Shown here: positions 1 through 64,000 of the stretch, one piece after another
How the letters are laid out: every line of letters starts with the position of its first letter
Position numbering within the stretch: position 1 is the stretch's first letter
Made by a program: the position numbers and the translations under genes
The notes under the pieces: model-generated
The model's database searches: none
Told to the model about the DNA's origin: nothing
Seen by the model: the letters and a program-made list of their open reading frames with translations, nothing else
NCBI GenBank assembly: GCA_020845895.1
Contig: JADLEX010000102.1
Location: 1-64,000 of the forward strand
Reading direction: 5' to 3'
Length of the DNA: 64,000 bases
Source of the DNA: Deltaproteobacteria bacterium
Lineage (GTDB): Bacteria; Lernaellota; Lernaellaia; JACKCT01

Positions 1-1
1 C

Positions 2-745
2 GTGACGGGGGAGTACAAGGGACGATACAGCGCCGACGATATCGAGCGCGTCGTCGCCGCGCTGAAGGGGCGATTCGCCTCGATCTCCGTCGAGGTCTTT
101 CCCATGTCGCAGGGCCGTTATCGCTCGCTGGAACGCGCGGGCGTCGACGGGCTGACGCTCTATCAGGAGACCTATCACCCCGGCGTGTACGCGCGGCTGC
201 ATCCGAAGGGCCCGAAGAGCCGCTACGACGAACGACTGCACGCGATCGAGCGCGGCGGCGAAGCGGGATTTCGCTCACTGGGCGTCGGCGCGCTGCTCGG
301 ACTCGCCGATTGGCGCGCCGAGGCGGTACTGCTCGCATGGCACGCGCGGCATTTGACCAAACGTTATTGGCGCTCGCGCGTCGCCGTGAGTTTTCCGCGC
401 GTGAACCCCGCGAAAAACGGGTTTTCTCCGGAGCATCCGGTGAGCGACGCCGACCTCGTGCAGATGGTCTTCGCGATGAGGTTGCTGCTTCCCGACGCCG
501 AACTCGTGCTTTCCACGCGGGAAAGTGCCCGGCTGCGTGACCATCTCGTGGGTCTCGGCATCACGCGCATGAGTGCCGGCAGCCGCACCAATCCCGGAGG
601 TTACGTGACGAATGACGCGTCGGGCCGCCAGTTCGAGGTGAGCGACGAGCGCTCACCCGGCGAGGTTGCCGAGGCCATCATCGCGCGTGGTTTCGAACCG
701 GTCTGGAAAGATTTCGACTCCGCCTTTCTCCAACACAATCCATGA
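2..745 (+). CDS. thiH: 2-iminoacetate synthase ThiH (5' truncated by window edge)
   Basis: This is the C-terminal part of ThiH, the radical-SAM tyrosine lyase that makes dehydroglycine for the thiamine thiazole ring. The frame is open to the window edge, and the visible 247 residues match the last two thirds of a protein of about 370 residues. The CxxxCxxC cluster motif lies upstream of the window. Family-typical segments seen are GLTLYQETYHPGVYARLH, the GFRSLGVGALLGL turn and SFPRVNP. The stop overlaps the thiE start as ATGA, so the two genes are translationally coupled. Identification is confident; only the true start is missing. Confidence 0.93.
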   Translation: MTGEYKGRYSADDIERVVAALKGRFASISVEVFPMSQGRYRSLERAGVDGLTLYQETYHPGVYARLHPKGPKSRYDERLHAIERGGEAGFRSLGVGALLGLADWRAEAVLLAWHARHLTKRYWRSRVAVSFPRVNPAKNGFSPEHPVSDADLVQMVFAMRLLLPDAELVLSTRESARLRDHLVGLGITRMSAGSRTNPGGYVTNDASGRQFEVSDERSPGEVAEAIIARGFEPVWKDFDSAFLQHNP

Positions 746-1434
746 CACACGATTCCCCCAAACGTGCCGGCCGCGAAGCGCTTCTGCGCGAGGTCGACCT
801 CTATCTCGTGACCGGAGAGGAGTTTTCCGCCGGCCGGTCCACGCCGGCCGTGGTCGACGCCGCCCTCGAGGCGGGCGTCCGGATGATCCAGCTTCGCGAA
901 AAGCGCATGACCAAACGCGAACTGACGAAGCTCGGCGAGATGTGTCGCGCAAAGACCGCGGCGGCGGGCTGCCTGCTGATCGTCAACGATCACCTCGATG
1001 TCGCGCTGGCCATCGATGCGGATGGTGTCCACCTGGGCCACTCGGATTTGCCGGTGGAGGCCGCCCGGCGCATTGCGCCCGATTTCATTCTGGGCGCGAG
1101 CAGTCACCACGTCGACCAGGCCGTTGAGGCCGAGCGCATGGGTGCGTCGTACGTGAACATCGGCCCGATTTTTCCGACGAAGACGAAGTCCTCGAAGGTC
1201 GCGCTCGGTCCGCGCGCGGTGGCCGACGTCGTGGCCGGCGTGTCGATTCCCGTCACCTGCATGGGCGGTATCAAGCTGGACAACGTGGACGAGGTGCTGA
1301 TTGCCGGCGCCCGGATCGTTTCGGTCGTTACGGCGGTCACGGCGGCGACGGATATCCGCACGGCGGTTCGGGAACTGCGCGACAAGATCCTCGCGGCGCG
1401 CGAAAACGCGGGTCAGACGGGCAGGTCGAGGTAG
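742..1434 (+). CDS. thiE: Thiamine-phosphate synthase ThiE
   Basis: ThiE couples HMP-pyrophosphate to the thiazole phosphate to give thiamine monophosphate, in the cytoplasm. At 230 residues it has the usual family length. The TIM-barrel signatures are present in order: IQLREKRM near residue 50, LLIVNDHLDVALAIDADGVH near 85-105, the HVDQAVEAERMGASYVNIGP stretch and IFPTKTKSS, which binds the pyrophosphate. The ATG overlaps the thiH stop (ATGA). The gene ends in TAG, and its last 22 bases overlap the 3' end of the convergent minus-strand gene. Expression is presumably driven from upstream of thiH, outside the window. Confidence 0.95.
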   Translation: MTHDSPKRAGREALLREVDLYLVTGEEFSAGRSTPAVVDAALEAGVRMIQLREKRMTKRELTKLGEMCRAKTAAAGCLLIVNDHLDVALAIDADGVHLGHSDLPVEAARRIAPDFILGASSHHVDQAVEAERMGASYVNIGPIFPTKTKSSKVALGPRAVADVVAGVSIPVTCMGGIKLDNVDEVLIAGARIVSVVTAVTAATDIRTAVRELRDKILAARENAGQTGRSR

Positions 1435-2672
1435 TTCCGCGCGTTTTGCAGCAACACGGCCGGGATCAACTGCGTGTGGCCGCGCCGACTCACCGGTTCC
1501 GCCGCGACGTAAACGGGCATCGAACGCAGGGCGTCCTGAAGCTGCTGCCGAACGACCTCGCGGATTTTCCGGCAACGCGCTTCGCCGAGCTGCATCATGT
1601 CGCGCAGCAACAGGTTGATATAAAGCGGGATCTCGATGTTCGAGTGAACGGAATTTGCCGCCTGCGCCGATTTCGCGGGATCGGGGTGCGTGGTTTCGAC
1701 AAGCAGTTCGGATGCCGTAAACGCGATTCCCCATGCGAGCAGGTTGGTCACGTTCGATTCCGAGACGGATCCGAGCCGTAAACCTTCGAACATCAATTCG
1801 GCGAGCGTGAGACGGTCGAGTTCGCCGATTTCACTGCCCTTCGTTTGTTGTTCGCGCAAAAATGCGTACGCCGTGCGGAGCGGGTCGCGACCGGGCCGCC
1901 AAGCCGGGGTGTCGATCGACGCCAACGCGCACAGACGGTGCATGAGTTCATAGATCTTCGCCGCGAGAATGAGTTCGAGCGCGGCGGGAACGCGGCAACT
2001 CAGAGCGGCGAGCATGCCGACCAGCCCGCCGGGAACCGCGTCGAGCAGCTCCTTTTCGGTCTGGATGAAGTGGCGGTGATCCATCCCCATTTCGTAGGTC
2101 TTCACGTGCACGGCGATCAGGCGCGGAAAAAGCTCCGGTCGATTGCCGAACTTCGTCCAGCCCGTGAGCGTGAGGATATCGTCGTAACGCAGTTCGTGAA
2201 GCCAATCCTCGAGGGCGAATGTCGACACGCGACCGGAGATGGCCTGATAAAACAGGTCCTTGAGCGTCGGCGATATGACGGGACCCGCGCCGCCGCGAGC
2301 CTTGTAAAATTCCATGACGTTCGTGGGCAAATGCACCTTGCCCTGGTTGAAAAATTCGATGGACTCCACGCAGAGCGCGGACGTCGTGCCGAGGTAGATC
2401 TCGAAAAATCCGCCGTATCCGTGCTCCACCCGTTTTTCGTTGTGCTGAAAATAAAACGGATGTTCGACCCAGGTGAAGAAAAAACGGTCGAACACAAAGA
2501 CCGTGGGCCGTTCCTCGTGCGAGAAGCCCATGAGGTCGCGTTCGCCGCTGACCGGGCAATGAAACCGGCGCGGTTTGACGCGCAGCGCGTGCTCGGACAG
2601 GGCTTTGTTAATCGGCGGTCGATGGACCGCACCCACACGTTCACGACTGAGCGATCTGAAACCCATCCTCAA
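1413..2672 (-). CDS. Conserved hypothetical protein, last gene of a prenyltransferase/glycosyltransferase set
   Basis: I do not recognise this 419-residue protein. It shows no signal peptide or clear membrane segment. It is mostly helical, with aromatic-rich patches (VFDRFFFTWVEHPFYF near residue 60) and a helical C-terminal half containing LAELMFEGLRLGS. The residues RFHCPVSGERD near 36-46 hold the only N-terminal Cys. The start is uncertain: the first ATG (2672) has no obvious ribosome-binding site, and the first 25 residues look poorly ordered. It lies 54 bases downstream of the UbiA-like gene on the same strand, so it is probably cotranscribed with it. Its end overlaps thiE by 22 bases, convergently. 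Confidence 0.75.
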   Translation of the reverse strand: MRMGFRSLSRERVGAVHRPPINKALSEHALRVKPRRFHCPVSGERDLMGFSHEERPTVFVFDRFFFTWVEHPFYFQHNEKRVEHGYGGFFEIYLGTTSALCVESIEFFNQGKVHLPTNVMEFYKARGGAGPVISPTLKDLFYQAISGRVSTFALEDWLHELRYDDILTLTGWTKFGNRPELFPRLIAVHVKTYEMGMDHRHFIQTEKELLDAVPGGLVGMLAALSCRVPAALELILAAKIYELMHRLCALASIDTPAWRPGRDPLRTAYAFLREQQTKGSEIGELDRLTLAELMFEGLRLGSVSESNVTNLLAWGIAFTASELLVETTHPDPAKSAQAANSVHSNIEIPLYINLLLRDMMQLGEARCRKIREVVRQQLQDALRSMPVYVAAEPVSRRGHTQLIPAVLLQNARNYLDLPV

Positions 2673-2726
2673 CTCGATTATTCGGACGAAACCGCCCGCG
2701 ACTCAAGCACCCGACGGGGATCGGGG

Positions 2727-3608
2727 CTATCCGATGCGAATCGAGAGCAATTGTGTCGTCAGTGTGACGATTCCGGCCGCGACATACAATGCGCGATAGA
2801 CGACCTGATAGGAGCGGCGATAGACCTCGCCGGAACGCGGGCGCAGGGAAACGTGGGCGACCACGTGGAGTGGGAAGATGGCGACAAAGGGCCAGGAAAG
2901 CGACCAGTCGATCAGGCCGCGCGAAGACACGACGACGAGATAAATCGCAAAGACGCCAAATACCGCCAAGGCGACATTCAGCATGCGGCGCGGCCCGAAG
3001 ACGACCGCATTCGTGCGAAGACCGATGGATTTGTCCGCGTCGTGATCCTTGACCTCGTGATTCAGATGCCCGGCGGCGAACACGCCCGCAAAGAACAGCG
3101 CGAGGGCCACGGCCGGCGCGTCGATGTCGCGAACCACAACCCAGCCGAGTAGAAACTGCAAGATACCGCCGGTGAAATGAATGACGCTGCCCCAGACCGG
3201 CCGGCCTTTGGCCAAGACGTCCGGGTGCGAATAGAGCGTCCAAACCGCGAAAATCGACAGCGCGATGGGGAAGCACTTCGGCAGCCAGGTCAGATACAGG
3301 AAAAACGACACCGCGAGGCCGACGAAGGCGACGACGAGAAGCTGCGTCGCGGTGATGTCGCCGGTGAGGACCGGGTGATGACCAAGACGGACGTTGGCGC
3401 GATCCGTCTCGATCCCACCCCAGGAGTTGAGTGCGTAAACGTAGATGACGAGGCCGTACGTGGACGGCAGGAATTTCAGGATGTCCACAAATTCGACGCA
3501 CGTCACCCGGGTCAGGGCGAAGAACGTGCCGATGAGCGGAAACCCGACCATCAGCGTCGATTCGAGCGCGCGAATCGCCTTCAGAAATACGACGACGCGC
3601 TTGATCAT
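2727..3608 (-). CDS. UbiA-superfamily prenyltransferase-like membrane protein
   Basis: This 293-residue polytopic protein belongs to the UbiA superfamily, whose members move prenyl groups onto aromatic or sugar-phosphate acceptors in the membrane. The second Asp motif is intact (KDHDADKSIGLRT, with Asp at about residues 188, 190 and 192). The first motif, normally NDxxDxxxD, reads NSWGGIETD at 61-69, so two of its three Asp are replaced. About eight hydrophobic segments are visible. The ATG at 3608 overlaps the upstream glycosyltransferase stop as ATGA, which supports this start over longer frames. Pairing with a GT39-like enzyme suggests a role in a lipid-linked sugar or quinone-like product, but the substrate cannot be read from sequence. 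It ends in TAG. Confidence 0.8.
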   Translation of the reverse strand: MIKRVVVFLKAIRALESTLMVGFPLIGTFFALTRVTCVEFVDILKFLPSTYGLVIYVYALNSWGGIETDRANVRLGHHPVLTGDITATQLLVVAFVGLAVSFFLYLTWLPKCFPIALSIFAVWTLYSHPDVLAKGRPVWGSVIHFTGGILQFLLGWVVVRDIDAPAVALALFFAGVFAAGHLNHEVKDHDADKSIGLRTNAVVFGPRRMLNVALAVFGVFAIYLVVVSSRGLIDWSLSWPFVAIFPLHVVAHVSLRPRSGEVYRRSYQVVYRALYVAAGIVTLTTQLLSIRIG

Positions 3609-5593
3609 CGCGAATCCGGGTAGTTCCGCACCACGTAGGTTTCCGCGTAGTCGTCGAGCGCCACGATGCGCGGGTCGCCTTCGGGCGTCCACCACAGGAC
3701 ATGGCCTGTTTGCCCCGGGAAGTTTCGAGCGAGGAACTCCCGGTTGCGCTCGGGGCCGTAGTTGATGACGAAGTGCAGCCGATCGCCGAGCAAAGGGTGC
3801 GTGTCTTTCCGACCGGCCACCCAGGAGTCCTGAAAGTCGCCCTTGAGGTAGTAGTCGGTGAAGACGACGCCCTCGTCGATGCCGCGGTCCGCGAGCAATT
3901 CATAGGGTTCGTTCACGCGCTCGGACACACGCATCAGCGCGCGCAGGAAAGTCTGCGTGGTGGAGAGGAGCGCGAGCAATGTGCAGACCGCGACGAACGC
4001 CGTCGCATACGAACGGCCTTCATCGTTGCCGTAACGCTCGGCGAGCCAGTCGGACGCCGCAAGGACGCCTCGCGCACCGAGAAGAGAAAGCGGCAGGAGC
4101 AGTTCGTAATACAGGACGGGACCCGTGTCGGAAACGCCGGGCCAGAAATAGAAAAAGAATACCGCGAAGTTGAGGACGATCGGGCCCGCGAGCCACAGGT
4201 CGATCCACCGGAAGCGGCGCGAGGCGAACAGGGCGATGACGGGCAGGAATCCGATCGGCCAGCCGAGCAGCCAGATGTTGAGACGCAGGAAGTTGTTGAG
4301 GAGATTTTCGAACCCCAACGTGGGTGTGTGAACGATGTTCCACGCACCCTTGTCGAATCCGAACGGCGAGTCGTACGGCAGCTTGCCCAGCCAGACCGCG
4401 TGGTAGTTCGTCAAAAACGGCGATCCGTTCGCGAGCCAGTTGAGGAGCAGGTAGGACCCCAGCACCACGCCCATGACCGCGCCGACCACGGCGACCCGCT
4501 TCCACGTTTTGGCGATCACCCATTCCACGCGACCCCGAACTTCGCCACCGGCTTGGTCCTTTCGGCGAATCCGCACGACGTGCGACCCCGCCAGCACCAG
4601 CGCGGTCGGTAACGCGAGCACCAGCACCGTCGCGCTGCGCACGTGGAATGCGAGACCGAAGAATAGAGCGGCCAGCACCGCGTCGCGTGTGCGCTGGGCG
4701 CGGATCGCACGCACCGTGAAGTACGCGAACCACGTCAGAAAAAGCAGCGTGGAAGGGTGCGACAGAATCGTCGCCGACATCGTCAGGAACATCGGCGAGA
4801 CGACGGTCATGAAGACGGCGAGCAGGGCCGTACGCAGGTCGTAGAGCTCGCGGCCCAGTTTGAAAACACCGAGCAGCGTGAACAGCGCGGCGATCAGCGT
4901 CATGATGCGTGAATATCCGACCAGCGTCCCCGGCAGCAGGAAGAAACTGTGACCGAAGGGGTACTGTCCGTAGATGCGCCCGTTGTTCACGAGAAAAATA
5001 TTGTCGTCGAACATCCGGTCGTCGCCGGGTAGGGACGGCAGAGCGAGTCGTCCGCCGGCAAAAATGCGCGCCTGAAACTCGTAGACATTTTCGTCATCGG
5101 TGATGGGCGTATTGCCGAGGACGAACGCGCCGATCAGCGTGATCGAAACCCCAGCGAAAGCGACGAGCCCGATCAGCACCCGCCGAACGGCGGATTCGTC
5201 GCGCGACCACGTCCGCAGTCGCCTCAAAAGGCGCGCACCGAGCGTGCCGGCGAGTCCCAGCGTCAGGAACACGGCCGCGGGGCACATGAGCAGCGTCGTC
5301 GCCATGAAAAGCTGCTCGTTTTGCGACAGCGAAAAGACCGCGTTCACGCCATTTTCGTCGGGGCCGTATTCGCGCATGTTCGCAAAATCGCCGGCGAAGC
5401 GATTGACGAAAAAGAATCCGCCGACCAGGACGAGCCCCCAAACGACGAGCGACACGACACCGAATCCGCGGCTGCCGACCTCGTAGTGCTCGGCCAGCGT
5501 GAACGGGTCGGCTTGCGCCTGACGGTTCGCGGGTGTGATTTCGACGACGGTTCGCATATCCGGCAACTGCGGCCTCAACGCCATGTGCATCAC
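3605..5593 (-). CDS. GT39/ArnT-like membrane glycosyltransferase (GT-C fold)
   Basis: This 662-residue protein has about a dozen hydrophobic helices and looks like a dolichyl/undecaprenyl-phosphate-sugar-dependent glycosyltransferase of the GT-C type. The acidic motif expected in the first large periplasmic loop is present: NTPITDDENVYEFQARIF near residue 160, followed by a PFGHSFFLLPGTLVG stretch. The C-terminal quarter is soluble and probably periplasmic. An N-terminal cytoplasmic tail of about 45 residues precedes the first helix; ATG at 5551 is an alternative start. Its stop overlaps the UbiA-like gene as ATGA, so both act in one operon. The sugar and acceptor are unknown. Confidence 0.82.
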   Translation of the reverse strand: MMHMALRPQLPDMRTVVEITPANRQAQADPFTLAEHYEVGSRGFGVVSLVVWGLVLVGGFFFVNRFAGDFANMREYGPDENGVNAVFSLSQNEQLFMATTLLMCPAAVFLTLGLAGTLGARLLRRLRTWSRDESAVRRVLIGLVAFAGVSITLIGAFVLGNTPITDDENVYEFQARIFAGGRLALPSLPGDDRMFDDNIFLVNNGRIYGQYPFGHSFFLLPGTLVGYSRIMTLIAALFTLLGVFKLGRELYDLRTALLAVFMTVVSPMFLTMSATILSHPSTLLFLTWFAYFTVRAIRAQRTRDAVLAALFFGLAFHVRSATVLVLALPTALVLAGSHVVRIRRKDQAGGEVRGRVEWVIAKTWKRVAVVGAVMGVVLGSYLLLNWLANGSPFLTNYHAVWLGKLPYDSPFGFDKGAWNIVHTPTLGFENLLNNFLRLNIWLLGWPIGFLPVIALFASRRFRWIDLWLAGPIVLNFAVFFFYFWPGVSDTGPVLYYELLLPLSLLGARGVLAASDWLAERYGNDEGRSYATAFVAVCTLLALLSTTQTFLRALMRVSERVNEPYELLADRGIDEGVVFTDYYLKGDFQDSWVAGRKDTHPLLGDRLHFVINYGPERNREFLARNFPGQTGHVLWWTPEGDPRIVALDDYAETYVVRNYPDSR

Positions 5594-5619
5594 GCGATCA
5601 CACGGGGAAAATCGCGCGT

Positions 5620-5648
5620 AAGCTAGGAAATGGCCCGGGGAAAGTCAA
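5620..5648 (-). promoter_or_regulatory. Candidate sigma-70 promoter for the GT39/UbiA operon
   Basis: On the minus strand TTGACT (5643-5648) and TAGCTT (5620-5625) are separated by 17 bases, 27 bases before the glycosyltransferase ATG. The -35 is 5/6 and the -10 only 3/6, so this is a weak call. Confidence 0.35.
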
Positions 5649-5684
5649 CGCGAAAATCCGTCGCAGGAACCGCCAACTCGCGGC

Positions 5685-7649
5685 TCAGTACATCAGCCGG
5701 ATTCCGCCGTGGACGAACCGGCCGGCCATGGGCTGATGTCGTTCCAACTCATAATAAACGTCCGTGGCGTTCTGACCGGCGATCCAAAGTTCAAGGTTGT
5801 CACGGTAGTTGTACGAGATCCGCGCGTGCAACAGAGAATAGAAGGGAAGGGGGTCGACGTCGCCCAGCACGCTGTCCGCCCGGTCCGACACGTAGCTCCA
5901 CCCGATCGCCGCTCCGAGTCCCATCTCGAGCCGATATGAGACGAGCAGATCGGCGTCGCTCGTGGGAGAAAACAGCGGATCGACCGAATCTTCGAGGCCG
6001 GGAAGATCCGGTTCGTATTTCGACGCTGCGAACGTGTAGGCCGCCCGGGCGTACAGGCGCTCGATGGGCCTCGCAAAAATTGCGGCGGTCGCCCCGCCCG
6101 TCGTGATCGTTCCGCCGTTTTCGAGCGCACCGAACTCGAACGCGAGATCGTCGTACGACGCGCGAACGACCTCGGTCGTTTCGCTTCCGAAGATCGCCAG
6201 CGAGCCGCCAACCTTCGTCGATCCGCCGTAACGGGAGCCGATTTCGACCTGCGTCGTTTGTTCCGGTTCGAGTTCGAGGTTGCCGTTCACCTCGTCGAAC
6301 TGCTCGACCAGCGTCGGGAATCGCCCCTTGAGCGCCCCGCTTGCGTAAATGTCCACGCCCGCAAACGGTCCGACGACAATGGAACCGCGCGGACCGACGA
6401 GCGAGAGGGTGTCGGGCGATTCGTCCGACGCCTCGAAGTCCGCACGCGCGGACTCGTACGCCACCCCCGCGCTGATCGCCACTTTTTCGTGTGGCCGAAC
6501 ATCGTCTTCGATCGCGGCCATCAGTTGCTCGCGTCCGAATTCGTCGCGATCGAACCCCTGACGCCACTGTTCGGCGTCATCTGTGCGCCACTCGCCGCTC
6601 AAGCGCACCCGCGACCACGGCCCGAAGTCGAGCGTCGGCGCGAGCCGCACACCGAAACGAAGGTCGCGGTCGTGAAACTCGCGGAATTCCGTTTGCGCGT
6701 CGCGGTCCGCGAAACGGTCCAGTCGCTCGGCGTCCTCGCTGACGTAGGCAAGTCCGCGCAGTTCGAAGACGCGGGCGGGCTTCGTGAGGATGTGCATGCG
6801 CCCCGTCACGCGGCGGCGGTGGCCGATCCGATCGGTTTCGTTCGTCGCGCGCGTCAGGTCGATCGGGATTCCGGCTTCGTCCTGTTCATAAGAACCGCCG
6901 GCGAAGATCGAGAATACGTCCGTCACGATGGCGCCCGCGCGTCCGTAAAAGTTGTCGCGGCGAAAGTCGGAGTTTTCGCGTTCGCCGCCGTCTTCGTCGG
7001 GAATTTCGTCGAAACTCGCCGGGAGAAGAAAACTCCCGGCCTCGTCGTGCGAGGCCGCCCCGTAATAGTTGAACGCCCCCGCCGTGTCGCCGAGCCACAA
7101 CGAGTACAGCATCGCGCGGCCCGTCCCGCCCGCGGTTTCGAACCGCGTGGAGAACCGGTCACGCACCTGCCTCGTCAGAATTTCGACGACACCCGCGTCG
7201 GCTGACGCACCGTAGCGCGCGGAGACGGGACCCATGCTCACGCGAATCAGCGCGATGTGGGCGAGGGGAACCCTCGCGAGATCGGTTGTCCCGAACCGGG
7301 CGTGGTCGATGGGGACGCCGTCCACGAAGACGCGAAGCGCGCGGGGATCGCGGCCACGCAATCGGATCTCGCGCTCAAGTCGTCCGTCGCGCGTGTCGCC
7401 GACGTTGACGAACCCGCCGACCAGCAAGTCCAGCGCCTCGGCGACATCCCGCGCTCCGAGCGCTTCCAGATCGTCCGGGCCGTACTCCGTGACGCTCGCG
7501 CCCCGATCGGCGGTCACGTCGCCGAGGGGATCCAGGAGGCGCGCTGCGCCGAAATCGCCAAGGGTGGCGTCGTCAAAAAGCGGGGACTGTGCAAAGGCGT
7601 TCGGGACGGCGACGAGCAGTGCGAACGCGGCGAAAATCCAGCGAAACAT
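5685..7649 (-). CDS. TonB-dependent outer-membrane receptor
   Basis: This is a 654-residue outer-membrane transporter of the BtuB/FepA-like superfamily, which imports metal complexes or cofactors using TonB energy. A signal peptide ends near VPNAFA (residue 20). The plug domain spans roughly 45-165 (VTEYGPDDLEAL, RLRGRDPRALRVFVDGVPID, MGPVSARYGASADAGVVEIL), and a beta-barrel with alternating hydrophobic strands follows to the C-terminus. The last residues are GGIRLMY, ending in Tyr rather than the commoner Phe. No TonB box was identified by eye. It stands alone between divergent promoters, and nothing in the sequence names the substrate. Confidence 0.9.
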   Translation of the reverse strand: MFRWIFAAFALLVAVPNAFAQSPLFDDATLGDFGAARLLDPLGDVTADRGASVTEYGPDDLEALGARDVAEALDLLVGGFVNVGDTRDGRLEREIRLRGRDPRALRVFVDGVPIDHARFGTTDLARVPLAHIALIRVSMGPVSARYGASADAGVVEILTRQVRDRFSTRFETAGGTGRAMLYSLWLGDTAGAFNYYGAASHDEAGSFLLPASFDEIPDEDGGERENSDFRRDNFYGRAGAIVTDVFSIFAGGSYEQDEAGIPIDLTRATNETDRIGHRRRVTGRMHILTKPARVFELRGLAYVSEDAERLDRFADRDAQTEFREFHDRDLRFGVRLAPTLDFGPWSRVRLSGEWRTDDAEQWRQGFDRDEFGREQLMAAIEDDVRPHEKVAISAGVAYESARADFEASDESPDTLSLVGPRGSIVVGPFAGVDIYASGALKGRFPTLVEQFDEVNGNLELEPEQTTQVEIGSRYGGSTKVGGSLAIFGSETTEVVRASYDDLAFEFGALENGGTITTGGATAAIFARPIERLYARAAYTFAASKYEPDLPGLEDSVDPLFSPTSDADLLVSYRLEMGLGAAIGWSYVSDRADSVLGDVDPLPFYSLLHARISYNYRDNLELWIAGQNATDVYYELERHQPMAGRFVHGGIRLMY

Positions 7650-7672
7650 TCGACCCTCGTTTGAGTGCGGCC

Positions 7673-7701
7673 ACTATAGGGAAGGGCGATTCGACAGGCA
7701 A
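7673..7701 (-). promoter_or_regulatory. Sigma-70 promoter for the TonB receptor
   Basis: On the minus strand TTGCCT (7696-7701), a 17-base spacer and TATAGT (7673-7678, 5/6) lie just upstream of the receptor ATG. The predicted leader is only about 16 bases. Confidence 0.6.
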
Positions 7702-7727
7702 GAAACCCGGGAAGGACGCGACATTCG

Positions 7728-7756
7728 TTGCCTATCGAACAGCTTGATCCTAGAAT
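7728..7756 (+). promoter_or_regulatory. Sigma-70 promoter for the sugar-phosphate transferase
   Basis: TTGCCT (7728-7733), a 17-base spacer and TAGAAT (7751-7756, 5/6) face the glycosylphosphotransferase. The -35 hexamer is identical to that of the divergent receptor promoter, and the two -35 boxes lie 26 bases apart. Confidence 0.6.
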
Positions 7757-7789
7757 TGCACGATCGCACGGAGCGGTCGGAGACGAGAC

Positions 7790-9205
7790 TTGTATCGCGA
7801 GCGGACCTCCACGTTGACCGTGGTCTCGATCGTACTGGACGTGCTGCTGGCCGGCGCCGCGTTTTTTGTCGCCTACCACGTCAAGATCCGGCTGCCCGGC
7901 GATCTGGCGAGTCTCGGCCGGATTTCCGAGTACGGCTGGCTACTGCTCATCTATCTTGTCGCGCTGCTCGCCTCGAATTACCTGCATGGCTTCTACACGT
8001 TCGGGCGCACACTGACGAATGGCGAGATCCTGACGCTCACGGCGAGATCTACGACCATCGTGATGCTGTGCATCATGGTCGTGCTCTTCGCGTTCAAGAT
8101 CCAGTCGATTTCTCGTCTGTTCGTCGTCATGTTCGGAGTCGTGCATTTCCTGCTCGCGATGCTCGCCAAATTGGGGATGAAAAACGTCACGGGGCGCATG
8201 CAGAGCCAGGGCTTCAACACCGTCAACGCGCTCATCATCGGGACGGGACCACTCGCAAGACGGATGATCGCCAGCATTTCCTCCCGCCCGGAACTCGGAT
8301 ACCGCCTCATTGGATGCGTGGACGTCGATCCGGCGCTCGTGGGAACGGACGTCGAAGGGATTCGCGTGATCGGCCTCGCGGGCGACCTGGAGAACATCCT
8401 GCTGCGCGAGCAGGTGGACGAGGTGTTCTTCGCGATGCCCGCCCACCTGATCGGCAACCTGCCGCGCATCATCTGGGCGTGCGAGGAGATCGGCATCCGC
8501 TTCTCGCTCATGGCCGACTTCCTGCAAACCTCGATCGCCAAGGCCGGAGTCCGGTACTTTCTCGACGTACCCCTCTTGACCTTTTCGACCACCCCCTCGC
8601 AGGTCGGCCAGCTCGTCATCAAGGCCGTTCTGGACCGTTTGCTCACGGCGATCGGGATCATTGTCCTCGCACCGGTCTTCGCCGCGATCGCCATCGCCAT
8701 CAAGATCGACAGCCCGGGACCCGTGTTGTTTCGTCAGGTGCGCTCGGGTCTGAACGGCCGGCGATTCACGATGTACAAATTCCGGACGATGGTGGAGAAC
8801 GCCGAACAGTTGCAGGAGGAACTGCGCCGCTTCAACGAAATGTCGGGTCCCGTTTTCAAAATGGCCCGCGATCCGCGCGTCACACGGGTTGGGCGTTGGC
8901 TGCGTCGCACGAGCATGGACGAATTGCCTCAGCTCGTGAATGTGCTGATGGGCGACATGAGCCTCGTAGGTCCGCGCCCGCCGATACCCGAGGAGGTCGA
9001 GCGCTACGAGCGGTGGCAGCGCCGACGGCTCTCGATGCGGCCCGGACTGACCTGCTACTGGCAGATCTCGGGGCGCAACGAGGTGAATTTCGCCGAGTGG
9101 ATGGAGATGGACCTGTTATACATCGACAACTGGTCGCTCAAGCTCGACTTCGTGATCCTCGGCAAGACCATTCCCGCGGTGATTTCGGGCCGCGGCGCCC
9201 GCTGA
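7790..9205 (+). CDS. Polyprenyl-phosphate glycosylphosphotransferase (WbaP/WcaJ family)
   Basis: This 471-residue integral membrane enzyme transfers a hexose-1-phosphate from a nucleotide sugar to undecaprenyl phosphate, the first step of exopolysaccharide or O-antigen synthesis. Four N-terminal hydrophobic segments (about 5-125) are followed by a nucleotide-binding-like domain (ALIIGTGPLARRMIASI) and the C-terminal bacterial sugar transferase domain. That domain shows the membrane re-entrant helix, KFRTMVENAEQ, the acidic TSMDELPQL motif, SLVGPRPP and RPGLTCYWQISGR. The start is TTG at 7790 with GGAG seven bases upstream. A good promoter precedes it. It probably supplies the glycan machinery encoded at 23-30 kb, though the two are not adjacent. 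Confidence 0.92.
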   Translation: MYRERTSTLTVVSIVLDVLLAGAAFFVAYHVKIRLPGDLASLGRISEYGWLLLIYLVALLASNYLHGFYTFGRTLTNGEILTLTARSTTIVMLCIMVVLFAFKIQSISRLFVVMFGVVHFLLAMLAKLGMKNVTGRMQSQGFNTVNALIIGTGPLARRMIASISSRPELGYRLIGCVDVDPALVGTDVEGIRVIGLAGDLENILLREQVDEVFFAMPAHLIGNLPRIIWACEEIGIRFSLMADFLQTSIAKAGVRYFLDVPLLTFSTTPSQVGQLVIKAVLDRLLTAIGIIVLAPVFAAIAIAIKIDSPGPVLFRQVRSGLNGRRFTMYKFRTMVENAEQLQEELRRFNEMSGPVFKMARDPRVTRVGRWLRRTSMDELPQLVNVLMGDMSLVGPRPPIPEEVERYERWQRRRLSMRPGLTCYWQISGRNEVNFAEWMEMDLLYIDNWSLKLDFVILGKTIPAVISGRGAR

Positions 9206-9206
9206 C

Positions 9207-10550
9207 TCACAGCGGCGGGTCGGGCAGGAACGAGTCGGCGATCTCCAGAATCGCGATCAGGGTCTGCTTGAATTCATCGTATCCCGGATCGACGTAGGTC
9301 TTTCCGAAATCGACGCGCGTGATGCCCAGATCGGGGATGAGCGGCGGAATGCCGAGGGCCCGAAGAATCGGGTTCAGGTCCGCGAGCGGAAACGGATTCG
9401 GCTCCGTCGGATCGACGTCCTTGATGGTGTAATCCCAAAAGGAATTTCGCAGGTCCTCGATCATCGTCCGAATGCCGTATGCCAGTTCCATCTGTTCGGC
9501 GGTCAGTTCGCCGACGCCGGGCACGATCAGCGGCTCGCCGAAATTCCACATGCCGTCGCCGCTCCAGTCGTTGAACGCGATCACATCGTCGCTCTGGTCG
9601 TCGGATTCGGCCTCGATCGCGGCCCACGCCGACAGAAAATCGTCGCAGCCGTCGCCGACGGACATTCCCGCCATGCGAAGCTCGTCCACATTCTCCGGCG
9701 GCATCGTGAGGAAATTGGGGTAGTTCGGGTCGTTCACCATATCGAGCAGCACGTTGACGATCGCGCCGAGAATGTCTTCCTGCGGCCACGGGCGATCGAC
9801 CACGTCCATGATGACGAATGCGTAGGAGATGTCGACGTCGAGCGACACCGCCGTCAGGTGCCGGAAGAGCCCGGAAAAGACCCGCGCGAAACCCGACGCG
9901 CCGTTTAGTTCCGCGCGGTCGAACTCGGTCCGCAGGTCCGCTACGCGCTCGAAATGCAAGATCACGGGCATCGCGTCGATCATGTAGGTGGGGTCGTCAT
10001 CCTGCTGCGCCATCTCCGCGTAGGTCACCAGCTCGTCGGAGCGATCGTAAAGCAGTCCGGTGAGCAGATCGTTCAGGATGTTGTCGAGCCAGTTGTCGGG
10101 GCCGTCCGCCTTGCCGACCGGGCCGCCGTACCCAAGAGAGTCGATGTAGTCGTACAGGATCGACACGATGTCGAAATGACGCAGTAGGTTGCCGAGCACC
10201 ATGCCGTACTGGGCTTCGACCACGTCGGGGTCGATGTCGAGTGCCGCGCCGAAGTCCACGCGCGCCTTGTCGCCCTCACCGATCTTCAGCCAGTCCCGAC
10301 CCGAATCGAGTAATTCCTGAACGCTGGGATCGATCGTGTCGTCATCGCCGGTGTCGTCGTCGGGTTGCGTGTCGTCATCGGCATCGTCGTCGGTGTCGTC
10401 GTCCGTCGCATCGTCGTCCGCGGTGTCGTCATCGTCGTCGGGAGCGGCGCTGTCGTCATCGTCGTCATCGTCCCCGCAACCGCATGCGGCCAGGCACGAG
10501 GCGAGAACCAGACATAAAGCGACGAAAAGCCATTGGGAGGGTGTCTTCAT
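9207..10550 (-). CDS. Secreted lipoprotein with N-terminal Asp-rich linker
   Basis: This is a 447-residue predicted lipoprotein of unknown function. The signal peptide (LFVALCLVLASCLAAC) ends in a lipobox, with acylated Cys at about residue 23. Residues 27-72 form a linker of DDD blocks separated by T, A, S or P. The remaining 370 residues are globular; the region LLDSGRDWLKIGEGDKARVDF near 80-105 resembles a single TPR-like helical hairpin, and the rest is mostly helical. The ATG at 10550 was chosen because it starts the signal peptide and follows a good promoter. It converges on the preceding plus-strand gene with a one-base gap. Confidence 0.85.
   Translation of the reverse strand: MKTPSQWLFVALCLVLASCLAACGCGDDDDDDDSAAPDDDDDTADDDATDDDTDDDADDDTQPDDDTGDDDTIDPSVQELLDSGRDWLKIGEGDKARVDFGAALDIDPDVVEAQYGMVLGNLLRHFDIVSILYDYIDSLGYGGPVGKADGPDNWLDNILNDLLTGLLYDRSDELVTYAEMAQQDDDPTYMIDAMPVILHFERVADLRTEFDRAELNGASGFARVFSGLFRHLTAVSLDVDISYAFVIMDVVDRPWPQEDILGAIVNVLLDMVNDPNYPNFLTMPPENVDELRMAGMSVGDGCDDFLSAWAAIEAESDDQSDDVIAFNDWSGDGMWNFGEPLIVPGVGELTAEQMELAYGIRTMIEDLRNSFWDYTIKDVDPTEPNPFPLADLNPILRALGIPPLIPDLGITRVDFGKTYVDPGYDEFKQTLIAILEIADSFLPDPPL
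10335..10472 (-). repeat. Asp-rich coding microrepeat (lipoprotein linker)
   Basis: Tandem GAC/GAT codons broken by ACC, GCG or TCC encode the (DDD-T/A/S)n linker. The antisense reading gives a spurious Ser-Val-rich open frame. The array is prone to slippage, so linker length may vary between strains. Confidence 0.85.
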
Positions 10551-10576
10551 GTTTCGCCCCGTCGATGAACGCGCGA

Positions 10577-10604
10577 AGCATATCACGGCGGGAACCGCGT
10601 TCAA
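10577..10604 (-). promoter_or_regulatory. Sigma-70 promoter for the Asp-rich lipoprotein
   Basis: On the minus strand TTGAAC (10599-10604), a 16-base spacer and TATGCT (10577-10582) lie 27 bases before the chosen ATG. Both hexamers match 4/6. Confidence 0.5.
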
Positions 10605-10648
10605 AGCCGACCGTCGGCCTGATCTTTCGTAATCCGGGGCAACCCCGC

Positions 10649-11689
10649 CTAGTGCCAATAATCGCGATCGAGGTAATCATCCAGGGCGTCGGGATCGTAC
10701 TTCGTCCGTCGGCGTTTTGCGCGCTGGGCGCCCCGCCGTCCGTCGCGCAGGTCATCGAGTTCGTCTTCCAACTCCATCCGGCGCAATTTCCTGCGCGACC
10801 TGAAGTACGCGACGATGGCCACGACCACGAAGATGACCGTCGCGAGACCCCACGCGAGATCGGTGCTCGCGAGGAGATGCACCCAGGTATAGTTGCGCTC
10901 CAGAAAGTCCTGGAACTCCTGATCCAGATCCTCGAACCGGATACCCGTCGCGTCCTCGATCGCCGCGGCGGCCGGAGCGCCTTCGGCGAGGCGGTCGACG
11001 ATGAGCGAGACCGATCCGCGCCGATACAGGTAATCGACAAACGCATGGCTTTGCAGGTAGGCGAGTTTCGCCCGCTCCTCCCCACGCGGCCAGGATGACA
11101 TCAGACGGTGCAGCGGGATGGTGCGCCCCGAAATCGTCGCCACGGTCATCGTCCACGTCTTGGCGGTCGTCCACGGATCGCTCTGGAATTCGGCGATGCC
11201 CTCGTCGAGCCACACCGGGGCGCGATCTTCGCCAAGCGCCTTGCCGAGCACGATGTGCGACACCTCGTGTCGAAACGTGGAAAGGGGTTCGATGTTGCGG
11301 TCCTCGCGTAGCGCGGCGCGGGGGGATAGCAGCACGATCAGGTTCTCGCGCGCGAACGCCACGCCGACCGACCATTCCGGGATGCGTGTTCTCGGTTGCG
11401 ACGTGGCGTAGGACTCGGTGTCCGGCGCGATGACGACGCGCGTGATCGCCTTGAAATCGTGTCCGATGAAAAACGTCACGTCTTTTCGAATCTGCTCCGC
11501 GTGTGCCGCCAGATATTCGGCCATCTTGCGGTCGGCGTCCGTGAACTCGAACCGAAAATGCTCGGTCTGAATCGAGTCGAAATCCGGTTCCCCGGCCTGA
11601 GCCGAGGCGCCGAATGGTTGGATTGCGAGGAGAATCAGAACCGTCATGGTTCGAATCGCCAAGTCGGGTTGCCGGATGAAAGCGTTCAT
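10649..11689 (-). CDS. Membrane-anchored gluzincin metallopeptidase (peptidase MA-like)
   Basis: This 346-residue protein has an N-terminal signal segment (residues 13-30, cut near ASA), a periplasmic metallopeptidase domain and one membrane helix near 280-300. A charged cytoplasmic tail rich in Arg and Asp follows. The zinc motif HEVSH is at 141-145, and the downstream glutamate lies in WLDEGIAEF, the gluzincin arrangement found in peptidase MA-like proteins. The ATG shares one base with the stop of the upstream TPR-barrel gene (TGATG), so the two are coupled and may act together at the cell envelope. The substrate is unknown. It ends in TAG. Confidence 0.85.
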   Translation of the reverse strand: MNAFIRQPDLAIRTMTVLILLAIQPFGASAQAGEPDFDSIQTEHFRFEFTDADRKMAEYLAAHAEQIRKDVTFFIGHDFKAITRVVIAPDTESYATSQPRTRIPEWSVGVAFARENLIVLLSPRAALREDRNIEPLSTFRHEVSHIVLGKALGEDRAPVWLDEGIAEFQSDPWTTAKTWTMTVATISGRTIPLHRLMSSWPRGEERAKLAYLQSHAFVDYLYRRGSVSLIVDRLAEGAPAAAAIEDATGIRFEDLDQEFQDFLERNYTWVHLLASTDLAWGLATVIFVVVAIVAYFRSRRKLRRMELEDELDDLRDGRRGAQRAKRRRTKYDPDALDDYLDRDYWH

Positions 11690-13197
11690 CAGAAGGTGGC
11701 CGAAACGAAAAGGCTGGTGACGTTCTTTTCCCAGGAATAATCCCGGGACGAGACGTTGCGCGCGTGGCGGTAGCCGGCCGTCACCGAAAACACATCACCC
11801 AGCCACCAACGCAGTCCAACGTCGGCGGTGAAGCGACGATCGATTCGTTCGTCCGGATGGAAGACGTATGTGAGATACCGGACCTGGGCGTCTGCGAGCC
11901 CCTCCAGTTTGGCAAATATCGGCGTGACCAACGCCACGGCGCCGCCGCCGCCGCGATAGTCGTACGAATCGCTGTCCGCCTCGTTGTGTTCGTACGCGGC
12001 TTCGACACTCGCGCGACCGCGATTTTCGGCGAAGTACACGAGTTGAGCGACCGCGGGCGAAAGCCAGGTCGCGTCGCGCCCCGTGAAGTCGGGAAACGCT
12101 TTCCATTGCGTCGTCACACGTACGCGCGTCGCGGTCGCCGGGGTCTCGGCTAGCGTCGCTCCGACGTCGGCTTCGTGCGTGTTCTGAAACGTCTCGCCGC
12201 CGAGCGTGGCGTTTGAAAACGTGTACGTCAGATTTCCGTAGAGCGCCGGCGATCCGGAAAGAAGCCGCGACATCAGGTCGGCCCTCGCCGCGAGTCGCGT
12301 CAGATCGAACTCCCGCAGACGCGCGTCGTCGCGGTTCGCATGAACGCTCTGGTAGTACTCGCCGCCAAACCCGACATGTCCGGCGGGCGAGCGATAAGGA
12401 TACACCGTCGCGCCGAGGTCGCCGAAAACGAACGCGCCTTCCCGATTCGGCGAGACGTCGACATCCGACTCGTAGATCACATTCGTGTCGTACGCGCCGC
12501 CCGCCGAAACCCGTGCGTCGTACCACTTCTCGTTTCGCGCGCGGCGACGCGCCTCCCGAGCCAGATCCGTAGCCGCCCGGCCGAGCGGCGTGTTCGGCGT
12601 GGACTTGGCGACGGCCTCCAGATGATCCGCCGCGTCGTCATATCGACCGAGTTCGTATTCGACGGCGCCCAGGTAAAAGAGGCTGGATGGAGCGCTCCGC
12701 GGCGAGGATTCGACGGCGACATCGAGAAAGAAGCGCGCGCGCTCGAAATCGCCGAGTCGGTAAAGGCTGGCGCCCTGATAATAGGGCAGAGTTTCGAACC
12801 GGCAGCCGGCGCTTTGAGCCGAGCCGAAAGCCACCGCGGCCTCGCGGTACTGACCGCGACGGTAGTGCGTGTAGCCGACGTAAAACAGCGCATCCGGGTC
12901 GGTCGGCGCATCGGCGAGGATGGTCGTCAGGGAGTCCAGCGCGCGCTCGTATCGACCCAGTTCGATCGCCGACTGGGCGTGGAGCAGCAGGACGACGGGA
13001 TCGCGAGCGGCGACCTGACGAGCCCGTTCGAGGTGGGCATAAGCCGTCTCGAAATCGCCGGTCTCGAAACTGGCGACGCCCATCGCGACGTGGAAATCCC
13101 GGACGCTTTCGGGTTGGGATTCACTCTGAGCCAACGCGACCGAAGCCGCCAAAACGCACAGCAAACACGCGAAAACCTTGATAAACGTGCGTTTCAA
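11689..13197 (-). CDS. TPR plus outer-membrane beta-barrel protein (Slam/PgaA-like architecture)
   Basis: The 502-residue product has a signal peptide (TFIKVFACLLCVLAASVALA) and about five TPR-type helical hairpins between residues 35 and 220. A C-terminal part of amphipathic beta-strands ends in SATF; the terminal Phe is typical of Bam-assembled outer-membrane proteins. Periplasmic TPR plus barrel is the architecture of Slam lipoprotein exporters and of PgaA/BcsC-type polysaccharide exporters; which applies is inference. The start is TTG at 13197: it begins the signal peptide and has GGGAG five bases upstream, whereas the longer frame to 13506 runs antisense-like through trxA. It is coupled to the metallopeptidase downstream. 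Confidence 0.8.
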   Translation of the reverse strand: MKRTFIKVFACLLCVLAASVALAQSESQPESVRDFHVAMGVASFETGDFETAYAHLERARQVAARDPVVLLLHAQSAIELGRYERALDSLTTILADAPTDPDALFYVGYTHYRRGQYREAAVAFGSAQSAGCRFETLPYYQGASLYRLGDFERARFFLDVAVESSPRSAPSSLFYLGAVEYELGRYDDAADHLEAVAKSTPNTPLGRAATDLAREARRRARNEKWYDARVSAGGAYDTNVIYESDVDVSPNREGAFVFGDLGATVYPYRSPAGHVGFGGEYYQSVHANRDDARLREFDLTRLAARADLMSRLLSGSPALYGNLTYTFSNATLGGETFQNTHEADVGATLAETPATATRVRVTTQWKAFPDFTGRDATWLSPAVAQLVYFAENRGRASVEAAYEHNEADSDSYDYRGGGGAVALVTPIFAKLEGLADAQVRYLTYVFHPDERIDRRFTADVGLRWWLGDVFSVTAGYRHARNVSSRDYSWEKNVTSLFVSATF

Positions 13198-13262
13198 CCG
13201 GTCTCCCGCGCGAAATGGACGAGGGCGCCGCGTCGAGGCGGCGCCCTCGAAAGTCCATCGGC

Positions 13263-13586
13263 CTAGAGGTGGGCCTGGACGAACTGCTCGAGTTGGGCCT
13301 TGGGACGCGCGCCCACAACCTGATCGGCCGGCTTGCCGTTCTTGAACAGGATGATCGTCGGAATGCCGCGAACTTTGTATTCCATGGCGACGCGCTGGTT
13401 CTCGTCGACGTTCAGCTTGCCGACCTTCATCTGACCGGCGAATTGCGTGGCCAGTTCCTCGACGATCGGGCCGACCATCTGACAGGGCCCGCACCACGGC
13501 GCCCAAAAATCGACGAGAACGGGAACATCGGACTGAAGAACTTCGGTGTCGAAGTTGGAGTCCGTAAAGTGAATCAAATCGGCCAT
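13263..13586 (-). CDS. trxA: Thioredoxin
   Basis: This is a classical 107-residue cytoplasmic thioredoxin that reduces disulfides in client proteins. The active site is WCGPC, with Cys at residues 32 and 35. The cis-Pro loop ([20 protein letters not shown]) and the terminal helix are intact, and the length is standard. A GAGGAG ribosome-binding site precedes the ATG, and a good promoter lies about 45 bases upstream. It ends in TAG at the expected length, which shows that TAG works as a normal stop in this genome. It sits between mtaB and the TPR-barrel gene on the same strand. Confidence 0.97.
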
Positions 13587-13628
13587 GCGGGAAACTCCTC
13601 GAAAGGGGAACGTGAGTTCAGCGTCTTA

Positions 13629-13657
13629 AATCTACCACCGTCGCCGGCGCTTGTCAC
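13629..13657 (-). promoter_or_regulatory. Sigma-70 promoter for trxA
   Basis: On the minus strand GTGACA (13652-13657, 5/6), a 17-base spacer and TAGATT (13629-13634, 4/6) precede the trxA ribosome-binding site by a suitable distance. Confidence 0.6.
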
Positions 13658-13737
13658 GGTCCGCGGGGTTCGCCTTCGGGGTTCGTCAGGGCGATCCGTC
13701 GTGCGGCGGATCCAATGTAACACCGAACGCGTCGAGG

Positions 13738-15108
13738 TCAAGCCCGAAGGATACCAAAAGGTATGTACGGTGAAATATCTCCGTCATTCCAAATAGTTGG
13801 ATCGACTTCGCGATCGGCGATCAGGCGTCCGCCTTTCGACGTGTCCTCGACGGCCCGAACATGCGCGAGGCATTCCCGCCCGGACACGCATGGGCCGGAC
13901 ACGAGGACAGGCAGATAGTTCGCCGTCAGGCCCTCGAAGGTGTTCTCCCCGACGGGTTTAATAGCCAGAACGGGCAGCGTCCTGCCGATATGCCTCCCCA
14001 GAAACCGCCGCCACTTGTCTCGCCCCAACGCACGCAGTCGCTCGGAGCGCGCCCGAATCCGCGCGGTTTGACTTTTTTCGGTCAGTGTCGCGGCGTGCGT
14101 CCCCGGCCGCTCGGAATAGGGGAACACATGCAGGTGGTGGAGGGGGGTCCGTTCGACGAGATCCATCGAATTTTCGAACGCCGATTCGTCCTCGCCCGGA
14201 AAACCGACGATCACGTCGGAACCGATCAGGACGTCCGGGACCGACGCGACGATCGCCTCGATCTTCGCGCGGTAGTGGTCGCGGGAGTACGGGCGGCGCA
14301 TGAGGCGAAGCACGTCGTCGTCGCCCGACTGTAATGGTACGTGCAGGTGCGGGCAGATCCGCGGATTCGACGCCATCAGGTCGATCAAATCATCGCGGAT
14401 TTCCATCGGTTCGATGGAAGAAATTCGAATGCGCGGGATGTTCGTCCCGTTGAGCAGGGCCGTGAGAAGATCCGTTAGCCGTGCGCGCGGCGAAAAGTCG
14501 GCGCCGAAGCTGCCCAAGTGCACGCCCGTGAGGACGAGTTCGTGGTAGCCGCGCGCAGCGACCACCTTCGCATCTTCGACGATCTCCCGAATCGCCCGGC
14601 TTCGGCTTCGCCCGCGCACCGACGGGATCACGCAATACGCACAGTTTCGGTTGCAGCCGTCCTGCACCTTCACGAACGCCCGCGCGCGCGACGATGTATC
14701 AACCACGCCGCCGCCGAAGAACCCGTCGTGCCCGGTCTTGCGCGTCAATTCGTCACGCAGATTCAGGCGCGTGAGCACATCTTCCACCAAACGACCTTTT
14801 CCATCGTTGCCGAGCACGATATCCGCGCGATCCTGGCCGGACGTCTTGCCCGGAGACAGGCAGCCCGTCAGCACGAGCAACGCCCCGGCGTTCTCCTCGC
14901 GTGCCCGCGCGATGAGTTTTCGCGCGTCGCGATCCGCGCCCGCGGTGACGGTGCACGAGTTGACGACGATCACGTCGGCGTCGGCATTCTCGTCGGTCGG
15001 CACGAATCCGTACTCCGCGAAGTCGCGGACGATTGCCGAGGTGTCCACCTGGTTGACCTTGCAGCCGAGGGTGTGCGTCGTCACCCGATAGACGCGCTGC
15101 TCGCTCAT
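13738..15108 (-). CDS. mtaB: tRNA (t6A37) methylthiotransferase MtaB
   Basis: This 456-residue radical-SAM enzyme of the MiaB/MtaB/RimO family adds a methylthio group to t6A37 of ANN-decoding tRNAs. The N-terminal UPF0004 domain carries its three cluster cysteines at 16 (LGCKVNQ), 52 (NSCTVT) and 83 (TGCLSPG). The radical-SAM motif CNRNCAYC is at 152-159. HLHVPLQSGDDDVLRLMRR and a C-terminal TRAM-like region follow. The sequence LGCKVNQ and the overall length favour MtaB over MiaB or RimO. The ATG overlaps the mnmA stop (ATGA), so two tRNA sulfur-modification enzymes are coupled. Confidence 0.93.
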   Translation of the reverse strand: MSEQRVYRVTTHTLGCKVNQVDTSAIVRDFAEYGFVPTDENADADVIVVNSCTVTAGADRDARKLIARAREENAGALLVLTGCLSPGKTSGQDRADIVLGNDGKGRLVEDVLTRLNLRDELTRKTGHDGFFGGGVVDTSSRARAFVKVQDGCNRNCAYCVIPSVRGRSRSRAIREIVEDAKVVAARGYHELVLTGVHLGSFGADFSPRARLTDLLTALLNGTNIPRIRISSIEPMEIRDDLIDLMASNPRICPHLHVPLQSGDDDVLRLMRRPYSRDHYRAKIEAIVASVPDVLIGSDVIVGFPGEDESAFENSMDLVERTPLHHLHVFPYSERPGTHAATLTEKSQTARIRARSERLRALGRDKWRRFLGRHIGRTLPVLAIKPVGENTFEGLTANYLPVLVSGPCVSGRECLAHVRAVEDTSKGGRLIADREVDPTIWNDGDISPYIPFGILRA

Positions 15109-16196
15109 GCCCGCTCCGCGAGGAATCCCTCGTCGATGTAACCGCCCCCAAGCACGACGTCGCCGTTGTATGCCACGGCGGCTTGGCCGGGTGAAACCGC
15201 GCGCACGGGTCGTTCGAACTCTACGCGTACGCCACCCGAAGTCGGATGGATTGTCGCCGCCGCTCCGGCGTGCTGGTGCCGAATCCTCACGGTTGCGCCG
15301 ATGGGCGACGAGGGCGTTTCGCCGATCCAGTGAAAGCGGTCGCATCGAAGCGCACTGAAGTAGACCTCGTCGGCGGTTCCTACGGTCACGCGGGCGGTTG
15401 TCGCCTCGATCTTCAGCACGTAGTGAGGGTCGGGGCCGAGCGCGCCGAGTCCCTTGCGCTGGCCTACCGTGAAACGATGATACCCGTCGTGCTGGCCGAC
15501 GACGCGTCCCGACCGATCGACGAGTTCGCCCGTCAGATTGACGCTGTCGCCCACGGCTTTCTCCACGACGGCCGCGTAATCCCCCCCGGGCACGAAGCAG
15601 ATCTCCTGGCTGTCGGGTTTGTGCGATACCGGCAGATCGAGTTCCTCGGCGAGGGCGCGCACTTCGGCCTTGTCCAGTTCGCCGACGGGAAATTCGATAT
15701 GCCCGAGCTGCTCCTCGTCGAGATTGAACAGGAAGTAGGTCTGATCCTTCGACGCGTCGCGTCCGCGCAGCAGACGAACGCGCGAACCGTCTCGGTGAAC
15801 GCGGGCGTAATGGCCGGTCGCAAGGATCTCGCAGTCCAGCTCCGACGCGCGGGCCAGCATCGCGCGAAACTTCATTCGATCGTTGCACGCGATGCACGGG
15901 ATCGGCGTGCGTCCGCGAAGGTACTCGTCCACGAAGGGCCGAATGACCGAATCCGCGAAGCGATCCTCATAGTTCAGCGTGTAGTGGGCGATCCCCAGTT
16001 TGTCCGCCACGCGCTTGGCGTCGTGAATATCGTCGGGCGCGCAGCAGGTTCCGCAGCGCGAAACGCCCGAGTAGTCGTACACGCGCATGGTCGCGCCGAC
16101 GACCTCGTAGCCGCGCCGAAGCAGAAGGGCCACGGCAACGGAAGAATCGACGCCGCCGCTCATCGCGACGAGCGCTCTGGGCTTTCGTGCGGTCAT
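15105..16196 (-). CDS. mnmA: tRNA-specific 2-thiouridylase MnmA
   Basis: MnmA activates U34 of Lys, Glu and Gln tRNAs with ATP and inserts sulfur to make 2-thiouridine. The 363 residues include the PP-loop SGGVDSS (13-19) and catalytic cysteines at about 104 (IACNDRMKF) and 200 (SQEICF). The FTVGQRKGLG motif precedes the C-terminal beta-barrel. An extra CGTCCAPDD segment near 48-56 is the form common outside gamma-proteobacteria. The ATG overlaps the stop of the PAS-sensor gene, and the mnmA stop overlaps mtaB, both as ATGA. Longer frames upstream are antisense-like and were rejected. Confidence 0.96.
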   Translation of the reverse strand: MTARKPRALVAMSGGVDSSVAVALLLRRGYEVVGATMRVYDYSGVSRCGTCCAPDDIHDAKRVADKLGIAHYTLNYEDRFADSVIRPFVDEYLRGRTPIPCIACNDRMKFRAMLARASELDCEILATGHYARVHRDGSRVRLLRGRDASKDQTYFLFNLDEEQLGHIEFPVGELDKAEVRALAEELDLPVSHKPDSQEICFVPGGDYAAVVEKAVGDSVNLTGELVDRSGRVVGQHDGYHRFTVGQRKGLGALGPDPHYVLKIEATTARVTVGTADEVYFSALRCDRFHWIGETPSSPIGATVRIRHQHAGAAATIHPTSGGVRVEFERPVRAVSPGQAAVAYNGDVVLGGGYIDEGFLAERA

Positions 16197-18106
16197 GAAT
16201 CCCGAGAATCGTCTGTGGCGACCGCCGGAAGCTCCATATCCGGCAGCACCATCAGCGTGTGAGGAGCGGGTTCGCTCACTTCGTCCCAACGCGCGCCGGG
16301 AATGGTCAACGTCACGCGGGCGCCTCCGAGCCGATCGGGGCGGATCTGCAGGCCCCCGCCGGCATTTTCCATCGCACAAAGGGCATCGCGGTACAAGTCC
16401 CAGTGGCGACGCCCGCCGATCGCGGGATTGCCCGCGACGCGACCGATTTCGACACCCTCATGCGGGATCTGCTCGCCCGTGTCCATGACCTGGATAATGT
16501 TCAGACCGCCGTTCATCTCGCCACGAACATAGATGTCGCCTGATCGTGTCGCCTCGACCGCCGCGAGGATGACGGCGGAGACCGCCGGCAGCACACGATC
16601 GTAGTTGTCGGCCACGCGAAACAATTCCGATTGCCGGAGGTGAAAAACGATGCGCCGACCGTAAATCTCCCGCAGAAGCGCGACGAGATCCTCGAGTCCT
16701 CCGGCGAGATCGACGAGCCCGTCGCGATTCGTCCGCCGAAATTCGAGGCGTTCGAGAAGATCAAGCACCTGGCCGACGCGGGACGCCCGGGGCTCCGCAT
16801 TCGCTTCGGAGTCTGCCCGAAATTGCGCGTGCATCCAGTGGCGCGCATCGCGTTCCAGCCGCGCCAGCGCCAAATCGAGCGCCGCGCGAACCGCGTCGTC
16901 GCGAAGACGGCGGACTTCGCGCTCCGCTTCTTCCGGGTCGTGATGAGGGACCGACTCGACGTCGGGCGGCGATTCGGAAAGAACGAGTTGCACGACGCGG
17001 TCCGCCCCGTACTCGATGGCCGAAGCGGAGACGTTGACCCGCGTCCATGACTGTTGGCCGGTTCGGAGCCCGAGCCCCGACGCCTCCGCCGTACCGTAAT
17101 GGATGGCGGCCTGCAGCAGTTCGATCGCCGCGCGGCCGGAATCCTTCTGAAAAACGTCCAGCAGGGACGCGGCGCGCACTTGGCCCTCGTCGATGCCGAC
17201 CACCTCCGCGCCGCGCCGATTGATCTCGATCAGCGAACCGTCCTCCGTTCGAACGATCAGGATGGGGCTGGGCGAGTGCTCGAGCAGCGCGTGGAACTTC
17301 TCCTCGCTGCGTCGAAGGGCATCCTGAAGGGTCTTCTGCTTTGTGACGTCCTGCGCAACGAGACGCATGCCGACGATCTGGCCCGTCTCGGTAAGCGGCG
17401 TCAGAAAGACGTGCAGAATTCTCGTCTGTTCCCCGGCGCCGCGAACGCGCATTTCGAAAATTCGCGGCGTGCCGGCCAGAACCAGGCCGACCGACCTCGT
17501 GACGAGGGGTAGATCGTCTTCGTGAACGAAGCCCGCCAGCCCGCGGCTGATCAACTCCTCGCGCGGTTTGCCGAACAGCGTGGCGACCAGATCGTTGACG
17601 CGCGCGATGCGTCCGCCCGTGTCGAGCATCATGAAGATCAGGTCCGCGCCTTCAAAAAGTCCATCGACGAACCGATCGTTCTGACGCAGCTTCTCGTCGA
17701 AGAACCCGGCCGCGGAAAGGACGAGTTCCTCGACGGCCTGGCGGATTCGCTCGGTATCGTCCGAGGCCGGTCGCGGGCCGGGAACATCCTGCCAGACGAT
17801 CTGAAAAGTCCGGTTGATGAGAAGGCACGACTTGACCAGATCGGGAACTCCGAACGACGCCAGGTCGCCGGAGTGGATCAGCGTCTTCTGATACTCGAAG
17901 ACGCGGGTGTCGTTCGGGTTGTTCAGGTTTTCCGCGAGCAGTTGAAACAACCCGATCGCCCACGCCGCGATCTTGCGGAGCCGCGCCGTGCGGTTGCGCT
18001 CGTCCTCGATTTCATCGGGGAAGGCGTCGGCGAACAGACGCGCAAACGAACCCGCGAGTTCGGCGCGACGATCGTCGGTAAAACGCGCCAGCGCGGTTTT
18101 CGCCAC
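16193..18106 (-). CDS. PAS-domain sensor with a degenerate kinase-like C-terminus
   Basis: This 637-residue cytoplasmic protein has a helical N-terminal region (1-140), a PAS domain (about 150-265, LIFMMLDTGGRIARVN), a second PAS (about 280-395, SPILIVRTEDGSLIEINRRG) and a C-terminal part resembling a histidine-kinase ATPase fold (GGGLQIRPDRLGGARVTLTIPG). I find no HExxNPL-type phosphoacceptor His; the helical region near 430-470 has only RDARHWMHAQF. The N box is weak too. It may be a sensor without kinase activity, or use unusual residues. It is the first gene of an ATGA-coupled run with mnmA and mtaB, which is unexpected for tRNA-modification genes. Confidence 0.8.
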   Translation of the reverse strand: MAKTALARFTDDRRAELAGSFARLFADAFPDEIEDERNRTARLRKIAAWAIGLFQLLAENLNNPNDTRVFEYQKTLIHSGDLASFGVPDLVKSCLLINRTFQIVWQDVPGPRPASDDTERIRQAVEELVLSAAGFFDEKLRQNDRFVDGLFEGADLIFMMLDTGGRIARVNDLVATLFGKPREELISRGLAGFVHEDDLPLVTRSVGLVLAGTPRIFEMRVRGAGEQTRILHVFLTPLTETGQIVGMRLVAQDVTKQKTLQDALRRSEEKFHALLEHSPSPILIVRTEDGSLIEINRRGAEVVGIDEGQVRAASLLDVFQKDSGRAAIELLQAAIHYGTAEASGLGLRTGQQSWTRVNVSASAIEYGADRVVQLVLSESPPDVESVPHHDPEEAEREVRRLRDDAVRAALDLALARLERDARHWMHAQFRADSEANAEPRASRVGQVLDLLERLEFRRTNRDGLVDLAGGLEDLVALLREIYGRRIVFHLRQSELFRVADNYDRVLPAVSAVILAAVEATRSGDIYVRGEMNGGLNIIQVMDTGEQIPHEGVEIGRVAGNPAIGGRRHWDLYRDALCAMENAGGGLQIRPDRLGGARVTLTIPGARWDEVSEPAPHTLMVLPDMELPAVATDDSRDS

Positions 18107-18135
18107 GGTTCCCCCGAGTTGGTCGAATCGGCTTC

Positions 18136-18164
18136 ATTCTACCGATTGCGCCCGTCCGCGCCAA
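18136..18164 (-). promoter_or_regulatory. Sigma-70 promoter for the PAS sensor-mnmA-mtaB operon
   Basis: On the minus strand TTGGCG (18159-18164), a 17-base spacer and TAGAAT (18136-18141, 5/6) lie about 30 bases before the sensor start. Confidence 0.55.
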
Positions 18165-18222
18165 CGCGGGGAAAAGGTCGTCGGGTTCGGGCGGAAACCC
18201 GTGTCGCCGTGCGTCGTTGGCG

Positions 18223-18252
18223 TTGACAGGTCGCGACCGGCGCGGGAAGAAT
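18223..18252 (+). promoter_or_regulatory. Sigma-70 promoter for the DUF422-type membrane protein
   Basis: A perfect TTGACA (18223-18228), an 18-base spacer and AAGAAT (18247-18252, 4/6) predict a transcript start near 18259. This argues for the ATG at 18306, which has G5 six bases upstream, over the ATG at 18264. Confidence 0.6.
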
Positions 18253-18305
18253 GCCGCGATTTCATGATCCGGACGCCGCGCGATCTCGGCGTGTGGGGGA
18301 TGAGG

Positions 18306-19400
18306 ATGTCCGATGTGATGAATCCGGCGGTGGATGGAGAGTTGGCGGCGACGGCGAACGAATCGACAAAAACCTGTTGGCGTTCGCTGATGACCAAGCG
18401 TTCGGTCTTCATTGAAATCTGGGACAATCTGCCGATCTGGTTCTTTTACCTCGAAGCCATTGGGCTGCTGCATTTCCTCGTCGCCAACGTTCCGCGGGCC
18501 GAGTTCGACCGAATCGGCATTCCTGTCTGCTCGTTCGCGCTGACGACCGTCTTTCCGCTCTTCTGGGTCGTCGCGTATTACATCGAACGCGTCCGGAACT
18601 CGAAGCGTCTCGCGCCCTTCGGACCGAGTAAATATGTCGTACCTGCCGTCATTGCGACGATCCCCGTCGTCGTCTACGCCTGGTATGCGGCGCTGCCGTT
18701 TTTCCGGTTTGAACTGCGGATGAGTTCGCTGGTTCGATTCTTCGAGCTGATGCAACTGTTCTGGATCGGCGCGTTCATCGTTCATGTCGGCGTGAAAAAA
18801 CGCGCCGCCGGTCTCGTCACGTTTTTCGTCGTTTGCTGGGTGTACGGAACGATCCTTGAGAACGGCGGCATCGTTATGGGGTACTTCTTCGAGCCGGGGT
18901 ATCGATTCTACCTCGGTCGCCTCCCCGCGCCCTTTGCCACGATGATGGGTTGGTGTCTCGCGTTCTACGCGTGCATCTGGATTGCGGAGTTCTGGCGCGA
19001 GCGCTTTCCGGCGCTGAAGGGGAGCGTCATCGGCAGCGCGCTTCTCATAACGACACTCGCCATTTCACTCGACCTCCAGCTCGACCCGCTCGCCAGTCTC
19101 TCGGGCGTCTTCTGGCGGTGGAACGAGCACCTGCCGCCCTGGTTCTTATCGGTGCCATTCGTCAACTACGTCGCTTGGTTCTGCGCGTTCCTGCCGTTCG
19201 CATACGCGTACTTCCTCATCCTGAACCGGACGGATTTGAACGCGTCCATGAAGAACTGGAATCTCCTGAAGCTTGTGCCCAACGTGTGCGTGATCGCGGC
19301 CCTCATGTTTTTCGGAATCATGGCGGTGGCCGAGGGCGGTTTCTCCGGCCCGACGTACGTGATCCTGGGCGAATTCATCGAAAAAATTCTCCCGTACTGA
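18306..19400 (+). CDS. Polytopic membrane protein, carotenoid biosynthesis (DUF422/CruF)-like
   Basis: This 364-residue protein has about nine hydrophobic segments. The block with ENGGIVMGYF, MMGWCLAFYACIWIAEFW and ISLDLQLDPLASLSGVFWRW resembles the DUF422 family, which includes the C-50 carotenoid 1,2-hydratase CruF. In that family an acidic pair near the end of a helix (here DLQLDP) and a following W-x-W are conserved. No other carotenoid gene is nearby, so pigment synthesis is only a suggestion. The start was chosen by promoter and ribosome-binding-site position. The following lipoprotein gene is on the same strand. Confidence 0.7.
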   Translation: MSDVMNPAVDGELAATANESTKTCWRSLMTKRSVFIEIWDNLPIWFFYLEAIGLLHFLVANVPRAEFDRIGIPVCSFALTTVFPLFWVVAYYIERVRNSKRLAPFGPSKYVVPAVIATIPVVVYAWYAALPFFRFELRMSSLVRFFELMQLFWIGAFIVHVGVKKRAAGLVTFFVVCWVYGTILENGGIVMGYFFEPGYRFYLGRLPAPFATMMGWCLAFYACIWIAEFWRERFPALKGSVIGSALLITTLAISLDLQLDPLASLSGVFWRWNEHLPPWFLSVPFVNYVAWFCAFLPFAYAYFLILNRTDLNASMKNWNLLKLVPNVCVIAALMFFGIMAVAEGGFSGPTYVILGEFIEKILPY

Positions 19401-19438
19401 CCGTTTCGCGGCGCTTGCGGGCGCGGGAGAGCGTTCGT

Positions 19439-20149
19439 ATGCTTCGTCACGTTCGCAATTCGGTGAGACGCATGGCGGGCACGCACCGACAAATTCAAAT
19501 CGTGCTTCTCACGCTCGCGAGTCTTTCGTGTGCGTTCGCGCTCACCGCGTGCGCGGGTCAGTATTTTCGTCACAACCTCGAAAGCGAGGGATTCGATTTT
19601 CCGATCGACGGGTTTCGGATCTTCACCCGATACGACATCATCTCGGACGCCACGATCACCGGTTACGCCACGCAGATGGACAATTACGGCCTGCGGACGC
19701 TGTTTCTTTCGCGGCGAGAAGGGAAGGGCGCTGCCGCCCCGGCAGTGCATACCGTGATCATCGGATCGGACGAAAGCCTCGGCCGCGGAAACACCTTCAT
19801 CGTTGCCGACGACGGCGACTGCCTGAAGGGACAAATCGCGACCGAATCGGCGCGGTTCGGCCCGTGGAAGGCGTTTCACAGCCGCACGGGAAAACTCGCG
19901 ACATCGAGAAGCGGCGGCGACGAGGGCGGCGTGCGTCTGCTCGGCTATGGGGTCGCGATGCTCTTCGAGGAGAGCTTCGCGTTCGAGGTCCCGACGGCGG
20001 ATCTCGCCGCGATCGCGATGAGCGGGAGCGTCGCCGGGCGCGTGTGCACGTTGGAATTCACGTGGGATGAGGAAATGCTGGACGGGTTGCGTCGGTATCT
20101 GGAGATCACGAACGGGGCGCCCAGGTTCATGAGTCCGCCGGAAAACTGA
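19439..20149 (+). CDS. Predicted lipoprotein of unknown function
   Basis: This 236-residue protein begins with a twin-Arg-containing basic region and a hydrophobic stretch ending in the lipobox LTAC, with acylated Cys near residue 38. The mature part is mainly beta-rich (GFRIFTRYDIISDATITGYA) with no recognisable domain. A GGGAGA ribosome-binding site lies eight bases before the ATG. It starts 38 bases after the DUF422-type gene and is probably cotranscribed. It converges on the CoA-binding protein with a gap of only a few bases. No function is proposed. Confidence 0.75.
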   Translation: MLRHVRNSVRRMAGTHRQIQIVLLTLASLSCAFALTACAGQYFRHNLESEGFDFPIDGFRIFTRYDIISDATITGYATQMDNYGLRTLFLSRREGKGAAAPAVHTVIIGSDESLGRGNTFIVADDGDCLKGQIATESARFGPWKAFHSRTGKLATSRSGGDEGGVRLLGYGVAMLFEESFAFEVPTADLAAIAMSGSVAGRVCTLEFTWDEEMLDGLRRYLEITNGAPRFMSPPEN

Positions 20150-20153
20150 AGGT

Positions 20154-20687
20154 CTATCGCCGGGCTTTTCGGGCGCTGACAATCTCGGTATTCATTCCCG
20201 CCCAATGCAAACTGCCGCCGAATCGACCGTGTTCCATCTTCACACACTTGTCGATCACGACGGCGAGACCTGCCGCGAGGGCGCGATCGGCGGCCGCGAA
20301 GTCGATGATGCGAAGCTGCATCCACACGGCACGCGCGCCCACCGCGATCGCCTGATCGACGATGCCGGCCACTTCCACCGTGGGACGGAAGATATCCACG
20401 ATGTCGATCTTCGCCGGCACCGCGCGAAGGTCCGGATAGACGGTTTCGCCGAGAATCTCGCCGCCGCGCGGATTGACGGGGATGATCCGATATCCCTCGG
20501 ACCGGAGATACGACGCGACGAAAAAGCTGGCCTTCTGGCGATCGGCCGAAAGTCCGACAACGGCGATCGTTCGAGACCGCTCGATGAGATTGCGGATGAC
20601 GTTGGGATCCTGATACCGAGCCCGCTGCGCTTCATCGAGGGACGTGTTCAGCTCGAAGTGGCCGACAACGCCTGATCCAGATCCCAT
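20154..20687 (-). CDS. CoA-binding domain protein (YccU-like)
   Basis: This 177-residue single-domain protein has the Rossmann-type CoA-binding fold: IAVVGLSADRQKASFFVASY near residue 40, then GYRIIPVNPRGGEILGETVY and VDIVDIFRPTVE-like strands ending at GARAVWMQLRI. Family members are soluble and poorly characterised. The N-terminus overlaps the 3' end of the sulfhydrylase gene by 40 bases if the ATG at 20687 is used, and a shorter GTG start is possible. The overlap ties it to the methionine/cysteine gene. It ends in TAG. Confidence 0.85.
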   Translation of the reverse strand: MGSGSGVVGHFELNTSLDEAQRARYQDPNVIRNLIERSRTIAVVGLSADRQKASFFVASYLRSEGYRIIPVNPRGGEILGETVYPDLRAVPAKIDIVDIFRPTVEVAGIVDQAIAVGARAVWMQLRIIDFAAADRALAAGLAVVIDKCVKMEHGRFGGSLHWAGMNTEIVSARKARR

Positions 20688-21949
20688 ATCAGGTCCTCCA
20701 CGGTTTCGAGGCCGACGGACAGCCGCACCGTCTTCGCGCCGACGCCGCATGCGCGCAGCTCGTCGTCCGAAAGCTGCTGGTGCGTGGTGGACGCGGGATG
20801 AATGACCAGGCTTCGTGCGTCGCCGACGTTTGCGAGGTGGGAAAAGAGATTCAGCGACTCGATGAACTTGCGCCCGGTCTCCCGCGCATCGCTCTCGGGT
20901 CCCTTCAGGTCGAAGGTGAAGACCGCGCCTGGACCGCGCGGCAGATATTTTTGCGCGAGGGCGTGATCGGGATGATCCGGCAGTCCCGCGTAATGCACGC
21001 GCTCGACCGACGGGTGATCGACAAGAAACCGCGCGACGGCGAGGGCGCTCGCCACATGCCGCTCCATGCGCACCGAAAGCGTTTCGAGTCCCTGCAGTAG
21101 CAGAAACGAATTCATCGGCGAGATGCACGCGCCGGTGTCGCGCACGGTTTCGGCGCGGACCTTCATCAGAAACGCGTAATGGCCGAACGTGTCCCAGAAA
21201 CGCAGTCCGTGATACGAGGGCGACGGCTCGGTCAGCGTCTCGAACGGACCGTAATCGAACCGACCGGAATCGAGCACCACGCCGCCGATGCTGCTGCCGT
21301 GGCCGCCGATGAACTTGGTCGCCGAGTGCACGACGATCGCCGCGCCGAAATCCATGGGACGGCACAGCCACGGCGTGGCGAAGGTGTTGTCCACGATGAG
21401 CGGGATGCCGTGGGATGCCGCCAAGGCCGCGAGCGCTTCGATGTCGAGGATGCTGCCGCGCGGGTTGCCGATCGTCTCGCCGAAGAGCGCCCGCGTGCGC
21501 GGCGTGATGGCGCGTTCCCAGTTCTCGACTTCGGTGGGATCGACGAAGTGAACCGTCACCGAAAGCTTCTTGAAGGTGTGCGCGAACTGCGTGACCGTTC
21601 CGCCGTAGAGATGCGCCGAGGCGACGACCTCGTCGCCCGGCGACAGCAGCGTCATGAAGGTCGCGAACTGCGCGGCCATGCCGCTGGCCACCGCCACCGC
21701 ACCGGTCGCATTTTCGAGCGACGCCATCCGTTCTTCGAAAACGGCGGTGGTGGGATTGCTGATGCGCGTGTAGATGTTGCCGTACTGCTTCAGCTCGAAA
21801 AGCTGCGCGGCATGCTGCGTGCTGTCGAAGACGTACGAAGTGGTCTGGTAGATCGGCGTTGCGCGCGCGCCGACCACGGCGTCGGGGATGTGCCCGGCGT
21901 GCACCATGCGCGTCTCGAAGCCGAATGCGCGTCCCTTTTCCTCCGTCAT
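20648..21949 (-). CDS. metY: O-acetylhomoserine sulfhydrylase (Cys/Met metabolism PLP enzyme)
   Basis: This 433-residue enzyme condenses O-acetylhomoserine with sulfide (or a thiol) to form homocysteine (or methionine). The PLP lysine is in HSATKFIGGHG at about residue 212. Other family features are ATPIYQTTSYVF, the ASGMAAQFATF loop and VDNTFATPWLCRP. The length of about 430 and the insert between the PLP Lys and the C-terminal domain (FDYGPFETLTEPSPSYHGL) distinguish sulfhydrylases from gamma-synthases of about 385 residues. The ATG at 21949 follows the cupin stop by 13 bases, so they form one operon with the CoA-binding gene. Confidence 0.92.
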   Translation of the reverse strand: MTEEKGRAFGFETRMVHAGHIPDAVVGARATPIYQTTSYVFDSTQHAAQLFELKQYGNIYTRISNPTTAVFEERMASLENATGAVAVASGMAAQFATFMTLLSPGDEVVASAHLYGGTVTQFAHTFKKLSVTVHFVDPTEVENWERAITPRTRALFGETIGNPRGSILDIEALAALAASHGIPLIVDNTFATPWLCRPMDFGAAIVVHSATKFIGGHGSSIGGVVLDSGRFDYGPFETLTEPSPSYHGLRFWDTFGHYAFLMKVRAETVRDTGACISPMNSFLLLQGLETLSVRMERHVASALAVARFLVDHPSVERVHYAGLPDHPDHALAQKYLPRGPGAVFTFDLKGPESDARETGRKFIESLNLFSHLANVGDARSLVIHPASTTHQQLSDDELRACGVGAKTVRLSVGLETVEDLIWDLDQALSATSS

Positions 21950-21962
21950 GGGTTCACCGCGA

Positions 21963-22439
21963 TCAAAGGCGGATGAATTCCGCGACGCGGGGGTTCGCGC
22001 GCAGTTCGGCGAGCGACGCCTCATCGGGCAGAAGCGGGCGGTCGCGATCAATGTGGACCACACAAAGGAATCCCAGCGGCGCCCCCGCCGTGGCGCGGAA
22101 CTGATGCCAGGTCATGGCGGGAATGCGCACCACGTCGTGCAGCCCGACGTCGAGTACGCGGTCGCCGGCGAGCGCCTGTCCGACGCCGCGGATCATCATG
22201 ACGACATGCAGGTGCTCATGTCGTTCCAGCGTCGAATGCCCGCCGTCGGCGATCTCGAAATAGCGCCATTGCACCGGCAGCGCCGGATCGCCGGGATACA
22301 GGATCTGCCGGGTGATATTCCGGAAGTGATTGCCGGTTTCCTTGTAGGCCAGCACCGGAACCGATTCCCAGCGGAAGTCGTCGTGGGCGCGAACGATGAT
22401 CGGATCCGTCGCCCCGGCCTCGGTCTGCTCGGTCGCCAT
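21963..22439 (-). CDS. Cupin-domain protein
   Basis: This 158-residue protein has a cupin barrel. The first motif contains HEHLHVVMMIRGVG and the second VGLHDVVRIPAMTWHQFRA, together giving a metal-binding set of His residues. A preceding segment (LYPGDPALPVQWRYFEIADG) is typical of small cupins that act as sensors or isomerases. The start is ATG at 22439 with GGAG six bases upstream; an ATG four codons earlier lacks such a site. The position just before the sulfhydrylase suggests a link with sulfur-amino-acid metabolism, but no substrate can be named. Confidence 0.85.
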   Translation of the reverse strand: MATEQTEAGATDPIIVRAHDDFRWESVPVLAYKETGNHFRNITRQILYPGDPALPVQWRYFEIADGGHSTLERHEHLHVVMMIRGVGQALAGDRVLDVGLHDVVRIPAMTWHQFRATAGAPLGFLCVVHIDRDRPLLPDEASLAELRANPRVAEFIRL

Positions 22440-22524
22440 GTCGCGCTCCATTTGGTACTGCCGAACGCAATAACGGATTTCGGGCGGAATCGAAAGAGGG
22501 GTCGTAACCGATTGAGCCGTTCGG

Positions 22525-23139
22525 TCAGACCTCGAAAACGCCCTTGCCCTGTCGCACGAGCGTGGTCCGGTCGTTGACGAAGCTGACGATGGTGGACGGC
22601 TCGGGGTGGATGTAGCCGGCGTCGATGATGATGTCGACGTAGCCCCCAAGCGCGTGAAGGATCTCTTCGGGGTCCGCGAGGAGTTCGCCGGCGTGCACGT
22701 ATGCGCTCGTGGAGAGGAGCGGTTCCCCGAGCGCTTCGATGACGGCGCGGCAGATCGCGTCATCGGGGACGCGGATGCCGATCTCCTTGCGCGGGGTCTG
22801 CGTGATGCGTGGCGCGTTTTTCTTCGCTTCGAGGATCATCGTGAATGGCCCGGGTAGCAGGCGCTTCATCGTGCGATAGGCATCGTCGCCGACCTTGGCG
22901 TATTCGGCGATGTTGGACAGGTCCCGGCACAGGAACGACAGCGGTCGTTTGAGCGATTTCTTTTTGAGTTGGTACATCAGCTCGACGCAGCGTTTGTTGC
23001 TCATGCGCGTGCCGATCGCGTAGGTCGTGTCCGTCGGATGCACGATCAGTCCGTCCGCGCGAAGGCACTCCACCACCTGGGCGATCAACCGCGGCTGCGG
23101 GTGTTCGGGATGAATCGCGATGACGACGGCTTTTCCCAC
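22525..23139 (-). CDS. YciO/TsaC-family protein (threonylcarbamoyl-AMP synthase-like)
   Basis: This 204-residue protein has the YrdC fold. The signature PTDTTYAIG, the KKKSLKRPLSFLC strand and IGIRVPDD are present. Family members make threonylcarbamoyl-AMP for the t6A37 tRNA modification; proteins close to E. coli YciO, which this one resembles in length and in the KRPLSFL segment, have less certain function. If active it would supply the substrate of the MtaB encoded at 13.7 kb. The start is GTG at 23139 with GGGG six bases upstream. The longer frame runs into the divergent promoter region. Confidence 0.85.
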   Translation of the reverse strand: MGKAVVIAIHPEHPQPRLIAQVVECLRADGLIVHPTDTTYAIGTRMSNKRCVELMYQLKKKSLKRPLSFLCRDLSNIAEYAKVGDDAYRTMKRLLPGPFTMILEAKKNAPRITQTPRKEIGIRVPDDAICRAVIEALGEPLLSTSAYVHAGELLADPEEILHALGGYVDIIIDAGYIHPEPSTIVSFVNDRTTLVRQGKGVFEV

Positions 23140-23281
23140 GGTGGACCCCGGGAGCACGAAAAAACCGCGACAGGAATAGGCGGCACGCACGGCGGTGTCA
23201 AGCCGAAACGCCGTGAATCGCCTTGACCGGGAGGGACGCCGCGCGGATGATGCGCCGACTTTCTGCATTCCGGGACAAGTC

Positions 23282-24685
23282 TTGGCGAAAAAACTCGCGT
23301 TGCTGGCGCTGCTGTTTCTCCTCGTGCGTGCGGGGACGATCGCGCTCTATTCGCACCATCGAACCTACTACTACTACGGCCAAGTGGCGGGGCAGTTCGC
23401 CATCGCCGAGGCGAAGTGGGACGATCGAGATTTCTCGTTCGACCGAACGCGTGAACGCGCGGCCGAGGACCTCGCAGCCCGCGAACGGCGCTTCGTTCCT
23501 GTGTCGGAATGGGGAACACTTCCGAAGGGCGAGTACGAAACGTTTCCCGCCGTCGACTTGCCCGGATACGGCTATCTCATCGCCTGGACGAGCCGGCTTC
23601 TCGGCGGCGAATTGACGTCGCGGTGGGCCTTCGCAGCGCAACTGCTGGCAGAGTGCGCGGGCGTGCTGCTGTTCGTCTGGTCGCTGGCGCGCCTGATTTC
23701 GCCGCGCGTCGGCCTCTTGGCCGGGCTCGGATACGGGCTCGCGTATCCCATGATCTGGCCGCAGGCGAGCCAGCCCATGCGCGACGTATTCTTCATCCCG
23801 ATCCTCGCCCTCGTCGTTTTCGCCCTGACGATATTCAAGTCGGCATCGCGGCACGAAAAGATTTTCGTCCCCGTTGCGATCGCCATCGCGTCACTTCTCC
23901 TCTGGGTGCGACCCAGCGCGTACTTCGTCTTTTTCTTCGTCGTCCCGCTCGCCGTGCTGACCCCCGGTCGTTCTCTCCGCGCACGGGCGGTTCTTGCCGC
24001 GTGCCTCGTGGGGGTTCCGATCGCGCTCTACACGATTCCCGTGCGCGCATTCAACGAGCGCCACTATGGCACGAGCGACCTTCACTTTCTCGGGCGCGGG
24101 CTCTGGGAGGGCATGGGGATCATCCCGGACAATCCTTACGGTTTCGCCCTCGACGACCGCGTGCTTGTCGAGTGGGTGCGTTCGAGGGGTGTCGATGCGC
24201 CTTACGGCAGCGTCGAGATGAACAGGGTGCTTTCGGAGTACGTCTTCGAAGTGCTCCGAAAGGACCCCGCGTACTATTTGAAAACGCTGGCCGCGCGCGC
24301 GGTCGTCTTTGCGAAGACGCCGCTCGATTTCGTCCCGCCGCGCCCCGTTCCGATGCGCGATAAGCAGGCGATCTCGGTGTTCGCCTACGCATGGGCCGAT
24401 CCCGTTGGCTACTTCTACAATCTGCTGAGCATTTATGCGTTCGCGTTTCTGTGGATCGGCGCGCCGGCGACAGTCTTCTGGCTGCTGCGCGAACGCTCTC
24501 GCTGGTGGGAGATTCTCGTCCTCAACGTTCCGCTGATCTACACGTTCTGCGCGTTCTTTCCGCTCAACCACGAGCCGCGCTATATGGCCGCCGCCGCATG
24601 GTGCGTGCTTGCGGCGTTTGCACGCGGGGCGGACGCACTCGCACAGAGATGGCGCGGAGTTTCTACGTCACCCATCGCTGTCTAA
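23282..24685 (+). CDS. Polytopic membrane protein, GT-C-like, paralog A
   Basis: This 467-residue protein has about ten membrane helices and the general layout of GT-C glycosyltransferases, but I see no clear acidic pair in the first extracytoplasmic loop. That loop instead has YYYYGQVAGQFAIAEA and FPAVDLPGYGYLIAWTSRL. Other blocks shared with the paralog at 25587 are PQASQPMRDVFF, LLWVRPSAYF, HFLGRGLWEGMGI, DNPYGFALDD, VEMNRVLSEYVFEVLRK and PLNHEPRY. The start is taken as TTG at 23282, directly before the first helix with GGGA upstream; GTG at 23195 is the alternative. Its TAA overlaps the methyltransferase TAG on the other strand. Role inferred: transfer or export of a lipid-linked sugar. 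Confidence 0.75.
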   Translation: MAKKLALLALLFLLVRAGTIALYSHHRTYYYYGQVAGQFAIAEAKWDDRDFSFDRTRERAAEDLAARERRFVPVSEWGTLPKGEYETFPAVDLPGYGYLIAWTSRLLGGELTSRWAFAAQLLAECAGVLLFVWSLARLISPRVGLLAGLGYGLAYPMIWPQASQPMRDVFFIPILALVVFALTIFKSASRHEKIFVPVAIAIASLLLWVRPSAYFVFFFVVPLAVLTPGRSLRARAVLAACLVGVPIALYTIPVRAFNERHYGTSDLHFLGRGLWEGMGIIPDNPYGFALDDRVLVEWVRSRGVDAPYGSVEMNRVLSEYVFEVLRKDPAYYLKTLAARAVVFAKTPLDFVPPRPVPMRDKQAISVFAYAWADPVGYFYNLLSIYAFAFLWIGAPATVFWLLRERSRWWEILVLNVPLIYTFCAFFPLNHEPRYMAAAAWCVLAAFARGADALAQRWRGVSTSPIAV

Positions 24686-25506
24686 CGCGCGACGGCGAGA
24701 ATGCTGCCGCCGAAAGGCAGGGATGATGCGCGCTCGATTCGCCGAAGTTCGAATCCGCGCAAGGCGTCCAGTATCCGTTTCACGAGGCCGCCCGGCGGTC
24801 GGTGCTGAGCGGAGGTTCGTGTGACGGCCTCGTCTTTGAGCAACCCAAGCCGCCACGGCAGCGCGCGCGCCAGCAGGATCGGAACCGGCAGGAAGCTGAA
24901 GAAGTACGTGGAGTCCGCGACGGCGAATCCCGCCGATTCGAGCTGGGCACGCAGGGAAGCTCGGGTGTAGCGCCGATGATGCCGCGCGATCTCGTCCTCG
25001 TATGACCAGAGCGAGTTGTAAGCGGGAACGGTGAGGACAAGGCGGCCGCCCGGGTGAAGAATCCGGCGAATGCCGCGAAGAAACGGCACAGGCTCGGCGA
25101 TGTGCTCGAGCACATCGAATAGCCCGACATTCGGCGCGGCGCCGTCGACGAATCCCGCGTCATCGAACGTGGAGCACACACGGTGGGCGATGTCGCGTGT
25201 TGCCGCGTGGTGCATGGCGGAAGGGCTGGGCTCGACCAGCACCGTCTCAAATCCCTCGCGCTGCAATCCGAGGCTGACGAACCCATTTCCGCCGCCGATG
25301 TCGAAAACGACGCGCTCGCGCAAATGCCGCCGGCACATCGCCGCGACGCACGCGTTGCGGTGCGCGAACCAGAAAGAGGTGTCCTCGATCTCGAAACACA
25401 CGTCGCTGCCGAACGACGGATAATCGACGTCGGAGCGGTTCTTCGAGACCCAGATGCCGTCGGGGCGCTGTTCGAGACGGGATGCGATGGCGGACAAATC
25501 GATCAT
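24682..25506 (-). CDS. SAM-dependent class I methyltransferase
   Basis: This 274-residue soluble methyltransferase has motif I VFDIGGGNGFVSLGL near residue 70, an acidic residue after the second strand (TVLVEPSPSAMHH) and motif IV GLFDVLEHIAEPVPFLRGI. The HPGGRLVLTVPAYNSLWSYED segment is of the type seen in glycan and quinone methyltransferases. A hydrophobic stretch near residues 205-225 (FFSFLPVPILLARALPW) may associate with the membrane. It lies on the opposite strand between two paralogous membrane proteins, with an 80-base divergent gap to paralog B and a four-base 3' overlap with paralog A. It ends in TAG. The substrate may be a sugar or lipid of the glycan locus. Confidence 0.85.
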   Translation of the reverse strand: MIDLSAIASRLEQRPDGIWVSKNRSDVDYPSFGSDVCFEIEDTSFWFAHRNACVAAMCRRHLRERVVFDIGGGNGFVSLGLQREGFETVLVEPSPSAMHHAATRDIAHRVCSTFDDAGFVDGAAPNVGLFDVLEHIAEPVPFLRGIRRILHPGGRLVLTVPAYNSLWSYEDEIARHHRRYTRASLRAQLESAGFAVADSTYFFSFLPVPILLARALPWRLGLLKDEAVTRTSAQHRPPGGLVKRILDALRGFELRRIERASSLPFGGSILAVAR

Positions 25507-25586
25507 GCGGTCTTGCCGGTTTCGGATTTTCCACGATAGTGTCTGGTCGCCGGGAAGTCCATTCCCCGCGGGTGTGGAGCGGACGC

Positions 25587-26993
25587 GTGCGCGGACGACT
25601 GCTGATGGTGCTGTTGGTTTTCCTCGCGGTCCGCGCGGCGACGGTCTGGGCGTACGGAAAAAACGCCACCCTCTACTACTACGGGCAGGTTTCCGGCCAG
25701 TTCGCCATTGCGGACGCGTGGCGGCACGGACACGAATTTTCCGAGGATCGCACGCTCTCCGCCGCAGCCTGCCGCATCGCCGATTCCGAAGGTCGATTCA
25801 TTCCACTCGAAGAATGGGAGACGCTTCCAAGATCGGGCGAATACAAGACCTTTCCGGCCGTCGATTTGCCGGGTTACGGCTACCTCATCGCGTGGACGAG
25901 CCGGTTGTTCGGCGACAACCTGACGTCCAAATACGCGATGATCGTGCAGGTGCTGGCCGAAGCCGCGGGCGTCGTGGCGTTCTCCGCGGCCGTGATGCTG
26001 CTCGTCGGGACCGGCATCGGGATGTGGGCGGGGCTGCTCTACAGCCTGACGTTCCCGGTGATCTGGGCGCAGGCGAGCCAACCCATGCGCGACATCTTTG
26101 CCGTGCCGATCATGGCGCTCGTGTTGCTGGCGCTTGCGGTATTTCGATCCAGGCTTCCGAGGGAGCGGATCTGGATCCCCGGCGCGCTTCTCGTCGCCGC
26201 GATTCTTCTCTGGGTGCGCCCGAGCGCGTATTTCATGTTCTTTTTCGTTTCACCGCTCGTGTTGCTCGCCCCCGGGCGCGCGTGGCGCGAGCGGCTGGCG
26301 TGTGCCGCGCTCTTCGTCGCGATCCCTCTGCTCGTCTTCGGCTTGCCGCAAAAGCGCTTCAATGCGAAATACTACGGCACGACGAACACGCATTTTCTCG
26401 GCCGCTCGCTTTGGGAAGGTTTGGGGATCGTGCAGGACAACCCCTACGGTTTGCGACTCGACGATCAGGCGCTGACCCCGTGGCTCGAATCCCGCGGGCA
26501 TCGCGTGGAATATGCGTCGGTGGAGATGAATCGCCTGCTCGGCGAATACGTCGGCGAGGTGTTGCGCAAGGAGCCCATGCTGTTTGTTCGGGCGTTGGGA
26601 TTGCGGCTCGTCTCCTTCGCCGAGCGTCCGCTCGATTTCACGCCGCCTCGGTCGTATCCTCGCCCGGGCGATGCGGCGGCGTCGCCGATCCACACCGCGT
26701 TGCGCGATCCGGTGGGGTTCTTTTACGCGGTGTGCAGCCGCACCGCGCCGTGGCTCGGCTGGGCGGGTATGGCGGCGGCGCTCGCGTGGCTGTTGCTGCG
26801 TCGCGAAGACTGGTGGGCGATCATCACGCTGCAAACGCCGTTTCTGTATGCCGTCGGCAGCGTCATGCCGCTAAACTACGAACCGCGATACGGCGCGGCG
26901 GGGGCGTGGTCGCTCCTCACGGCGCTCGCGTGGTGCGCTTGGGCTGCCTGGTCGCGGATGCGCGGTAAACCGGCGGAGGAGTCGGAAACATGA
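25587..26993 (+). CDS. Polytopic membrane protein, GT-C-like, paralog B
   Basis: This 468-residue paralog of the 23282 protein is collinear over its whole length. Shared blocks include YYYGQVSGQFAIADAW, FPAVDLPGYGYLIAWTSRL, WAQASQPMRDIFAVP, LLWVRPSAYFMFFFV, HFLGRSLWEGLGI, DNPYGLRLDD, VEMNRLLGEYVGEVLRK and PLNYEPRY. The start is GTG at 25587, preceded by GGAG at seven bases. The stop overlaps the GT2 start as ATGA, so this copy is translationally coupled to a polyprenyl-phosphate-sugar synthase type enzyme. That coupling supports a role in transferring the sugar that GT2 loads on the lipid carrier. Confidence 0.78.
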   Translation: MRGRLLMVLLVFLAVRAATVWAYGKNATLYYYGQVSGQFAIADAWRHGHEFSEDRTLSAAACRIADSEGRFIPLEEWETLPRSGEYKTFPAVDLPGYGYLIAWTSRLFGDNLTSKYAMIVQVLAEAAGVVAFSAAVMLLVGTGIGMWAGLLYSLTFPVIWAQASQPMRDIFAVPIMALVLLALAVFRSRLPRERIWIPGALLVAAILLWVRPSAYFMFFFVSPLVLLAPGRAWRERLACAALFVAIPLLVFGLPQKRFNAKYYGTTNTHFLGRSLWEGLGIVQDNPYGLRLDDQALTPWLESRGHRVEYASVEMNRLLGEYVGEVLRKEPMLFVRALGLRLVSFAERPLDFTPPRSYPRPGDAAASPIHTALRDPVGFFYAVCSRTAPWLGWAGMAAALAWLLLRREDWWAIITLQTPFLYAVGSVMPLNYEPRYGAAGAWSLLTALAWCAWAAWSRMRGKPAEESET

Positions 26994-27943
26994 CCGAGCC
27001 GATTTCCACGTTGTCGGTGGTGATTCCGGTGTACAACTCCCGCGACAGCCTTCTCGAACTCCACGAACGACTGACGAAGGTGCTATCCGCGCAGGCCGAT
27101 CTGCGCGAGTACGAGATCGTCTTCGTCGAGGACGGGGGCCCTGATGATTCGTGGGACATCATCCGCGAAATCGCGACGTCCGATCCACGCGTCCGCGGCA
27201 TCCGGCACAACCGCAACTTCGGTCAGCACAACGCGCTGCTCGCGGGGATCCGCGCGGCGCGCGGCGAGGCGATCGTCACGATCGACGACGATCTCCAGCA
27301 CCCGCCCGAAGAAATTCCCAAGCTCATCGCGAAGCTGAACGAGGGGCACGACGTGGTGTACGCGCCGCCGATCGTCGAGGCGCACGGCGCGTGGCGCGAT
27401 TTCACGTCGGTCGTGACCAAATGGACGCTGGCACGCGCGATGGGGGCGAAGACGGCGAGCGACGCGAGCGCGTGGCGGATCTTTCGCACGCGGCTGCGCG
27501 ACGCGTGGGGGGACTACCGCAGTTCCTTCGTTTCGATCGACGTGTTGCTCTCGTGGGGAACGACCCGGTTCGCCGCGCTGCCGCTTCGGCACGAGCCGCG
27601 CCGTTACGGGCGATCCAACTACAACTTTGCCAAGCTCTTCACGCACGCGATCAACATGATCACGGGTTACAGCAATTTGCCGCTTCAACTCGCCAGTTTC
27701 ATCGGGTTCTTCTTCACCGCGTTCGGAATTCTCATTTTACTATTCGTCATCGGGCGTTTTCTCGTAACCGGTCACAGCGTGCCGGGCTTCCCGTTTCTCG
27801 CGTCGATCATCGCGATTTTCTCGGGAGCGCAGCTTTTCGCGCTGGGCATCATCGGCGAATTTCTGGCCCGCATGCACTTTCGCATGCTGGGAAGGCCACA
27901 GAGCGTTGAACGGGAGCGAATCGGATTCGATCAAGGCCGGTAG
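26990..27943 (+). CDS. GT2 glycosyltransferase, DPM1/GtrB-like
   Basis: This 317-residue GT2-A enzyme has two C-terminal membrane helices (about 225-250 and 262-285). The nucleotide-sugar motifs are VVIPVYNSRDSL, VEDGGPDDSW and the DDD triplet at 99-101 followed by LQHPPEE. This arrangement is typical of polyprenyl-phosphate glucose/mannose synthases (GtrB, DPM1) and of PglC/ArnC-like sugar loaders. It is coupled to paralog B (ATGA) and followed 21 bases later by the beta-helix gene, in an apparent glycan operon. It ends in TAG. Confidence 0.9.
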   Translation: MTEPISTLSVVIPVYNSRDSLLELHERLTKVLSAQADLREYEIVFVEDGGPDDSWDIIREIATSDPRVRGIRHNRNFGQHNALLAGIRAARGEAIVTIDDDLQHPPEEIPKLIAKLNEGHDVVYAPPIVEAHGAWRDFTSVVTKWTLARAMGAKTASDASAWRIFRTRLRDAWGDYRSSFVSIDVLLSWGTTRFAALPLRHEPRRYGRSNYNFAKLFTHAINMITGYSNLPLQLASFIGFFFTAFGILILLFVIGRFLVTGHSVPGFPFLASIIAIFSGAQLFALGIIGEFLARMHFRMLGRPQSVERERIGFDQGR

Positions 27944-27964
27944 GCGCCGGCGGGGAGTGCGTGC

Positions 27965-28816
27965 GTGGGTGCGGATCTTTTTGAACCGTCGATTCGCGGC
28001 GTCATCGACGCGAAGAGCCTGAAGGTCGGTCGCGGCGTGGTGGTCGAAGAGGATGTCGTCATTACGGGGAAGGGCGGTCCCGCGGATGAAGTGATCCTCG
28101 GCGACTTCTGCTTCGTCGGCAGGGGGACGCGAATTCTCGCTCCGCGCTTTCGCATCGGCGATTACTCCAAGTGGAACGCCAACGGATTCGGTCACGGTGA
28201 AGGCGCATTGCAGATTGGGCGCAACTGCTGGGTGGGCGGCAACGTGGTGCTCGATTCCATGGGCGGCCTCACGATCGACGACAACGTCGGCATCGGCGCG
28301 CACAGTCAGCTATGGACGCACATCCAGTTCGGCGATGTGGTGGAAGGTTGTCGGTTCTTCTCGCGCAAACCCATGCACGTGGGCAAGGACGCATGGTTCG
28401 TCGGGCACTGCATCGTCTCGCCGGTCCGCGTGGGCGAGCGCGCCATGGCGATGGTGGGATCGGTGATCGTGAAGGACATGGAAGCAAATCACGTCTATGC
28501 GGGAGTTCCTGCAAAGGACGTGACCGAGCGTATGGGACCTCAGTTTGAAACTCTCGACGTCGAGGAGAAGGCGCGGCGAATGCGTGCGAAGATCGAGGAG
28601 TTCGTTCGACAGCGTCCGGAGTTCGACGGACGATTCCGAGTCGTGACCTCCCCGTCGGAGGTGGACGACCGCGCATGCTGTTTCGATGTTTCGACACGCA
28701 CCTACAACAAGCGTTACGACGAGGCGGAAGTGGCCTTTTTGAAAGCGACGGTTCCGCTCGTGAAATTTTCGCCCATCGGCGAAGACGAGTTCGTGGAGCG
28801 CGCCAGCGATGTCTAG
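27965..28816 (+). CDS. Left-handed beta-helix (hexapeptide) acyltransferase-like protein
   Basis: The 283-residue protein has an LbH core of about seven hexapeptide turns between residues 20 and 195. Examples are VGRGVVVEEDVVI, IGRNCWVGGNVVL, IDDNVGIGAHSQL and a final HVYAGVPAKDVTER, the typical end of such sugar acetyltransferases. An additional C-terminal domain of about 85 residues is unfamiliar. The start is GTG at 27965. Its end overlaps the wecE start by eight bases. Next to an aminosugar transaminase, N-acylation of the 4-amino sugar is the natural guess, although the helix is longer than in WecD-type enzymes, which use another fold. It ends in TAG. Confidence 0.85.
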   Translation: MGADLFEPSIRGVIDAKSLKVGRGVVVEEDVVITGKGGPADEVILGDFCFVGRGTRILAPRFRIGDYSKWNANGFGHGEGALQIGRNCWVGGNVVLDSMGGLTIDDNVGIGAHSQLWTHIQFGDVVEGCRFFSRKPMHVGKDAWFVGHCIVSPVRVGERAMAMVGSVIVKDMEANHVYAGVPAKDVTERMGPQFETLDVEEKARRMRAKIEEFVRQRPEFDGRFRVVTSPSEVDDRACCFDVSTRTYNKRYDEAEVAFLKATVPLVKFSPIGEDEFVERASDV

Positions 28817-29966
28817 TCCCGACGATTTCATCCCCTTCAACCGCCCGTCGCTGCTCGGCGACGAACTCGGTCACATGCGCGACGCGGTCGAGCGCGGGTG
28901 GATCTCCGGCGACGGTCATTACACAAAGGAGTGCCACAAGCGGCTCGCGGTGATGCTCGCGTGCGAGAAGGTGCTGCTCACCACCTCGTGCACGGACTCG
29001 CTGGAAATGGCCGCGATGTTGTGCGACGTCGGCCCGGGCGATGAGGTCATCATCCCCGATTTCACGTTCGTCTCCACGGCGAACGCATTCGCCTCGCGCG
29101 GCGCGACGCCGGTCTTTGTCGACGTACGCGAAGACACGCTGAATCTGGACGAGCGCCTGCTTTCCGCGGCCATCTCGCCGCGCACGAAGGCGATCGTCCC
29201 CGTCCACTACGCGGGCGTCGCGTGCGAAATGGATGAAATTGGGCGCGTCGCGCGCGAGGCAGGGGTCCGCGTCGTTGAAGACGCGGCGCAGTCTCTGGGC
29301 GCGACGTATCGCGGTCGGCCGCTCGGTGCGATCGGGGATCTCGGCGCGTTCAGTTTTCACGAGACGAAAAACCTGCACTGCGGCGAGGGCGGCGCACTGG
29401 CGGTCAATGACCCGACGCTCGCGCCCCGCGCCGAAGTACTCTGGCAAAAGGGCACCAACCGAAACCGCTTCCTGCGAGGCGAGGTGGATAAGTACACCTG
29501 GTGCGATTTCGGCTCGAGTTTTCTACCGTCGGATCTTCTGGCCGCGTTTCTGCTCGCGCAGCTCGAACACGTGGAACGGGTCACGGCGGCGCGGCGGCGG
29601 CTTTTCGACCGGTACATGGCGGCGTTCGAATCGCTGGAGCACGATGGGCGCGTACGTCGTCCACAAATCCCCGCTGAACTCGCCGATGCGCACAACGGGC
29701 ACATCTTCTTCTTGCTGTGCGCGGATGGCGATGAGCGCGACCGGTTGATCTCGCATCTGCGCGGCCTCGGCATCCACGCCGTGTTCCACTATCAACCGCT
29801 GCACCGCTCGGAGATGGGCGCGCGATACGCGAAACCCGGAACCTCGTGCCCGGTCTCCGTTCGCGTGTCCGACCAGCTCGTGCGTCTGCCGATCTACCAC
29901 GGTTTGCGCGACGACGAGCAGGATCGAGTGATCGATGCGGTGCTGGGGTTCCATCGCACCGCGTGA
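28809..29966 (+). CDS. wecE: dTDP-4-amino-4,6-dideoxygalactose transaminase
   Basis: This 385-residue DegT/DnrJ/EryC1/StrS aminotransferase matches WecE (RffA) closely throughout. Examples are IPFNRPSLLGDEL, GDEVIIPDFTFVSTANAF, AIVPVHYAGVACEMD, VVEDAAQSLGATYRGR and SFHETKN, with the PLP lysine at about 187. KGTNRNRFLRGEVDKYTW follows. The enzyme converts dTDP-4-keto-6-deoxyglucose to dTDP-Fuc4N for enterobacterial-common-antigen-like or O-antigen sugars. Upstream overlap with the beta-helix gene indicates cotranscription. This is the best functional anchor for the glycan locus: it predicts a 4-amino-6-deoxy sugar. Confidence 0.94.
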   Translation: MSSPDDFIPFNRPSLLGDELGHMRDAVERGWISGDGHYTKECHKRLAVMLACEKVLLTTSCTDSLEMAAMLCDVGPGDEVIIPDFTFVSTANAFASRGATPVFVDVREDTLNLDERLLSAAISPRTKAIVPVHYAGVACEMDEIGRVAREAGVRVVEDAAQSLGATYRGRPLGAIGDLGAFSFHETKNLHCGEGGALAVNDPTLAPRAEVLWQKGTNRNRFLRGEVDKYTWCDFGSSFLPSDLLAAFLLAQLEHVERVTAARRRLFDRYMAAFESLEHDGRVRRPQIPAELADAHNGHIFFLLCADGDERDRLISHLRGLGIHAVFHYQPLHRSEMGARYAKPGTSCPVSVRVSDQLVRLPIYHGLRDDEQDRVIDAVLGFHRTA

Positions 29967-29982
29967 CGGCGTGTCAAACCGA

Positions 29983-31014
29983 TTACGGAGTGTGAAGCAG
30001 ACCAAGATTCGCAGGCTCGAATCGGTCGTGTTGCGCGTCGAACCGATACACGCCGAATCCCGAAGTGCCCACGAAGAGGTCCTCCCCATTGACGGTCAGC
30101 GACGTGCATGCCGCGGGCGGTAAGCCGGCCGATTCCCCGCGAGGCGTGGCGAAGCCGCCATCCACGACGTCAATGGCATAAACGCGGGCGTCACCGGCGG
30201 CGACGATGATCGTGGACGTCGGCGACGGTCGGAACTCGACATCCGTGATCGTCGATCTCCAATCGCCGTCCACAATCGTCGAAGAACCGTCCACGTCACG
30301 CAGCCATACCACCTTCGAGGGATCGACGGGGGGATCGACCGGCGGCGCTGCAACGCCGGAACCGCCGGAGAGACGCACGAACCATGCTCCGCGCTCGTTC
30401 GACTCGATTCCAATGCCCAGGGTGGGCGTTGCTGGCAAAACGCGGCGCGGTTTGACGGCGAACGTCGCGGCTCTACCGGGGTCCTCCGGGGTCGTCCATC
30501 CGTCGCGTTCAGTCCAGAAGTGGACGCCGAAATCGGTGGCCACCGCGAGGGATCCACCCCGGTGCCCGACGCGAACGACGCGCGAGGACTCGGGAACGAC
30601 GCCGATGGCGGACCAAGCCGTCGAATCCCAGCGATACGCCTGAAGATCGTCGTCGATGACGAATAGGCCGGCGGGACCGGACGACAAGTGCGTTGTCTCG
30701 AGAGACTCCGAAAGTCCCGCGTTGAACGGAAACCACGAGTGCCCGTCGACGCTACGATAGACGCCGAGCCCCGGGCCGGCGGCGAAGACATGGCCGCCCG
30801 CTGCGCACAGTGATGCGATTTGGCCGCGTTTCCCGGGATCGTTCCAACCAGCGGGCAATACGTATCGCGGCGCTTGTGGCAAGGCGACTCCGCGACTAAT
30901 TTGGCGTCCGTGCCACTGGGCGAAAAGTGCGCCGATGCCGACGGCGAAGGCGAGGTGGAGGACCAGCGCCCCCGCCGCGAAGAAGAAGACGCCGAACGGT
31001 TTTGTTTTCGACAT
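29983..31014 (-). CDS. Membrane-anchored beta-propeller-like protein
   Basis: This 343-residue protein has one N-terminal hydrophobic segment (FFFAAGALVLHLAFAVGIGAL, not followed by a clear cleavage site) and then repeats of beta-strands. These include one BNR-like unit (YRSVDGHSWFPFNAGL) and several xxVYAIDVVDGG / FGVYRFDAQ strands at roughly 45-residue spacing. A seven-bladed or similar propeller in the periplasm is likely. A Pro-rich loop (VAAPPVDPPVDPS) lies near residue 235. The start MSKTKPFG at 31014 was preferred because the segment before it is poor. It converges on wecE, and its function is unknown. Confidence 0.75.
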   Translation of the reverse strand: MSKTKPFGVFFFAAGALVLHLAFAVGIGALFAQWHGRQISRGVALPQAPRYVLPAGWNDPGKRGQIASLCAAGGHVFAAGPGLGVYRSVDGHSWFPFNAGLSESLETTHLSSGPAGLFVIDDDLQAYRWDSTAWSAIGVVPESSRVVRVGHRGGSLAVATDFGVHFWTERDGWTTPEDPGRAATFAVKPRRVLPATPTLGIGIESNERGAWFVRLSGGSGVAAPPVDPPVDPSKVVWLRDVDGSSTIVDGDWRSTITDVEFRPSPTSTIIVAAGDARVYAIDVVDGGFATPRGESAGLPPAACTSLTVNGEDLFVGTSGFGVYRFDAQHDRFEPANLGLLHTP

Positions 31015-31085
31015 GGGACTATTTGCGCAATTTGACGACGCGCGGCAAGCCCGGCGGCGCGGCAACGATCGGATCGGAGTGTGGA

Positions 31086-32261
31086 ATGTCGTTTCTCGAC
31101 GGTGTGAAGATCCTCGATTTTTCGCGGCTGCTTCCCGGACCTTACGGAACGCAGCTTCTCGCCGACTGGGGTGCGGATATTCTGAAGATCGAAGCGATTC
31201 ACGGCGGCGACTACACCCGTCACGTGCCGCCGACGATCGACGGAATCGGCTACATGTTCGCGGCGATCAACCGCGGAAAGCGGAGTCTCGCGATCGATCT
31301 CAAGCACCCGCGCGCAAGGTCCGTGATCGAACGACTGCTGGGCGAATACGGCGTGGTGGTCGAGAGCTTCCGCGCGGGGGTGATGGATCGTCTCGGTATC
31401 GGGTTTGGAGACTTGGTCAAGGTCCGGCCCGATCTCATTTTCGTCGCGCTCTCGGGGTACGGGGCGACCGGACCGATGGCCTCGCGCGCCGCGCACGACA
31501 TCAATCTGCTGGCACGGTCGGGCGTTGCTTCGCTCGTCGGCGTGCCGGGTCAGGGGCCGATTGTCCCCGGCATTCAGCTTGCCGACATGTCGTCGGGTGT
31601 GTTCCTCGCGTGCGCCGTCGTGGCGGCGCTCTATCGCCGGGCGACGACCGGCGAGGGTTCGTACGTCGACCTTTCGATGGCCGATTGCACGCTCGCCATG
31701 GCGGCGTCGAACTTGACGGAAGCCTCAGCGCGCGGCCGCGCCCCCGGGTATCGTGAGCCTTTCCTGGCCGGGTCGGTGCTCTGCTACAACTACTATCGGA
31801 CCGCCGACGACCGGCATATGTCCGTCGGGGCGATTGAACCCGAGTTCTGGCGGCAGGTCTGCGAGGTGCTGGAGACGCCGGAACTGCTGGACGAGGCGTT
31901 TTCGGCGGCGACGGCGGAGAATCCCCATTACGGGACCGTGGTGAGCCGCTTCGCGTCGCGGACGCGTGCGGAGTGGACGGAACGCTTCGCCCGCGCCAAC
32001 GCATGCGTCGAGCCCGTCCTCGATTTCGACGAGATGGGCGACGACCCGGTGTTTACGTCGCGCGGCGTGATCTCGACCGATCCCCGGAACGGGAAGAGAT
32101 TCGTGGATTCGCCGTTGTTGAATCGAAGCGGAGCCGGTGCCGCATGGGCTCCGACTCTCGGAGATTTCACGGTGTCGGCCCTCGAATCCGCCGGTTTTTC
32201 CGAAGGCGAAATTCGGGACATGATGGAAGACGGAGTCGTGGCGACGGGCGGCTCCTCTTGA
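31086..32261 (+). CDS. CaiB/BaiF family CoA-transferase, alpha-methylacyl-CoA racemase-like
   Basis: This 391-residue class III CoA-transferase-fold protein acts on acyl-CoA. The family start [21 protein letters not shown] and [15 protein letters not shown] are present. The residues [11 protein letters not shown] (His 137) and LADMSSG (Asp 167) match the His and Asp pair, 30 residues apart, that catalyse proton transfer in alpha-methylacyl-CoA racemases; true CoA transferases use a different Asp. A racemase of branched acyl-CoA is therefore more likely. GGAG lies six bases before the ATG. The aldo-keto reductase gene follows 71 bases later. The intergenic gap to the divergent propeller gene is about 70 bases. 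Confidence 0.9.
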
Positions 32262-32332
32262 ACGCCCGATGGTTTGGACTTATGGAAACCGAACACGACA
32301 GGGAATCGCCCCTCGGCGAAGGAGATCATTCC

Positions 32333-33298
32333 ATGAACAATGTGATGAGCACACTCGGGAACAGCACGCTTCGCGTTGGCCGGGTCGGGTTGGGTTGCAT
32401 GGGGATGTCGGATTTCTACAGCGGGGCGCTGGACGAGACGGGGCACATCCGAACCCTGCACGCCGCCGTCGACCTGGGGATCAACTTTTTCGACACCGCC
32501 GACATGTACGGCGTCGGACGCAATGAGGAACTGATCTCCAAAGCCTTCTCGGACCGTTGGGACAAGGTGATCGTCGCGACGAAGTTCGGTGTTCGGCGGG
32601 GACCGAACGGGGAATGGCTGGGAATCAGCGGGCGCCCCGAGTACGTGAAGGAAGCCTGCGAAAAAAGCCTGAAGCGTCTCGGCGTCGAGGCCATCGACCT
32701 CTATTATCAACACCGTCCGGACCCGAGCGTTCCGGTGGAGGAAAGCGTCGGCGCGATGAAGGGGCTTGTGGAGGAGGGGAAAGTGCGCTTCATCGGCGTG
32801 AGTGAATTCTCCCCCGAACAGATCCGTGCGGCGCACGTCGTCCATCCCCTCACCGCCTTGCAGACCGAATACTCGCTCTGGACGCGCACCGTGGAAGAGG
32901 ACGGCGTTCTGGACACCTGCCGCGACCTGGGCATCGCCTTCGTGGCCTATTCTCCGCTCGGCCGCGGTTTTCTCACGGGCGCGATTCCCAACCGGGAGTC
33001 ACTTGCCCCCGACGACTGGCGACGCCAGAATCCGCGATTCAGCGACGAGGCGCTCGCGGCGAACGCGTGTTTCATGGATTTGATTCAGGACCTCGCGGCG
33101 CAAAAAAGCGCGACCCCGGCGCAGGTGGCGCTGGCCTGGGTGATGACGCAGGGAGACGACATCTTTACGATCCCCGGCACGCGTCGAATCGAACGCCTGC
33201 GGGAAAACCTCGGCGCGCTGAACGTTCAATTCACTCCGGACGAACTGGCTGATATTCGAAGCCGTTTGCCACAGGAGACGGTTGGGTCGCGGTACTGA
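32333..33298 (+). CDS. Aldo/keto reductase
   Basis: This 321-residue NADPH-dependent oxidoreductase has the AKR (alpha/beta)8 fold. The catalytic tetrad is visible: Asp 54 and Tyr 59 in [15 protein letters not shown], Lys 84 in VIVATKFG and His 127 in DLYYQHRPD. The coenzyme loop near the C-terminus reads [18 protein letters not shown]. The sequence is of the AKR13/YajO-like group that begins [19 protein letters not shown]. The ATG at 32333 has GGAG eight bases upstream; an upstream in-frame ATG (METEHD, 32282) is less well placed. The substrate is not predictable. Confidence 0.92.
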
Positions 33299-33388
33299 CC
33301 GCCCAATGCCCGGATTGCGGAGATGAAAAAGCGACCCGCCGGGTTCGCGGCGGCTCGGAATCGGCGGCGGTCGCGACCGGCGCCGTTC

Positions 33389-33416
33389 TTGACATCGGGC
33401 GGTCGGCCACTAAGAT
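33389..33416 (+). promoter_or_regulatory. Sigma-70 promoter for the 33450 lipoprotein
   Basis: A perfect TTGACA (33389-33394), a 16-base spacer and TAAGAT (33411-33416, 4/6) lie 33 bases before the start codon. Confidence 0.6.
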
Positions 33417-33449
33417 CGGATTCGCCCTCGTGAATTGGCGAAAATCCCG

Positions 33450-33956
33450 ATGAACACACGGTTTCACGTCATTACAGTTTATCTCGTCTGGATCGCCCTC
33501 GGCGCGACTTCGTCGGCGGTCCTCGGCGCTTGCGACAGCAGCTCGCAGGTGCGCGACGTGGTCGAAGACGTTTGCTATCAGAACTCCAACCCGCGACTCG
33601 GAAACGTGTTCTTCCTGCTCGGCGAACCGGGCAACGAAGTTCCCATCGCGTCGCCGCCGTCGATCAAACAGGGCGAGCGGGCGATCGTGCAACTCGAGTA
33701 TTCCGACGAGGAGTGCAACCTCGAGGACGGAATTCTGTATTTCTCGATTGACGAAGTCTCGTGGCAGGAGAGCGCGAGCGCGCTACGCAATCTCGACGGC
33801 TGCTCCACGGTCGAGGAAGGCGACACGATCGGGTTCGAACTGCCGGTCGAGACCCTCGGTGAGGGCTGGCATTCGCTCGACATCTACGGCACGGACGTCT
33901 GCAACGACACCAGCGCGGTCGTCACCACGCAGTTTCGCGTCCTCTCGGGCGACTGA
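33450..33956 (+). CDS. Small predicted lipoprotein
   Basis: The 168-residue product has a signal peptide with the lipobox VLGAC, acylated Cys near residue 28. Its mature part is a beta-rich domain of about 140 residues (RAIVQLEYSDEECNLEDGIL, LGEGWHSLDIYGTDVCN). The acidic composition and immunoglobulin-like strand spacing suggest a single extracytoplasmic beta-sandwich. There are five Cys after the lipid Cys. Its own promoter lies upstream and an intrinsic terminator lies about 200 bases downstream. No function is recognised. Confidence 0.75.
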   Translation: MNTRFHVITVYLVWIALGATSSAVLGACDSSSQVRDVVEDVCYQNSNPRLGNVFFLLGEPGNEVPIASPPSIKQGERAIVQLEYSDEECNLEDGILYFSIDEVSWQESASALRNLDGCSTVEEGDTIGFELPVETLGEGWHSLDIYGTDVCNDTSAVVTTQFRVLSGD

Positions 33957-34028
33957 GTCCGGTTTCGTCCATATCTGGTAGGGAATTCCTCCGTCCGCCA
34001 CTACCGGTAGTTTCGCCTAAGTCATTGA

Positions 34029-34180
34029 TATAATTAGGGATTTCGGTGCGCCGCGGCTTGACCGGTCGAGGCCGGTTTGCTAGACTTCATTTGCGTGGCC
34101 GGAAAAGGGAAAAACCAGCAACGCAAAGCCCTTGGGGAGGGGCGGAACGAACGGACCGGGAAACCGGTCCGTTGCTCTTT
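34029..34180 (+). ncRNA. Candidate small structured RNA unit (promoter -10 to terminator)
   Basis: In the gap between two convergent genes, a perfect TATAAT (34029-34034) is followed by four potential stems. They are ACCGG/CCGGT (34061-34076), TTTGCGT with ACGCAAA (34090-34096 and 34121-34127), GCCC with GGGC (34128-34143) and a 9-bp terminator stem with a GAAA loop (34151-34172). The loop region has purine-rich AAAAGGGAAAAACC and ACGCAAAGCC, which superficially recall the c-di-GMP-I riboswitch core, but the intervening P2 stem is absent. No -35 box is convincing, and no plus-strand gene follows, so a free-standing RNA of about 140 bases is the inference. Confidence 0.35.
34151..34180 (+). 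terminator. Intrinsic terminator
   Basis: The perfect 9-bp stem ACGGACCGG/CCGGTCCGT closes a GAAA tetraloop and is followed by TGCTCTTT. It would end transcription from the 33450 lipoprotein gene and from the candidate small RNA. Confidence 0.6.
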
Positions 34181-34213
34181 GGTGCGACTCAAAAAAACTG
34201 GGTTTGCTCGAAA

Positions 34214-36547
34214 TCAGGGACGCGGAACGCGGATGCGGGTCGTTCCCGCCGGTACCGCGACGACGCGGCCGTTGATCGTCATCGCACGGTCGTCCACGAG
34301 GGCTTCGCGGATGTCGAAGGGGAGCGTCCACGTCAACAGACGTGGCGCGGTCCGGTAGCTCGGTTTCATCGTCAGAACGATCTCGCCGCGCATCCCCTCG
34401 ATCTCATACGAAACTGTGCCGAAGTGTGTGGGCGCGTTTGTCACGCCGATGCGTTTTCCCCATGAGAGCCATTCGGACGGCACGACGGGCGTGATCGCCA
34501 GAACGTCGCCTTCCTCGACAAGAAGCGCGTTACGCACGAAGAGTAGCCAGTCGGCGACCGCCCAACCGTGATGCCCGTCTCCCATGCACCCGCCGCCGGT
34601 TTGGGGATGAATCGCCTCCGGCCAGGTGCCCACCTGCGTCGCGCGATCGAGGAGATTTTGGGCGAGCGTCCACGCAGCCGCCTCGCGCCGGGACAGGTGC
34701 ATCTGCGCCACGTGCAACGTCAGGTAGACGTTCACGCCGGCGTGCACCATGTCCTGAAAAAACCCGCCGTTGACGAAGCACTTTTCGCGAAGCTCCGTGA
34801 GCGTGTTTTCGACGATCGCCGAGCGCGGATCCATCAAACGCAGCGGATACACGCACGCGATCGAGCCGATGGCGCCGGAATCGAAACGGCGATAAGGACT
34901 CGCGGTCAGGATCGGCCGGCCGAGCCGCGTCTCGACATGGCGAAGGGACTTCATGATGTCCTCGCGGAAGGACTGCTCGTACTTTTCGAAGTCCAGCCAC
35001 GGCGTGCGCTCGCCCAGCAGCTCCGCCGCCCAAGTTGCGTCGCGCAGGCCGGCGAGTCCCCACCAGTCGTCCCAATAGAAGTAATCGTTGGGACCCAGAT
35101 GCTCCGCCGACGGACCCGGCGGTAGGAGCGACGAGTGCGGCGTGTCGGATTTCGTCGTCTGGCGCTTGTTTTCGATCCAGTAGGCGGCCTGACGAATCGA
35201 ATCGAACATCGCGCGCAGAAAATCATGATCGCCGGTCATTCGTGCGTGCTCGACCAGTGTCCAGATTGCCTGGCCGTTCGAGTCCCACTCGCCTTCCTGA
35301 GACAGATAAAACCCGTCGCTCTTCTGTTTCGAGGGATAGTCGATCAGCTTGCGTCGCGCGCTGGCCGTGTAGCCCATCTTGTCGAGCGCCGCGACGAGAA
35401 ACGCTGAATCGCGAAACCAGAAGTGGTGATAGGTCAACGGACCGGGATTGATCGTCTCGCCGTCGTCCAGAAGGCGCAGGTACGATTTGTTCAGCACGAA
35501 CGATTGCGCGACGCGTTCGTCGGGCAACTCGACGTTCATGCCCTCATCGGCGATTTCATGCCACCGGCTTTTGGCGCGGGTGCGTTGATCGCGATAGTCG
35601 AACCGCCGCACCTCGCTGACGACGCGCATGGACCGAGGCGCGCCGTCGACCGGCATGACGACATTTCGATGCGCCACGGAACCCGGAGGTATCGAAAGTG
35701 CGTACTCGAGAAACGCCGACGCGAGGCCGCTGTCGCAACGCACCTCGGTCCGCGCGTCGGGCTTGTCGGCGAGTTGCGCGCAATCGCCGATGCGCAGATC
35801 GGAGCAGACGATGCGATCGGGCTCGGTCGTCGTCACCACGGCGATGCGGTCGTTCACAATGAGGTAGCCTTCGGGCAGATACCGAATGGCGTGGACGAGC
35901 GCCACACCCTCGGGATTGTACGGACGCACGGCGAAGCGCAAACGCACGTCCTGCGGCGTGTCGGAGAGATTTTGAACGCGAGCGCGGTGGAGCACGACTT
36001 CGTCGATGCCGCGCAGTCGTGTGGCGAATGTTTCGAGTTCGAGCAGCAGCGAGTCGCCCGAAATCAGTGTACGGATCATCGGCGCGGCGTCGATCGTCGA
36101 TTGGCGAACGGTGTTCGCGCGGGACGGATAGATCGTCTCGCGCGGTCCTTCGACCCAGGTGTCGAGCGACCAGCCGTCCAGCCATGGTGTCACGAGCCCG
36201 CGAGGATCGACCACGGGCTCGATCTTGCCGTCGGTGGTGCCGATGCCCACCCAATTGCGGTGCGTGCAATTCAGGCCAACGGCCATGATGCGCGGGACGA
36301 AAGCGCGGTCGGTCGGGTCGTATTGGCGTTCGGCCCAATAGGGAAAGATCCAGTCGCGGTTGGACTGGAAAAACTGCGTGTTCATCACGCCGCGCGCTGC
36401 CTCGCGAGCCAGCATGCCGACGAGATCGGCGGGGATCGCGTGCTCGGACGGTTGCCCGAGCTTGGCGACATGTTCCAGGAGCGTCTTGGCCTGCGTCAGA
36501 TGAAAACGCCCGAGAATCTTGTCGATGACGAAGTCCTTGATCCCCAC
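34214..36547 (-). CDS. Six-hairpin (alpha/alpha)6-barrel glycosidase-like protein
   Basis: This 777-residue protein has no signal peptide. An N-terminal beta-sandwich-like half (about 60-350) precedes a C-terminal helical half (about 370-700) with repeating motifs typical of (alpha/alpha)6 glycosidases such as amylo-glucosidase and GH63/GH15-related enzymes. Examples are HHFWFRDSAFLVAALDKMG, GEWDSNGQAIWTLVEHA, DYFYWDDWWGLAGLRDA and a closing GGGCMGDGHHGWAVADW, followed by a small beta domain. The acidic residues in GEWDSNGQ and YWDDWW are plausible catalytic groups. The start is GTG at 36547 with GGAGAG upstream. It lies 46 bases after the dehydrogenase on the same strand. It ends in TGA. Confidence 0.78.
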   Translation of the reverse strand: MGIKDFVIDKILGRFHLTQAKTLLEHVAKLGQPSEHAIPADLVGMLAREAARGVMNTQFFQSNRDWIFPYWAERQYDPTDRAFVPRIMAVGLNCTHRNWVGIGTTDGKIEPVVDPRGLVTPWLDGWSLDTWVEGPRETIYPSRANTVRQSTIDAAPMIRTLISGDSLLLELETFATRLRGIDEVVLHRARVQNLSDTPQDVRLRFAVRPYNPEGVALVHAIRYLPEGYLIVNDRIAVVTTTEPDRIVCSDLRIGDCAQLADKPDARTEVRCDSGLASAFLEYALSIPPGSVAHRNVVMPVDGAPRSMRVVSEVRRFDYRDQRTRAKSRWHEIADEGMNVELPDERVAQSFVLNKSYLRLLDDGETINPGPLTYHHFWFRDSAFLVAALDKMGYTASARRKLIDYPSKQKSDGFYLSQEGEWDSNGQAIWTLVEHARMTGDHDFLRAMFDSIRQAAYWIENKRQTTKSDTPHSSLLPPGPSAEHLGPNDYFYWDDWWGLAGLRDATWAAELLGERTPWLDFEKYEQSFREDIMKSLRHVETRLGRPILTASPYRRFDSGAIGSIACVYPLRLMDPRSAIVENTLTELREKCFVNGGFFQDMVHAGVNVYLTLHVAQMHLSRREAAAWTLAQNLLDRATQVGTWPEAIHPQTGGGCMGDGHHGWAVADWLLFVRNALLVEEGDVLAITPVVPSEWLSWGKRIGVTNAPTHFGTVSYEIEGMRGEIVLTMKPSYRTAPRLLTWTLPFDIREALVDDRAMTINGRVVAVPAGTTRIRVPRP

Positions 36548-36593
36548 GACGACTCTCCGGCCTGTTGCGTTGGGTTCGCGCTCGGCGTGTTGC

Positions 36594-37451
36594 TCAGCCT
36601 TCGTACTTGAAGAAACCTTCGCCTGTCTTCCGGCCGAGCTTGCCGGCCGCCACCATGTTCACGAGCAGCGGGCAGGGGCGGAACTTGGGATCGGCGAAGC
36701 CGGTGAAGAGCCGGTTCATGATCGAAAGGCACGTATCGAGGCCGATCAGGTCGGCGAGGGCGAGCGGCCCCATCGGGTGCGCCATGCCCAGCTTCATGAC
36801 GGTGTCGATGTCTGTGGCGGTCGCGACACCCTCGTACAGGCAGAAGATCGCCTCGTTGATCATGATCATCAGAACGCGATTCGACACGAATCCCGGGTAG
36901 TCCTGCACGGTCACGGGGTCCTTGCCGACCGCTTGCGACATCTCGAAGATCGCCGAATGCGTCTCGTCGTCGGTGGCCAGACCGCGCACGATCTCGACGA
37001 GGCGCATCACCGGCACGGGATTGAAAAAGTGCATGCCGATGACCTTGTGCGGGCGTTTTGTCACCGCGGCGATCTCGGTGACGGACAGGCTCGACGTGTT
37101 GGTCGCCAGAATGGCGTCGGGCGCAAAGGAGGCATCGAGCCTCTGAAAGATCTGTTTCTTGATGGCGAGATTCTCGGTCGCGGCCTCGATCACGAGATTG
37201 CAACCTTTCGCCGCCTCTTCGATCGACGGCGCGGCGTGAATTCGGCCCATGACCGCAGCCTTCTGTTCCGCGGTCATTTTCTCTTTCTTGACGAGACGTT
37301 CGAGACCGCTGTCGATCCCCTTGAGTCCCTTTCGGATCAGGTCTTCAGAGATGTCGTGCAGGTGAACCGCGTGCCCGGCCTGAGCCAGCACCTGCGCGAT
37401 GCCGTGGCCCATGATGCCCGCGCCGATGACGAGAACCGACTCGATTTTCAT
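36594..37451 (-). CDS. 3-hydroxybutyryl-CoA dehydrogenase-like protein
   Basis: This 285-residue NAD-dependent 3-hydroxyacyl-CoA dehydrogenase (Hbd/FadB2/PaaH family) has the dinucleotide motif VIGAGIMGHGIAQ at residues 9-21 and the catalytic His in GMHFFNPVPVMRLVEI. YPGFVSNRVLMIMINEAIF and HPMGPLALADLIGLDTC follow in the C-terminal helical domain. Length and motif order are standard for short-chain Hbd. The ATG at 37451 was chosen because GGGGA lies eight bases upstream; an ATG six codons earlier exists. The gene starts from a 300-base divergent region and is followed by the glycosidase, an unexpected partner. Confidence 0.92.
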   Translation of the reverse strand: MKIESVLVIGAGIMGHGIAQVLAQAGHAVHLHDISEDLIRKGLKGIDSGLERLVKKEKMTAEQKAAVMGRIHAAPSIEEAAKGCNLVIEAATENLAIKKQIFQRLDASFAPDAILATNTSSLSVTEIAAVTKRPHKVIGMHFFNPVPVMRLVEIVRGLATDDETHSAIFEMSQAVGKDPVTVQDYPGFVSNRVLMIMINEAIFCLYEGVATATDIDTVMKLGMAHPMGPLALADLIGLDTCLSIMNRLFTGFADPKFRPCPLLVNMVAAGKLGRKTGEGFFKYEG

Positions 37452-37752
37452 GGCGATCTTCCCCTTCAAAACCGGAATGATGCGACGTCGTCCAAAGAGG
37501 TCGCCAGTTTGTCCGAACCGGCGGCACAGGGCAAGACCGATTCGCCCGGATCGGGGACGAAGCGGAGGAGAAGTTTCGAGACCTTTCCGGCCATAGAAAA
37601 ATTTCTAGTCCTTTCCCGAAAAATGTCGTATTCTCCTTTGCATATCGCGTTGTTCGCTCCCGCGTCGGAATTCGACGCGAAGCGCGGTCGTGGGGCATCC
37701 CGAGGCCACGGGGTCGGGTCACCGGGACTCAAACACCGTTTCGTCGAATCAC
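37452..37752 (+). promoter_or_regulatory. Divergent intergenic region with AT-rich inverted repeat
   Basis: These 300 bases separate the dehydrogenase (minus) from the large PAS sensor (plus). The only clear structure is the inverted repeat TAGAAA-AA-TTTCTA at 37594-37607, in a locally AT-rich stretch (37590-37640) that also has TATTCT and TATGCAAAG-type sequence. It could be an operator or an overlapping promoter. No promoter with a good -35 could be assigned to either gene, and no ORF here looks real. Confidence 0.35.
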
Positions 37753-40700
37753 ATGAACCTGCTGACGCAACAGCTCGACTTTCTGTTCGGCGTGCAAGGG
37801 CTGGCTTTCGTCGTCCTGGCCTCCGGCAACTGGGTGCTGGCCGGTCGGGAGAGCGCCCGACACCCATGGGACTGGTTCGGGCTGACGTCGTTTTTCTGGG
37901 GACTTTGCCAGTGGCAGGATCTCATCAGTTGGAGCATCGGCGACGGGCGGATGTACAACGTCGTCCGCGTGGTTTTGTCGTCGATCGCGTGGTTTTCTTT
38001 GATCGAGTTCAACCGGCGTGCCCGCGTCACCACGGGCGACCGGCCGGTCCCCATCTGGATCTACGCGGTGTTCGCGATTCCCGCTTTTTCGGGCTACGCA
38101 TTCGGGCCTTCGGCTCTGGACCTGACGTTTCACTTCGCCCTGGGCATCCCCGCGGGAATCTGGACGGTCTGGACGTTTCGGCGCATCGCAAACCGCGAGG
38201 CCGCGGGCCGGACGGCGCTCTGCGTCGCGATCGTCGCGTTCGCGATCTACATCCTGCTGGCCGTCATCGAGATTCCACTTTCGCCCTTCGACGAGGGCAT
38301 TCACGCACTTCGAGTGCAGCCCGATCCCGTTTCGATCCTCCTTCGTTACGCTTCGACCGGAGCGGCGGTGGTCGTCGCGGCGGCCATGTGGAAATTTTTG
38401 CGGTTCTCTTATTTTTCGGACGTTCGCGTTCGAAAAATTCTGCCATACGAAAACGCCCTCGTCTGGTCGGTTCCGCTGATTCTTGTCTTCGGCTGGATCG
38501 CGACAACGTACGCCGAAAAATCGATCGTAGCCCGCGAGATGGAACAACTTCAGGAAGCCGCGAACATCATTGCGGAAGAATCGGAATGGACGAACGTCTC
38601 CGAGCTCAACGCGTCCGAGGCCGATCTTGGCGGGCCGGTCTACGGCCGGATCAAGCAGCGGCTCACGTCGCTTCGAAGCGCCGTCAAACAGTGTCGATTC
38701 GTGTATCTCATGCGGCGTACCGGCGACCAAATCGTCCTCCTTGCCGACTCTGAACCCGCCGAATCGCCCGACTTCTCACCGCCCGGTCAAGTGTATGCCG
38801 AAGCCCCGAAGGCAATATTCCCGCTGTTCGAGACCGCGGGGCGTCTTTCGCTCCGGTATGAAGACCGATGGGGACGATTCGACTCGGCGTTCGTCTCGCT
38901 CGTCGATCGGCAAACCGGCGCCGTGGTCGCGGTCGTGGGAATCGACATCGAAGCCGAACGACTCGACCAAATGGCTCGTGAGGCTCGACTTCTGCCGCTG
39001 GTCGTCACGCTGCTCTTCGCCGGACTCGTCGTCACGTTCTTGATGGCAAAGCAGCACGATGCCCGGGCGCAGTGGCTTCTTGCACAGGCCGAGGAGTCTA
39101 TGACGGCCCTGCTCGACAATATCCCGGAAACCGCATGTCTCGTGGACATTCGCGGCCAGGTGCTGGCGTGCAACTCCGAGATGCGGCGACGGGAACTGAA
39201 GGACGTCGCCGACCACTCCGATGTAAATCTCCCTCGCCTCGTTCCAGCTTTTCGGGATTTCTGGACCGGGGAACAGTGGAGCGGACTCAAATCCGGCACT
39301 CCCGGAAGATTTCTCGTTCATGAGGAAGATCGAGAGATCGACTACCGCGTGCAGCCCGTCATCGACGAGGCCGCGCGCGTGAGTCGTCTGGCCATTCTCG
39401 GAATCGACCTGACCGAACGGCTGCGGATCGAAGAGGCGCTGCGCGCGGGTGAGGAGCGCTTTCGCGACATGGCGCTTTCGAGCGCGGACTGGATGTGGGA
39501 GGTCGACGCATCCGGCAAATACACCTTCGCATCCGGACGTGTCGAGGATGTGCTCGGGTATCGACCGGACGAGGTGATCGGCAAATCACCGTTCGAGTTC
39601 ATGGATGCAAGTGAGTCGAAACGGATTATCCCCATTTTTCAGGATATCGCCGACCGGCGCGCACCGATCGTCGATCTCGAGAACCGATGCCGACATCGCG
39701 ACGGCAGCGCGGTCGTCGTCGTTACGAACGGCGTTCCGATCGTGTCGGCAGACGGCGTATTGCTCGGTTATCGCGGCGTGGACAAGGACATCACCGCGCG
39801 AAAATTCGCCGAGCAAGCCCTACGTGACAGCGAGGAACGTTTCCGGGCGCTCGCCGAGAACTCGCCGGACGTCATCATGCGTTTCGACCGCGAAGGCCGG
39901 CATCTCTACGTCAATCCGGCCGTCAGGCGATTCGCCGGATTTGCGCCGGCGGACTTTGTCGGAAAGACGCACCGGGAAATGGGCTTCCCCGAGGATCTTT
40001 GCACTCTGTGGGAGCAGACGATTCGGCGCACGTTCGAGCAGGGAGGTATTGAACGCATCGAGTTCGATCTTCCCGACGGCGCGGCCATCGATTGGCTTCT
40101 CGTTCCGGAGTTCGACGCATCGGGAGCGGTCACGCATGTCATGACGTCGGCGCGCGACATCACGGCGAGAAAAATGGCGGAAGAAGCGCTGCGCACAACG
40201 CTGGACCGACTGGAACAAATGGTCGCCGAGCGAACGGAGAAGCTGCGCAAGGCGAATGAACAGCTCGAGGCGGAGGTCGCGGAGCGCCGCCGGATCGAGA
40301 TTGCACTGAGGCGAAGTGAAGAGCGCTTCCGTTCGCTCGTGGAAACGAATAACGACTGGATCTGCGAAATCACCGTTTCGGCCGAATTCACCTACAATAG
40401 CCCGCAAGTGGAACGCCTGCTGGGTTACGAGCCCGAGGAACTGATCGGCAAGCCGTTCGATCTCATCCTATCGCCGGACGAAGCCGCGCGGTTTCGTCGT
40501 CACTTCGACTCCGTGGCGAGCATCGGCGGGCGGATGAAAGGTTTCGAGTGGACGGCGATCTCGCGCGAGGGGCGCAACGTCGTCTTCGAAACGAATGCCG
40601 AGCCGTTTTTCGATGAGGGTCGGCTCTTGCGGGGATACCGCTCGATTCACCGTGATGTCACGGAACGCAAGGTCGCGGACACCGCGCTGCGCGACAGCGA

Positions 40701-41160
40701 AGAACGTTTTCGCCAGCTCTTCGAGGGCGTCACCGACGCGCTCTTCGTACACGAAATCCGCTCCGACGGATCGCCGGGGCGGTTCGTCGAGGTCAACGAT
40801 CAGGCGTGCCGTCGGTTGGGATATTCGCGGGAGGAGTTGCTGCGGATGGGTCCGCGCGAGATCGATGCGCCGCCGCCCGAAGGGAACGAACTCACCCCGA
40901 TCGGCCAGCAGTTGCGCGCGGGGCGGTTCCTCACTTTCGAGCAGGTTCACGTCACCCGGGACGGGCGACGTATTCCGGTCGAGATCAGTTCCCGCGTATT
41001 CGAGCTCGCCGGTCGATCGATGGTCATGTCGATCGCCCGTGACATCTCTCAGAGAAAAAATGCCGAGCGCGCCCTGCGGGAGAGCGAAGAGCGATTCCGC
41101 ATGCTTACCGAGGAGTCGCTCACCGGCGTGTTCCTGCAGAATGAGGGTCGGTTGACCTAG
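37753..41160 (+). CDS. Multi-PAS membrane sensor, N-terminal part, ended by in-frame TAG
   Basis: The visible frame encodes 1,135 residues before TAG. An N-terminal region with about seven hydrophobic helices (1-240) is followed by a helix, a likely extracytoplasmic sensing domain with Cache-like strands (about 270-415), a closing helix and a run of PAS domains. Each PAS is introduced by a helix such as LRDSEERFRALAEN, LRRSEERFRSLVET or LRESEERFRMLTEE. A coiled coil (MVAERTEKLRKANEQLEAEV) separates the third and fourth. The last PAS is cut after EGRLT. The next in-frame codons continue that same PAS and lead to GGDEF and HD-GYP domains, so this is one 1,594-codon gene interrupted by a single TAG. 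The ATG at 37753 was preferred over GTG at 37690. Confidence 0.85.
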   Translation: MNLLTQQLDFLFGVQGLAFVVLASGNWVLAGRESARHPWDWFGLTSFFWGLCQWQDLISWSIGDGRMYNVVRVVLSSIAWFSLIEFNRRARVTTGDRPVPIWIYAVFAIPAFSGYAFGPSALDLTFHFALGIPAGIWTVWTFRRIANREAAGRTALCVAIVAFAIYILLAVIEIPLSPFDEGIHALRVQPDPVSILLRYASTGAAVVVAAAMWKFLRFSYFSDVRVRKILPYENALVWSVPLILVFGWIATTYAEKSIVAREMEQLQEAANIIAEESEWTNVSELNASEADLGGPVYGRIKQRLTSLRSAVKQCRFVYLMRRTGDQIVLLADSEPAESPDFSPPGQVYAEAPKAIFPLFETAGRLSLRYEDRWGRFDSAFVSLVDRQTGAVVAVVGIDIEAERLDQMAREARLLPLVVTLLFAGLVVTFLMAKQHDARAQWLLAQAEESMTALLDNIPETACLVDIRGQVLACNSEMRRRELKDVADHSDVNLPRLVPAFRDFWTGEQWSGLKSGTPGRFLVHEEDREIDYRVQPVIDEAARVSRLAILGIDLTERLRIEEALRAGEERFRDMALSSADWMWEVDASGKYTFASGRVEDVLGYRPDEVIGKSPFEFMDASESKRIIPIFQDIADRRAPIVDLENRCRHRDGSAVVVVTNGVPIVSADGVLLGYRGVDKDITARKFAEQALRDSEERFRALAENSPDVIMRFDREGRHLYVNPAVRRFAGFAPADFVGKTHREMGFPEDLCTLWEQTIRRTFEQGGIERIEFDLPDGAAIDWLLVPEFDASGAVTHVMTSARDITARKMAEEALRTTLDRLEQMVAERTEKLRKANEQLEAEVAERRRIEIALRRSEERFRSLVETNNDWICEITVSAEFTYNSPQVERLLGYEPEELIGKPFDLILSPDEAARFRRHFDSVASIGGRMKGFEWTAISREGRNVVFETNAEPFFDEGRLLRGYRSIHRDVTERKVADTALRDSEERFRQLFEGVTDALFVHEIRSDGSPGRFVEVNDQACRRLGYSREELLRMGPREIDAPPPEGNELTPIGQQLRAGRFLTFEQVHVTRDGRRIPVEISSRVFELAGRSMVMSIARDISQRKNAERALRESEERFRMLTEESLTGVFLQNEGRLT
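41158..41160 (+). other. In-frame amber codon inside the sixth PAS domain
   Basis: TAG stands between ACC (Thr) and TCC (Ser) at codon 1136 of the 37753 frame. Related PAS sequences usually have Tyr or Val at this point before the next strand, so TAC or TAT to TAG is a one-base change. The flanking frame has no other stop or frameshift over 1,593 codons. Confidence 0.85.
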
Positions 41161-41181
41161 TCCAAGCGCCGGCTCGCCCAG

Positions 41182-42534
41182 ATGCTCGGATATCGGCCCG
41201 AGGACATCCCGGTCAAGCTCGGCACACAAGTTCTGGATTTTGTGCATCCGGGCGATCGCGACCAGGTTCGCGAAAATCTCGAAGAGCGCGCGCGGGGCGG
41301 AAATCCACCTCGCGAGTACGAGTGCCGCATGCTCGGAGCCGACGGGAAATCGGTCTGGGTCGCCATGCTCGTGTCCCAGATTTTCCACGACGGACTCTCC
41401 ACCACGATCGGCCACGTCGTGGATGTGACCGAACGTAAACGCGACGACGAACGGCTGCGTTTTCTGTCATATCACGATCCGCAAACCGGCCTGCGGAACC
41501 GCACCTTCTTCGAGGAATTGATGGAGCGCTACTCCAATGGCGAGCGGATGCCGGGACCGGTCTCCATCGTCGTCGCCGACATCGACGGGCTCAAGGTGGT
41601 GAATGACACCTTCGGTCACCGCGCCGGGGACGAACACATCGCCACCGTCGCGCGCATGCTCGCCGATACCTTCAACGGGACGAACGAGGTGTGCCGGGTC
41701 GGCGGCGACGAGTTCTGCGTCGTCATGCCGGACACGCCGGTCGACCTCGTCAGTCTTCGCGTGACGGAGGTGCTGGAACGCGTCAAGCGCTTCAACTCGC
41801 GGTCGCCGCGCATCCCGATCAGCATCTCGATCGGTCACTCGACGTCGCACGGCGCGCACGAGAGCGTCTTCGAGATCTACCAGCGCGCCGACGACAACAT
41901 GTATCAATACAAGCTCACCCAGATCGAGAGCCCGAAGAGCCGCGTCATCGACATCCTGCTCATGGCGCTCGCCGAACGCGACTTCGTCCTCCAGGGGCAT
42001 GTCGAGCGGATGGTGCACATGGTGGGGCGCATGGCGGAGTTGGTGGGTCTTCCGGATCACCGACGGCGGGATCTGATCCTGTTCGCGCGGGTCCACGATC
42101 TGGGCAAGGTCGGGATTCCCGACGAAATTCTCTTCAAACCGTCGGTCCTGACGCCCGAGGAGTACGCGAAGATCAAGATGCACGTTCAGATCGGTCACAA
42201 GATCGCCAGCCGTTCGCGGGAACTCGCGCATATCGCGAATCTCGTGCTGCATCACCATGAGTTTTGGGACGGCAACGGATACCCGAACCGGCTTCGCGGC
42301 GAGGAGATTCCCCTCGAATGTCGGATCCTCGCCATCGTGGACGCTTACGATGCGATGACGCAGACGAGGCCGTACAGCGCCGGTCGGACACACGACGAGG
42401 CGCTCGACGAGCTGCGCCGCTGCTCCGGACGGCAGTTCGACCCGCGATTGGTGGACGTGTTCATCGAGATGTTGCGGACCATGCCGACGCCGACGCCACC
42501 GCCGGAGGTCGGCGAAGGGCATATCGTGAACTGA
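41182..42534 (+). CDS. GGDEF plus HD-GYP output half of the amber-interrupted sensor
   Basis: These 450 residues continue the interrupted frame: the end of a PAS domain (LGYRPEDI, TIGHVVDVTERKR), then a diguanylate cyclase domain (VADIDGLKVVNDTFGHRAGD and an intact GGDEF in RVGGDEFCVVMP). An HD-GYP c-di-GMP phosphodiesterase domain follows (HDLGKVGIPDEI, HHHEFWDGNGYP, DAYDAMTQ). Both active sites look complete. Independent translation would need the ATG at 41182, which has no ribosome-binding site and would begin in mid-PAS, so it is more likely the C-terminus of the 37753 product. It would control c-di-GMP levels according to the upstream sensor domains. Confidence 0.88.
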   Translation: MLGYRPEDIPVKLGTQVLDFVHPGDRDQVRENLEERARGGNPPREYECRMLGADGKSVWVAMLVSQIFHDGLSTTIGHVVDVTERKRDDERLRFLSYHDPQTGLRNRTFFEELMERYSNGERMPGPVSIVVADIDGLKVVNDTFGHRAGDEHIATVARMLADTFNGTNEVCRVGGDEFCVVMPDTPVDLVSLRVTEVLERVKRFNSRSPRIPISISIGHSTSHGAHESVFEIYQRADDNMYQYKLTQIESPKSRVIDILLMALAERDFVLQGHVERMVHMVGRMAELVGLPDHRRRDLILFARVHDLGKVGIPDEILFKPSVLTPEEYAKIKMHVQIGHKIASRSRELAHIANLVLHHHEFWDGNGYPNRLRGEEIPLECRILAIVDAYDAMTQTRPYSAGRTHDEALDELRRCSGRQFDPRLVDVFIEMLRTMPTPTPPPEVGEGHIVN

Positions 42535-42563
42535 TCGGCGCCACCTCGGGAAACAGGGGCATG

Positions 42564-42680
42564 GCGACCAAGTGGGAAATCGGTGAAAATCGACTTTGGA
42601 GGGGCTGTCCGCCGTCGCGCGGGATTGACAGCAAACCCGGAAATCCTTAAGAAAAATCAAGGAATTCGGGGAATTTTCCA
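42564..42680 (+). ncRNA. Candidate structured leader (riboswitch-like) before the flavin-fold gene
   Basis: Between the sensor and the 42692 gene, several nested complementarities can be read. They are GCGAC/GTCGC (42564-42568, 42614-42618), CCAA/TTGG, GCTGTC/GACAGC (42604-42609, 42627-42632) and a long imperfect stem from CCCG (42636) to CGGG (42670), followed by GAATTTTCC. The loop element GGGAAATCGGTGAAAATCGA (42574-42593) resembles the conserved GGGAA-GGTG-AA core of cobalamin riboswitches, but the rest of that consensus is not convincing. The last stem plus T run could be a terminator or attenuator. Confidence 0.35.
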
Positions 42681-42691
42681 GCGTCCGCTCC

Positions 42692-43168
42692 ATGCGCCCC
42701 TTCCTGGCCGAGGCTCCCTTGGAAATCGACGAATCCCAGGCGCTCGAAGCGTCGGCAAGGCTTCTGGACCGGCAGCGGATCGCTGTTCTTTCCACGAGCG
42801 ATCTGGGACATCCGCACACGACGCTGATCGTCTTCGCCTCGGGCGAGGATCTGCGCACGCTCGTGTTTTTCGTCGATCGCGAACACCAGACCTATCGTAA
42901 TCTCAAGGCCGACGGCCGAGTATCGCTGATGATCGATTCCCGGATCGGGGCGGACGACGTGTGGAACGTGGAGGCGTTGCGCATCAACGGCGTGGCGTGG
43001 GAGCTGAAGGTGGGACCCGAACGCGACCGGCTCCGTGGGCGGTATTTGGAAAAGAACCCCGATATGGCGTCGTTCGCGGCCGAAATCACCACCGCGATGT
43101 TCAAGGTCACGGTGGATGCGGCGAGATACATCCGAAATTTTTCCGAATCGTTCGACGTCGGGATTTGA
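42692..43168 (+). CDS. Pyridoxamine 5'-phosphate oxidase-fold (flavin-binding) protein
   Basis: This 158-residue split-barrel protein resembles the PNPOx-like family that binds FMN or F420. The first strands read QRIAVLSTSDLGHPHTTLIVFAS; a further strand, LRTLVFFVDREHQTYRNLKAD, is followed by GRVSLMIDS. These match the cofactor-binding pattern of small flavoprotein oxidoreductases of unknown substrate. The C-terminal helix (EITTAMFKVTVDAARYIRNF) is typical. It stands alone behind the structured leader described here and ahead of ppdK with a 110-base gap. The ATG has no strong ribosome-binding site; GGGGAA lies about 15 bases upstream. Confidence 0.82.
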   Translation: MRPFLAEAPLEIDESQALEASARLLDRQRIAVLSTSDLGHPHTTLIVFASGEDLRTLVFFVDREHQTYRNLKADGRVSLMIDSRIGADDVWNVEALRINGVAWELKVGPERDRLRGRYLEKNPDMASFAAEITTAMFKVTVDAARYIRNFSESFDVGI

Positions 43169-43193
43169 CCCCGGCGAAATCCCGTTGAAAATG

Positions 43194-43211
43194 CTTGGGC
43201 TTGGGCTTGGG
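43194..43211 (+). repeat. Triplet of CTTGGG hexamers upstream of ppdK
   Basis: CTTGGG occurs three times in tandem in the 110-base gap before ppdK. The rest of the gap shows no clear promoter. It may be a chance microrepeat or a slippage-prone regulatory spacer. Confidence 0.7.
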
Positions 43212-43279
43212 TGGGGACGGTTCCTGGGCGGCTTTGATGTGACCTGAGTTGAAGCGGTTTATCCGCAGGGGGTGAGCAC

Positions 43280-47295
<4,016 letters not shown>

Positions 47296-47318
47296 ATCTC
47301 GTTTATCAAATTGAAAAA

Positions 47319-47344
47319 GGACGCCGGTTCGCCGGCGTCCTTTT
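47319..47344 (+). terminator. Bidirectional intrinsic terminator after eno
   Basis: A perfect 9-bp GGACGCCGG/CCGGCGTCC stem (47319-47327, 47332-47340) with a TTCG tetraloop is flanked by AAAAA on the left and TTTT on the right. It can end both the ppdK-eno transcript and the convergent transsulfuration gene. Confidence 0.9.
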
Positions 47345-47360
47345 CGCGTCTGGTTGATCG

Positions 47361-48521
47361 TCAGATGGCGGCGAGCGCTTCGTCGAGATCCGCGATGAGA
47401 TCCTCTTTCGCCTCGATACCGATGGACAGCCGGATGTTCGCGGGCGTGATTCCCGCCGCTTTTCGGGCCGCCGCCGTCATCGATGCGTGGCTCATGGTCG
47501 CGGGGATCTCGACGAGCGAATGCACACCGCCGAGCGATTCGGCGAGGGTGAAGAGCTTCGTGCGCCGCACGAACGAATCGGCCGCCTTTGCGCCGCCCGC
47601 GATGTCGAACGACATCATGCCGCCCGGTCCCGCCATCTGCCGTCGCCCGAGATCGTATTGGGGATGATCCTCGAGCCCCGGATAGTAAACGTGCTTCACC
47701 TTGCGATGGTTTGCGAGAAAATCCGCCACGGCCTGAGCATTTTCCTGATGGGCCGCCATGCGCAGCGGCAGCGTCTTGATCCCGCGCAGCACAAGGTAGG
47801 CGTCGAACGGCGAGCACGCGGTGCCGAGCGCGTTGGTGAGATAGGCGATCTCTTCGCCGCGTTTCGCGTCGCGCGTGATGATTGCGCCGCCCACGACGTC
47901 GCTGTGACCGTTCAGGTACTTCGTCGTCGAGTGCACGACGACGTCCACGCCCAGGTCGAGCGGGCGCTGGAGCACCGGCGTGCAGAACGTGTTGTCGGCG
48001 ATGGTGACGAGCTTCTTCTTCCGCGCGATTTCCACCACCGCCGCGATATCGACGATGTTGAGCAGAGGATTGCTCGGCGACTCGATCCAGATGCCGCGGG
48101 TGGAGGGCCGAATCGCGTCACGGACGTTTTTCGGATCACGCATGTCGACGAAGCTGACGTCGATGCCGTGCCGATTCGCAACCGACGAGAGTAGACGAAA
48201 CGTTCCGCCGTAGATGTCGTGACCGGCGATGAGATGGTCGCCGGCGCGGAACATGAACAGCACCGTCGTGATCGCCGACATGCCGGTGCACGTCGCGCGA
48301 GCGAGCGCACCGCCCTCGATGGCGGCGAGATTTTCCTCGAGCGCGGTGCGTGTGGGGTTGCCCGAACGGGTGTAGTCATACCCGGTCGTCTTGCCCGGCT
48401 CGACGAAGGCGAAGGTGGACGTGGGGTAGATCGGCGTGGCGACCGAACCCCAAGCGGGGTCCTTCTTCGCGCCGGTGTGCACGCACGTCGTGCTGAACCG
48501 ATAGCTCTTGGGTTTCGACAT
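47361..48521 (-). CDS. Cystathionine gamma-synthase/lyase family PLP enzyme
   Basis: This 386-residue Cys/Met metabolism PLP enzyme has the PLP lysine at about 201 in HSTTKYLNGHSD. Other family segments are TTCVHTGAKKDPAWGSVATP, GYDYTRSGNPTRTALEENLA and ESPSNPLLNIVDI. The 386-residue length fits MetB/MetC/cystathionine lyase rather than the longer sulfhydrylase at 20.6 kb. Sequence by eye cannot separate synthase from lyase, so no symbol is given. It is monocistronic or the last gene of the unit with the upstream DUF4388-type gene 65 bases away. The shared terminator with eno lies downstream. Confidence 0.92.
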   Translation of the reverse strand: MSKPKSYRFSTTCVHTGAKKDPAWGSVATPIYPTSTFAFVEPGKTTGYDYTRSGNPTRTALEENLAAIEGGALARATCTGMSAITTVLFMFRAGDHLIAGHDIYGGTFRLLSSVANRHGIDVSFVDMRDPKNVRDAIRPSTRGIWIESPSNPLLNIVDIAAVVEIARKKKLVTIADNTFCTPVLQRPLDLGVDVVVHSTTKYLNGHSDVVGGAIITRDAKRGEEIAYLTNALGTACSPFDAYLVLRGIKTLPLRMAAHQENAQAVADFLANHRKVKHVYYPGLEDHPQYDLGRRQMAGPGGMMSFDIAGGAKAADSFVRRTKLFTLAESLGGVHSLVEIPATMSHASMTAAARKAAGITPANIRLSIGIEAKEDLIADLDEALAAI

Positions 48522-48586
48522 CGTCGAATCTCCAATTCAGGAAGTGTCGAAAAGCCGCGTCTGGTATCACGGCTTGATGGATCGGA

Positions 48587-49783
48587 TCAAGCGGTGCGGA
48601 TCACGCCGCCGGAATCGCGAAGCCTGGGCGACGCGAAGAAATCGACGAATCCGCAGACGTAGAGCGTCCAGATGATGCGATAGAGCTGCTGCGTCGAAAT
48701 GCGCATGGTGATCGCGATGTTGCGGTATTCGACGTCGGCGACGCGAATGCTGTTCCAGATGCGATCCACGTGTGGAGCGATGCGCAGTTCGTGGACCGGA
48801 AAGAATGGAATGTCGGGCAGCCCGACATACCTCCGCTCCACATCCTCGCGGCGCTCTTCCGCGGGCAGGTAGTCGTAGTTCTTCCAGTACACGTTGAACA
48901 AGAGCCGCGGCAGACGGACATCAGACGGCCGGAAGTGCTCGCGGAGGTTCTCCACGTCGGTAAAAGTCCAGACGCCGCCGGTCCACGCCAGCAGTTCGCC
49001 GAGTTTCAGCTCAACCTGGATTTTCAGGTACTTCTTGACTTCCTGCGGCCCGAGCACGCCGATTTCGATCAACGCGTCGCCCTGCAGAATTCCCTTTGCC
49101 TTGCGCAATTCCAGCGAGCGAAGGACCTCGTCTTCCTGGATGCGCCCGACACGCTGAAGAATGCGGCCCAGGCATTCGCCGGGATTGAAGGGGCGGGACG
49201 TCACCTGAAGCAGGTCTCCGTGCTCGAAGTAGAGGCTCTTGCACCGACCACCCGTCGTCACGAAACGCAGGACCCCGCTGCGTCGTTCGTGGTGCGTTTC
49301 GCCGATGATCCTGGCAGCGTCGTCGGGCGTCCAGGGTTTGCCGATCAATTGCTCCGCGAGTTCCTCGCGCCGCGAAGGTTCGCGCACGGCGCGGACGGGC
49401 TCGGCCCGTTTCTTTCTTCGAGATTCCTCGGCGCGGGGCGCGTATGAAGGGAGTCGGATCAGGTCGAGCGCGATGAGATGCTCGACCGCGTCCTCCATGT
49501 CGCCGATCGAAACGTGCAGCGATTCTCGGATGATCCCCAGAGACGCGAGGCCGTTGACGCGCGCAAGGATGGCGGTCTGCGTCGTCGACAGCATGACGCT
49601 CAGGTCGGCGAAGTCGACGTCGGTATTGAGAGTCGGAACGCTGTCCCAGTCGCGAATCACGCCAAACTCGTCGTGCGGGCGGTTAAGAGCTTCTGAATAG
49701 CAACCGGTGCGAGGCCTGTAAAGGACCGCACCAAGTTTCCGGCATATCCCGACAGATGCATTCGCCGAGTCGTTGCGCGCCAT
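48587..49783 (-). CDS. DUF4388 (PATAN)-like protein
   Basis: The 398-residue product contains a DUF4388-type module near 180-300 (RRSGVLRFVTTGGRCKSLYFEHGDLLQ, the strand-turn-strand that reads out presence of a group, then GECLGRILQRVGRIQ). An N-terminal winged-helix-like part precedes it (DLSVMLSTTQTAILARVNGLASLG). Such proteins occur in delta-type bacteria as signalling adaptors. The ATG at 49783 may be too early: the first 45 residues look unordered, and a promoter-like pair lies at 49694-49722, so GTG at 49660 is a serious alternative. It is divergent from the S49 peptidase. Confidence 0.75.
   Translation of the reverse strand: MARNDSANASVGICRKLGAVLYRPRTGCYSEALNRPHDEFGVIRDWDSVPTLNTDVDFADLSVMLSTTQTAILARVNGLASLGIIRESLHVSIGDMEDAVEHLIALDLIRLPSYAPRAEESRRKKRAEPVRAVREPSRREELAEQLIGKPWTPDDAARIIGETHHERRSGVLRFVTTGGRCKSLYFEHGDLLQVTSRPFNPGECLGRILQRVGRIQEDEVLRSLELRKAKGILQGDALIEIGVLGPQEVKKYLKIQVELKLGELLAWTGGVWTFTDVENLREHFRPSDVRLPRLLFNVYWKNYDYLPAEERREDVERRYVGLPDIPFFPVHELRIAPHVDRIWNSIRVADVEYRNIAITMRISTQQLYRIIWTLYVCGFVDFFASPRLRDSGGVIRTA
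49694..49722 (-). promoter_or_regulatory. Possible sigma-70 promoter for the DUF4388-like gene
   Basis: On the minus strand TTTACA (49717-49722, 5/6), a 17-base spacer and TATTCA (49694-49699, 3/6) fall inside the longest reading frame. If real, they imply a downstream start such as GTG 49660. Confidence 0.35.
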
Positions 49784-49829
49784 GGGGATTCCCACTACGC
49801 TCAAAATCCCCTTTCGTTCAGGACAAGGA

Positions 49830-51551
49830 ATGGTTCGCGAGAGAATCCAAAAGTTGTGGCGAGTCGTCTGGCATGGGTTCTGGGCCGCGTGCTATCGAGT
49901 CGTCGAGCGGCGAGCGCATCACAACAGCGTGGTCATTCGAATCGAAGGCGCTTACCCCGAGGTCGTGCCCTTCTCGGTTTGGCGATATTTCCGGCGCGAT
50001 CGGCGCGATTTCGCGCGACTGGTCGAAAGCCTTCGCCTCGTCGCGGCCGATCCGAAGATCGAGACCCTGGTGATCGTCGTCTCGCACGGTCGCATGGGTC
50101 TCGCGCGGACGCAGGAGACGGCGCGACTCGTGCGGGCCGCGCGCGCGGCGGGAAAAAAGACCATCGCCGTGATCGAGTCCGGCCATACGCCGGACTACGC
50201 GATCGCCGCGCAGTGCGAACGCGTGGTCATCGTGCCCGGGGCATTGCTCTTCGTCACGGGACTCGCGTTCGAATCGCTCTTCGTCAAGGATCTTCTCGAT
50301 CATCTCGACGTCGAGCCGGATCTCCTCCATGAGGGTCGCTACAAAAGCGCGGCGGAAACGCTCATGCGTTCCGGCCCCTCGCGCGATGCCGACCGCATGA
50401 TGAAGGAGCTGCTTGCCGACGTTCATCGCGAGTTGATCGACCTGATCGCCGCGGGGCGCGGCGTGGACGCTGCCCGCGTGTGCGAATGGCTCGACGGCGG
50501 TCCGTACGGATCCTCCGACGCGAAGTCCGGCGGACTCGTCGACGACGTCGCTTACTGGGACGAAGTGCGTTCGGGGCTTGGCTTCGACAACGGCAAGAGG
50601 CGGTTCATCGCCTCTCATCGTCATCATCGAATCCACGCCGCCGTGGAACGTCACGAGGCGCTGGCGAAGTCCGCGCCGGTCGTTGCGGTCGTGACGGCGG
50701 CGGGTCCGATCGTGGATCGGTCCGGCCGGCAAAGCGGAGCGCAGATCACACCGAAGGCGCTCGGTCGCGTGCTGCGCGCGCTGCGACGGGACGACGACGT
50801 CAAGGCGGTGGTTCTTCGCGTGGCGTCTCCCGGCGGTTCGGGTTCGGCGAGCGATCTCATTCATCGCGAGCTGATGCGGCTGAAAAAGAAGAAGCCGCTC
50901 GTCGTATCGATGGGCGACGTGGCCGCGTCGGGCGGGTACTACCTCGCCATGGCGGGAGATGTCGTTTTCACCGAATCGGCCTCGCTCACGGGTTCGATCG
51001 GCGTCATCTCCGGAAAGGTCTCGCTGCGCGGACTGTACGACCGTATCGGCGTGAAAAAGACCGTGTATCGCGGGGGCGAGAACGCAGCGATCATGTCGGA
51101 TTACGGGACGTTTTCGGACGGCGAGCGAAAACGGATGAAGGCGCTCAATCGCGAATTCTACGATTTGTTCAAGTCGCGCGTCGCGTCGTCGCGGCAGATG
51201 TCGGTCGAAGAGGTCGAGGAACGCGCGCAGGGGAGAGTCTGGAGCGGAGCGGCGGCCGTCGAGCGACACCTCGCGGATCGGATCGGCGGGCTGAACGAGG
51301 CCATCAACGAGGCGATCCTTCGCGCGAAAGCCGGTCCCCTCGCGCTGGTCGAGCACGTCCACTACGTTCGTGAGCCTTGGATGTCGTTCGGATCGCTGCC
51401 CATCGCGAGGGAAATGTCGTCGGCAGTGGCGGCGCTCGGCGATCTCGTCGGCGAGTGGTCGGCGTTGTACGAGGAACTCTCGCTCGTGCGACCGGAACCG
51501 ACGTGCCTGGCAGTCTCCCGTCCGCGACCCGTCGATTCGGACGAGTGGTGA
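49830..51551 (+). CDS. S49 family peptidase, SppA-like
   Basis: This 573-residue serine peptidase belongs to the SppA signal peptide peptidase family, with two tandem crotonase-like domains as in the E. coli 67-kDa form. The nucleophile Ser is about residue 367 (GDVAASGGYYLAM), and the general-base Lys about 172 (GRYKSAAETL) in the N-terminal domain. LTGSIGVISGKVSLRGLYDRIG follows the active site. Unlike classical SppA no N-terminal membrane helix is evident, so it may be cytoplasmic or peripherally bound. The ATG at 49830 has AGGA six bases upstream. It converges on the zinc peptidase gene. Confidence 0.88.
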   Translation: MVRERIQKLWRVVWHGFWAACYRVVERRAHHNSVVIRIEGAYPEVVPFSVWRYFRRDRRDFARLVESLRLVAADPKIETLVIVVSHGRMGLARTQETARLVRAARAAGKKTIAVIESGHTPDYAIAAQCERVVIVPGALLFVTGLAFESLFVKDLLDHLDVEPDLLHEGRYKSAAETLMRSGPSRDADRMMKELLADVHRELIDLIAAGRGVDAARVCEWLDGGPYGSSDAKSGGLVDDVAYWDEVRSGLGFDNGKRRFIASHRHHRIHAAVERHEALAKSAPVVAVVTAAGPIVDRSGRQSGAQITPKALGRVLRALRRDDDVKAVVLRVASPGGSGSASDLIHRELMRLKKKKPLVVSMGDVAASGGYYLAMAGDVVFTESASLTGSIGVISGKVSLRGLYDRIGVKKTVYRGGENAAIMSDYGTFSDGERKRMKALNREFYDLFKSRVASSRQMSVEEVEERAQGRVWSGAAAVERHLADRIGGLNEAINEAILRAKAGPLALVEHVHYVREPWMSFGSLPIAREMSSAVAALGDLVGEWSALYEELSLVRPEPTCLAVSRPRPVDSDEW

Positions 51552-51561
51552 GTCGCAGGCT

Positions 51562-52245
51562 TTAGTCGTCGCGACCCATCCCCGAGAGCAGTACGAGCCG
51601 CACCAGTTCGATGATCGCCACCAGCGTGGCCGCGACGTAGGTCATGGCCGCCGCCGAGAGCACCTTCTTCGCGCCGCCGATTTCGCTCTCCACGAGAATG
51701 CCGGTGTCCGACAGCACGCGGATCGCACGAGCGCTGGCGTTGAATTCCACGGGCAGGGTCACGAGATGGAAGAGCACGGCGAACGCGTAGAGGACGATGC
51801 CGATCTTGAGCAGGATCGGAATCTGGAAAAGGAACCCGCCGATGACGAGCGGCCACAGCAGCGTGCTGCCGAGACTCGCCACGGGCACGAGCCGGGAGCG
51901 GATCGCCAGCGGAACGTAACCCTGCGCGTGCTGCAGGGCGTGTCCGGCTTCATGTGCGGCCACGCCGACCGCCGCGAGCGAGTTGCTGTTGCCGACGTCG
52001 GGGGACAAACGCAACACGCGGTCGCGCGGGTCGTAGTGGTCCGAGAGCTTGCCGTGGATGCCCTCGATGCGCACGTCGTGCAACCCGGCGCGGTCGAGCA
52101 CCATGCGCGCCGCCTGCGCGCCGGTCAGGCCACGGGCCGACGGGACCTTGGACCACTTCTTGAAACTCGAATTGACGCTCCACTGAGCCCAAATGCCCAG
52201 GAGAATCGCGGGGATGAGCAGAACGAAGGTCGGATCGTAGAACAC
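51562..52245 (-). CDS. Neutral zinc metallopeptidase (YugP-like)
   Basis: This 227-residue membrane protease of the Zn_peptidase_2 (YugP) family has an N-terminal helix (FVLLIPAILLGIWAQW), the zinc motif HEAGH at 98-102 and further helices (LGSTLLWPLVIGGFLFQIP, IGIVLYAFAVLFHLVTLPVEF). These end in the family-typical FNASARAIRVL and AAAMTYVAATL segments. The start is GTG at 52245 with AAGGAG six bases upstream, and a promoter lies about 45 bases before it. The substrate is unknown. It converges on the S49 peptidase with a 10-base gap and ends in TAA. Confidence 0.92.
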   Translation of the reverse strand: MFYDPTFVLLIPAILLGIWAQWSVNSSFKKWSKVPSARGLTGAQAARMVLDRAGLHDVRIEGIHGKLSDHYDPRDRVLRLSPDVGNSNSLAAVGVAAHEAGHALQHAQGYVPLAIRSRLVPVASLGSTLLWPLVIGGFLFQIPILLKIGIVLYAFAVLFHLVTLPVEFNASARAIRVLSDTGILVESEIGGAKKVLSAAAMTYVAATLVAIIELVRLVLLSGMGRDD

Positions 52246-52288
52246 GGAACACTCCTTGCGGCCGGATCGCCCCGAACCGTCTGACACA

Positions 52289-52316
52289 AAGATAAGTCTC
52301 GCGGTTCCAAAGTCAA
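52289..52316 (-). promoter_or_regulatory. Sigma-70 promoter for the zinc peptidase
   Basis: On the minus strand TTGACT (52311-52316, 5/6), a 16-base spacer and TATCTT (52289-52294, 4/6) lie 43 bases before the GTG start. Confidence 0.55.
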
Positions 52317-52372
52317 ACCTCGAACGTAGGGAAACTGACGCGGCGTTGAAGACATGCGGGACCGCGTGCTAG

Positions 52373-54415
<2,043 letters not shown>

Positions 54416-54438
54416 GCGCGAAAGGCGGATTGAATAAA

Positions 54439-54705
54439 ATGGATGCCGCGCATCTGGTGATCTCGGGCCGAGTGCAGGGGGTCTGGTATCGCGCAAGCGC
54501 GCGCGAAGCGGCAATGCGAATCGGTGTCACCGGTTGGGTACGCAATCTGCCGAACGGCGATGTCGAAGCCTTCGCCGAAGGGGGTCGTGACGACGTGGAA
54601 CGCTTCATCGAATGGTGCCGCCAAGGGCCGCCGCACGCACGGGTCGAACGCGTCGACGTCAGGCGGACGGAACCTGAACGTCACGCCGCGTTTCAGATCC
54701 GCTGA
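54439..54705 (+). CDS. acyP: Acylphosphatase
   Basis: This small 88-residue acylphosphatase hydrolyses carboxyl-phosphate bonds. The catalytic Arg (about 18, in RVQGVWYR) and Asn (about 36, in TGWVRNLPNG) are both present, as is the RVERVDVRRTEP strand near the end. Length and fold are standard. It starts 23 bases after ligA, and its stop overlaps the histidine kinase start (TGATG), so it is coupled to the two-component genes. Acyl-phosphate removal next to a kinase is suggestive but unproved. Confidence 0.95.
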   Translation: MDAAHLVISGRVQGVWYRASAREAAMRIGVTGWVRNLPNGDVEAFAEGGRDDVERFIEWCRQGPPHARVERVDVRRTEPERHAAFQIR

Positions 54706-56777
54706 TGCTCGGCGCCCTCAACGTCCGCACCCAAGCCCTGCTGCTCACCGCGCTGATCGCGGCGATGCTGGCGATCGTGGTTTGGACGCGGAAAGAGCGC
54801 AGCCGCACCACGCTGCCGTTTTCAATTTTCAATGGCGTCATCGTCGCGTTCGCGTCGTCGTACGTCGGCGTGAAAATCACCGGCGACCACAACTTTCTGC
54901 GGGCAATGGTCTGTGCCGCGGCGTTCGTCGTCCCGAGCTATCTTTATCTTATCTACAGCTACGTCATGACGCCGGTGCGCTGGCTCGACGCGGTGCTTGT
55001 CGCGCTCTTCGGAGCGGCGGCGGTATTCTCCGTCTCCGCGTTCATTCCTCAGTTCGACACGGCGATTCGGCTGGTCTCGTGGTTTCCGCCGGGCGCGCGG
55101 TCCGGGCGCGTCGCGCTCGCCATCCTCGCGATCAGCGCACCTGCGTTCCTGCTGCTCGTCGCGCGTTTTTCGCGCGAGCGCGAAACGGTTCTCCGACGGC
55201 GCTATCGAGGTCTCATCGCGGCGTCGGGCGCGACGATCGGTCTTTGCGCATTTGCGGAGGCGGCGGGAGGAGGGGGACCGGTCGCGCCCGTCGCGCTGAT
55301 GTCTTATCAATACTACCTGTTCCAGTCCGTGGTTCGGTACCAGTCGTTCAGCCTTGGCACCTTCGCCGTGCGCACGATCATGCTGGTCACCTCCACGATT
55401 TTTCTCATGGTCGTGTACGGACTCTTTTTCTATCTCGTGCGTCCGTCGCCGGTGCTCTTCGTCTTTCACACCCTCGTCGTCGCGTTCATGATGATGGTGA
55501 TCTACGACCCGCTGTTTTTCACCTTGGCAGGACGTGCGCGCGAGTGGATTCAGCGCGGACGCGGCGACGTGGTGCGCCGGATCGACGTGCTGGTCGCGGA
55601 ACTCGCCGAAAAGTTCGCGCTCGATGAAATCGGCGAGTTTCTCGCGCACCGGGTGCCCGCGGAGCTGGGCCTGACCGGAGCGTCGGTTTACCTCGCCCGC
55701 GAAAGCGGCGGACTGACGCGATGGGCGGGGGCGCTGCACGGCCCGGAACTGCTCGATGGCGATTTGGCGGAAGACCTCGCTCTGTTGCGGGGCGCCGAGT
55801 CTCGCGCACAGATGACGCAGCGGGTTTCGGAGAGTTACGCCGGCGCCGAGCGCGATCGGTATCTGCGCCTGCTGAAACTGATGGAAGGCTGCTCCGCGGA
55901 TTGGCTGATTGCGATGCGCTACCGCGAGGAACTCGTCGGCGCTTACTTGACGGCCGGGTCGTCGTTGACGGAACACGGACCGGAGTCTGGCAGCCGACTC
56001 GAGGCGATCGCGGATCAGGCGGCGGTGCGTATCGTCAACGCGAGGATCTATCAGAAACTGCGTGCGCAGGACCGCATGGCGACCCTGGGCGAACTCGCCG
56101 CGTCTCTCGCGCACGAGATTCGAAACCCGCTCGGCTCGATGAAGGGCGCGGCGCAATATCTCGTCGACGAACCCCTGAGCGCCACCGCGCGGGAATTTGT
56201 GGAGATCATCGTCGCGGAGGCCGATCGCCTCAACCGGGTGCTGACGCGGTTTCTCGACTACGCGCGTCCGTTCGCGTTGAAGAAGAGTCCGTGCAACATC
56301 AACGACGTGATTCGGCAGACGGTGGCGTTCCTGCGCGAGGGAGAGATGCCTCGCGAATTGCGCATCGAGTCGTCGCCGGACCCCGGCGCTTCGGCCGGGA
56401 ATTTCGACCGCGAGCAGATCCGGCAGGTGCTGATCAATCTGCTAAAAAACGCGTGGGAGGCGCAGCCGCCCGGAGGCGAAGTCCTGATCGCGACGCGACG
56501 GGTCGGATCGTTTCTGAACATCGAGATCGCGGACCGCGCGCCGACGATCGGCCCGTCCGTGCGCGCTCAGATGTTCACGCCGTTTTTCACGACGAAGGAA
56601 ACGGGTTCCGGATTGGGACTTCCCATCAGCCAGCGAATCGTACAGGCTCACGGCGGCCGAATCGTCGTGCGGGAGCGCGATGGCGGCGGGAACGTTTTCA
56701 CCATCGAATTGCCGGTGGCGGGCGAGCGGGCGGACGCGGTCGTCGATGACCGTGCCGACGCGGCGCCGGGTCGATGA
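54705..56777 (+). CDS. Membrane sensor histidine kinase
   Basis: The 690-residue protein has an N-terminal region of about seven hydrophobic helices (1-250), a GAF-like domain (about 275-440) and a HisKA dimerisation helix with phosphoacceptor His 470 in LAHEIRNPLGSMKG. The ATPase domain has the N box NLLKNAWEAQP, ADRAPTIGPSVR and the G box GSGLGLPISQRIVQAHGG. The layout resembles NtrB/AtoS-type kinases that pair with sigma-54 activators, as found here immediately downstream. Its cue is unknown. The start overlaps the acylphosphatase stop. Confidence 0.92.
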   Translation: MLGALNVRTQALLLTALIAAMLAIVVWTRKERSRTTLPFSIFNGVIVAFASSYVGVKITGDHNFLRAMVCAAAFVVPSYLYLIYSYVMTPVRWLDAVLVALFGAAAVFSVSAFIPQFDTAIRLVSWFPPGARSGRVALAILAISAPAFLLLVARFSRERETVLRRRYRGLIAASGATIGLCAFAEAAGGGGPVAPVALMSYQYYLFQSVVRYQSFSLGTFAVRTIMLVTSTIFLMVVYGLFFYLVRPSPVLFVFHTLVVAFMMMVIYDPLFFTLAGRAREWIQRGRGDVVRRIDVLVAELAEKFALDEIGEFLAHRVPAELGLTGASVYLARESGGLTRWAGALHGPELLDGDLAEDLALLRGAESRAQMTQRVSESYAGAERDRYLRLLKLMEGCSADWLIAMRYREELVGAYLTAGSSLTEHGPESGSRLEAIADQAAVRIVNARIYQKLRAQDRMATLGELAASLAHEIRNPLGSMKGAAQYLVDEPLSATAREFVEIIVAEADRLNRVLTRFLDYARPFALKKSPCNINDVIRQTVAFLREGEMPRELRIESSPDPGASAGNFDREQIRQVLINLLKNAWEAQPPGGEVLIATRRVGSFLNIEIADRAPTIGPSVRAQMFTPFFTTKETGSGLGLPISQRIVQAHGGRIVVRERDGGGNVFTIELPVAGERADAVVDDRADAAPGR

Positions 56778-56787
56778 CGGAGTCTTC

Positions 56788-58179
56788 ATGCCCCTGATCC
56801 TGATCGTCGATGACGAAAAAAACATGCGCCGGGTGATCGCCGCGCATCTCGAACGCGAGGGATTCGATTGCCTTGAAGCCGAGAGCGGCGAGCGGGCGGT
56901 CGAGGTGCTCGCGGAGGAATCGCCGGACTGCGTGCTGACCGATCTTCGGATGCCGGGAATGGACGGGATGGAACTGCTGCGCCATCTCTCGGCGACGCGC
57001 GCGGGCACTCCGGTCGTCATGTTGACCGCGCACGGCACGGTGCAGACGGCGGTCGAGGCGATGAAGGTCGGCGCGTTCGACTACCTCACCAAACCCTTCG
57101 ACAAGTCGGAACTCGTCGCGATCGTGCAAAAAGCCGTGCGATCGCGCGATCTGGATCGCCGGGAGCCCGCCGCGACGGCAGGCGACGAACTGGTCGTGGA
57201 CGGCGGCGATTCGCCGTCCAGAAACCCGCAGATGAAAGCCCTTTTCGCGCTCGTCGACCGCGTCGCGAAAAGCCCGACCACGGTGCTCATCACCGGCGAA
57301 TCCGGCACCGGCAAGGAAGTGATCGCGCGACGGTTGGTGGAGCGCAGCGACCGCGCCGCCGCACCCTACATCCGCGTGAATTGCGCCGCGATCCCCGCGT
57401 CGCTCGTGGAAAGCGAACTGTTCGGCCACGAAAAAGGCGCGTTCACCGGCGCGGTTGCTGGAAAGCCGGGGCGTTTCGAATTGGCCGACAAAGGGACGTT
57501 ATTTTTGGACGAGATCGGTTCCATTCCCCTCGAAACGCAGGTCAAGCTTTTGCGCGCGATTCAGGAGCAGGAGTTCGAGCGCGTGGGCGGCGTTCGGACG
57601 CTGCGCGTGGACGTCCGGCTCGTCGCCGCGACGAATGTGGATCTGCGCGAAGAAGTTGCCGCCGGTCGGTTTCGCGAGGATCTTTATTACCGCCTGAATG
57701 TCGTCCATTTGCGCCTGCCGCCGCTACGCGAGCGCATGGAAGACCTCGATACCCTGGTCGAGACGTTTGTCGCACGGTTCAATCGCCGCCTTGGCCGAAA
57801 GGTGAGAGGAGTCGACACGGAAGTCTGGGCGCGGCTGCGTGCACACCCGTGGCACGGGAACATCCGCGAACTCGAAAACACGATCGAACGCGCGGTGCTG
57901 CTGGCCGAGGAAGATGTGATCCGCGTGGGTGATCTGCCCGAGGAGCTGTCGGTCCGAACGAAAACGATTGCGCCGCTCGCCAACACTTCGGGGGATTCGC
58001 TGGACCTGAAGGATGCATCGCGCGACGCCGCCGCCCGCGTCGAGATCGAGATGATCGGCGCAGCGCTGCGTCGCACGGGCGGCAACGTGACGCAGGCCGC
58101 CAAGCTGCTCGGCCTTTCGCGCAAGGGGTTGCAGATCAAGATGAAGGACTACGGGCTGGAGCGGCAATCGGGGGATTGA
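56788..58179 (+). CDS. Sigma-54-dependent response regulator (NtrC family)
   Basis: This 463-residue activator has a receiver domain with phospho-acceptor Asp 52 (LTDLRMPGMDG), a AAA+ domain with Walker A GESGTGKE, the sigma-54 contact loop GAFTGA and Walker B LFLDEIGS. A C-terminal Fis-type helix-turn-helix follows (NVTQAAKLLGLSRKGLQIKM). The ATG at 56788 has GGAG five bases upstream and begins the receiver domain; the longer frame would overlap the kinase. With the upstream kinase it forms a complete two-component system that switches on sigma-54 promoters, targets unknown. Confidence 0.95.
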   Translation: MPLILIVDDEKNMRRVIAAHLEREGFDCLEAESGERAVEVLAEESPDCVLTDLRMPGMDGMELLRHLSATRAGTPVVMLTAHGTVQTAVEAMKVGAFDYLTKPFDKSELVAIVQKAVRSRDLDRREPAATAGDELVVDGGDSPSRNPQMKALFALVDRVAKSPTTVLITGESGTGKEVIARRLVERSDRAAAPYIRVNCAAIPASLVESELFGHEKGAFTGAVAGKPGRFELADKGTLFLDEIGSIPLETQVKLLRAIQEQEFERVGGVRTLRVDVRLVAATNVDLREEVAAGRFREDLYYRLNVVHLRLPPLRERMEDLDTLVETFVARFNRRLGRKVRGVDTEVWARLRAHPWHGNIRELENTIERAVLLAEEDVIRVGDLPEELSVRTKTIAPLANTSGDSLDLKDASRDAAARVEIEMIGAALRRTGGNVTQAAKLLGLSRKGLQIKMKDYGLERQSGD

Positions 58180-58182
58180 GTG

Positions 58183-58488
58183 ATGGTGAGGCGTGGTGCG
58201 GTCGACAAGCTGGCCATGGCGGAATTGACGTCCATTCCGAACATCGGGCCTCGAATGGCCGAGGACTTGATCCGGCTCGGCATGCGTCGACCGCAGGACC
58301 TGCGCGGCGCGGACCCGGACGACCTGTACGAGCGCCTGTGCCGGCTCGACGGTGTCCGACACGATATCTGCTGTCTCGACGTATTTCGCGCGGCGGTCGA
58401 TTACGCCGACGGCAAGGGCGCGAAACCGTGGTGGGAGTATTCCCGGGACCGAAAATCGGGGATTCGTCCGTTTCCCAGGGCGACTTGA
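58183..58488 (+). CDS. Cdd1-like helix-hairpin-helix protein
   Basis: The 101-residue protein matches the small pathogenicity-locus Cdd1 family, which has a helix-hairpin-helix fold. The HhH signature SIPNIGPRMAEDLIRLGM is near residues 16-33, followed by RRPQDLRGADPDDLYERLC, HDICCLDVFRAAVDYAD and the conserved KPWWEYSRDRK. The family function is not established; DNA binding is possible from the fold. The ATG at 58183 is preferred over GTG 58180. It directly follows the response regulator and is probably in its operon. Confidence 0.88.
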   Translation: MVRRGAVDKLAMAELTSIPNIGPRMAEDLIRLGMRRPQDLRGADPDDLYERLCRLDGVRHDICCLDVFRAAVDYADGKGAKPWWEYSRDRKSGIRPFPRAT

Positions 58489-58511
58489 CCGCCCGTAAGG
58501 TTTGCGAGAAT
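58485..58511 (+). promoter_or_regulatory. Weak promoter before the BNR/PKD protein
   Basis: TTGACC (58485-58490) and GAGAAT (58506-58511) are separated by 15 bases. The spacing is short, so confidence is low. Confidence 0.3.
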
Positions 58512-58548
58512 AGTTATCCACCGTTCCACGTTTACCCGGGTGTTTTTT

Positions 58549-58653
58549 ATGAAACGTGCCCTCGTCATGGTTTTGGCTTTGGCCGCGGTTTTGGCGATTG
58601 CCGCCGGCAGTTTCGCCGACTGGGAACTGAAGCAGGTCGGCGGCATCACGTAG
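58549..58653 (+). CDS. Signal-peptide part of the BNR/PKD protein, ended by in-frame TAG
   Basis: These 34 codons encode a typical signal peptide (MKRALVMVLALAAVLAIAAG, cut near SFA) and the first mature residues DWELKQVGGIT, then TAG at 58651-58653. The frame continues without another stop through PSQLYKVWAIDRNHLYVVG into the BNR repeats, so this is the N-terminus of the 58711 product. The mature start WELKQVGG resembles the first strand of a BNR propeller. Without read-through the peptide would be useless, and the rest would lack an export signal. Confidence 0.8.
   Translation: MKRALVMVLALAAVLAIAAGSFADWELKQVGGIT
58651..58653 (+). other. In-frame amber codon just after the signal peptide
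   Basis: TAG lies between ACG (Thr) and CCG (Pro) at codon 35 of the 58549 frame. The downstream frame has no stop for 586 codons. This is the second such interruption in the window, and again the codon follows a Thr codon. Confidence 0.85.
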
Positions 58654-58710
58654 CCGAGCCAGCTCTACAAGGTCTGGGCGATCGACCGCAACCATCTCTA
58701 CGTCGTCGGG

Positions 58711-60414
58711 ATGGGTTTCGACGGCCTGTTCGACGTGTTCAACGAGCACCTGATCCAGCGGAGCACCGACGGCGGCGACACGCTGGAACCCCTGTTCACC
58801 AAGAACATCAACCCGTTCTCCGGCGGCCTTTGCAACTCGTTTTACGCGGCATTCGATCTGCACTTCGACGATCTGTACGAGGGCATGGTGGTCGGCGCGT
58901 GGCACAACAACGAGTCGAACTGTCTGTTGATCTACGAGTCGAACTGGATCGCGAAGACGACGAACGCGGGCGCGGACTGGACCGAATACACGCCGGCGCC
59001 GATCTACGAGGATCACCAGCTCAACGCCCTCGACATTCACGACAGCGGCGTCGGCTTCGCCGTGGGCGACGCCATGAACGTGTGGAAGACCGCGAATGGC
59101 GGCGACACCTGGACGATCTCGAACAATGTGCCGTCGGTGTGGGGCAACGAAGCGCCGCTCCATGACGTGGATGTCGTGGACGAGGATCTCATCTACGTCA
59201 CGTCGGAAATGTTCATCGACGAGATCACGGACGATGACACGGAATTCGAGGAAGATTTTGACGGCGATGTGAACGGCATCCAGGGCGAGCTCCTGCGCAG
59301 CACCAACGGAGGGCAGTCTTGGGAGAGCCTGTTGAGCGACGCGAATCTGGGTTTTCATCAGGTCCAGTTCATCGACGCGTCGCGCGGCTGGTTGCTGGTT
59401 ACGAACGAGGACGCCGAGGTCACGCAGATTCGTTACACCACCAACGGCGCGGCGACGTGGAACAACGGGACGCTCCCGACGATCTCCGGCATCGGAGCGC
59501 CGGGAAGCGGCTACGTCATCGGCGCGTTTCAGATGCTCGACGCCGATATCGGCTGGGCGGTCGGCGGCAGCGACTACGACAACGATCTTGTGATCCTTCG
59601 AACGACCAATGGCGGGGTGACCTGGCAGGCTGATCCGCTCCGAGGAGCGGGGCAACTCTATTCGATTCATATGGCCAACGAGCGCGTGGGTTTTGCCGTC
59701 GGATCGCGCAAGGTAGTTGTGGGCTTTTATGAACCGGGCGATTTTGCGCCGATCGCCGACGCGGGTCCGGACCAGACGGTTCCAGTGGGAACGAACGTGC
59801 ACCTGGACGGCAGCGGCAGCTACGATCCGGACGGCGATCCGCTCACCTACCAGTGGACGCAGCTCTCGGGGCCGAACATCACCCTGGTGACGGACACGAG
59901 CGAGAGCCCGACGTTTGACGCCGACCAGGTCGGTACCATCACGATCCGCCTGGTCGTCGCCGATTACGACATGAGTTCCGCGCCGGACTCGGTGACGATC
60001 GAGGTTGTTGATGAGACGGACGACGACACCGACGACGATGTCGACGACGACTCCGACGATGACTCGGACGACGACTCGGACGACGACGACGATGACGACG
60101 ATTGGATTCCGGACGACGACGAAGACGATGACGGGGACGATGACTCGCCCTTCGACTGCCGGTCGCTCATGTCGATGCTCTACGATGTGTGCGACGCGTT
60201 TCTGACCGATTACGAGACACGCTTCGACGCCGAAAACGCTTGCGATGAAGAGACCGAACCGTGGGATTGCGCGGTCGAGTGCCGCGCGAACAACAGCGAG
60301 TGCGACGGGCTCTTCGAGTGTCTCGAGGATGAGTGCGACGTCGACGTCTCGCGAAACAAGATCGAAGAAGATACCGACGGCGGCGATATTTCGGGCGGAT
60401 GCAGCGCGTTTTAG
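58711..60414 (+). CDS. BNR-repeat / PKD-like / Asp-linker / Cys-rich secreted protein (main part)
   Basis: The frame downstream of the amber codon (first ATG here) encodes 567 residues. It holds at least six BNR/Ycf48-like repeats (RSTDGGDTLEPL, KTTNAGADWTEYT, KTANGGDTWTIS, RSTNGGQSWESLL, RTTNGGVTWQADP and one weaker), then a PKD/REJ-like domain (PIADAGPDQTVPVGTNVHLD). An Asp-rich linker follows (DDDTDDDVDDDSDDD and on), and then a C-terminal domain with nine Cys. The layout suggests a surface-exposed propeller protein with a flexible linker and a disulfide-rich end domain, possibly an anchor. It lacks a signal peptide unless joined to the 58549 segment. Its normal stop is TAG. Confidence 0.85.
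   Translation: MGFDGLFDVFNEHLIQRSTDGGDTLEPLFTKNINPFSGGLCNSFYAAFDLHFDDLYEGMVVGAWHNNESNCLLIYESNWIAKTTNAGADWTEYTPAPIYEDHQLNALDIHDSGVGFAVGDAMNVWKTANGGDTWTISNNVPSVWGNEAPLHDVDVVDEDLIYVTSEMFIDEITDDDTEFEEDFDGDVNGIQGELLRSTNGGQSWESLLSDANLGFHQVQFIDASRGWLLVTNEDAEVTQIRYTTNGAATWNNGTLPTISGIGAPGSGYVIGAFQMLDADIGWAVGGSDYDNDLVILRTTNGGVTWQADPLRGAGQLYSIHMANERVGFAVGSRKVVVGFYEPGDFAPIADAGPDQTVPVGTNVHLDGSGSYDPDGDPLTYQWTQLSGPNITLVTDTSESPTFDADQVGTITIRLVVADYDMSSAPDSVTIEVVDETDDDTDDDVDDDSDDDSDDDSDDDDDDDDWIPDDDEDDDGDDDSPFDCRSLMSMLYDVCDAFLTDYETRFDAENACDEETEPWDCAVECRANNSECDGLFECLEDECDVDVSRNKIEEDTDGGDISGGCSAF
60019..60144 (+). repeat. Asp-rich coding microrepeat (secreted-protein linker)
   Basis: Tandem GAC/GAT codons interrupted by ACC, GTC, TCC, TCG or GGG encode the Asp linker between the PKD-like and Cys-rich domains. 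The pattern matches the linker of the lipoprotein at 9.2-10.5 kb. Confidence 0.85.
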
Positions 60415-60421
60415 GGGCGGC

Positions 60422-61372
60422 TCAAGCGACCGCGCGACGCTCCGACCACCACCACGCATAGAGACCCGCGGCCAGGACGGGGAGGGCGAAGATCACGAGT
60501 TCGCCCTCGCCGGCAACCCCGAACAGCCCCGTCGCGACCGTGAGAAACACGATGCCGAGGGCGATCACGTCGAGTCGGGCGAACCAAGCCCCCGTCGGCG
60601 AGGAGTGCGCCGCGCGGTAGTCGGGCGAGGGATTGCGTGCGACGGACAGGAAATAGGGCAGCATCACGGCGACCGCGAGCATGACGAAATGCGACACACG
60701 GTTGAGTTTGATGAGATGCTGACCATCCAGGGCCTTCTGAGAAAAGTGAATCCCGCCGTGATCGAGCACCACGCGGCGAATTTCGTGAAATCCGAAATGC
60801 ACGGGAAACGGAATCAGTCCGAGCAGCGCCCACGCGCGGTTTTTCAGCCGCGCCGACGTGAACAGCAGCCACGGCGTCAAAAAGTCGAACCCGACCGAGA
60901 ACCACTCTGTGATGCCGCGCTCCACGTCGCGCAACGCGGGTGACGCCTTCATTCCGCGCGGAGGGGACCAATGCCACCAGTCCATGCGTCCGGCGGCCGT
61001 CTCCATGAGCAGCGCGAAACCCATCATCATCGAGCAGGAAAACAGGAGCTGGACGAGCAGATTGTCCTCGTGCGGCTTTCGTCCGGCGAGAAGACGTTCG
61101 GCGATGCTCCAGGAGATGTACACCGCGATGCACCAGCCCATGGCTTCGACCACGCCGGTACGTCCCACGGTCATGACGGACATTTCAAATCGGTACGGGG
61201 GTTTGCCGTTCGTGATCCAATAGACGAGGTTTCCGCGCAGAAGACCGAACCCGATCAACGATGCGAAGAACGCGATCGCCGTCCGTGTTCCGCGCATCTT
61301 CGCGCAGTGAAAGACGATGCAGACGAACGCGATGCTCGCGGGGATCGCGAGGACGAGAAAACTGGCCGACAT
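60422..61372 (-). CDS. Polytopic membrane protein of unknown function
   Basis: This 316-residue protein has about eight hydrophobic helices (FLVLAIPASIAFVCIVFHC, FFASLIGFGLL and others). The segment AMGWCIAVYISWSIAERLL followed by a helix ending in METAAGRMDWWHW resembles, in spacing, the core of the DUF422-type protein at 18.3 kb, hinting at distant relationship. No family is assigned. The start MSASFLVLA at 61372 was chosen as the first helix. The gene stands alone after a 332-base gap downstream of the rsmI unit. Confidence 0.75.
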   Translation of the reverse strand: MSASFLVLAIPASIAFVCIVFHCAKMRGTRTAIAFFASLIGFGLLRGNLVYWITNGKPPYRFEMSVMTVGRTGVVEAMGWCIAVYISWSIAERLLAGRKPHEDNLLVQLLFSCSMMMGFALLMETAAGRMDWWHWSPPRGMKASPALRDVERGITEWFSVGFDFLTPWLLFTSARLKNRAWALLGLIPFPVHFGFHEIRRVVLDHGGIHFSQKALDGQHLIKLNRVSHFVMLAVAVMLPYFLSVARNPSPDYRAAHSSPTGAWFARLDVIALGIVFLTVATGLFGVAGEGELVIFALPVLAAGLYAWWWSERRAVA

Positions 61373-61704
61373 GATGTTTCCCTGAAGTTCGTGGAAGGAC
61401 TTTAACGGGGCTTCACGAACGCGTGCAAGGGGCGTGCGGCGGGGTATGGGCCGGAACCGATCAACGAATGGCCCCAAGGAGCGCGTGAGTTCAACGGGAG
61501 GCAACCATTGTCACGTTTCGCGTCCCTTGGGGCCATTCGCCGAGCCATCGGCGTCTTCAGTCATCTCTCGATTTGAAGGGAAGCAAGGCTCGTGCCGGAC
61601 GAATCCCAATGTCCGTCGACAGAATTTGAGCGTCATTTCGCGCCGTTCGCCGGCCATCGCTCGTGTGCGACACGCGTCGGCGCCGTGAAAATCCGTAACG
61701 CTCC
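61373..61704 (+). other. Gene-free region with long inverted repeat
   Basis: These 332 bases lie downstream of rsmI and upstream of the membrane protein gene, both on the minus strand. The 84-codon plus-strand frame from 61434 spans the hairpin and has no family features, so I reject it. Apart from the inverted repeat at 61465-61539 I see no tRNA, promoter or element. The region may hold the terminator of the rsmI unit and the promoter of the membrane protein. Confidence 0.6.
61465..61539 (+). repeat. Imperfect 21-bp inverted repeat with 33-base loop
   Basis: The left arm CGAATGGCCCCAAGG plus AGCGCG (61465-61485) pairs with CGCGTC plus CCTTGGGGCCATTCG (61519-61539) with two mismatches. No T run follows on either strand, so it is not a classical terminator. 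It could be a structured RNA, a protein-binding site or a miniature-element remnant. Confidence 0.7.
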
Positions 61705-62562
61705 TCAGGATTCTGATTCGTCGTCAATGCGACTTTCCGTGACGACACGATACGCATCCTTTCGCGGGATCCCGCAAAGGATCGCCGCCGCGTCGGCCAG
61801 ATCGCGGTCGGAAAGTTGCGTACGTTCACGAAGCTTACGGAGTTTTTCCGCCAGGTCGGCGTCGGTCGCGCGCTCGCGGCGCGGCGTTTCGACGTGAACC
61901 ACCAATGCGATCTCGCCCGGCACGTCGCGCGACGCGTACTCGGTCGCCAAGTCTGACGCACGGGCACGCCGAGCCTCTTCGTGAAGCTTCGTCAATTCGC
62001 GCGCCACGCACGCCACGGGATCTGCGAGATGCTCACGCAGGTGCTCGAGTGTTCTGACGAGTCGGTTCGCGGATTCGTAGAGGACAAACGTTCCGCCCGT
62101 CGCCATGCGACGCCAGATTTCGGAACGTTTGACCCCTTCGCGTGGAATGAACCCGAGAAACGTGAACTCGTCGCTGGGCAGACCCGACACGGCGAGTGCA
62201 CTGACGGCGGCACAAGCGCCGGGGACGACGCGGACCTCGACGCCCGCTCGGTGCGCGGCATCGACGATGCGATATCCCGGGTCGGAAATGGCGGGATGCC
62301 CCGCGCTTGAGATGAGGCCGATCGTCCGTCCGGCGAGACATCGCTCGATCAACGATTCGGCGCGGTCTATTTCGTTTCCCTCGAAGTACGAAATCATCGG
62401 TTTGCGGATTCCGAACGACGCGAGAAATCGCCCGCTGTGACGCGTGTCCTCGGCGGCGATCAGATCGCATTCGCCGAGTACTTCGACGGCGCGCGGGGGC
62501 AGGTCGCCTCGGTTGCCGATGGGCGTCGCGACCAGCCAGAGCCGACCCACGTTGGCGGTCAC
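61705..62562 (-). CDS. rsmI: 16S rRNA (cytidine1402-2'-O)-methyltransferase RsmI
   Basis: This 285-residue SAM enzyme of the tetrapyrrole-methylase fold methylates C1402 of 16S rRNA. The N-terminus LWLVATPIGNRGDLPPRAVEVL, IAAEDTRHSGRFL, the PGACAAVSALAVSGLPSDEFTFLGFIPR block and LYESANRL are characteristic. The loop normally reading SDAGTPxISDPG here reads SSAGHPAISDPG, with DAGTP changed to SAGHP. The start is GTG at 62562, whose GTGA overlaps the stop of the upstream small membrane protein. The C-terminal RsmI-specific helical domain is present. Confidence 0.95.
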   Translation of the reverse strand: MTANVGRLWLVATPIGNRGDLPPRAVEVLGECDLIAAEDTRHSGRFLASFGIRKPMISYFEGNEIDRAESLIERCLAGRTIGLISSAGHPAISDPGYRIVDAAHRAGVEVRVVPGACAAVSALAVSGLPSDEFTFLGFIPREGVKRSEIWRRMATGGTFVLYESANRLVRTLEHLREHLADPVACVARELTKLHEEARRARASDLATEYASRDVPGEIALVVHVETPRRERATDADLAEKLRKLRERTQLSDRDLADAAAILCGIPRKDAYRVVTESRIDDESES

Positions 62563-63071
62563 GAATCGTGCGGTTTGTCGGCGTCGGGAAATTGGACGCC
62601 GGGGGAGACGGGCGGTTTCTCGGAAACGCGTCGGTACCGTCGGTAGAGACTGAATACCACGAATCCGAGCCCGATCGGGACGAGGATCTTCGGAATCGGG
62701 CCGGGAATCACCAAGCCCGCAATCCCAAGGAACGCGGCGACGTAAAGGGCGAGGTATTCGAGGTTGTTGCGGCCGGAGTCCGCGGGGGGCCGCGGGCCGG
62801 TCATGAACATGAGATTCATGAGCGTCTGCTGGTAACGGCGAAACTGGCGACGCGATTCGACGCTGAAGTCGTCCTTCGCGTCCACAAGCGGGCTGTAGCG
62901 ACGCAGTCCTTCACGCAGCAAACCGCCGCGCGTGATGTGATTGAAATAGTCCCGGTGGCCGTCGTCGGCTTCCGGAGCGGCGAGAACCCGCGCCCAGAGC
63001 CGCTCTTCCTCCGCGAGCAACGCGGCTCGATCCGGCGTCGGAGCGACCGGGGCGGCCGGGATCTCGTCCAT
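62559..63071 (-). CDS. Small two-helix membrane protein of unknown function
   Basis: The 170-residue product has a charged N-terminal cytoplasmic region of about 95 residues (EEERLWARVLAAPEADDGHR). Two closely spaced hydrophobic helices follow (LEYLALYVAAFLGIAGLVIP and ILVPIGLGFVVFSLY), then a basic tail. No family is recognised. Its ATG shares one base with the upstream stop (TGATG), and its stop overlaps the rsmI GTG, so the three genes are translationally coupled. Confidence 0.8.
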   Translation of the reverse strand: MDEIPAAPVAPTPDRAALLAEEERLWARVLAAPEADDGHRDYFNHITRGGLLREGLRRYSPLVDAKDDFSVESRRQFRRYQQTLMNLMFMTGPRPPADSGRNNLEYLALYVAAFLGIAGLVIPGPIPKILVPIGLGFVVFSLYRRYRRVSEKPPVSPGVQFPDADKPHDS

Positions 63072-64000
63072 CACTGGAACCGTTGTTTCTCGACGGCGAG
63101 CTTGCGCGCCTGCACCGTGAGGATGCCGGGGACCTGTTTGGACTTCCCGATCGAGCCGAGATCTTTCACCGTCAGTTTGCCGAGCATCTTTCCCGACATG
63201 TTGATCGGCGTCTTCGGATTCCAGCAGAGCGCGTGGACGACCGCGTAGTTTCTCGTCCAGTCGCGATTGGCGGCGATGACGCGGATGAGCTCTTCCGACT
63301 GCGTCTTGTCCTTGGCGAGCTTCACGATCTCCTCGACCGTGATCTTCGGGTTGCGCAGCACGCACTCCTGCACGAGGCGGATGGGGCTCTTGATGAGGAT
63401 ATTCCGCGCCTCGATATTGCCCTTCATCGCGAGACGCAGTTTGTCGAGCACCGGCAGCCGGTTGACCTTCATCTGAAGCGATTCGCGCACCTGCGGCGCG
63501 ATGTCGTCCTCGGGATCGACGAGCAGATCGGCGGCGAAGTCGTCATCGCGGCTGAAGACTTCTCTCTGGAGTTGCGCGAGGCTGAAATCCGGGGGCAGTT
63601 CGTCGCGCCAATCCGCCGGAATGGGCGACTCGAACCCGTCCGCCATGTACCCGGGGTCGGACACGGTTTCGGTTCGCGGTGTGACGTCGTCGATGATCCC
63701 CGCCGCGCCCGCTTCTTCGTCGATCTCCTGCTCCATGAGCGCGCGACGCTTCTGCGCGAGCACCTCGGTATAGGGCAGGCCGATTTGCAGCAGGAAAAAG
63801 TCACGGGCGCGGTTCAGGACCGAGATCGGCGTGTTGTTGTTGAGCTCGAGCGCTTCGAGGATTTCCGGCATGCGAACGAAGCGGTCTTCGTTCTGGGCGA
63901 TCAGCGTGATGGTGCGTTCGTTCGCGACCTGACCGGCGAGATAGGCAAACGTCTCATCCGCCGTGTTTCGGTTGAGCAGAATCAAGTCGTAAAGCGTCGG
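63071..64000 (-). CDS. Unknown protein, 5' end beyond window edge
   Basis: The frame is open to the window edge with no stop, so the true start is outside; TTG at 63985 is an internal possibility. The visible 309 residues begin with helical repeats (LLNRNTADETFAYLAGQVAN, EILEALELNNNTPISVLNRARDF), then an acidic linker (EEAGAAGIIDDVTP). A C-terminal helical-repeat region follows (LIKSPIRLVQECVLRNPKIT, VEEIVKLAKDKTQSEELIRV, TRNYAVVHALCWNPKTPINM) that looks like HEAT/ARM-type repeats. It may bind proteins or RNA. It heads the unit ending in rsmI. Confidence 0.75.
   Translation of the reverse strand, partial: PTLYDLILLNRNTADETFAYLAGQVANERTITLIAQNEDRFVRMPEILEALELNNNTPISVLNRARDFFLLQIGLPYTEVLAQKRRALMEQEIDEEAGAAGIIDDVTPRTETVSDPGYMADGFESPIPADWRDELPPDFSLAQLQREVFSRDDDFAADLLVDPEDDIAPQVRESLQMKVNRLPVLDKLRLAMKGNIEARNILIKSPIRLVQECVLRNPKITVEEIVKLAKDKTQSEELIRVIAANRDWTRNYAVVHALCWNPKTPINMSGKMLGKLTVKDLGSIGKSKQVPGILTVQARKLAVEKQRFQ

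Follow-up and report, generated by a model that had tools for sequence, protein, structure and literature searches.

Lone in-frame stop codons are widespread in bacterial genes, and some of them have been argued to be read through, on the criteria that the stop is common to two or more genomes and that dN/dS is below 1 (Belinky et al., 2021; PMC7918605). The gene described here, at positions 37753–42534, resembles these cases in that a single nonsense codon lies in an otherwise open, domain-complete frame. Applied to the stop at 41158, these criteria would need an orthologue: in 60 relatives, in seven genomes of the phylum and among the matches in a collection of genome contigs, partial PAS or GGDEF-HD-GYP homologues were found and a whole-gene orthologue was not. 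In pyrrolysine and other UAG recoding systems, UAG likewise lies within open frames; by contrast, here the searches described below found neither PylS nor a CUA tRNA, the residues replaced vary, and UAG is still a regular stop. Once its stop is read through, the gene has the same architecture, motifs and domain order as the multi-PAS GGDEF/HD-GYP c-di-GMP enzymes (Pfam PF00990 and PF13487 with PAS), from which it differs in being broken in the last PAS.

The window, i.e., the whole stretch of DNA that was analyzed, comprises 64,000 nucleotides of a draft genome (4.98 Mb in 171 contigs, 99.5% complete). Translation of the window gives 1,594 symbols for the frame 37753–42534 with one internal stop, the TAG at 41158–41160 (codon 1136, plus strand), confirming an earlier note on this DNA that had called the frame intact save for this codon; the remaining 1,593 codons are open, and no second lesion is seen among them. 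The upstream ORF (37753–41160, plus strand) encodes an N-terminal membrane region, followed by an extracytoplasmic region, five whole PAS units and the first part of a sixth, and ends at the amber codon. Its Pfam matches are to PAS-type domains only (PAS_9, PAS_4, PAS and PAS_3), which bears out the claim that sensing domains alone precede the stop. The sixth PAS unit (41074–41430, plus strand), supported by homologue alignment and by a 64-bit match to sensory_box (TIGR00229) when a residue stands in for the stop, is broken about 29 residues in; six PAS-linker repeats are readable in the translation, and the stop had been placed correctly inside the last of them. The diguanylate cyclase and phosphodiesterase domains described as intact downstream are indeed so by Pfam and motif checks, and a PAS remnant precedes them: the GGDEF domain (41470–41919, plus strand) retains its GGDEF motif, and the HD-GYP domain (41962–42450, plus strand; Pfam HD_5/HD) retains its HD and HH..DGxGYP motifs. 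Reading past codon 1136 joins the PAS, GGDEF and HD-GYP domains into one unbroken architecture. The 457 codons past the TAG would be open by chance with a probability of ~1e-6, computed for this base composition, and the coding signature runs on across the stop, with high codon-position GC and a high coding score before and after it; together, these observations place the interrupted frame beyond chance.

Which residue the TAG replaces can be read from alignments: this site is occupied in related PAS domains by Phe or Tyr, sometimes by Glu or another residue, and Val is usual one position later. The earlier expectation of Tyr or Val is thus upheld for Tyr, since the nearest PAS homologues have Phe or Tyr here, and fails for Val, which belongs to the next position. 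The protein's other PAS units have Tyr, Phe, Tyr and Glu at the equivalent site. The closest PAS homologues read F-V-N where the 37753–42534 gene reads stop-Ser-Lys, so that not only the stop but also the Ser after it departs from the norm, a point in favor of a consensus or assembly error as the origin of the TAG, in which case the gene of the cell itself would be intact. Either one miscalled base or two compensating one-base shifts would suffice. The sequence TAGTCCAAG equals TACGTCAAG, which encodes Tyr-Val-Lys and comes near the usual F/Y-V-N, with one C displaced by three bases; since the two differ by this one moved C, a local consensus error could explain both odd residues. The draft state of the genome, with its 171 contigs, and the otherwise lesion-free 1,593 codons also speak for an error. 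However, two indels falling so close together, inside four bases, would be improbable, the interruptions found in this genome are scattered across several contigs, and one of them, in an AlkB-like gene, resembles an ordinary G-to-A transition when compared with the Trp codon of relatives. We consider an error unlikely; it ranks second, after a real recent nonsense mutation, which is the most likely origin of the stop.

The TAG at 41158–41160 is probably one ordinary nonsense lesion, which has hit a formerly intact gene for a six-PAS, GGDEF, HD-GYP receptor; its likeliest form is a point mutation that arose recently in the lineage sampled. A recent mutation explains the otherwise clean frame. 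The earlier note had reasoned that a decaying gene should carry further lesions; this argument proves weak, because a random substitution in this gene has only a 2.9–3.2% chance of creating a stop, and even odds of a second stop need 21–24 substitutions, or ~0.5% divergence. With stops so rare among substitutions, the absence of further lesions is weak evidence for function. The genome also encodes a paralogue (C110) that is 53% identical over the GGDEF-HD-GYP part and uninterrupted, and its other matches to the PAS6-GGDEF-HD-GYP part, among the matches listed, have no internal stops. Given these other uninterrupted HD-GYP proteins, of which C110 is the nearest, loss of the 37753–42534 copy may cost little.

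In a cell carrying the nonsense mutation, translation would end in PAS6, and the main product would be a membrane-bound PAS sensor without output. Some re-initiation may take place at the ATG at 41182, 21 nt past the stop and the first ATG downstream of it, which opens an ORF of 450 aa (41182–42534, plus strand; ORF translation and Pfam) comprising the rest of PAS6, GGDEF and HD-GYP; the candidate product would be a GGDEF and HD-GYP protein without the start of PAS6. A clear Shine-Dalgarno sequence was not found in front of this ATG. Low-level misreading of UAG would be another possible source of a little GGDEF-HD-GYP protein. A bolder proposal makes the misreading functional: leaky read-through would yield mostly truncated sensor and a little full-length enzyme, in line with published reports, from across the bacteria, of lone in-frame stops set in sequence under purifying selection (Belinky et al., 2021; PMC7918605) and with the intact motifs of the downstream domains. 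Yet intact motifs are predicted equally by a recent mutation, the RNA 3' of the stop at 41158–41160 shows no structure beyond that of shuffled sequences (z = -0.5 and -0.9), and the searches for a CUA tRNA found none, making a functional leak very unlikely. The earlier note had also envisaged that low-level read-through would leave most of the product as a sensor without output; nothing was found in support of this as a regulated state.

The 37753–42534 gene is one of several nonsense-interrupted genes in this draft genome. Interruptions were sought in 2.1 Mb (42% of the genome, ~1,550 genes), using codon and dicodon scores for gene finding; stops with a strong same-frame coding signal on both sides were retained and the candidates were then read by eye. 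Besides the 41158 site, the scanned 2.1 Mb contains about six likely lone in-frame TAGs, two lone TGAs and at least one frameshift, the count of lone stops being approximate and the calling of real candidates partly a matter of the eye. Orthologues of other interrupted genes of this genome are uninterrupted in relatives. In-frame pairs at L164:3876, L226:9709, L153:6409, L200:19603, L231:2212, L210:7399 and L107:16947 were rejected, their translation showing normal gene ends beside the next gene.

One of the additional TAGs lies in the window itself and was overlooked in the earlier note. It is a lesion of the same class and occupies positions 58651–58653, codon 35 from the ATG, in an otherwise open gene for a secreted repeat protein with an Asp-rich linker (58549–60414, plus strand); the nearest homologue, in a genome of the same family, is uninterrupted, and at the TAG site a paralogue from the genome itself carries Asp. 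A second (L047:1433, C5) interrupts a GH84 beta-N-acetylglucosaminidase domain midway, where the Pfam NAGidase match extends across the stop and the residue aligned with it in solved structures is Tyr; this contig, 18 kb long, carries a further lone TAG (L047:6313, C5). In an AlkB-like monooxygenase gene (L204:10192, C82, minus strand), the TAG site is TGG (Trp) in two genomes of the same family and Phe in solved structures, and a single frameshift interrupts a membrane protein gene in the same stretch (L204, ~16593, C82, minus strand). A predicted lipoprotein that is conserved across the phylum has, in this genome, a lone TAG just past its Asp-rich linker (L056:8538, C120), where relatives have Trp (one), Tyr (four) or Phe (one); the TAG in an MtnA-like stretch close to the end of a contig (C92, 253) aligns with Val or His in solved structures. 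The two lone TGAs interrupt genes for a TPR protein (C36, 10782) and a response regulator (C95, 4838). Many predicted lipoproteins in this genome, on several contigs (e.g., L048, L056, L195 and L220), share a recurrent feature: behind the signal sequence lies a long linker rich in Asp (DDDD).

This mixture of TAG, TGA and frameshift fits a background of random single-base nonsense mutation in a draft genome. Genome codon usage predicts that TAG should make up 53–54% of single-base nonsense mutations; seven of the nine lone stops are TAG (41158 included), an excess that is not significant (binomial P ~0.14). Nor is the residue replaced by an internal UAG uniform: it is Tyr in GH84, Trp in AlkB, Trp, Tyr or Phe in the C120 lipoprotein, Phe or Tyr in the PAS domain and, judging from the paralogue, Asp in the 58651 gene. 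An early reading, that every amber site replaces Tyr, was dropped because the same-family AlkB orthologues have Trp.

The same sites can be viewed as the footprint of a genome-encoded UAG suppressor, or of partial reassignment of UAG to Tyr, Trp or pyrrolysine, that makes UAG tolerable in several genes. The tally of lone TAGs, about seven in the scanned 42%, would suit such a suppressor, as would the residues at four of the six assessable sites, which are aromatic (Tyr/Trp/Phe) against ~28% expected from Tyr plus Trp (P ~0.06 in a post hoc comparison); that the replaced residues vary among Trp, Tyr and Asp would not. TAG, moreover, behaves as an ordinary terminator. The 1,500 complete genes in the 2.1 Mb end in TGA (972), TAG (308) or TAA (220), and a tandem stop follows within ten codons in 12.8% of TAG-ended genes, compared with 16.3% for TGA and 15.7% for TAA; backup stops are thus no commoner behind TAG, giving no sign of general UAG read-through. 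RF1, at 534.8 bits and with no stop inside, is intact. The search for pylS proposed in the earlier note was run and did not find PylS: the best matches score 24–25 bits (top 25.3), far under the cut-off of 178.15 and as in control genomes without Pyl. Nor do any of the sites hint at selenocysteine encoded by UAG.

The search for a tRNA-CUA, proposed alongside it, likewise yielded none: not among the 40 tRNAs listed and typed (the genome has at least 40), not by ARAGORN in 42% of the genome, and not when the whole genome was matched to a pattern combining a CUA anticodon loop with a T-arm, where the single tRNA matched is tRNA-Arg UCU. The same kind of anticodon and T-arm pattern, applied to the whole genome, also missed tRNA-Tyr (GUA), so that a CUA tRNA could sit in an assembly gap, a point in favor of a suppressor. 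One further tRNA, tRNA-Leu CAG, is present beyond the 40 listed. Among the tRNAs listed and typed, tRNA-Gly UCC, tRNA-Thr UGU, tRNA-Ile GAU and tRNA-Ala UGC were not seen; their absence and that of tRNA-Tyr probably reflect assembly gaps or incomplete listing.

On this evidence, a suppressor or partial reassignment is very improbable. Much the same holds for its most specific version, in which a weak amber suppressor inserting an aromatic residue, Tyr most easily, lets the receptor, GH84, AlkB and lipoprotein genes, among others, keep their UAG at aromatic positions while UAG ends a fifth of genes: we give it scarcely any credence. Recoding of UAG in this genome is improbable. With about six other genes carrying a lone UAG in the 42% examined, no consistent residue among them and no decoding tRNA found in the searches above, ordinary recent mutation or sequencing error is the most likely cause, rather than new decoding. 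The explanations offered in the earlier note are therefore narrowed: a recent mutation and an assembly error keep their standing, whereas read-through, a suppressor tRNA and a recoded residue lose support, given the ordinary use of TAG as a stop, the intact RF1, the failure to find PylS or a CUA tRNA, the varied residues and the unremarkable RNA structure.

The 37753–42534 gene adds one more nonsense-interrupted gene of a draft genome to those on record, and as such matters little, but it shows how weakly a lone stop argues for recoding even when no further lesion accompanies it. Were the amber sites nevertheless read through, partial amber suppression would occur naturally in a phylum that has been little sampled, a finding of real interest. 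As a separate observation on the composition of the window, the tetranucleotide CTAG is depleted, with 10 occurrences against ~31 expected from the counts of CTA, TAG and TA, and the amber codon at 41158 falls within one of these few CTAGs.

Follow-up and report, generated by a model that had tools for sequence, protein, structure and literature searches.

A gene encoding a secreted BNR/PKD repeat protein is interrupted by an in-frame TAG at codon 35 (position 58651 of the window, i.e. the whole stretch of 64,000 nt that was analysed). Apart from this stop the gene is intact, and very probably the substitution of one base has created a nonsense codon. The substitution would be a consensus base error of the fragmented draft assembly (171 contigs), to which about half of the weight is given, or a genuine mutation that recently inactivated the gene in the strain sampled, with slightly less than half. 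The ancestral residue at codon 35 is not certain, and starting from the Asp of the orthologs, a TAG would need two changes. The nonsense change is favoured because relatives lack the stop, TAG is used for termination together with RF1, and neither PylS and PylD nor a CUA tRNA was found in the draft.

One gene interrupted by a single stop

The translation of positions 58549-60700 gives MKRALVMVLALAAVLAIAAGSFADWELKQVGGIT, a stop, and then PSQLYKVW..., with an open frame of 586 codons up to the TAG at 60412. It thus confirms the description in an earlier note, which had been made from the sequence alone and had reported a signal peptide, the TAG, and 586 open codons in the same frame. The cleavage motif of the predicted signal peptide was judged by eye. 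In the part after the TAG, the K319L-like PKD domain scored above the Pfam cut-off, and the BNR/YCF48-like repeats scored just under the curated cut-off. The features of the gene and the other mid-gene stops are listed in Table 1.

Table 1. Features of the interrupted gene and positions of further mid-gene stops (window coordinates, or locus coordinates where a locus is given)
Feature	Position	Strand	Basis or location
Start codon and signal peptide (MKRALVMVLALAAVLAIAAGSFA)	58549..58617	+	Translation; matching N-termini in orthologs and paralogs
In-frame TAG, codon 35	58651..58653	+	Sequence; relatives have a sense codon in this column (Asp in both orthologs)
Remainder of the gene: BNR/YCF48-like repeats, K319L-like PKD domain, poly-Asp linker, Cys-rich tail	58654..60411	+	Pfam, ortholog alignment
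Earliest candidate restart ATG past the TAG, weak Shine-Dalgarno pairing (-2.2 kcal/mol)	58711..58713	+	
True terminator of the secreted-protein gene, TAG	60412..60414	+	G001 ortholog likewise TAG
Other TAG of the window, in the last PAS domain of a PAS/GGDEF/HD protein	41158..41160	+	Real mid-gene stop
TAG in the catalytic domain of a GH84-like beta-N-acetylglucosaminidase	L096:1433-1435	plus	G000 contig C5
TAG in SucB, at a conserved Ser	L154:2087-2089	minus	G000 contig C110
TGA in a TPR protein	L189:10782-10784	plus	G000 contig C36

Orthologs were found in two relatives. The one from the related genus G001 (L013) is 52% identical, aligns over residues 1-618 of the query, and has no stop. 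The G002 ortholog (L014) has a sense codon at the TAG column and two frame breaks elsewhere. These two compensating frame changes (L014 lies on G002 contig C23, ~458600-460430) look like indel errors of that assembly itself. Synteny is supported by the gene next to L014 in G002, which is homologous to the neighbour downstream of the present gene (60425-61504, minus strand). Three paralogs, one from the same genome (L004) and two others (L034 and L035), are uninterrupted across the site and have signal-peptide-like N-termini. The residue at the TAG column is variable among the paralogs, and the same stop was found in none of these orthologs and paralogs. The earlier note had named homologs without the stop as a check, and they are present between genera.

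Because orthologs and paralogs run across codon 35, and the orthologs align on both sides of the stop, the segments before and after the TAG are, on the alignments, parts of one gene. The downstream frame is thus a real gene and its open length is not in itself surprising, so that the sole point at 58651 that needs an explanation is the single stop. As the frame has stayed open for 586 codons behind it, the change is either recent or artefactual. The orthologs are continuous from the signal peptide across the site, and therefore a stop at the TAG deprives the product of its export signal, as had been proposed beforehand. If the stop is real, ribosomes would halt after 34 residues, and a restart at the ATG at 58711 would yield a protein without an export signal.

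The real gene might also begin at 58711 or nearby, from where 567 codons are open, and the upstream stretch would then be unrelated to it. However, the orthologs begin at the upstream ATG and contain the signal peptide in a continuous frame, the Shine-Dalgarno pairing at 58711 is weak, and there is no second signal peptide past the TAG, which together make such a start the least probable of the readings considered here. Homologs that start downstream with a signal peptide of their own had been named as the refuting case for the interruption of one gene; this arrangement is contradicted by the orthologs.

Secreted proteins that combine a poly-Asp linker with a short tail rich in Cys form a family throughout the lineage, in the genome (G000) and in its relatives G001-G006. 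Unrelated proteins, e.g. L008, also carry the tail or the linker, which may be a common signal for anchoring or sorting.

Further mid-gene stops in the genome

A scan of 1.77 Mb by coding score and homology yielded five convincing mid-gene stops, four TAG and one TGA. These counts are lower bounds, as the scan was not exhaustive: the retrained coding model missed both ambers of the window, which were recovered by homology. The combination of the retrained model and homology replaced an initial codon-score scan that was dominated by antisense shadow frames. The TAG at 41158-41160 separates the sensor domains from the output domains of its protein. The column of the SucB TAG holds an invariant Ser in relatives and in solved succinyltransferases. 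The interrupted sucB is the only one over the cut-off in the genome, whereas both family relatives, G001 and G002, have an intact copy. That a conserved residue of the sole sucB should be hit tilts the balance towards error for some of the stops at least. The TGA in the TPR protein implies that the mid-gene stops of this genome are not confined to amber.

The five stops lie in unrelated genes and are preceded by codons for Thr, Thr, Val, Gly, and Glu. The earlier note had pointed out that both ambers of the window follow a Thr codon and had found chance less attractive for that reason. The further two ambers follow Gly and Val, and therefore a Thr motif was rejected. The residues expected at the sites also differ, and meaningful read-through is not supported by the two ambers. 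The base after the stop also differs between sites: it is C for the TAG at 58651 and T for two other ambers.

Random stop-making substitutions, calculated with the codon usage of this genome, result in TAG in 59% of the cases. Four TAG codons among five stops are thus expected (P ~0.3), which explains the excess of amber. At the observed density, the probability of two or more mid-gene stops is ~0.015 for one given 64-kb window and ~0.33 for a window anywhere in the 1.77 Mb sampled; the finding had been noted because this window contains two. Two mid-gene ambers in one 64-kb window are not improbable.

Because similar isolated stops, including a TGA, have hit unrelated genes at different residues and in different contexts, we infer that error or mutation, and not read-through, underlies the stop at codon 35. 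In bacterial genomes, the number of internal stops closely follows assembly error (PMC11017572). The spurious or internal-stop pseudogenes of draft bacterial assemblies described there share several properties with the present case, i.e. one in-frame stop in a gene that is otherwise intact, intact relatives, and several unrelated genes affected in one draft.

Termination and possible decoding of TAG

TAG serves as a regular stop codon in this genome. It ends 110 of the 486 confidently called genes (~23%; 1.2 Mb of the genome), and RF1 is intact, with a score of 534.8 bits compared to a cut-off of 423. The G001 ortholog likewise ends with a TAG at the corresponding position. A general reassignment of TAG was rejected, given its use as a terminator, the presence of RF1, and the TAG that ends the interrupted gene itself.

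A suppressor or pyrrolysine-type tRNA could nevertheless insert one amino acid at TAG codons, and several mid-gene TAGs in one genome, including that in the sole sucB, would be compatible with such dedicated decoding. However, searches for PylS and PylD gave only background matches below the cut-off, none of the 40 tRNAs found has a CUA anticodon, and a pattern search for a CUA tRNA hit only tRNAs for Glu and Arg and sequences that are not tRNAs. The set of 40 tRNAs lacks Tyr, Ile, Ala-TGC, Thr-TGT, Gly-TCC, and Leu-CAG; being incomplete, it leaves some room for a decoding tRNA outside the draft. The expected residues also argue against one inserted amino acid: Ser in SucB, Tyr in the GH84-like enzyme, Tyr/Phe/Asp in the PAS domain, and Asp or a variable residue in the 58651 gene, so that homologs show no single consistent residue, albeit at four sites only. 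The common use of TAG as terminator with RF1 and the occurrence of a TGA stop also speak against dedicated decoding, which is very unlikely. Pyrrolysine decoding shares an in-frame amber with the present case, but its genes were not found, the expected residues differ, and the affected genes are not methylamine methyltransferases; it was rejected. Amber decoding is thus not supported for codon 35, and mutation alone predicts mostly TAG.

Leaky termination is also unlikely, though less so than dedicated decoding. A near-cognate normal tRNA would read the TAG at low frequency, and a little full-length secreted protein would be produced, perhaps in a regulatory manner. A U after the stop codon is associated with strong termination, and the C at 58651 would therefore favour leakiness, but a T follows two of the other ambers, and the sites have no context in common. 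No stimulating RNA structure was found near the codon, as folding was not significantly better than that of shuffled sequences (z-scores 0.33, 0.16, -1.25, and -0.94), and structure-stimulated read-through was rejected. Conserved in-frame stops that are apparently read through have been reported in bacteria, with selection maintained downstream (PMC7918605), and they share with the present gene an intact frame behind the stop. However, the stop is common to orthologs in those cases, whereas it is present in no ortholog or paralog here.

Implications

The in-frame TAG is real in the sequence but ordinary. Lone internal stops in draft genomes resemble recoding when they are read alone, and caution is warranted. 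In GC-rich genomes random nonsense changes mostly create TAG, and thus an excess of amber is no evidence of decoding. The TAG in sucB is a useful site for read mapping. There is a slight chance that partial amber read-through is tolerated or used in this organism; genes with an in-frame TAG, among them the only sucB and that for the exported protein, would then give low levels of functional full-length protein, perhaps via a tRNA missing from the draft. If the stops are real and are read through, amber tolerance in an uncultured lineage could conveniently be tested with sucB and the 58651 gene.
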